This document shows, one piece after another, positions 1-21,593 of a stretch of DNA of 21,593 bases; within the stretch, counting starts at the first letter, position 1, and the number at the start of each line of letters is the position of its first letter. The notes under the pieces were generated by a model, which was not told the DNA's origin, searched no databases, and worked only from the letters and a program-made list of their open reading frames with translations. The DNA comes from a virus. The stretch is from IMG/VR virus record IMGVR_UViG_3300008448_000784, positions 1 to 21,593 of that record; one strand, given 5' to 3'. The translations under genes and the position numbers were made by a program.

Positions 1-296
1 TTGTAGGCGCTTGTGCCAATATCGCCGAGGCCCAAGGCCAGAACACCGCCCGCAGCACCTGGCACAGCGCCAACGCCGGCGAAGGGCGCGCCCGCCATCG
101 CGCCCATGCCCGCAGCAGTCGCGTAGGGCAGCAGCGCGTTGGCGGCAACGCCGGCCACTTGCGTGGCTTTGTCCATACCCGTGCGCGGCGCTTTGGCTTG
201 CGGCGCGGTTACAAACTGAGCGTATGGATTCGGCGCGGTTTCAGGTGCCGGCGACGGCAAAAACTGAGCGTAAGGGTTTACAGGCTCTTTTGCCAT
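1..296 (-). CDS. Large internal virion/injection protein, N-terminus only
   Basis: The first 98 codons of a minus-strand gene that continues past the window's left edge. The ATG at 296-294 directly follows the TAA of the upstream gene (299-297), so the two are probably translationally coupled. The visible protein begins MAKEPVNPYAQF and carries the short motif NPYAQF twice, at residues 7-12 and 23-28, in a Pro/Ala-rich tail. A Gly/Ala-rich, mildly hydrophobic stretch follows (about residues 48-98). Position after two DNA-transfer-type genes suggests the last and largest ejection protein of a P22-like module (gp16 position). That role is inferred from gene order; no catalytic domain is visible in this fragment. 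Confidence 0.6.
   Translation of the reverse strand, partial: MAKEPVNPYAQFLPSPAPETAPNPYAQFVTAPQAKAPRTGMDKATQVAGVAANALLPYATAAGMGAMAGAPFAGVGAVPGAAGGVLALGLGDIGTSAY
213..272 (-). repeat. Direct repeat encoding two NPYAQF motifs
   Basis: The 12-base word aaactgagcgta occurs at 213-224 and again at 261-272, exactly 48 bases (16 codons) apart. A second word, cggcgcggtt, repeats at 201-210 and 231-240. The in-frame repeat gives two copies of Tyr-Ala-Gln-Phe, preceded by Asn-Pro, at the N-terminus of the partial protein. Confidence 0.75.
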
Positions 297-2117
297 TTAC
301 CGAACCTCCAACGCTTTTGCCGCCGCCCCCGCACCAAACACAGAGTCAAACAGTTTGCGTTCCGCCAGCGTGGGATTTTTGCGAAGCATCTGAACAGCGG
401 CGGTGGGCGGCGTTAAAACTGGCACGGTAGGCGTCTGGCGTCCAGCAGCCGATGGCGCGGCGGGTTGCGCCTTAGGCTCCATGCCCGCGCCGCGCAGAAG
501 GATCGGCAGCACGACATTTTTCCACGCCGCCGCCCGCACGTTAGCGGGTGTGTTTCCGTTGGAAATATCGGCCATAGTCCGCGCAATCAACCGAACGTCA
601 GCGTCGGAAATCTGCGCGCCTAACTTGCCCCTCAACTTTTCAAACGTCATGTTGTCGGCAATTGCACTAAGTTCGCCCAGCGCCGCCCGCCCCGGCGTAC
701 CTTTACCAGTCGCAGCGCCCATGATCTCAGAACCAATCATTTCCGCCGCGCCACTGGTGGACGCTTTAATCAGGTCTTCTACGCGGCTTGCGCCTGTTTC
801 GGCGTTGTACCCGATAATCGGCAGGACTTTGCGGAGTGCTTTTTGCGTGGCGGCTTCTGCAATTGTTTGGCCGCCAGCAGGCGCAGCAACAGGTGTGCGC
901 GCCACAGGCGCGACTGCGCGCTGCCCAGTTTCAAACTGACGCATAGCTGCTGCAACCGCGGGAACTTGCGCCGCAGTGATCGGCGCGTTCATGTCGATGC
1001 CGGTCTGCTGGGCAACGTATTTTTTGTAGTTGGCAACAGCCGCCGGCGGGTTCTCGCCGCCGGGAGGTGCGTAGCGGCTAACAATCTTGTTGATCGTATT
1101 GAAGCCCTTGCCGACGTAATCCTTGGCCAACAAGTTTTCCTGCGCGGCAGCACCCTCCTGCGGCGTGTTGAACGTAGCAAAGCCGCCGCTGGCGCCCGCA
1201 TAGCCGGGCTGCGAACGCGCGAACGCGCCGTCGCGGATTGCGCCGGGGTTGGTCTGGAGCGCCGTAGCCACTGGCGTAGCGCCGCCCGCTGTAGCCATAG
1301 GCGCGCCTCGCGGGGTGGCAATCGCAGCATTTACGGCGCGGGGGCCTGGTAGACCCTCAGTCGCAGCAGGCGCGGCTGCGTTCTGGATAGCGTAAGGCGA
1401 CACAACGCCGGTATCCGTCCGCGTGAGTGTGCGGGGCTGCGGAACCAGCCCCGCTCGCGCATCGCCGATCTCACCTTCTTGCGAAATGCCAGTTACGGGG
1501 TTGGTGTTGTAAAGCGTGTCACCAACGACGTTTTGCGTCATTTTGATTGGTTCTGGCGAAGCCGTGATCCGAAACAACTCTTTGCCAAAAGTAGGTGAGT
1601 TTGCGTTGTCGTCGATAAAGACTTTTGCATCACCGACTTGCTCGACTTTTATATTAGGCGCGACAAATTTAAGCGCGTTTCTTGCGCCGTCTGATTGCCC
1701 GATAAACTGCAACGTAAACACCTTGCGTTGGTTTAGGTCGGGCATTTTCGACAGTTGCGCTATAACGCCTTCATACTCGGCGGGATTCATGCCCACCGAC
1801 TTAAATGTTTCAACAGTTTGCGCCAAATTTGCATCGCTAGAATCGCGGAGAAGACCCACCAGACCAGTACCAACAGCTTCCACCCGCGCCTTAGCCCGTG
1901 CTTGGTCATCAGCGGCGATCTGACGCGCTTCGCCGCGCGCTGCGCGACCTTCAGCCGCCCGCGCAATTTCCATCGACTGCTGCTGCACCGCCGCCTGGCG
2001 TTCAGCAGCGCGCTGCTGCGACATCATGTTGATGAACTGCGCGCCCTGCTGGATTGCAGGCGCCAAGAAGTTGCCTTGCGGTGCGCGGGCTTGAAGGGCG
2101 ATTGCTTGGTTAGCCAT
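297..2117 (-). CDS. Internal virion (DNA ejection) protein with lysozyme-like-fold domain
   Basis: A 606-residue protein. The N-terminal 80 residues are Gln/Ala/Arg-rich and look helical (coiled-coil-like). A mixed alpha/beta part follows to about residue 240, then an Ala/Pro-rich linker. At about 288-398 is a recognisable domain with NPGAIRDG, GGFATFNTPQEG, NTINKIVSRYAP and YKKYVAQQTG. This pattern is common in phage structural proteins that are sometimes annotated as lytic or muramidase-like, but I see no certain catalytic residue. The C-terminal third is helical and Ala-rich. The ATG is preceded by AAGGA about eight bases upstream. It lies between a DNA-transfer-type gene and another large virion gene, so it is probably packaged and ejected (P22 gp20/gp16 position). 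The middle codes at lower GC than its flanks. Confidence 0.65.
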   Translation of the reverse strand: MANQAIALQARAPQGNFLAPAIQQGAQFINMMSQQRAAERQAAVQQQSMEIARAAEGRAARGEARQIAADDQARAKARVEAVGTGLVGLLRDSSDANLAQTVETFKSVGMNPAEYEGVIAQLSKMPDLNQRKVFTLQFIGQSDGARNALKFVAPNIKVEQVGDAKVFIDDNANSPTFGKELFRITASPEPIKMTQNVVGDTLYNTNPVTGISQEGEIGDARAGLVPQPRTLTRTDTGVVSPYAIQNAAAPAATEGLPGPRAVNAAIATPRGAPMATAGGATPVATALQTNPGAIRDGAFARSQPGYAGASGGFATFNTPQEGAAAQENLLAKDYVGKGFNTINKIVSRYAPPGGENPPAAVANYKKYVAQQTGIDMNAPITAAQVPAVAAAMRQFETGQRAVAPVARTPVAAPAGGQTIAEAATQKALRKVLPIIGYNAETGASRVEDLIKASTSGAAEMIGSEIMGAATGKGTPGRAALGELSAIADNMTFEKLRGKLGAQISDADVRLIARTMADISNGNTPANVRAAAWKNVVLPILLRGAGMEPKAQPAAPSAAGRQTPTVPVLTPPTAAVQMLRKNPTLAERKLFDSVFGAGAAAKALEVR

Positions 2118-2130
2118 TGTCCGTCCTTAG

Positions 2131-3114
2131 TTAACCGCCGATGCCACGGTACGCGCCCGCTGGGATAGGTGACATATTGTTTATAACTCCGCCGGGAGTG
2201 CGGCCCCCAAAGCCGCCCGGCGCGCCTTGATTAAGATAGTTCATCTGCGCTTGCATCAGCGGGTATGACGCCGCCGCTTGGCCGATGCTGCTGAGTGCGC
2301 CGCCCAGCGCGTTGGCCTGCCCAACGTAACCAGACGCGCGGGCCTGACCAACACCCAAAATGTTGCCTTGTTCGTTCTGGCTTGACTGACCGATATTACC
2401 CGTCATGACGTTAGTCGCCGACTGCCCCGCACCCATCAGCGACTGAAGCGGGTTCAGGCGCGCGGCGCGTTCGATCTGGTAGCGGTTGAAGGCGTTGCCA
2501 TACTCTTGGCTGGCCAAGTCCTGCCCGAACCGCTGGATGCCCTTCAGCGTGCCACCTGACAGCAAACCGCCGCGCGCGGCTGCGCTGCGCTCCAGCGCCT
2601 TCATACCCTCCGCTTGGCGGAAGGCGTAGCCTGGATCAGCTTGGAACTGTTCCGTACCAAACGGGCGGGCCAAACTGCCAAATTCAGACGGCGGTGCGCC
2701 GGCGGCAGGCGTAGGCGCTGCTACCGGGTTTTGGGCGGCGTATTGTTCGATGTCAGGAACGAAGTTGCCTTCGGCGTCCGTATACACCGTGGTTGGCTCA
2801 CCCCCAAGGATGGCAGGAATGTTGACCGCGCGCAGACCGTAGGCACTAGGGTTCTGGCGTACATCTACCGTCGCGCCGCCGGCTGAAGGCGGCGTTCCCA
2901 GCCCCAGCAAATTCATTATCTGCGCTTGCGCGGTCATCCCGCCTTGGCGGAACGGTTCTTGCAGCCCGATCTGGCGCTCCAACATCCGTTCGTTAGCTGT
3001 CTGCGCTTCGCGGGCGGCCTCTGCTTGCACGCGCCCAGCCTTCTTGGCGCCGCCGGCTGCGATTAGACCGCCACCCAAGGAGGCAACGCCGCCAATTACT
3101 GCTGCTGCAACCAT
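2131..3114 (-). CDS. DNA transfer (injection) protein, P22 gp7-like position
   Basis: A 327-residue protein. The N-terminus (about residues 1-25) is a Gly/Ala-rich hydrophobic segment followed by a basic helix (GGAKKAGRVQAEAAREAQ), as in phage proteins that enter the cell envelope during DNA ejection. The centre (about 145-215) has the conserved phage pattern FQADPGYAFR, EGMKALERSAAARG, LLSGGTLKGIQRFGQ and ASQEYGNAFNRY, which I know from proteins annotated as phage DNA transfer proteins. The C-terminal part is Gly/Ser/Ala/Gln-rich and low in complexity. The gene starts one base after the stop of the acetyltransferase gene and ends 13 bases before the next ejection-type gene. Family assignment rests on these motifs and on gene order. 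Confidence 0.65.
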   Translation of the reverse strand: MVAAAVIGGVASLGGGLIAAGGAKKAGRVQAEAAREAQTANERMLERQIGLQEPFRQGGMTAQAQIMNLLGLGTPPSAGGATVDVRQNPSAYGLRAVNIPAILGGEPTTVYTDAEGNFVPDIEQYAAQNPVAAPTPAAGAPPSEFGSLARPFGTEQFQADPGYAFRQAEGMKALERSAAARGGLLSGGTLKGIQRFGQDLASQEYGNAFNRYQIERAARLNPLQSLMGAGQSATNVMTGNIGQSSQNEQGNILGVGQARASGYVGQANALGGALSSIGQAAASYPLMQAQMNYLNQGAPGGFGGRTPGGVINNMSPIPAGAYRGIGG

Positions 3115-3115
3115 G

Positions 3116-3571
3116 TCAGTCTCCGATCCACTTTGAATAATATGTTTCCACCGGCTCCATCTTCAAAAACTGGAACAGCCGCGAAGCGTCCTTATGGAGT
3201 TTAGAACCGTAAAACATACGATGCACACCCCGTCTTTTAGCCTCTTTTTCGACTTCGCGAAAGAGCCTCACGCTGCCAAAACCGCCGCGGACATCTGGGT
3301 GCGTCCAAAAAATATCCATCGTGAGCGTCAGGCACGTTTGGTAGTGCAAGCCTGGAGCTACAAAACCTATGAAATATCCAACCAATCGCCCCGCTTCGCG
3401 CAGCGTTACAACCATAACGCTGCCTGCGGCGTCTCGCGCAGCGTACACGTCGTACTGCGGATCAAGCGGAACTTTGTCTTTGTTTAGTGCCAGTTCCTCC
3501 CAATGCAAAGGCAGCAACGGCTGCGCCTCTTGGATAAACGAACCCCATTCCTCAACCTGTGCGGTCAGCAT
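3116..3571 (-). CDS. GNAT-family N-acetyltransferase
   Basis: A 151-residue protein of typical GNAT size. The family core is visible: a beta-strand and turn VVTLREAGRLVGYFIGF (about 54-70), then strand 4 and the acetyl-CoA pyrophosphate loop DIFWTHPDVRGGFGS (about 86-100, RGGFGS standing for the usual R/Q-x-x-G-x-G/A), then the long helix VRLFREVEKEAKRRG. The C-terminal part LFQFLKMEPVETYYSKWIG matches the usual end of the fold. It should transfer an acetyl group from acetyl-CoA to an amine; the substrate cannot be read from sequence. The start codon overlaps the stop of the hydroxylase gene by one base (TAATG), so the two enzymes are probably made together. It is an accessory gene inside the structural module. 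Confidence 0.8.
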   Translation of the reverse strand: MLTAQVEEWGSFIQEAQPLLPLHWEELALNKDKVPLDPQYDVYAARDAAGSVMVVTLREAGRLVGYFIGFVAPGLHYQTCLTLTMDIFWTHPDVRGGFGSVRLFREVEKEAKRRGVHRMFYGSKLHKDASRLFQFLKMEPVETYYSKWIGD

Positions 3572-4113
3572 TACGCGCTCCTGATGTCAACGATGCAGAC
3601 GATCCTATCATCTGCACTGTTGTTTACAACAGAATGTTTTACGCGGTTGTCAACCCACCACACGTCGCCTTTGCGAAAACCAACAGTTTCATCGCCGCTG
3701 TGGAACAGCGCGCCAGGCAACGATTGAAGCACGATCTGGTAGCGCGTATAAAACTCAGCCGGCGCGCCTTGATCAATGTGCGGCGTAATCTGTCCGCCCG
3801 GCGGCAGTTTGGTCACTATGCACCGGCCAAGCTGGACACCATCAACGCGGTGGAGCAAATCCAGCACCAATCGGCGTAGCGAAGGAAGGGCGCCCCACGC
3901 GGGATACGGCACGGTCTGTATGTCATTAATTACGCCGTTAGGGTCTTTAGGTATATCGTTAAACCACAACCAAATGTCGCTTACGTCGGCGTGCGCGGTG
4001 CCGGGGTGGCGGGTGCGAAGCGTGTTTTGATCCCAAAGATGCGGCTGGGTAGCCAGTTCCCGCAACGCTGGCGTAACATCTACGTTTTCCGCCAGTTTTA
4101 GGAAGTGCAACAT
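3571..4113 (-). CDS. Aspartyl/asparaginyl beta-hydroxylase-like 2OG-Fe(II) oxygenase
   Basis: A 180-residue protein. The Fe(II)-binding triad can be placed as His112-x-Asp114 (motif PHIDQG) and His160 (VKHSVVN), with Arg170 (SADDRI) as the likely 2-oxoglutarate ligand. PGALFHSGDETVGFRKGDVWWVDN lies between them, the usual strand pattern of the double-stranded beta-helix core. This is the layout of the aspartyl/asparaginyl beta-hydroxylase family, which uses oxygen and 2-oxoglutarate to hydroxylate a side chain. The substrate is unknown; a virion protein, a host protein or a small molecule are all possible. It is coupled to the gene before it (TAATG at 4111-4115) and to the acetyltransferase after it (same overlap at 3569-3573). 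Confidence 0.8.
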   Translation of the reverse strand: MLHFLKLAENVDVTPALRELATQPHLWDQNTLRTRHPGTAHADVSDIWLWFNDIPKDPNGVINDIQTVPYPAWGALPSLRRLVLDLLHRVDGVQLGRCIVTKLPPGGQITPHIDQGAPAEFYTRYQIVLQSLPGALFHSGDETVGFRKGDVWWVDNRVKHSVVNNSADDRIVCIVDIRSA

Positions 4114-4448
4114 TAGCTCACCAAACGGCCCGACGCGCGGATGTTGATCGCCGACGCCGTGCCAGCGATGGTCGAGATGAAGCCGTTGTTGGGCAGCACA
4201 TGGCCGACCAGTTCCGGGAAGGTGTAGGTTTCAGCCGGCTGGAGCGTCTTGGTCTTGACGATCAAGTTGTCGTTGCCGGCGCTGCCCGCGGCGGTGATCA
4301 GGTTGACGCTGATCGTCGCCGCCGAGGCGCTGTAGTTGGTCGCCGTGAACTTGTCGATGATCGTCTGCACACCGTTCGAGATGTACTGCGTCGTCTGCGT
4401 GTTCTCGGCGGTCTTGGCCGGGATGATGTTACTGATGTTGACAGCCAT
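4113..4448 (-). CDS. Small beta-rich virion-associated protein, function unknown
   Basis: A 111-residue protein beginning MAVNISNIIPAKTAE. Alternating Ser/Thr/Val/Ile-rich strands (TNYSASAATISVNLI, LIVKTKTLQPAETYTF, GFISTIAGTASAINIRASG) suggest a small beta-sandwich, as in phage decoration or tail-associated proteins. A strong Shine-Dalgarno site (GGAGGG, 4453-4458) lies four bases before the ATG, so it may be made in quantity. It follows the tailspike and overlaps the hydroxylase gene by one base. Similar short proteins occur in many phage structural regions, but I know of no established function. Confidence 0.7.
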   Translation of the reverse strand: MAVNISNIIPAKTAENTQTTQYISNGVQTIIDKFTATNYSASAATISVNLITAAGSAGNDNLIVKTKTLQPAETYTFPELVGHVLPNNGFISTIAGTASAINIRASGRLVS

Positions 4449-4452
4449 GATG

Positions 4453-4458
4453 CCCTCC
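4453..4458 (-). promoter_or_regulatory. Strong Shine-Dalgarno site for the 111-residue protein
   Basis: GGAGGG on the minus strand, four bases from the ATG at 4448-4446, in the 14-base gap after the tailspike stop. It is among the strongest ribosome-binding matches in the window and supports this start. Confidence 0.6.
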
Positions 4459-4462
4459 GAAC

Positions 4463-6376
4463 TTACGCCGTGATGCCGGTCACAAAGACACCGGCACCGC
4501 TAGTGCCAGCGACGCCCGCCGTCGTGTAGTATCCTGGTGATGTGATCGCCACGCTGTTGATCTGCACCTTGTTTGTCGCGCCACCGCTGATGGCGGCTGA
4601 GTTAAACAGGGTGGGGTCGATGGTTGCGCGGTTCAACGCCGTGCCGACGCTAAACACGCCTTGGCCAAATTTGGTCGCAGCGCCATCCACAACCGGTGCG
4701 ATAAAGCAGTCAACAGCAGAGTTGATGTTTACCGCTGCCGATCCGCCGTTACCCGTGTTCGGGTTGTTGATCGTAGCGCGGACTTCGCAGCCTGCCGATC
4801 CGCCGTCGATGACAACCGGGTTGTAAAAATCTTCAACAATGGTGTTGCTGCTAACGCGCACGTTTGATTGCCCGCTGATGTAGATGCCGTAGTTGGTGGT
4901 GCCTGTGCCGCTCAAAAGCTGGATACCGCCGCCAATAGAGACGGAACCAGCGTTTGAGCTTCCTGTCAGCCAAATACCCTTACCGGTGGCCCCCGTGTCG
5001 TTGACCTGCGCGTAACCGCCATCAATAGTGACCATACCCATATCGTTAAGCGCGTTTATGTAAATGCCGTTCTGGCTGCACTGATCCAAAACGCAGTCGC
5101 GGATATGCAAGTTGAGCCGGCTGGCCCCAGAGTTTGCACCAGTTCCATCAACGAGAATGCCGGTGTGCATAGCGGAAGTTTCAAACTTGTCGATGAACAT
5201 ATCCGAGAAGTTGCCGTTTGTGTAGAAGCCTGTCGGGTTGACCAGCACCGGAGCGCCGCCAATGTTGACGCTGCACCGGTTCATAAACAGCGACGGGTTG
5301 CCGCCGGTCAAAATCGCGGGGATGCCTTGCGCCCAGAACCCACGGAAAAAGTCGTTCAGGCCGCCGTAAGAATTTGACCGAAAAACGGCGCAATCATCAA
5401 ACTTGGTGTAGACGGTGCCGTACAGGTAGAAACCGATGATCGGCTCCCACGCAGCAAGATTTTTGAACTGGCAGCTGAGAACGTAGTTGATAAGCCACGC
5501 CTTGACCGCGGTGCTTTCGCTGCCCGATGCAGGCGGCGTCAACGCCGCAGCCCACCGCGCGCAGACGTTTTCAACCGTGATGTTGCGGAAGTAAAAACTG
5601 GTGCCGCCGCCGGGAGGGCTGTCGGGGCCGACCTGAATGACGTTAGCCGCCGTATCAAGAGACAGCACGCGGGTGCCAGTGCCAGTGTTGTAGCCGTCTG
5701 ACATGACGCCGCCGCGCACCGTGCGGTACTGGGTCTGGATTTTCCAAGTGCTGCTGATCCAGTAATCTGCGGTCTGCAAATTAGTGACCGGACACAGCAC
5801 AACGCACGCCTGGAGCGCAGCCAAGTTAGCTGCAGGAACACCACCAGAGTTTGAGTTTACGACAGCGCCGAACCACTCCGGGTAGCCGTTGATGTTGTCC
5901 CACTCGCGCTCCCAGTAGAAGTTGGCGGTGTTGGACGCAACGTAGATGCCCTGAAGCGGATCGCTTGGCGCGGTGCCTGCGCGGCAGATAAAGATGCCTT
6001 CGCGGCCAAGGGTGTTCACAAACACAATGTCGCCGGCAGCCGGCAGGATGGCGGGAAGGTTGGCGATGGTGGTCGTGGTAAACGACGCGATGCCTGGGAT
6101 GTTGTCCATCGTCCACAGCAGAATGTCGGTCGATGTGGTCAGCACAAACTTGTATGTGGTGTTGTTATCCAGCCACACCTGTGACGGCGGGCGCCCGGCT
6201 GAGTTCAGGATGATTGGGTTGGGGTTAGCTGTCACGCCGCTGATAGACGTGTAAGTCGGTGCCGGCGTCGATGTGCCTGCGGCGTAGGTATACAGCTTGC
6301 CGCCCGACAGCGGATCGCCGTTGTTGTCAAAAAATTGCCACCCAGCGCCGCCGAGAGATGAAAGATTAACAGCCAT
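4463..6376 (-). CDS. Tailspike with N-terminal virion-binding domain and beta-helix
   Basis: A 637-residue protein when started at the ATG at 6376, which has GAAGG about eight bases upstream. A longer in-frame start at 6454 adds 26 residues that do not look like tailspike and would overlap the upstream gene. Residues 8-95 (GGAGWQFFDNNGDPLSGGKLY, then PIILNSAGRPPSQVWLDNNTTYKFVL) resemble the head-binding domain of P22-type tailspikes. NGYPEWFGAV (about 160-170) marks the usual entry to the catalytic body. From about 230 to 560 short Gly/Asn-rich rungs (IRDCVLDQCSQNGIYI, VTIDGGYAQV, GIYISGQSNVRVSSNTI) fit a right-handed parallel beta-helix of the pectate-lyase type. It probably recognises and may cleave a host surface polysaccharide. 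Substrate and catalytic residues cannot be assigned. Confidence 0.8.
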   Translation of the reverse strand: MAVNLSSLGGAGWQFFDNNGDPLSGGKLYTYAAGTSTPAPTYTSISGVTANPNPIILNSAGRPPSQVWLDNNTTYKFVLTTSTDILLWTMDNIPGIASFTTTTIANLPAILPAAGDIVFVNTLGREGIFICRAGTAPSDPLQGIYVASNTANFYWEREWDNINGYPEWFGAVVNSNSGGVPAANLAALQACVVLCPVTNLQTADYWISSTWKIQTQYRTVRGGVMSDGYNTGTGTRVLSLDTAANVIQVGPDSPPGGGTSFYFRNITVENVCARWAAALTPPASGSESTAVKAWLINYVLSCQFKNLAAWEPIIGFYLYGTVYTKFDDCAVFRSNSYGGLNDFFRGFWAQGIPAILTGGNPSLFMNRCSVNIGGAPVLVNPTGFYTNGNFSDMFIDKFETSAMHTGILVDGTGANSGASRLNLHIRDCVLDQCSQNGIYINALNDMGMVTIDGGYAQVNDTGATGKGIWLTGSSNAGSVSIGGGIQLLSGTGTTNYGIYISGQSNVRVSSNTIVEDFYNPVVIDGGSAGCEVRATINNPNTGNGGSAAVNINSAVDCFIAPVVDGAATKFGQGVFSVGTALNRATIDPTLFNSAAISGGATNKVQINSVAITSPGYYTTAGVAGTSGAGVFVTGITA

Positions 6377-6450
6377 TACCAATCCTTCTGTTGTGCGGGC
6401 CGGCGCGTAGCGCGATAATAGGCGACAAAGGCATTTTTGTAAATTCCCGA

Positions 6451-7872
6451 TCACAGCCGGGTGGTGGAGTAGCAGTACTGACGCCAGAACCCGCCGCCGT
6501 CGCAGAACGCAAAGAACGTCCCGTCGTTAGGCAGCGTTGTACCGAAGTCAGAACCACCTGGAGCGGATAGCGTGACGTTGCCGCCGCTGACGTTTGAAAT
6601 GGCAAAACCTTCGCCACTGGCGAACCCCGTCGCGGGAAACGTGATGGTAATGCCTGATGTCGTGATGACGATGTTTGTGCCGCTGTCCGCAGCGCCAAGC
6701 GTTTTTGTCGCTGTAATGACGTTCTGGCCGTTTGAGCGGATACCCGGCTTGTTTGACAGATCGGCAAACGAGCCGGACGTGGCCACAGTTGCCAATCCCG
6801 TAACATCGCTGGCAGGAATAGATGGCACCGCAATCGTAACGCTTCCCGCGCCATTTGTAATCGTGACGTTTGCGCCAGCGGTTAGGGTATTGTTCTCCCA
6901 ACGCTGTTGCACCGCGTCATAGATCAGCACTTGGCCCGAAACCGGCGTTCCTGTGCCGTTGATGTATACGTCCTGCAATTCGCCAAGGCGTTCGCTCTGG
7001 ATCATACGCACAAAGATCGAACCAGCACCGCCCGATGCAGCGTTAACAACCACAGCCACAGGCACGTGGATGTTGGGCGCTACAGGCTCGATGTTTGTCC
7101 ATGTGCCGGGCGTTGCGGGGTCGAAGTACAGCAAGTCGCCGTCTGTCCACGTCTCGCCGTAAGGAGTGCCGGTTGTGTTAAAGCCGCGCACAAGACCAAA
7201 GTTAGCGATGTAGCCAAAATCGTTATTGGCGACGGTCTGCGTTGTGACGCCCATCATATATTCAGGTGGTACACTGCCGTCAGCCACAGCCAAGCCAAAC
7301 GTCAGTTTGCCAGATGCGCCCACAACCCCGGTAAACATGACCGGTGTGCCGATGGGTATCGACGAGCCGCTGGTGTTTTTGGCGTAATACAGTGACTCTT
7401 GACCGACTTGCAACACTGCGCCGCCGTAAAGGCCAAGGTCAAGAGTGCCGTCATCTACGTTCCACGCAGTGACACCAGGATTGTACACCACGGGCGGTGA
7501 TGGTGCGGTAGAGTACCCGATAAAACGCGCGTTGTCCTGCTGGACAGAGGCCATCGTGCCAAGCGGTGGCTGCGGGCTGACACCAAACGCCTGCGAAAGA
7601 TCGTCAACCGTTTCGCTCAAAGATGAAACCGCCGATGATGCGTCTGGAGTGGTCTGCACTTCCTGCGCCAGCGACGCCAACATAGCGTCGTATGATGTTA
7701 GCAGCGACGACGTATCAGGCGCGGTTCCGACTTCCTGCTGGCTGGTTTCCGTTGCGGTCAACAACGAAAGAAAAAACCGATACCACTCGCGGCTGATTGC
7801 GCCCGACCGCTCGTCGATCAGCGCGACGCGCGGCGGCGTAAGCTGCGTCGGGTTAAGCGGCGCGAGTGCCAT
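6451..7872 (-). CDS. Tail fibre/needle-like protein
   Basis: A 473-residue protein starting with TGATG overlap on the gp10-like gene. The N-terminus (MALAPLNPTQLTPPRVALID, then SREWYRFFLSLL) is a familiar phage tail-protein leader and is followed by a Ser/Thr/Ala-rich helical segment (about 37-95). A beta-rich domain follows at about 155-290 (YYAKNTSGSSIPIGTPVMFTG, DGDLLYFDPATPGTW). Fibre-like repeats come next (about 320-400: SGQVLIYDAVQQRW, GANVTITNGAGSVTI, DVTGLATVATSGSFADLSNK), then a C-terminal domain with many Gly and aromatic residues. Its place after gp10 is that of the P22 tail needle gp26. Domain content looks more like a fibre or hub carrying a beta-structured tip, so the exact role is open. 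Confidence 0.65.
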   Translation of the reverse strand: MALAPLNPTQLTPPRVALIDERSGAISREWYRFFLSLLTATETSQQEVGTAPDTSSLLTSYDAMLASLAQEVQTTPDASSAVSSLSETVDDLSQAFGVSPQPPLGTMASVQQDNARFIGYSTAPSPPVVYNPGVTAWNVDDGTLDLGLYGGAVLQVGQESLYYAKNTSGSSIPIGTPVMFTGVVGASGKLTFGLAVADGSVPPEYMMGVTTQTVANNDFGYIANFGLVRGFNTTGTPYGETWTDGDLLYFDPATPGTWTNIEPVAPNIHVPVAVVVNAASGGAGSIFVRMIQSERLGELQDVYINGTGTPVSGQVLIYDAVQQRWENNTLTAGANVTITNGAGSVTIAVPSIPASDVTGLATVATSGSFADLSNKPGIRSNGQNVITATKTLGAADSGTNIVITTSGITITFPATGFASGEGFAISNVSGGNVTLSAPGGSDFGTTLPNDGTFFAFCDGGGFWRQYCYSTTRL

Positions 7873-9302
7873 CAGGCCCGCGTCCCGCTCAGAATAAGTT
7901 CCGCACCCATGATGTAGATACGCACCGGGTCAGTACCCGACACCTCGTACACGCGGTCACGAATCTTCATCGTCGCGCCCAGGCGGCGCCAGATCGTGCG
8001 GTTCCCGTACTCGCCAATGCGGCCCATCGACTTCCAATGTTCGTTTGACCATGTGTGGCCGCCGTCGTCAGAGAAGCGCAGCATGACCTGTGGGTCGCTG
8101 CCTTGCCCGATGTTCAAGCCCACGCCCGTTTCGCAGTCTAGCTGCATTGCGTGCTGGATAGTGCGGGTCAGGTTGTTAGCGCCGGTTGGCAGCGCGCGCC
8201 ACGACCGCAGCCACTTCTGGATCGCGCCGTCGTCGGCATACACGTCCAGATCAAACTTGTAGATTTTGTTGTTCTGGTAATCGCCGATAACGGTTTCGCC
8301 GTTGAAGAACATTTGGCTGTTGCCGCGGTGCCGGTTAAACTCGCCGTTGGAAAACGAAGCGCGTTCGTGCCAAGCACCCGTTGCGACATCAAACACCCAA
8401 GTGGTGTCGGCGCTGGGGAAGTTGAGGACGTAGAAGCTGTGGCCGTCCTGCTGGTAGGTGTAGCCCACCGCGTCCGACAAATCGGTGTACTGCTGGAGTT
8501 GCCACTCGATAGCGTGCGTCGAGATGCGCTGGCCCATGTAGCCTGACGCCCGGAAGACCATACCTTGGCCGCGCGCGTCCTTACCAAGCCAATATATTTG
8601 GTTGTCCATCTTGGCGATGGAGTATGGTGCAGCGCAACCAAGTTCGTTGTACGCGCCTTGGATACGCGCCAAGGGAAAATCAAGCAGCCCGGCGTCATAC
8701 CAAACTTCGGTCGAGTTGGTGCCATAAACCCAGACTTCGCGGTGATCCACAAAGATTGCCACGACGTTGTCGGGGTTGCCTTCCGCGCTGGCAAACTCAA
8801 GCGGGTCAACGCTGGTGCCGTCAAGCAGCGACGTTACCCAAATTTTCTGTGAGTTAGGCTCGTTGAAAATGAAATAGCCGTCGAGATAGCCGACCGTTCC
8901 CGCGCCGGGGAAGTCTGGGTCGGTGATCTGTTGGAACACGTCGGTAGCGGCGTTGTAGATGTAGCCGTCTGGGTTAGCTGCGATAAAAAGCTGCGTGCCG
9001 TTGTCAGCCATGCTGACAGGGCCGCCACCGCCAACTGATCCTTTGGCCGTTGCGATCCAGTTCGTGTCGATCTGATACAGCGTGTTGCCCGACACGGCGT
9101 AGCCGTAATTACCGAACTGCCAAAGACCGCGAATGGGGCCGGTGCCAGCCGTCAACAGCCGCACCAGACCGGGTGCGCGCTGAAGGAACGCAGGCTCTTT
9201 GCCGCCTTCCGGTACGACTTCCGGAAAGAGATTGACCATGCGGTTGTCGGCGGCGTTGACGCTTCGAGCGACATAAGCGCTGCCCAAAATTGGGCTTTTC
9301 AT
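7872..9302 (-). CDS. Packaged DNA stabilisation protein, P22 gp10-like
   Basis: A 476-residue protein, close to P22 gp10 (472). The start KSPILGSAYVARSVNAADNRMVNLFPEVVP is the typical opening of this family. Repeated beta-blades follow (GLWQFGNYGYAVSGNTLYQI, VGYLDGYFIFNEPNSQKIWV, VAIFVDHREVWVYGTNSTEVW, YTYQQDGHSFYVLNFPS), consistent with a beta-propeller-like body. The end (RIYIMGAELILSGTRA) is also typical. In P22 this protein forms part of the tail hub between the gp4 ring and the needle and keeps DNA in the filled head. TGATG overlaps at both ends couple it to the gp4-like gene before and the tail protein after. Confidence 0.85.
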   Translation of the reverse strand: MKSPILGSAYVARSVNAADNRMVNLFPEVVPEGGKEPAFLQRAPGLVRLLTAGTGPIRGLWQFGNYGYAVSGNTLYQIDTNWIATAKGSVGGGGPVSMADNGTQLFIAANPDGYIYNAATDVFQQITDPDFPGAGTVGYLDGYFIFNEPNSQKIWVTSLLDGTSVDPLEFASAEGNPDNVVAIFVDHREVWVYGTNSTEVWYDAGLLDFPLARIQGAYNELGCAAPYSIAKMDNQIYWLGKDARGQGMVFRASGYMGQRISTHAIEWQLQQYTDLSDAVGYTYQQDGHSFYVLNFPSADTTWVFDVATGAWHERASFSNGEFNRHRGNSQMFFNGETVIGDYQNNKIYKFDLDVYADDGAIQKWLRSWRALPTGANNLTRTIQHAMQLDCETGVGLNIGQGSDPQVMLRFSDDGGHTWSNEHWKSMGRIGEYGNRTIWRRLGATMKIRDRVYEVSGTDPVRIYIMGAELILSGTRA

Positions 9303-10012
9303 CAGTAATTGCCCGCGAAGATGTTAAACCGCTGGCGCGTTGCCACGAGGCTGTACGGCATGGACATGATGTCGTCAGGGTTGTTGATACGCTTCAGGTT
9401 GCGCTTGCTGGTCATGGCGATACGCGACACTTGTGGGCTTGGCTCCATACCAAACTCTGGCGCCATCTCGCAGGCAAGGTTGTAGCGAAACGCCCGCAGA
9501 TAGCCTGGCGGAAACGTCAGTTCGGTTGACAGCAGCGCCGGCTTGGTCAGTTCCTCGACGGAGATGAAGTGCCATTCCAACTCGCGGGTGGGCCGCGGGT
9601 AGATGTACATCTCCACGTCAGGGAACGTGTTGTTGACGAAGATCACTTGCGGGAAGGTTGACGTGACCGTCTTGACCGCAATCCCGTTGTACTGCTGCTG
9701 GTTAATAAACTTGATGCCGTAGCTGATGCCGGTGCTGGCGTCGCGGAAGTAGGTGCTGTCGTCCAGCAACACCGGGCGATTGCCGACGAAGTCGCCGGTT
9801 GGCCCCAGTGTGCGCGACAGCAGGCCCGCGGGCCATGTGAACACCTGATCCTGCGTGCAAAACACAGCTAGACGCTCTGTGTTCCAGCTATCAATCATCT
9901 GGTTCATGGCGTTCAGCGCGTCCTGCGACGTTTCCGCAGACGGCACTTCGCCTTCGGCCAGGACACCCAAAAGCCGCAGTGACCCGTTGATGATGTCGCC
10001 GGCAGTCGTCAT
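9302..10012 (-). CDS. Head-tail adaptor / packaged DNA stabilisation protein, P22 gp4-like
   Basis: A 236-residue protein. The N-terminal helices TTAGDIINGSLRLLGVLAEGE and AETSQDALNAMNQMIDSWNTE match the four-helix core of P22 gp4-type adaptor proteins, which bind beneath the portal after packaging. The region after residue 80 (YGIKFINQQQYNGIAV, FPDVEMYIYPRPTRELEWHFI) and the C-terminal helix (PGYLRAFRYNLACEMAPEFG) are also usual for the larger members of this family. P22 gp4 is shorter (166 residues). The gene follows the AT-hook-like gene by three bases and its stop overlaps the gp10-like start. Confidence 0.8.
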   Translation of the reverse strand: MTTAGDIINGSLRLLGVLAEGEVPSAETSQDALNAMNQMIDSWNTERLAVFCTQDQVFTWPAGLLSRTLGPTGDFVGNRPVLLDDSTYFRDASTGISYGIKFINQQQYNGIAVKTVTSTFPQVIFVNNTFPDVEMYIYPRPTRELEWHFISVEELTKPALLSTELTFPPGYLRAFRYNLACEMAPEFGMEPSPQVSRIAMTSKRNLKRINNPDDIMSMPYSLVATRQRFNIFAGNY

Positions 10013-10015
10013 TGG

Positions 10016-10222
10016 TTAGCCTTCCAGCTTCGCGCGGGGGCGTCCACGCCGCTTCGGTGCCGCCATCTCGTTGACGATCTCATCCTCGTCATCGTCCGTC
10101 ACCACAGATGACGTGTTCACATCATAGCGTTCCCAGCCGTCCATTGCATCCAAATTCGCTTCCTCGTTGGAAATCGCAACCTTGGCGCCGTGCGCCGGGT
10201 GAACCAAGTAGATGACAGCCAT
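10016..10222 (-). CDS. Small acidic protein with C-terminal AT-hook-like motif
   Basis: A 68-residue protein. The N-terminus MAVIYLVHPAHGAKVAISNEEA resembles small phage proteins that often sit beside coat or adaptor genes. The middle is acidic (VVTDDDEDEIVNEM) and the last 14 residues are basic, PKRRGRPRAKLEG, containing the GRP core of an AT-hook. It may touch DNA or a packaged-DNA surface, but this is inferred from the motif alone. It lies between the third hairpin after the coat gene and the gp4-like gene. Confidence 0.7.
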   Translation of the reverse strand: MAVIYLVHPAHGAKVAISNEEANLDAMDGWERYDVNTSSVVTDDDEDEIVNEMAAPKRRGRPRAKLEG

Positions 10223-10237
10223 AGAAACTCCGTAAAA

Positions 10238-10259
10238 TGGGCGGCCCGAAGGCCGCCCA
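10238..10259 (-). terminator. GC-rich hairpin with UUCG loop (third of three)
   Basis: On the minus strand, stem TGGGCGGCC, loop TTCG, stem GGCCGCCCA written from its complement: nine perfect pairs, followed by ATTTTACGG. It lies directly after the stop of the 106-residue gene. The stem, stable tetraloop and short T-run suggest a partial intrinsic terminator or an RNA 3'-end stabiliser. Confidence 0.7.
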
Positions 10260-10264
10260 CTGTA

Positions 10265-10585
10265 TTAGCTGATCGCCATGAACTGCCACTTGGAGCCGTC
10301 CGAGTAGAACAGCTTGCCACGGCCAGTTGCGTTGGTGGTGATACCAAGCGAACCAACAGGGACTGAAGTGGTTGTCGTGTTGGCAGTGATTGCCGTGCTG
10401 AGAATGTACACGCCTGCGTCGGCGTTGCTGGCAACGGCGCCGCTGGCAGCGGTCGAAACAATCGAACCGCCCGTCACAGCGCCGGATGCCGTCACAGCGC
10501 CAGACGCTGTTACAGCGCCGGTGACGGCGACGCTTTCAAACTCAGGATCAGCGTAAGCAACGCCGACTGCTTTGGTGTTAGGCAT
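10265..10585 (-). CDS. Small beta-rich protein with six-residue repeats, possible head decoration/fibre
   Basis: A 106-residue protein. After MPNTKAVGVAYADPEFESV comes a repeated stretch (about residues 20-38) built on Ala-Ser-Gly-Ala-Val-Thr units, as in phage fibre stems. The C-terminus GRGKLFYSDGSKWQFMAIS is a compact end typical of phage decoration or fibre proteins. A strong Shine-Dalgarno AGGAGA (10592-10597) lies six bases upstream of the ATG. The gene is boxed by hairpins: one before it, after the 137-residue gene, and one immediately after its own stop. Position just behind the coat gene suggests a capsid-surface or tail-joining role; this is inference. Confidence 0.65.
   Translation of the reverse strand: MPNTKAVGVAYADPEFESVAVTGAVTASGAVTASGAVTGGSIVSTAASGAVASNADAGVYILSTAITANTTTTSVPVGSLGITTNATGRGKLFYSDGSKWQFMAIS
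10471..10524 (-). repeat. Three 18-base tandem repeats
   Basis: Units at 10471-10488, 10489-10506 and 10507-10524 share the core (g)tcacagcgcc with a few changes (the last has gttacagcgcc). Each encodes six residues, giving the Ala-Ser-Gly-Ala-Val-Thr periodicity in the 106-residue protein. Copy number could vary between related phages. Confidence 0.75.
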
Positions 10586-10591
10586 TGTCTG

Positions 10592-10597
10592 TCTCCT
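10592..10597 (-). promoter_or_regulatory. Shine-Dalgarno site for the 106-residue protein
   Basis: AGGAGA on the minus strand, six bases from the ATG at 10585-10583. It lies just downstream of the second hairpin, so ribosomes must load here on whatever transcript passes that hairpin. Confidence 0.6.
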
Positions 10598-10604
10598 GAA
10601 AAGG

Positions 10605-10630
10605 TAGCCCCGACCCGAAGGCCGGGGCTA
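10605..10630 (-). terminator. GC-rich hairpin with UUCG loop (second of three)
   Basis: On the minus strand an 11-pair stem, TAGCCCCGGCC against GGTCGGGGCTA with one G-U pair, closes a TTCG loop and is followed by ACCTTTTCAGG. It starts six bases after the stop of the 137-residue gene. The T-run is short, so read-through is likely. Confidence 0.7.
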
Positions 10631-10635
10631 ACCCA

Positions 10636-11049
10636 TTAATTGACGCGGTACAGCGTCCAAGCGCCAACGTCAGACTTGCGGGCGATCATGGTCGCGCCGG
10701 TCGTGACCGGAACGGTCATGGTCAGCGAACCCGAAACCGTCCAGCCGGTGCCGGCAGCGATGATCGCAGTGCCGGACGACGTGCCGAGGTTGACCACACG
10801 GAACACGAACGACGTGCCAACCTTATCCGAGTTGGACAAAGCGGCTTCCAGCAGCGCCACAGTCGGCAGCGTGTAGGTTTGCGCCGAAGTGGCACCGCTG
10901 CCGACCAGCAGGATGCCGTTCAGCACTTGGGCCGCGGTCAGGGTTGCAGTCGAAGCAACCGAGAGCGGAAGCGGGATTGCGTCGATAAGCGGTTCGTCCA
11001 GGTTGCCATCGCCGACCTGATAACCACCGCCGCCATTGGGGAGAGACAT
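10636..11049 (-). CDS. Small beta-rich protein downstream of coat, possible decoration protein
   Basis: A 137-residue protein. After a Gly-rich start (SLPNGGGGYQVGDGNLDEPL) it is a run of Thr/Ala/Val/Leu strands (LTAAQVLNGILLVGSG, AQTYTLPTVALLEAAL, FVFRVVNLGTSSGTAIIAAGTG, SLTMTVPVTTGATMIARK) ending WTLYRVN. That arrangement, and location just after the coat gene, is common for phage head-decoration or head-fibre proteins. No named family can be claimed. AAAGGA lies about eight bases before the ATG. Hairpins lie on both sides of the gene, so its mRNA level can differ from that of coat. Confidence 0.65.
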   Translation of the reverse strand: MSLPNGGGGYQVGDGNLDEPLIDAIPLPLSVASTATLTAAQVLNGILLVGSGATSAQTYTLPTVALLEAALSNSDKVGTSFVFRVVNLGTSSGTAIIAAGTGWTVSGSLTMTVPVTTGATMIARKSDVGAWTLYRVN

Positions 11050-11072
11050 TGTAGAATCCTTTCAAAGAAGTT

Positions 11073-11094
11073 GGCCCCCGGCGAACCGGGGGCC
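11073..11094 (-). terminator. GC-rich hairpin with UUCG loop after the coat gene (first of three)
   Basis: On the minus strand GGCCCCCGG, loop TTCG, CCGGGGGCC: nine perfect pairs starting nine bases after the coat stop and followed by AACTTCTTT. It should act as an intrinsic terminator or as a stabiliser of the coat mRNA 3' end. Confidence 0.75.
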
Positions 11095-11103
11095 GGTTTC
11101 AGG

Positions 11104-12312
11104 TTAGCCCCAGATGCGGCAAGCCATCTGCGGACGGATCGTGCTGTAGCCATACAGAACGTCGATGCGGCAAGGCATACGGTCGTTGTTGATGTCGTAC
11201 TGACGAACGATACGCAGGCTGATGCCGTTATGCACCTGACGCGACGCCATATCGACACCCTGCGGCAGCAGAAGGTCGGCGGTAGCGAAGGTGATGGCGT
11301 CCTTGTGGTACACCAGGTTCTGCGCGTACTGGGTGCTGGCAGCGCCCACGAACACGACGGCCTTGCTGTTGCCCGGCAGCGAGTTGACAGTGGCCAGCGC
11401 GTTGGTAGCCGAGTAGACCGGCGCAACGGTGATGTTGCCAGCGCCCGAACCGTCCAACGTGACGTTGGCCAGTGCGACGAACTGGAACAGCGAACCAGTG
11501 CTTTCACGGGTCTGCGGGTTCACAGCGAAGCAGTCAGCCACGGTGAACACGTCACCAGCACGGACGGTAGCCGCTGCACCAGCGCCGGTGATGGCGATGG
11601 TGGTGGCGCCTTCAGCAGTGACAGCTGCCGAGGTCGTGCCGCCGGTGGCGGTACGCGAACCAGTGGTGTGCTGCTTGATCGACTGCGACATATTGATTTC
11701 GTCGAAACCAAGCACGCCGGTGCCCATCATGCCGTTCTTGAACTGCTTGCTGATGGTGTCGGTCGGGTTGAACAGGCCCTTCATGCCTTCAACCAGGCCA
11801 GCGTTGGCAGCCGGGTTGACCGTCGCGTAGCGCGGCGACATCACAGCGGCGTTTTCGTTCAGCTTCTGCTGGGCCTGAAGCAGAACCAGCGAAGTGGACG
11901 GGGTGGTGCCGGGAGTGCCGACCGTGTTGCCGATGGTGGCGTAGGCGTTGGCCACGTCAGCGTCGATGCTGGAGGCAAGCTGCGAGATACGCGGCTTCAG
12001 CACGCGCTCTGCGAAGTCGTCCAACTGCATCGTCAGTTCGGCGGTCGTGAAGTTCACGCCGATGTGCTTCTGGTTGGCAACGGTCAGTGTGGTGAACTGT
12101 TCGTTGTCATCCTGCACCTGAAGGGCAGCGCCGTCCGTGACCAGAGCGCGGTCGGGCAGACGGATACGCAGGGTCGAACCGATCTTGGCGCCTTCGACAG
12201 CGAAGCTGTCGTCGTACTGACGGTTGACGTTGCGGGTGAGCACGAGGTTGTTCTCAAGGATTTCAAGAGCCTTCCGCGTGATCATGTCGATAGTAAGAAT
12301 CGAGTTAGCCAT
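11104..12312 (-). CDS. Major coat protein, P22 gp5-like
   Basis: A 402-residue protein, slightly shorter than P22 coat (430). The N-terminus ANSILTIDMITRKALEILENNLVLTRNVNRQYDD and the following GSTLRIRLPDRALVTDG, FTTLTVANQKHIGVNFTTAELTMQLDDFAERVLKP are the recognised opening of the P22-type coat family, which has an HK97-like fold with an inserted domain. The centre (about 215-280) is rich in Ala/Gly/Thr/Val and may be the insertion region. The C-terminus MASRQVHNGISLRIVRQYDIN, PCRIDVLYGYSTIRPQMACRIWG is also typical. It follows the scaffold gene by 15 bases and is followed by a strong hairpin. It assembles around the scaffold into the procapsid shell. Confidence 0.9.
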   Translation of the reverse strand: MANSILTIDMITRKALEILENNLVLTRNVNRQYDDSFAVEGAKIGSTLRIRLPDRALVTDGAALQVQDDNEQFTTLTVANQKHIGVNFTTAELTMQLDDFAERVLKPRISQLASSIDADVANAYATIGNTVGTPGTTPSTSLVLLQAQQKLNENAAVMSPRYATVNPAANAGLVEGMKGLFNPTDTISKQFKNGMMGTGVLGFDEINMSQSIKQHTTGSRTATGGTTSAAVTAEGATTIAITGAGAAATVRAGDVFTVADCFAVNPQTRESTGSLFQFVALANVTLDGSGAGNITVAPVYSATNALATVNSLPGNSKAVVFVGAASTQYAQNLVYHKDAITFATADLLLPQGVDMASRQVHNGISLRIVRQYDINNDRMPCRIDVLYGYSTIRPQMACRIWG

Positions 12313-12327
12313 GGTGGTAGTCCCAAA

Positions 12328-13119
12328 TTAACGGTTGCGTTGTGCCTCGTACTTCTTGATCTGCCGCATCCGTTCCGCTTCGATCCATTCCGACGTACTC
12401 ATCGACTTGGTCGAACGAGGGTCGGTCGTATCATACGCGGGCGCGCCAGAGGCGCGGGCTGTGACAGGTGCAATCGGTGCCGGGGCGGTTGAAGTTTTCT
12501 TAACCGGCGGGCTTGAGGCCATGCCGGCTTCAAGTTTTCCGATCTCTTTTGCCTGCAAGATGGGCGGCAGCCGGGCAATGCGATCCGCTTCCTTCGGGTT
12601 GGAACCGAGCCAATACAGGACATCGGGGCCAATGTCGGACGCTTGGATGCTTTGCGCCATTGTCTCCGTGACGGACAGGTTGGGGTTGTAGGCGACTTGT
12701 TCAAAATCGTCGTACTTATCCCGCGCTGACTCCTCACGGTCGTGGTAGTTTTCGAGCAATGCCTGCTGCTGCCTAGCGGTTTCCCGCCTTGCCAACAATT
12801 CCTCCGCTTTACGTTCGGCCAAAGCCTCTGCGTAATCTTCGTAGGTGTTGAACTGGTCGGCGCTTAGATCAGAAGGCGGGGCTGCCGCTTTCTGCGCTTG
12901 AGCCATTTCCAGTCGCTGGGCTTGCTCACGCTCCCACTTACGCTGTTCCCTTGCAAGCCGCTTGCCAACGATGGCGTCCAGTTCCTCCTGGGAGAAGGTC
13001 TTAGGCGCTTCCTGTTCGACAGGCGTTTCCGGCGTTGTGTTTTCTTCGGGCTGGATTGCTGCCGTGGCTTCCAGTTCCGGCGCGGAGGCATCCGCTTCAG
13101 TTGGGACATTCTCGTCCAT
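12328..13119 (-). CDS. Scaffolding protein
   Basis: A 263-residue, highly charged, mostly helical protein located directly before the coat gene. It starts with an acidic, Pro/Glu/Thr-rich segment (about 1-40). Next is a helical stretch FSQEELDAIVGKRLAREQRKWEREQAQ (about 42-70), usual in phage scaffolds, then further long helices (YEDYAEALAERKAEELLARRETARQQQ). The C-terminus is a short basic helix (MRQIKKYEAQRNR), like the coat-binding end of P22 scaffold. No protease domain is visible, so it is likely an exiting, reusable scaffold as in P22 (303 residues there). The start is supported by AGGGG (13126-13130), six bases from the ATG, directly downstream of the promoter-like region. Confidence 0.85.
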   Translation of the reverse strand: MDENVPTEADASAPELEATAAIQPEENTTPETPVEQEAPKTFSQEELDAIVGKRLAREQRKWEREQAQRLEMAQAQKAAAPPSDLSADQFNTYEDYAEALAERKAEELLARRETARQQQALLENYHDREESARDKYDDFEQVAYNPNLSVTETMAQSIQASDIGPDVLYWLGSNPKEADRIARLPPILQAKEIGKLEAGMASSPPVKKTSTAPAPIAPVTARASGAPAYDTTDPRSTKSMSTSEWIEAERMRQIKKYEAQRNR

Positions 13120-13201
13120 GTATAACCCCTATGGAGTTCCCGGTGAGCCTCGCCGGTACGGTTACTGTGTAATCTACACTATACAGTATCTGTGTGCAAC
13201 G
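13120..13201 (-). promoter_or_regulatory. Promoter- and operator-like region ahead of scaffold and coat
   Basis: This 82-base gap is the largest in the window. On the minus strand two sigma-70-like pairs can be drawn: CTGACG (13200-13205) with TATAGT (13178-13183), 16 bases apart, and TTGCAC (13194-13199) with TAGATT (13171-13176), 17 apart. Dyads overlap them: GTGTA-atc-TACAC at 13167-13179, ATAC-a-GTAT at 13181-13189, and outer arms ACTGT/ACAGT at 13164-13168 and 13183-13187. A CCGG...CCGG inverted pair at 13140-13156 lies nearer the gene, and the scaffold Shine-Dalgarno AGGGG is at 13126-13130. The dyads could bind a repressor or activator, or fold in RNA. The promoter call is by eye only. 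Confidence 0.5.
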
Positions 13202-13483
13202 TCAGGCCCAGACGCGGTGCGGCGTTTCTGGCTGAACGCTCAAAGGCTCCAACGCAGCAAGCTGCTCGTCGTCAAATGTGCCGCGCAGATTGGTGTGCCA
13301 CTCTGGGTATTCCACCACGATAGGCTCATCGGCCTCGTCGTAACCCGTCACGCGGCTGAATGGCCCGATGTGGTCGAGGGTGACGCCAGCCACTGGGTGG
13401 CCTTCGTCGTTGATGATGCCCGCAGCGGTCAGCGCGGCGAGCATCTCAGCTTCGGTGGGTGCGGAGAGGTAGAGATCAATCAT
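13202..13483 (-). CDS. Small acidic phage protein, function unknown
   Basis: A 93-residue protein, MIDLYLSAPTEAEMLAALTAAGI..., with a helix near the N-terminus and then short strands (VAGVTLDHIGPFSRVTGYDE, PIVVEYPEWHTNLRGTF). Its start overlaps the stop of the fibre gene by four bases (ATGA), so it is translated after the fibre and may be its partner. Short proteins with the opening LYLSAPTE occur next to phage tail or fibre genes, some as possible chaperones or assembly factors, but no function is established. It ends just upstream of the promoter-like region. Confidence 0.65.
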   Translation of the reverse strand: MIDLYLSAPTEAEMLAALTAAGIINDEGHPVAGVTLDHIGPFSRVTGYDEADEPIVVEYPEWHTNLRGTFDDEQLAALEPLSVQPETPHRVWA

Positions 13484-15321
13484 GATGTGAGCGCCTGCAT
13501 CTGCGCGTTGGTAAGGCGTGAGGGGTAGAAGGTAAACGTGCGGATGTGGCCGTTGAGATAATTTGTGCCAGACCCGCTACCAAGTGCGAGTTGATTTATA
13601 GCGGTCGGAACAGTTCCGCTTGTATCTGTTGCCACAGCGCCTGTTGTGACACTGGCAAAGTCGTTTAACTTGTAGGCTGATGCAAACTTATACGCCGTAC
13701 CGTCATACGGGATCAAAGGTGTCGGGCCTAGGCTGGCTTGAACCACAGTGGCGTCAACCACCTGAAGCACACTTGCTCCTGCGGCACGGATGTTGTTGGC
13801 GGATGTGCCGTCATCAAATTGGAAATTACGGGCAGACCCCGGCGTTCCACCACGGGAGCTATCCCCGCTAAAAACAATCGTCCCCTCGCTGGCGTTGTAC
13901 CAGCTAGAGAAGTTCGTACCCGTCATCGTCGCGTTGTCAGCCGCGCGGGTGACCGTGGAGGCCACGGTGGGGATGTAGCTGGTGGCGAACGATCCGGCTT
14001 CAAGTTGAGCGCCCCAAACGAATATGCCAGTGCCGTTACCAACATAGACGCGGTTGGCCCACAAGCCATCGGCGCTGACGCGGATTTCAGGAGTAACGTT
14101 ACCAATGGCAATTGTGGTTGCAGTGATTGTAACCCGCCACCAGCCGTTTCCAAACGCCGTTGAGGAAGAACTTACGACAGTGCCGTTTACCGCAGCCACA
14201 GAGCCGGTTGTCAGGTCTATAGAAACGAAGGGTGTGTTTAACGCTCCCCCAACAATACCTACAAAAGCAAAACCGCGTTCTGCGGCTTTTATAAAAACAG
14301 AAAAAGTATATGTTACCCCCGCAACAGCCGCCGCTACAGCTACCTGATTGACGGCGTGCGTAGTGTTGGTAATACTATCAAGCAGTTTATCGGCGGTTGT
14401 TGTGCCGTCAGGCGAGGTTGCAGCGTTGGCCGTTACAGTGGTATTGCTTTTTATCCATAATACGTTGTCAAACTGGTCGCTGTACAAAGCCAAGTTGACC
14501 CGCTGCTCCTCGATCAGCAGGCCGCGTGCGGCCAGCGTGGCGGGGTTGTAGTCAAAGCGCGGGCCGTAGTAGGCCGAGGCGACCGTCTGCACATACGTCG
14601 AGGGCAGCGTCTGGTAGGTGACTTGCTCAAGCTGCGCGCCCCAGAGAAAAACCGACGTGGTCAGCGTGTTGGTTTGGGCGCTGCTCGCTGTTGCGCTGGT
14701 CACTACGTAGAAAGCAGCGTTAGACGCTGCGGCGAGGGTTGTGCCGGTAATCGTGCAGCGATACCACCCACCACCGGCTGGCGTTATAGACGCCGACGAT
14801 AGACCAGCGCCAATTGTGCCAACCGTACCCGCGTTCAGGTCAAAGTTTGCAAACCCGGTGCCGCCTGCGATGGCCGCTGCCCCGAACCGCAATTGCACAA
14901 AGTCGTTTGTGTCTCGCTTGGCGTAAACGCTAAGGATGTGCGCTGCCGCCGTATATGTCACGTTTTGTGAGGCGGTATGAGTGTTGTTAGTGCCATCCGC
15001 AGTCAACCTGTCGGCGGTCGTTGTGCCATCAGGTGAAGTCGTAGCGTTGGCCGTTACGCTGACAAAACTTCTCGTCCAAGCCGCGTTATCAAACTGCTCC
15101 GAGTACAGCACCAGATTGTTCGGCGCGTAGGTCACCCGCCCGGTGCTATCGACCAGCGTGGCGTTCGTCGTGCGGCTGAACGTGATGCGGCTGTCCAGCG
15201 GTGCGCCGGTCAGAAAGTTCAGCGTGAGCCTGGGGACAAGCCGTCCAGAACCCGACGTAAGGAACGTCGAAGCCAAAAGCCCTACGGACAGGCCATTGCG
15301 GACGGGAATGCCAAAGCTCAT
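13480..15321 (-). CDS. Fibre/adhesin with duplicated domain and C-terminal LamG-like domain
   Basis: A 613-residue protein when started at the ATG at 15321, which overlaps the previous stop as ATGA. A longer frame to 15387 would add 22 residues unlike the family and overlap more. Residues 31-68 (RLTLNFLTGAPLDSRITFSRTTNATL) are a common fibre opening. Two copies of a beta-rich domain follow at 69-248 and 276-456, each starting NL-x-LYS-x-QFDN-x-x-W and ending with F-x-WGAQLE. Between them is FDYNPATLAARGLLIEEQRVN. Residues 457-613 (TRAADNATMTG, GTIVFSGDS, NGHIRTFTFYPSRLTNAQMQAL) look LamG/concanavalin-like. This architecture is often labelled phage head spike fibre. It probably binds carbohydrate. 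Its location among head genes rather than tail genes is notable. Confidence 0.75.
   Translation of the reverse strand: MSFGIPVRNGLSVGLLASTFLTSGSGRLVPRLTLNFLTGAPLDSRITFSRTTNATLVDSTGRVTYAPNNLVLYSEQFDNAAWTRSFVSVTANATTSPDGTTTADRLTADGTNNTHTASQNVTYTAAAHILSVYAKRDTNDFVQLRFGAAAIAGGTGFANFDLNAGTVGTIGAGLSSASITPAGGGWYRCTITGTTLAAASNAAFYVVTSATASSAQTNTLTTSVFLWGAQLEQVTYQTLPSTYVQTVASAYYGPRFDYNPATLAARGLLIEEQRVNLALYSDQFDNVLWIKSNTTVTANAATSPDGTTTADKLLDSITNTTHAVNQVAVAAAVAGVTYTFSVFIKAAERGFAFVGIVGGALNTPFVSIDLTTGSVAAVNGTVVSSSSTAFGNGWWRVTITATTIAIGNVTPEIRVSADGLWANRVYVGNGTGIFVWGAQLEAGSFATSYIPTVASTVTRAADNATMTGTNFSSWYNASEGTIVFSGDSSRGGTPGSARNFQFDDGTSANNIRAAGASVLQVVDATVVQASLGPTPLIPYDGTAYKFASAYKLNDFASVTTGAVATDTSGTVPTAINQLALGSGSGTNYLNGHIRTFTFYPSRLTNAQMQALTS
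13954..14496 (-). repeat. Second copy of the duplicated fibre domain
   Basis: Encodes residues 276-456 of the fibre and aligns by eye with 14578-15117. Shared blocks include YS-x-QFDN, VTANA-x-TSPDGTTTAD and F-x-WGAQLE. Parts of this copy (around 14281-14310) are clearly more AT-rich than copy one. Confidence 0.75.
14578..15117 (-). repeat. First copy of the duplicated fibre domain
   Basis: Encodes residues 69-248 of the fibre. It shares the block TSPDGTTTAD and the closing FLWGAQLE with the second copy at 13954-14496. The copies have diverged at most other positions. Confidence 0.75.
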
Positions 15322-15620
15322 CGAATGTTGATCGGCTTTGCGTACATCGTGCCGCCGGCTGTGATCTGGATCGCGCTGACTCGCCACACGCCGCCGGTTC
15401 CTTCCGGGACGGTGATCGGCACGGGCGTGTACGCAGGCAGCGGTGTGGCTGCGGACGTGGCCGTCACGCCGTTGCCGACCAAGACGTAGGCGTCAGTTGT
15501 ACACCACACCAGGACGCCCTGCGGGCCGGCAGGCCAGCCGGTCACAGACCCGGCAGTGCCGGTGTAAGCGACGCTTTGCGTCGCAAACCCGGAGTCATTC
15601 AATGGGCGGAGCAGTTCCAT
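15318..15620 (-). CDS. Small beta-rich phage protein, function unknown
   Basis: A 100-residue protein, MELLRPLNDSGFATQSVAYTGTAG..., rich in Gly/Thr/Val with several short strands (GVLVWCTTDAYVLVGNGVTAT, VPEGTGGVWRVSAIQITAGGTMY). AAGGA overlaps the upstream stop codon (15627-15631) and sits six bases before the ATG, a good coupled ribosome site. Similar short beta proteins are frequent between portal and coat in environmental podoviruses, but I know of no assigned role. Its stop overlaps the fibre start by four bases, so it may be a fibre attachment or capsid-surface protein; this is inference from position. Confidence 0.65.
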   Translation of the reverse strand: MELLRPLNDSGFATQSVAYTGTAGSVTGWPAGPQGVLVWCTTDAYVLVGNGVTATSAATPLPAYTPVPITVPEGTGGVWRVSAIQITAGGTMYAKPINIR

Positions 15621-15626
15621 AGTCGT

Positions 15627-15631
15627 TCCTT
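15627..15631 (-). promoter_or_regulatory. Shine-Dalgarno overlapping the upstream stop codon
   Basis: AAGGA on the minus strand, formed partly by the TAA stop of the helical protein gene and six bases before the ATG at 15620. It supports coupled translation and this start. Confidence 0.5.
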
Positions 15632-15992
15632 ACGCCAGAAATTTCAGCTTATACAACGTGGAGTAGTACAGCCCGAAAATTTCGTCGATAATGTTCTGGA
15701 GCGGGGTACACTCCTTATCAACGACCTTATAGCGCATTTGCTCAAGGTCTTCTAGCTGGCCTTCGAGGAACTCGACCACGTTGTTGGTCTTTTTGGCCGA
15801 CATCAGCGAGATTGGCCCGATCAGGCCGTACTTGCCTTGGTAGGCTTCGGCAAACTTGTCCGCCAAGTCGATGATGCCGTCGTAAAACTTACCCAACGCC
15901 TTGTGCTTGGCATAGCTGCGCGTGTTCAGGTGAGCGGAATGGGTCACATCCCGCGCCAGAAACAGCATCCCGATGAAATCCGCGCAACTCAT
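15630..15992 (-). CDS. Small helical protein, possibly ferritin/Dps-like (DUF5856-type)
   Basis: A 120-residue protein when started at the ATG at 15992, which overlaps the portal stop by one base (TGATG). A GTG at 15995 would add one Met. It looks all-helical. Residues 14-53 carry a spaced His/acid series: His18, His21, His30, Asp38, Asp42, Asp45, Glu49 within RDVTHSAHLNTRSYAKH and YDGIIDLADKFAEAYQG. That spacing recalls Dps and other ferritin-like metal sites, and I recall phage proteins of this sort under DUF5856. The C-terminal helices (VVEFLEGQLEDLEQM, LQNIIDEIFGLYYSTLYKLKFLA) fit a four-helix bundle. A DNA-protecting or metal-binding role is possible but unproven. Some metal ligands of true Dps proteins are not clearly present. 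Confidence 0.65.
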   Translation of the reverse strand: MSCADFIGMLFLARDVTHSAHLNTRSYAKHKALGKFYDGIIDLADKFAEAYQGKYGLIGPISLMSAKKTNNVVEFLEGQLEDLEQMRYKVVDKECTPLQNIIDEIFGLYYSTLYKLKFLA

Positions 15993-18232
15993 CACATCAT
16001 TCCTTCAGGCGGCATTTCAGGCTGCATTTCGCCCATCTCTGGCATCTCAGGCTGCATCTGGCCCATCTCAGGCTGTTCCATCTCCATGTCGGGCATCTCG
16101 CGCATCTGCGGTGCGCCGCCGATCAGGTCGCCGGTGTCCAAAGCCGCAGCGATGGTGCCCATGACGATGTCCTGAATCTGCTCTGGCGTCATGCTCTGCT
16201 GCATGGCGCTGATCCGCTTCGTCTCGGCATCGTAGGCGTCCACCTGGGCCTTGTATTCCTTGATGTCCACCTCGCGCTGGGCGACGCTATCCTGCACGTT
16301 GGAGATGATGTCCGTCATGCGGTTCAGTTCTTGCGTCATGGCCTCCATCTGCTGCTGGGCGGCCATCATCTCAGGCGACTGATCGCCTTCCGACAGAACC
16401 TTCGGGTCAAGAATCTTCTTGAACCGCGCTGCCATCTCCTGCGCGCCCGGCCAATCCATGTTCTTAATGAACAGATCGCCTGCCACAGTCCAAAGCTGCG
16501 GGTTGGATTGCAGGATCATCGACATGGCGTCCAAGGCTTCCTGACGCTTGGTCATGTAGCCTGGGCCGGTTGTGACCATCACGTCGTAAGTGCCGACGCT
16601 GGGGTTGTAGACCTTCTCGATCAGCGCGCCCATCTGGTCGCGGATTTCCTTGACGGGTTCAGCCTGCGACGGGTTGAACTTGACCATATCGACTTCGCCA
16701 TCAACGCCAATGATGCGGGCGATGCGCTGCGTGTCGTAAATCTTCGGGATCATGTCCACGATCTGCCGGGTGATGTGGCGGATCGCGCGGGCCAAGTTGT
16801 CCACGTAGTGGTACGTGCCCACGTCGCCCTGCTTCTCGCGGGCGAGGATGGCCTTACCAGAGCGTTCGTTGCCCTGCATCCCAAGGCTGGCGTCGTACTG
16901 GCCAGTGGTTCCCTTGATGTCGTCAGCAGCCCCCATCTTGGCTTGGATCAGGCCAGTCTGGGGCAACGGAGGAGGCGCGCGCTGGGGCAGGGGGAGGACA
17001 GCCCCGGCTCCATCCGTCACGTCGGGATTGACCTCCAGATACGGCCAATTGGTCGTATTGGCGGTCTTCCACTGCATTTCGTAGCCTTCGAATTGGCCGC
17101 CATAGCCAATGAAGGGTGCCTTGGGAGCCAGCGCCAGCATCTCGGCTTCTTGGCTCGTCCAGTAGTTGTACATGCGCTGGGCGTCCTTGGCGTTCCGCAC
17201 AAGGCCGCTGATGTACATCTGGCCATCAACTTCCCACTCGTTGCCAATGACGCGCACGACCGGAATCCACTTGCCGGCCCACTCGCGCTCTTGCAGCACG
17301 TCGAAGCCGTTGGTCTTCATCCACATGACCTTCTTACGGTCAACTTCGCGGCTGCGGATCGGCTTGCCGAACATGGCCGTAAGCTGCTTGTCCTGCGGCG
17401 TGCCGCGGTAGGCAGTCTGGTTGTCCGGGTACAGGTGCAGCGTGGCTTTTTCGTAGTCGTTGTAGAAATATTCCGCGATGCGGATCGTGTCTTCCTGAAG
17501 CCACGACGAAAGGCCCTGATCGCCTACGCCTTGGCTGTACAGCGTGCTGATCGGCGTGGCGTCCGGGAACATCCGCTCGTATTCTTCTTTGAGGATGTCT
17601 TCGGTGATGAAGCACCACTCAGCGTCGGCGCCGCACGGGTCTTGGATCGTCGGGTCCATGTAGACGCTGAACGAGTTGCGGACGCGCCCGATGCGGATGT
17701 CCTGATCGAACGTCTCGTCGTTGCAGTATTCCGTCAGCAGGCGGATGTAGCCCTCGCCGTAGGTCACCTGGTTGTCGCAGGCGGTGTCGTAGGCCACGTC
17801 GGCGTCCGACATATACTCAATATGCCGCACCACGCCGTTGAAAATCTCAGCGACCTGCACGTCGGCGTTGTCGTCCGCGGGGATGACCTTGCCGCTGGGC
17901 CGGTTCTGGCGCTGTTCGTTGGTAACCTGACGGACGTGCTGCGGCAGCTTGTTGATGGTCAGGCAGGGACGCGCGTTGATCGTCTGGCCCTGCACCGACC
18001 CGCGGGTCGCCAGCACGTCGGCGGGCCACTGCCACTGGTTGTCAGGGCTGCCGGCCATGAACCGCAGATCGTCCAGTTCGTCCTCACGGCTGTCCGAGTA
18101 CGCCGACTGCGCCATTTTCAGGCGGTGGCGCATGGTCGCCATCTTGTCGTCGTCGCGCGCAGGCACCTTCTCAGGGTTTGACCCCACGTTGGCAACTTGG
18201 CCCGCCTTCTGTATGCCTGTGGGGTCGGCCAT
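15992..18232 (-). CDS. Portal protein, P22 gp1-like
   Basis: A 746-residue protein, close to P22 portal (725). The N-terminal part with MRHRLKMAQSAYSDSREDELDDLRFMAG, NQWQWPADVL and RPCLTINKLPQHVRQVTNEQRQNRPSGKVIP is typical of P22-type portals. The stem and wing regions follow (YGEGYIRLLTEYCN, FSVYMDPTIQDPCGADAEWCFI, IKGTTGQYDASLGMQGNERSGKAI). The C-terminal 150 residues are helical (PEMMAAQQQMEAMTQELNRMTDII), as for the barrel that projects into the P22 capsid. The last 38 residues are unusual, with 12 Met plus many Glu and Pro. It forms the dodecameric DNA channel and docks terminase. It starts four bases after a small basic gene. Confidence 0.9.
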   Translation of the reverse strand: MADPTGIQKAGQVANVGSNPEKVPARDDDKMATMRHRLKMAQSAYSDSREDELDDLRFMAGSPDNQWQWPADVLATRGSVQGQTINARPCLTINKLPQHVRQVTNEQRQNRPSGKVIPADDNADVQVAEIFNGVVRHIEYMSDADVAYDTACDNQVTYGEGYIRLLTEYCNDETFDQDIRIGRVRNSFSVYMDPTIQDPCGADAEWCFITEDILKEEYERMFPDATPISTLYSQGVGDQGLSSWLQEDTIRIAEYFYNDYEKATLHLYPDNQTAYRGTPQDKQLTAMFGKPIRSREVDRKKVMWMKTNGFDVLQEREWAGKWIPVVRVIGNEWEVDGQMYISGLVRNAKDAQRMYNYWTSQEAEMLALAPKAPFIGYGGQFEGYEMQWKTANTTNWPYLEVNPDVTDGAGAVLPLPQRAPPPLPQTGLIQAKMGAADDIKGTTGQYDASLGMQGNERSGKAILAREKQGDVGTYHYVDNLARAIRHITRQIVDMIPKIYDTQRIARIIGVDGEVDMVKFNPSQAEPVKEIRDQMGALIEKVYNPSVGTYDVMVTTGPGYMTKRQEALDAMSMILQSNPQLWTVAGDLFIKNMDWPGAQEMAARFKKILDPKVLSEGDQSPEMMAAQQQMEAMTQELNRMTDIISNVQDSVAQREVDIKEYKAQVDAYDAETKRISAMQQSMTPEQIQDIVMGTIAAALDTGDLIGGAPQMREMPDMEMEQPEMGQMQPEMPEMGEMQPEMPPEGMM

Positions 18233-18236
18233 ATGC

Positions 18237-18377
18237 TTACTTCTTACCCTTTTTGGCCGCTTCGCGCTTGACGCTGTAGGCGATAGCTACAGCCTGTTTG
18301 ACCGGCTTACCAGCCTTCACTTCCGCCTTGATGTTCTTGCGGAACGCCTCTTTGCTGGAAGATTTGGACAAAGGCAC
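18237..18377 (-). CDS. Small Lys-rich phage protein
   Basis: A 46-residue protein starting at a GTG (18377-18375), two bases after the previous stop: [21 protein letters not shown], then [25 protein letters not shown]. The pattern Ser-Lys...N-I-K-x-E-x-K-A-G-K-P-x-K-Q-A-x-A-I-A is one I know from many phage genomes, always as a short protein of unknown role. It is strongly basic and probably forms two helices. It lies four bases before the portal start. A nucleic-acid or capsid-internal role is plausible but only inferred from charge. Confidence 0.75.
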
Positions 18378-18378
18378 G

Positions 18379-18543
18379 TTATTTGGCCTTCTTCATAGGC
18401 GTTTCACGCATCCGCGTGGTAATGCTGATGATGTCCTTGCCGCCCGGCATGGGCTTACGCGCCAGCGGGATCGCGTCCATTTCGGCCTTCGGCTTGGGCA
18501 TTTTCAGGCCCATCGGCGTCTTCATGGGGGTCATGCGGCGCAT
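18379..18543 (-). CDS. Small Met/Lys-rich protein, function unknown
   Basis: A 54-residue protein with ATG at 18543-18541 overlapping the previous stop by one base (TGATG). It begins [21 protein letters not shown] and ends [10 protein letters not shown]. Met and Lys are very frequent, there are no Cys, and little fold is evident apart from a short strand (DIISITTRM). It belongs to a chain of four small basic genes between large terminase and portal. The overlaps and continuous coding context make it likely real, although low in complexity. Confidence 0.65.
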
Positions 18544-18692
18544 CATTTGCCCTTTTTAGCTGTTTTGGCGCTGTCTTTGAACGCTTTTGCAGTCGGGGCG
18601 CCCTTGGTGCCCGGTTTACGCATCTTTTCGCCAGAACCGGCGGCAATCCGTTCTTTTTTGGCATGAATGTTGGCGTACAGACCCTTTTTCAC
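18543..18692 (-). CDS. Small Lys-rich phage protein (KGLYANIHAK type)
   Basis: A 49-residue protein when started at the GTG at 18692-18690, which overlaps the previous stop as GTGA and has GGTGG about eight bases upstream. An ATG at 18698 would add two residues but leaves too little room after that ribosome site. The sequence KKGLYANIHAKKERIAAGSG, then EKMRKPGTKGAPTAKAFKDS, is one I recognise from many phage genomes as a conserved short protein without a known role. It is extremely basic, with no long hydrophobic segment, and is probably partly disordered. Confidence 0.8.
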   Translation of the reverse strand: MKKGLYANIHAKKERIAAGSGEKMRKPGTKGAPTAKAFKDSAKTAKKGK

Positions 18693-18955
18693 GAGCATTT
18701 CCACCGTTTGAGGCTGGCTTTGGCACGTTCGCCATCCTTAGCCTTGGCTGCTACCGCGCCCATACGCGCACAAAACGACGCCTTACGCCCTGCGTCCGCC
18801 TTCGTCTTGGGGTTGGGCGCCGGCGGCTTCAGGTTTGACCCGGTTTCCCGGTTGTACTTCTCGCGGCCCTTGGCCGTCAGTCCCGCACCCTTGGACGCGG
18901 GGAGCTTTTCCCCACGCCCTACGGCCAACGAAACAGACTTCTTCTTGTCGGCCAC
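18689..18955 (-). CDS. Small basic phage protein with conserved RKASFCARM motif (DUF6321-type)
   Basis: An 88-residue protein starting at GTG (18955-18953), one base after the large terminase stop. The conserved parts are GAGLTAKGREKYNRETGSNL, then KPPAPNPKTKADAGRKASFC, ARMGAVAAKAKDGERAKASL and a closing KRWKCS. I associate this pattern with DUF6321 proteins of phages; the family number is from memory. The protein is basic with two Cys, one in SFCARM and one near the end. The function is unknown. It is the first of four short basic genes before the portal, and its stop overlaps the next start. Confidence 0.8.
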   Translation of the reverse strand: MADKKKSVSLAVGRGEKLPASKGAGLTAKGREKYNRETGSNLKPPAPNPKTKADAGRKASFCARMGAVAAKAKDGERAKASLKRWKCS

Positions 18956-18956
18956 G

Positions 18957-20483
18957 CTACGACCCCATCCAGCTTGTAGCTACACCGGCGGGAGAATACC
19001 CACCTCCGCGTTTCTTGTCAACGCGCCCTTCGCGGTGCGCCACTGGGAACGCGAACGTCACCGCGATGGCGTCGGCAGCGTCGGGTGACGCCAGCCCGCG
19101 GGCCTTCATATCCTTCTTTGACTCAAGGAACAGCGTGCCCTTGCTGTCCGGCTTTGTCTTCGGCCCGATCAGGTCAGACTTCAGGAAGCGGTCGTTTGGC
19201 ACGCTGGCTGTCTTGAGCCAGTCGCGCATGGCACCCCACATCTCGGCCCGCTTGTTGCCGTACATGAGTTGCTTCTGCGCCTTATTGCCGAAGTTGACGC
19301 CGCGCACCTTGTACCGCTGCTCCTTCAGCCGATCCACCACGCCTGCACCCAGGCCGCCCTCATCGACGACGGTCAGCGCGGGCTTGTACTCCTCGATGGC
19401 TTCGATGACGTGACCGACCACTTCCATCGTGTCAGCGCCGCGCAGCCGCTTGATGTCGATCAGGTCGCGTCCCTGCCGCACCGCGATGACAGTGGCGTCC
19501 GACCCGAACCGCGCCGGATCGACGCCGATGGTGATGGGCGCCGTCTCGTCCTTGTGCTTGGGCCGCTTCATGGCGTCGTCCACCAGATTGACCGGGATGA
19601 ACTGATCGTCGCCTTCTGATGGAAACTGACCGTACACTTCGACGTTGGCCTGGTAGCTGTCCGCGCCGTACTCGTCGATGATGCGCTGGTACAGGTTCTT
19701 GTCGGTTCCCTCGACCTCACGCGCGTCGATGTTGCTTGTGCGCCAGAAGCTGCGCTTGCTGTTGAACGTCTCGTAGAAGTAGCCGGTGTTGCGCCGCGGG
19801 TTGGAGAACGCGACGTGAAAGCGGTGCGGCGTGTTCTCCGTGAAGAAGCCGTCACTGACCGACCAGATGCTGTCGGGGATACCCGACGCTTCGTCGAAGA
19901 TCAGCATCACGCCATCCCAGTTGTGAACCCCGGCGTAGGCGTCCGGGTTCTCCTCCGACCACAGCCGGCCCTCGACGGCCCAGTAGCGCGTGCCTTTCTT
20001 GAGGTCGCGCTCGACCAGTTCCGTGATCCACTTGGCCGGCATGATGCGTGTGGCGGCGATCTCGAACCAGTGGCTGTTCAGCGCCATCGCCAGCCACTTG
20101 GTAATCTCGGCCCAGGTGACGCTGCGTAGCTGCGCCTCTGAGTTGGCCGACACGATGGTGGTCGATCCGATGCGCGTGGACAGCATCCAATGCACCAGCC
20201 AACTGACCAGCGCCGACTTGCCGATACCGCGGCCTGACGCCACCGCCTTGCGGAAGGTGTCGTAGTCCACCTTGCCTTGGTTGTCCTTGATGTGGTCGCG
20301 CAGGGTGCCCAGCACGTCGCGCTGCCATTTGCGCGGCCCTTTGAAGTGTTCCAGCGGCGTACCCGGCTCACCCCACGGGTAGGTCAGCAGCACGAACGCC
20401 AGCGGGTCATCCTTGATCGTCGGCGACCACAGCCGACTCATCAATTCCATTTCCTCGGCTGCTGAGTAGATTGGCTGCTGCAT
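18957..20483 (-). CDS. terL: Terminase large subunit
   Basis: A 508-residue protein (P22 gp2 is 499). The ATPase half shows a Walker A-type loop at 82-90 (ASGRGIGKS), Walker B at 191-198 (GVMLIFDE, with Asp197 and Glu198) and a coupling motif SNP at 227-229. The RNase H-like nuclease half has candidate metal ligands Asp322 (TIGVDPARFGSD), Asp374 (TVVDEGGLG) and Asp468/Asp471 (SPDAADAIAV). It translocates DNA into the procapsid through the portal and cuts it into genome lengths. The start overlaps the stop of the preceding 275-residue gene (TGATG), with no separate promoter visible. The motifs all appear intact. Confidence 0.93.
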   Translation of the reverse strand: MQQPIYSAAEEMELMSRLWSPTIKDDPLAFVLLTYPWGEPGTPLEHFKGPRKWQRDVLGTLRDHIKDNQGKVDYDTFRKAVASGRGIGKSALVSWLVHWMLSTRIGSTTIVSANSEAQLRSVTWAEITKWLAMALNSHWFEIAATRIMPAKWITELVERDLKKGTRYWAVEGRLWSEENPDAYAGVHNWDGVMLIFDEASGIPDSIWSVSDGFFTENTPHRFHVAFSNPRRNTGYFYETFNSKRSFWRTSNIDAREVEGTDKNLYQRIIDEYGADSYQANVEVYGQFPSEGDDQFIPVNLVDDAMKRPKHKDETAPITIGVDPARFGSDATVIAVRQGRDLIDIKRLRGADTMEVVGHVIEAIEEYKPALTVVDEGGLGAGVVDRLKEQRYKVRGVNFGNKAQKQLMYGNKRAEMWGAMRDWLKTASVPNDRFLKSDLIGPKTKPDSKGTLFLESKKDMKARGLASPDAADAIAVTFAFPVAHREGRVDKKRGGGYSPAGVATSWMGS

Positions 20484-21310
20484 CAGAATCCTAGCGCGGT
20501 TGCGGTGCGGCTAAACCAGTTTGTTGGTTCTTTGGCTTTGGCCTTTGGCGGGGCGAGGGAGTTTAGCTTAATCTGCACAGGCCGCCCTTGTCCTTCCGGT
20601 AGCTGGTGGTAGCCGTACATACGCGCGGCGCGTTTTGGCACCAGCAAACTGGCTATACCAACCCGTGCGGGTTCTTCTTTTTCGCCGGTAAAAGTGTTAT
20701 ACCCAGGACCAAAATCATAGGTATCCTTAATGTTTATAACGCCTTGCGGGTCTACGTCGTAAACAAACCGCCCCAGCGTTTGCCCTATAGCTGCGTCTTT
20801 TCCTGCGTTTTGCCCTAACCCGACGCCCGTAAACGAAGCGACAGCATCGGGATTTTCGTAGTCTTCGTACTGAATGTTAGGCTCAATATCATAATATTGG
20901 CCTAACTTTACAACTGTGGGGTTAAGTTTGCCGGTAGACAAAAAAGACGTTAAATCTTTTACGGTTTGCATGTAACCTTTATAGTGTTGTAAGTAACTTG
21001 CGCGGTGCGTTGGATCGGTAGATTTTAAGGCCATGTTAAGGCTTTCGGCGGCGTACTCGCGCTGCTTGGCTATGCTTTCTTTAAGTTGCGGTTTTATAGC
21101 GTCGTACCGCCGGGTTATGACGCCGCGCATAACCTCCAGTTCTTCGGGCTTGAACGACCGTTCAGTGACCGGATCGCGCCGTTTGTCGATGACGCTTTCT
21201 ATGTAGATGCGTTTGTCGGCAGGCAGATTTTCTGCGCCAACAAAATCCCGGTAGCCTTTGGAGGCGGATTCAAAAAGGCGCTCACCTAGCGTGCGGTCAG
21301 TCGGGGGCAT
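20483..21310 (-). CDS. 275-residue protein between the terminase genes, function unknown
   Basis: The N-terminal half is helical and charged (EELEVMRGVITRRYDAIKPQLKESIAKQRE, HRASYLQHYKGYMQTVKDLTSFL). The C-terminal half has GRFVYDVDPQGVINIKDTYDFGPGYN (about 184-209), a pattern I have seen in phage internal or virion proteins, followed by RMYGYHQLPEGQGRPVQIKLN. I do not recognise a family. The start overlaps the upstream terminase gene by 14 bases and the stop overlaps large terminase by one base, so it is in the same transcript. Its DNA is much less GC-rich than neighbours (about 30% in 20941-21000 against about 68% in 19501-19560), suggesting separate origin. A packaging accessory or a virion protein are both possible. 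Confidence 0.65.
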   Translation of the reverse strand: MPPTDRTLGERLFESASKGYRDFVGAENLPADKRIYIESVIDKRRDPVTERSFKPEELEVMRGVITRRYDAIKPQLKESIAKQREYAAESLNMALKSTDPTHRASYLQHYKGYMQTVKDLTSFLSTGKLNPTVVKLGQYYDIEPNIQYEDYENPDAVASFTGVGLGQNAGKDAAIGQTLGRFVYDVDPQGVINIKDTYDFGPGYNTFTGEKEEPARVGIASLLVPKRAARMYGYHQLPEGQGRPVQIKLNSLAPPKAKAKEPTNWFSRTATALGF

Positions 21311-21593
21311 ATTCAGCGTCCTGCACTACGTTGGCAATAGGTGCTGGTGTATCAAAAGACGGCAACGCTGTCACCTCGGTGTACAGGCCCTCGATGACGC
21401 GCGACTGCGCCCGCTCCAGTGCGCCGGTGATGCTGATCTGCTGGTCGATGTTCACGTCGATCTGCTGCTTGGCCACCCAGCCGTGCTGGTGCTTGAGGAT
21501 GTCGAGCGCAGCCCTGGCGTCGCCGTTGGCGGCGGCGTGGTACATCGTCTTGGCGGCGGACAGTTCGCCGTCAGCGCGGCCCTTCATCTCCGC
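21297..21593 (-). CDS. Terminase small subunit, C-terminal part
   Basis: The frame is open to the right edge, with Ala-Glu codons before the first visible Met, so this is the last 98 codons of a longer gene. The visible part has helix KTMYHAAANGDARAALDILK, then HQHGWVAKQQIDVNIDQQISITGALERAQSRV, the usual C-terminal pattern of small terminases (a Gly-Trp turn followed by a beta strand with acidic and Gln residues). Location two genes before large terminase supports it. It recognises the packaging site and stimulates the large subunit. The DNA-binding N-terminus is outside the window. Confidence 0.7.
   Translation of the reverse strand, partial: AEMKGRADGELSAAKTMYHAAANGDARAALDILKHQHGWVAKQQIDVNIDQQISITGALERAQSRVIEGLYTEVTALPSFDTPAPIANVVQDAEYAPD

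Follow-up and report, generated by a model that had tools for sequence, protein, structure and literature searches.

A hydroxylase gene and a gene for a GNAT-fold protein form what appears, from comparison of sequences, to be a real two-gene cassette, conserved and mobile and attached to the first DNA ejection gene; the hydroxylase is its new element. The window, i.e., the whole stretch of DNA that was analysed, is an IMG/VR virus record of 21,593 bases and corresponds to a P22-like podovirus late operon, which is encoded on the minus strand. A literature search, of incomplete coverage, found no published description of the hydroxylase–GNAT pair as a unit. The features of the locus are in Table 1. 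The reading frames of both genes and their stop-start overlap agree exactly with an earlier note on this DNA, and so does the context that it gave, between the tailspike side and the DNA-ejection genes.

Table 1. Genes and junctions of the hydroxylase–GNAT locus in the window
Feature	Position	Strand	Evidence
Beta-helix tailspike-like gene	6454-4463		Sequence context
111-aa conserved protein, directly upstream of the hydroxylase	4448-4113	-	Sequence
PF05118 Fe(II)/2-oxoglutarate hydroxylase, 180 aa	4113-3571	-	Pfam, invariant residues, AF2, Foldseek
One-base TAATG overlap, hydroxylase stop and GNAT start	3571	-	Sequence
GNAT-fold protein, 151 aa, phrog_1249	3571-3116	-	PHROG match, fold
gp7-type DNA ejection protein, 327 aa, hydrophobic Ala/Val/Gly N-terminal segment	3114-2131	-	phrog_598 1.6e-34, N-terminal profile
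Second ejection-type protein, gp20-like position	2117-297	-	Partial matches to virion lytic enzyme and tape-measure families

The base common to both open reading frames lies in the sequence ...GCGTAATGCTG..., where the hydroxylase TAA overlaps the GNAT ATG. The 111-aa gene is joined to the hydroxylase likewise, the TAA of the former and the ATG of the latter having one base in common, and the ejection gene begins one base past the GNAT stop, with a GGAGA just 5′ of it. These one-base overlaps, the one-base gap and the GGAGA suggest that the 111-aa, hydroxylase, GNAT and ejection genes are set up for coupled translation. Late expression of the pair is predicted from its place inside this translationally chained structural operon. 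Upstream of the pair, the tailspike and fibre genes (window positions 4463-7872) are hypervariable among relatives between conserved flanks, a pattern of receptor-module exchange. The 111-aa protein (4113-4448) is up to 95% identical in relatives that have an unrelated neighbouring tailspike, and it has a homologue in phage DSL-LC05.

The hydroxylase matches PF05118 (Asp_Arg_Hydrox) at 50.3 bits, the curated Pfam cut-off being 22.6. The iron triad H112-x-D114...H160 and, for 2-oxoglutarate, R170 (and R124) are conserved in 23 relatives that are 34-84% identical to the window protein. H112, D114, H160 and R170 are invariant also in phages PfAn1, DC33 and ctXG1253, and this holds in relatives down to ~30% identity. 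The AF2 model is confident (pLDDT 94.6), and the nearest solved structures, by Foldseek (E down to 8e-10) and by sequence profile, are proline cis-4- and 3-hydroxylases and human AspH. Conservation, model and fold search all place the iron ligands and the 2-oxoglutarate-binding Arg on a jelly-roll fold, as in known PF05118 hydroxylases (the AspH catalytic domain, proline 3- and cis-4-hydroxylases). The hydroxylase-like identity and intact His-x-Asp...His and Arg residues described in the earlier note are thus borne out, and the protein is very probably an active enzyme. It differs from the known enzymes in that it consists of the catalytic domain alone, with ~17-24% identity to the nearest solved structures, and resides in a phage operon. 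Neither sequence nor model has the TPR domain that precedes the catalytic domain in AspH proper, and the model is without a long hydrophobic helix. The gene is under purifying selection, with a median dN/dS of 0.10 (pairwise, many pairs being related). Weak hydroxylase matches in Itty13 and BUCT-ZZ01 lie in unrelated regions where no ejection genes are recognisable. Cyanophages carry 2OG-Fe(II) oxygenases of the 2OG superfamily, but these belong mostly to other Pfam families, occur as multiple scattered copies and have proposed metabolic or DNA roles (PMC3037559, PMC9602691). ctNMl277 (L257, positions 5054-5665) has a different 2OG-Fe(II) oxygenase (PF13759, phrog_81) within its structural module, a little ahead of the coat gene.

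The second protein was correctly named a GNAT protein. Its model (AF2 pLDDT 88.9) matches PDB GNAT structures with E ~2e-8 and TM ~0.7-0.8 (Foldseek), and its sequence matches phrog_1249 'acetyltransferase' at 9e-8; it lies just under the Pfam PF00583 cut-off (18.6 vs 20.7 bits), which several relatives pass, e.g., those of DC33 (L002) and L006. The canonical acetyl-CoA loop, Q/R-x-x-G-x-G/A, is altered in the window protein, which reads R95-G-G-F98-G-S100. R95 is kept without exception; at the fourth position most distinct proteins have Phe and about one fifth have Gly, such that the R..G.G loop is kept in 12 of 63 and the canonical glycine is replaced in ~80%. At the sixth position the window has Ser, where 90 of 91 related loci have Gly. 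Since most members have a degenerate CoA-binding loop, it is doubtful that the GNAT protein is catalytic. However CoA binding may persist, with R95 invariant and G100 nearly so in relatives. Outside of the loop, residues H23, E26, Y43, G65, Y66, H76 and D86 are invariant even in distant members. This gene too is under purifying selection, with a median dN/dS of 0.12 (pairwise, many pairs being related, with one or more outlying pairs up to 1.95).

Among viral loci fetched by GNAT sequence alone, the hydroxylase is present in 79 of 80; the exception, L094, keeps the GNAT gene and has no hydroxylase. The two genes are adjacent and codirectional in 93 of 111 non-redundant loci. In 85 of 92 such pairs gp7 is directly next; the remaining one of the 93, L105, has an adjacent pair with gp7 divergent. 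In four more of the 111 loci, contig ends leave only the hydroxylase visible. The one-base overlap between the two genes recurs in 74 of 93 scored pairs, on contigs that are partly non-independent. It should be noted that the locus sets were fetched by one or the other gene; the figures therefore presuppose that gene, and related phages are counted in them. The two genes are thus not independently scattered. Relatives are also found in bacterial genomes, of Paraburkholderia, Sphingomonas, Janthinobacterium, Achromobacter and Roseateles.

Cultured carriers of the adjacent pair are PfAn1, which infects Pseudomonas fluorescens, and DC33 (ORF8-ORF7), which infects Limnohabitans. In PfAn1 (L001, 4850-6986) the tail accessory and head closure genes run opposite to the rest of a late operon that is otherwise codirectional, and the DC33 record (PQ492659.1) is filed under Inoviridae despite its TerL and tailed-phage genome. 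The DC33 hydroxylase and GNAT are 39% and 34% identical to those of the window. Unlike the window pair, they are located between TerL (ORF9) and the portal, or head-to-tail connector (ORF5), away from any tailspike (PMC12195039 for the ORF assignments). The published account mentions the two genes separately, as one metabolic gene and one acyltransferase, and proposes no functional link (PMC12195039). The earlier note had placed the pair between the tailspike side and the DNA-ejection genes: the two genes do occur together and beside a gp7-like gene almost everywhere, but linkage to the tailspike was rejected, as loci that retain the pair swap tailspikes freely and DC33 has the pair elsewhere.

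Several loci depart from the common arrangement. In ctXG1253 the hydroxylase is found without GNAT, directly before a gp7-type gene (phrog_21132, 9.5e-49). The usual GNAT place beside the hydroxylase is taken by a diverged phrog_1249 GNAT in L154, L156 and L161 (read in L154, L158 and L162), a cupin-like protein replaces GNAT beside the hydroxylase in L164, and an extra gene is inserted between the two in L163. In L127 the hydroxylase is near a terminase-like gene, with no GNAT and no gp7 nearby. Together with L094, these exceptions indicate that each gene is separately exchangeable or losable, the slot before gp7 being preserved. In L145 (8477-9403) the GNAT and gp7 frames are in pieces, which represents sequencing error or decay.

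The slot was also read in a sample not chosen by the pair, i.e., annotated phages found by gp10 similarity, nine of which were read. The pair is absent from these nine. The slot before gp7 holds a phrog_12032 cupin-like protein in DSL-LC05, ctn9Y15 and Vibrio 1.211, and a GNAT-type protein in Pam1 (phrog_1249) and, by weak matches only, in PAE2 and PBR31; the remaining phages have nothing comparable there. DSL-LC05 has a gp10 75% identical to that of the window and a nearly identical gp7 core, with neither gene of the pair. A gp7 core of the window type thus does not require the pair. Proteins of 'tail fiber' PHROGs are found directly before gp7 in L256 (12414-12887), L262 (13221-13670), L261 (10507-11067) and L164 (8540-8923); that of L164 is also a Pfam cupin, and such proteins are alternative occupants of the slot to GNAT.

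In a close relative of the window, L011, the identities of gp10 (86%), hydroxylase (85%) and GNAT (92%) are at similar levels. In L132, L133, L028 and L080, gp10 is at 25-38%, the hydroxylase at 58-61% and GNAT at 67-77%; for loci with gp10 at 25-40%, pair identity is 56-77%. This similarity of the pair where gp10 has diverged suggests that the two genes probably move horizontally together, as a cassette. In the nearer clade GNAT identity tends to fall as that of the 111-aa gene rises (rho -0.57), which points to recombination between the hydroxylase side and GNAT as well.

The protein encoded downstream of the pair is the candidate client. A hydrophobic Ala/Val/Gly-rich N-terminus is displayed by 91.5% of 106 distinct downstream proteins vs 19% of hydroxylase and GNAT N-termini, figures that are approximate in that some starts are mis-chosen. 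The gene that follows the relocated DC33 pair encodes 107 aa and scores 16.8 bits with a gp7 N-terminal profile, where the best of 200 shuffles scores 7.2. The same profile scores the ctXG1253 protein at 15.1, the Pam1 protein after GNAT at 48.4 and P22 gp7 at 23.4, and these matches, like that of DC33, exceed what composition would give. Two of three Zobellviridae downstream proteins are weakly above their own shuffles, whereas the profile picks up neither T7 gp14 nor the L004 protein. GNAT alone precedes proteins with a gp7-type N-terminus in two of the three Zobellviridae tested and in Pam1. These phrog_1249 acetyltransferases share with the window GNAT the family, a similar size and the slot directly before the first ejection gene, but have no adjacent hydroxylase. 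In alignments of gp7 from phages with and without the pair, no residue specific to hydroxylase-bearing phages is evident by eye. Linkage to the gp7-type gene, of which DC33 with its relocated pair is the clearest instance, favours an ejection protein as the target. If the neighbour is the client, gene order would make its N-terminal ~90 residues the relevant segment.

It is proposed, tentatively and at somewhat less than an even chance, that the pair is a late assembly or modification cassette for the first ejection protein, and above all for the N-terminal segment of that protein. Synthesis of the hydroxylase, the GNAT protein and the downstream gp7-type protein would coincide during infection of the cell. 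The GNAT-fold protein would act on the newly made ejection protein, by acetylation of its N-terminus or of a lysine in the N-terminal segment, or alternatively would bind it as a pseudo-enzyme chaperone. Either action would keep the hydrophobic N-terminal helix of the ejection protein from entering the host membrane ahead of its packing into the virion. The hydroxylase would hydroxylate a residue of the ejection protein or of its complex. The client and both chemistries are putative here, and gene order alone cannot name the substrate.

Rather unlikely is a reading in which only the GNAT-fold protein has a part in ejection, as an assembly factor without catalysis in the T7 gp13/P22 gp14 slot, with the hydroxylase an added enzyme that has another virion or host target. 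The slot is filled by GNAT-fold or small proteins in many podoviruses (Zobellviridae, Pam1, PAE2 and PBR31, and by position T7 gp13 and P22 gp14), and both the degenerate CoA loop and the survival of GNAT after hydroxylase loss in L094 are consistent with such a role. The earlier note stated that P22 carries no such pair there; P22 does lack the hydroxylase, but the slot directly before P22 gene 7 is filled, by gene 14 (151 aa), as T7 gene 13 (138 aa) precedes T7 gene 14, and both are like GNAT in size and position. However, nothing significant relates GNAT to P22 gp14 (PF11039) or T7 gp13 (PF11090) by Pfam, BLASTP or hhalign, with profiles so shallow that a distant homology may escape them. 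A shared place is supported and membership in those families is not. Also against a role for GNAT alone are the retention of the hydroxylase in all but one of the GNAT-fetched loci, its occurrence directly before gp7 without GNAT (L003), and the conserved R95 and G100, with which CoA binding may persist.

Less probable still is a role on the host, in which the hydroxylase would be LpxO-like and change envelope lipids together with the acetyltransferase, or the two would act on metabolites as auxiliary metabolic genes. Lipid A hydroxylases are among the PF05118-type enzymes, and the solved folds nearest to the two proteins comprise some free-proline hydroxylases and some acetyltransferases of aminoglycosides or polyamines. 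However, the pair keeps a fixed place in the late operon, ahead of ejection-type genes, in lineages that have diverged and have different bacterial hosts, and the hydroxylase is a small single catalytic domain whose model has no long hydrophobic helix. A metabolic role is the published reading of DC33 ORF8, which was placed under metabolic potential (PMC12195039). Modification of another virion part, such as the 111-aa protein or an upstream tail fibre, with the adjacency of gp7 as inherited order, is improbable. In its favour, the 111-aa gene shares one base with the hydroxylase and often accompanies it in conserved form. Against it, many pair-bearing loci show no 111-aa gene, a homologue is present in DSL-LC05, which is without the pair, and tailspikes and fibres vary freely.

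The preferred reading, service to the first ejection protein, bears on the means by which the membrane-active ejection proteins of short-tailed phages stay soluble and competent ahead of infection. A cassette tied to the N-terminal segment of that protein offers a narrow target, and the 107-aa protein of DC33 is the smallest candidate client. Genes now filed as metabolic cargo or as hypothetical would gain a possible function. In its fullest form, which is a long way from likely, podoviruses would hydroxylate and acetylate the first ejection protein, in the shared N-terminal ~90 residues, before packaging, and a mobile two-gene cassette would thus provide a post-translational maturation for DNA delivery.

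Follow-up and report, generated by a model that had tools for sequence, protein, structure and literature searches.

A conserved set of three UUCG-loop RNA hairpins behind the coat gene of a P22-like podovirus

The late messenger RNA of a P22-like podovirus, a virus of bacteria, contains intercistronic hairpins that are real and strongly conserved, one behind the coat gene and one behind each of the next two genes. They were found in a 21.6 kb fragment record, analysed over its full 21,593 nucleotides and called the window hereafter. The best single account, which we hold about as firmly as we doubt it, is that the hairpins work as weak (leaky) intrinsic terminators and would also yield protected 3' ends.

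The minus strand of the window bears virion genes in the order portal, scaffold, coat, small1, small2, small3, tail adaptor and head closure protein. PHROG matches name the portal, scaffold, coat, adaptor and closure genes. The P22-type coat (major capsid) gene, at 11104-12312, encodes 402 residues and was identified by PHROG 283 (major head protein, E 5.8e-74) and by tblastn to annotated P22-type coat genes. Its product is 77-78% identical to the coat of Phage DSL-LC05 and to that of a spring-water podovirus. Downstream of it lie small1 (10636-11049, 137 residues), small2 (10265-10585, 106 residues), small3 (10016-10222, 68 residues) and the P22 gp4-like tail adaptor (9302-10012; PHROG 637, head-tail adaptor Ad3, E 5e-12), all on the minus strand. 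The gap between small3 and the tail adaptor is only 3 nt and small3 has no hairpin behind it, so that this gene served as an internal negative control.

The small1 protein is predicted to be rich in beta structure (AlphaFold model, mean pLDDT 85.9). Its best solved match in Foldseek is a phage capsid spike, 9ny6_C, with a weak likeness (E 4e-5, TM 0.42, rmsd 10.8). The predicted fold is mostly a beta domain, and the spike match suggests a surface protein but gives no copy number. For small2, no PHROG match was found and the structure model was too poor for use (mean pLDDT 60.9). In P22/L-type phages, as in the window, a small gene precedes the tail adaptor. Comparison of small3 with P22 orf69 (BLASTP E 0.15) and with the small gene of PAE2 did not demonstrate homology.

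The spacers behind coat, small1 and small2 measure 54, 50 and 42 nt, and each wholly contains one hairpin with a UUCG loop, encoded on the coding strand at the place given in the earlier note. The post-coat hairpin H1 (11073-11094, minus strand) is a perfect stem of 9 GC pairs that starts 9 nt past the coat stop. It is followed by the tail AACUUCUUUG and by the AAAGGA Shine-Dalgarno (SD) sequence of small1, and thus lies, like the P22-like post-coat stem-loop, past the coat stop and ahead of the SD that serves the following gene. H2 (10605-10630, minus strand) starts 5 nt past the small1 stop, has 11 pairs including one G-U, and is followed by CCUUUUCAGGAG. H3 (10236-10261, minus strand) starts 3 nt past the small2 stop and has 11 pairs, with a 9-pair core at 10238-10259 and a UUUU tail. 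A short T-run had been described after each stem. It is present as TTTT behind H2 and H3, but the longest run in the H1 tail, AACTTCTTTG, is 3. With 9, 11 and 11 pairs and 4-nt loops, the stems are of the kind required of intrinsic terminators (GC-rich, at least 5 pairs, short loop). The canonical form of the UNCG tetraloop is cUUCGg, with a C-G closing pair. H2 and H3 have this form, unlike H1, whose loop is closed by G-C (gUUCGc).

Free-energy folding, proposed earlier as a check, gave -23.3, -26.5 and -22.9 kcal/mol for the three spacers, with z-scores of -2.67, -4.05 and -5.07. The surroundings of the next junction, between small3 and the adaptor, gave a z-score of +0.62. TNCG-loop stems with 9 pairs or more number 3 in the window, every one on the coding strand. 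Dinucleotide shuffling of the window, repeated 200 times, yielded on average 0.195 such stems for both strands together and never more than 2. These shuffles and the counts in relatives given below rule out a chance origin. Rfam returned 0 matches above the gathering score in the window, and the hairpins could thus not be identified with a known RNA family. The earlier remark that no stem this strong occurs elsewhere is correct for stems with TTCG loops and wrong for stems generally, as two same-strand stems with other loops, 18919-18893 (-20.7 kcal/mol) and 1454-1431 (-20.1 kcal/mol), are nearly as stable. The hairpins are therefore set apart by their loop, place and repetition taken together. 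The stem at 18893-18919 consists of 11 pairs with an AAAGC loop, lacks a T-run, and is located between one ORF that ends at 18664 and another that starts at 18957; it may sit in an uncalled small gene.

Comparison with related phages strengthened the case. Relatives were taken from IMG/VR as the best 80 of at least 600 candidate loci (coat identity 97% to 88%), plus 2 named phages. We counted distinct 45-nt post-stop stretches, window included, and scored a hairpin where a mismatch-free stem of -8 kcal/mol or better was found. Among these best 80 of at least 600 loci, the hairpin is kept in 59/66 stretches after coat, 67/69 after small1 and 51/54 after small2, with the stems rewritten, versus only 1/39 after small3. 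In shuffled post-stop stretches, a hairpin appears in 3-5%. Phage DSL-LC05 carries two of the hairpins. For the third site, simple gene chaining recovered 33 spacers and missed some, and the post-stop count covers 62 loci, 54 of them distinct. Left out of the spacer counts were L003, with 7 nt after coat, and two short contigs in which the hairpin is visible (L077, L079). One locus, L034, was scored as lacking the first hairpin because the count demanded a mismatch-free stem; by eye, it has one C-A mismatch.

Stem sequences diverge strongly between subgroups, between relatives and between sites. Placement is kept: the stems begin 0-10 nt past the stop, with a single case at 16, and leave the SD free. 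The loop is a UNCG in 50/59, 50/67 and 35/51 of the distinct hairpins at the first, second and third site, that is in 135/177 overall, again among the best 80 of at least 600 loci. At the third site, 11 distinct relatives (for instance L021, L047 and L063) have instead a GGGGG-CCCCC stem capped by a 7-nt loop, CTAATCA, a recurrent alternative counted at this site only. The existence of several loops, this one included, disfavours a loop-specific binding protein. We also scanned both strands of 26 loci of at least 9 kb (239 kb in all) for UNCG hairpins of -12 kcal/mol or better. All 52 of the 52 found lie in these spacers and on the sense strand; none occurs outside them on either strand of the 239 kb. 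This confinement to spacers and to the sense strand argues for selection on RNA, not DNA.

The set is not invariant. Seven loci (L039, L044, L045 and L070-L073) lack the post-coat hairpin, with gene order kept, and have a spacer of just 23-28 nt; three of them (L070, L071 and L073) also lack the third hairpin. Loss of this kind had been named beforehand as the outcome that would speak against the proposal of terminators, and for the post-coat site it does occur. In seven loci small2 is absent, and the merged spacer still has one hairpin in 7/7. Losses and merged spacers together indicate that the hairpins track the spacers between the small genes, yet that any step can be lost. Two further observations concern the same region. 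In L008, L011, L050 and L053, small1 is swapped for a shorter protein of 83 residues, with both flanking hairpins retained. In many relatives (L017, L018, L019, L021, L023, L042, L049, L061, L063, L069, L080 and others), an extra UUCG stem, such as TTTCTGGCGG-TTCG-CTGTCAGAAG, lies within the small2 coding region, about 840-910 nt past the coat stop and ~60 nt before the third hairpin. It is G-C closed and weaker than -12 kcal/mol, and may reflect coding constraint alone.

Covariation was evaluated at the first two sites in alignments of 27 and 20 spacers, each including the window; an alignment for the third site was kept outside the counts. Both alignments were limited to the subgroup of the window because the remaining spacers align poorly. 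At the first site, pairing is intact in 97.0% of cells, and changes on both sides are seen in 6 of the 9 pairs (26 distinct rows including the window), a result that 0 of 500 shuffles matched. At the second site, pairing is intact in 96.7% of cells, with a covariation score that exceeds those of all 500 shuffles (20 rows); the number of double-change pairs there is 2, which was equalled in 40 of the 500. The alignments thus argue that the hairpins are under selection as RNA structures and are preserved by compensatory change.

Hairpins at this place have precedents. In P22 (NC_002371), a putative stem-loop is annotated at 6102-6119 after coat gene 5, with a GC stem that starts 5 nt past the stop and a T-tract, and the record mentions that HK97 and lambda have stem-loops in this position. 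For phages L, c341 and Emek, a terminator is annotated after coat, at the same place as H1. The loop is UGCG in P22 and UUCG in L, both of the UNCG class found in the window. The known P22-type case differs in having one hairpin with a 6-pair stem and a better T-tract, whereas the window has three hairpins with longer stems. More distant relatives were sampled as 9 of the 38 P22-type records with a coat identity under 60%. All 9 have a post-coat hairpin no weaker than -11.9 kcal/mol, with a UUCG loop in 3. One of the 9, PBR31, has an additional hairpin before coat.

Outside the P22 type, HK97 has four putative terminators from gp5 to the tape measure gene, which are coat-proximal and repeated in the head-tail run, as in the window. 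They differ in their loops (GAAA, AGAT, UUGU and AUCA) and in being spread over 3 kb, and their annotation is putative only. Lambda has a 7-pair UUCG hairpin 2 nt past the stop of its coat gene E, similar to H1 in loop and place, but this hairpin is single and carries no annotation in the stretch of the record that we looked at. In T7, Tphi follows gene 10 directly, as one step only; it is used by the phage RNA polymerase. A directly post-coat terminator in a single step is also found in LUZ100, for which passages of a published study describe an apparent strong terminator just past the coat gene and a phage-specific promoter for that gene (PMC10134795). For phage L, partial termination at the post-coat site was proposed in a section of PMC8022706. 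The capsid genes of phiX174 are presented, in part of a modelling paper, as an alternating series of genes and terminators with transcripts falling stepwise (PMC9135205). This unrelated small ssDNA phage has reported transcript steps, whereas those of the window are predicted. The arrangement in the window is a three-step, UNCG-rich elaboration of the post-coat stem-loop already annotated in P22, L, HK97 and T7. Leaky post-coat terminators are an established or published idea for other phages.

Whether the hairpins terminate transcription depends in part on what follows them. At sites 2 and 3, the fraction of distinct hairpins with T at positions +2 to +5 after the GC core is 0.67-0.88, versus a background of 0.25-0.34. 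A terminator score is above 0 in 49/59, 66/67 and 41/51 distinct hairpins at the three sites (156/177 in total). Comparable tracts, however, occur where there is no hairpin. Most post-coat spacers devoid of a hairpin retain a tract resembling CTTTT or ACTTTTT ahead of the SD. Regions upstream of coat, in the 35 distinct loci in which the coat start was found, have 80-86% T at four positions shortly ahead of the SD and carry no post-stop hairpin of this kind. A T-run is therefore not a specific sign of termination; the tract may belong to ribosome binding, and after these two controls we abandoned T-runs as proof of termination. Many relatives (L009, L021, L030, L031 and others) have a run of 5-7 T directly ahead of the coat SD, about 12-20 nt upstream of coat, which is possibly a U-rich translation enhancer. 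The window has no such run upstream of its coat gene (12313-12327).

In the subgroup to which the window belongs, T residues in the first 7 nt average 2.76 at the post-coat site, 3.88 behind small1 and 4.42 behind small2. Site 1 differs from site 2 or 3 with a Mann-Whitney p below 1e-6, a value that is inexact because the sequences are related. In the other subgroup, the T count of site 1 is below that of site 2 and not below that of site 3 (p 0.54). Median stem energies in the window's subgroup are strongest at site 1 (-19.0 kcal/mol, versus -18.8 and -15.3). The post-coat hairpin of this subgroup, at the site for which the largest step would be expected, thus seems the weakest terminator of all three despite the strongest stem. 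This is at odds with a large first step, but would suit a leaky step or a protector of 3' ends.

As leaky terminators, the hairpins would each release a fraction of the transcripts just past coat, small1 or small2, while the remaining transcripts would read on into the tail adaptor genes, whose expression would be lowered. Released and processed mRNAs would end in an unusually stable UNCG hairpin, expected to slow 3'-to-5' decay; the hairpins probably trim or protect messenger RNA. Because the stems start within about 10 nt of the stop, a terminating ribosome should overlap the stem, and this might partly account for incomplete termination. The earlier proposal of leaky terminators is thus upheld in part; the falling virion copy numbers to which it matched the hairpins are an assumption. 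Termination is made plausible by the placement in spacers only and on the sense strand, by three sites kept and the fourth not, by covariation, by the mostly terminator-like scores with T enrichment at sites 2 and 3, and, by analogy, by a terminator or stem-loop annotated at the same position in P22, L, c341, Emek, HK97 and T7, by the LUZ100 terminator and by the phiX174 ladder. It is weakened by SD-linked T-tracts without hairpins, by the poor tract of H1, by the relatives devoid of a post-coat hairpin, and by antitermination of the late operon in lambdoid phages that have such hairpins. A stronger version appears unlikely to us, namely a tuned expression ladder in which, across this large group of P22-like phages, almost all genes inserted between coat and adaptor bring their own hairpin, the upstream ribosome gates termination, and the hairpins alone set virion stoichiometry from a single late transcript.

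Several of these observations would also follow if the hairpins did not terminate at all but barred 3'-to-5' exonucleases, stabilising the coat, small1 and small2 segments to unequal extents after endonuclease cuts. We regard this as possible, if tentatively so. Segmental stabilisers of mRNA of the puf or REP type are known, and UNCG loops confer extra stability on RNA. Retention of the loop class while the stems are rewritten favours such a barrier, as does the combination in H1 of a strong stem with a poor T-tract, and the ribosome site can explain the T-tract where one is present. A barrier needs no T-tract, however, and sites 2 and 3 have one right at the stem. The lambdoid late operon is described in part of PMC8022706 as antiterminated; hairpins there may therefore not stop the polymerase, and lambda and P22 have one nevertheless. 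A further alternative is terminators that would stop only stray transcripts devoid of the late antitermination complex and would leave proper late transcription largely unaffected. A section of the same paper (PMC8022706) already suggests this function for the post-coat site of phage L. For the window it seems quite improbable, as antitermination in this phage is putative, the record being a 21.6 kb fragment, and such a purpose would hardly call for three stops within 900 bp.

The geometry of the spacers could instead point to translation. Rigid hairpins would then block ribosome sliding or re-initiation and keep the next site open, with coat and small1-3 initiating independently and small3 coupled to the adaptor. 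Spacers of roughly 40-60 nt filled by hairpins, their absence where genes nearly touch, and stems close to the stop with an unobstructed SD would agree with such insulators. The hairpin-less relatives, in which a plain post-coat spacer of 23-28 nt suggests that independent initiation is possible without a hairpin, make this very doubtful. Recombination or cassette boundaries at the DNA level, enabling gain and loss of small genes, are barely credible: the hairpin retained in all loci without small2 would suit them, but stem sequences vary between sites and relatives, and DNA exchange would not require the constant sense-strand orientation of the strong UNCG stems.

The role of terminators within phage late operons is called unknown in a passage of the phage L study (PMC8022706). 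The family described here offers 177 distinct natural hairpins, three matched sites, an internal negative control and relatives with one step lost. With such a set, partial termination and mRNA protection would be directly testable against each other.
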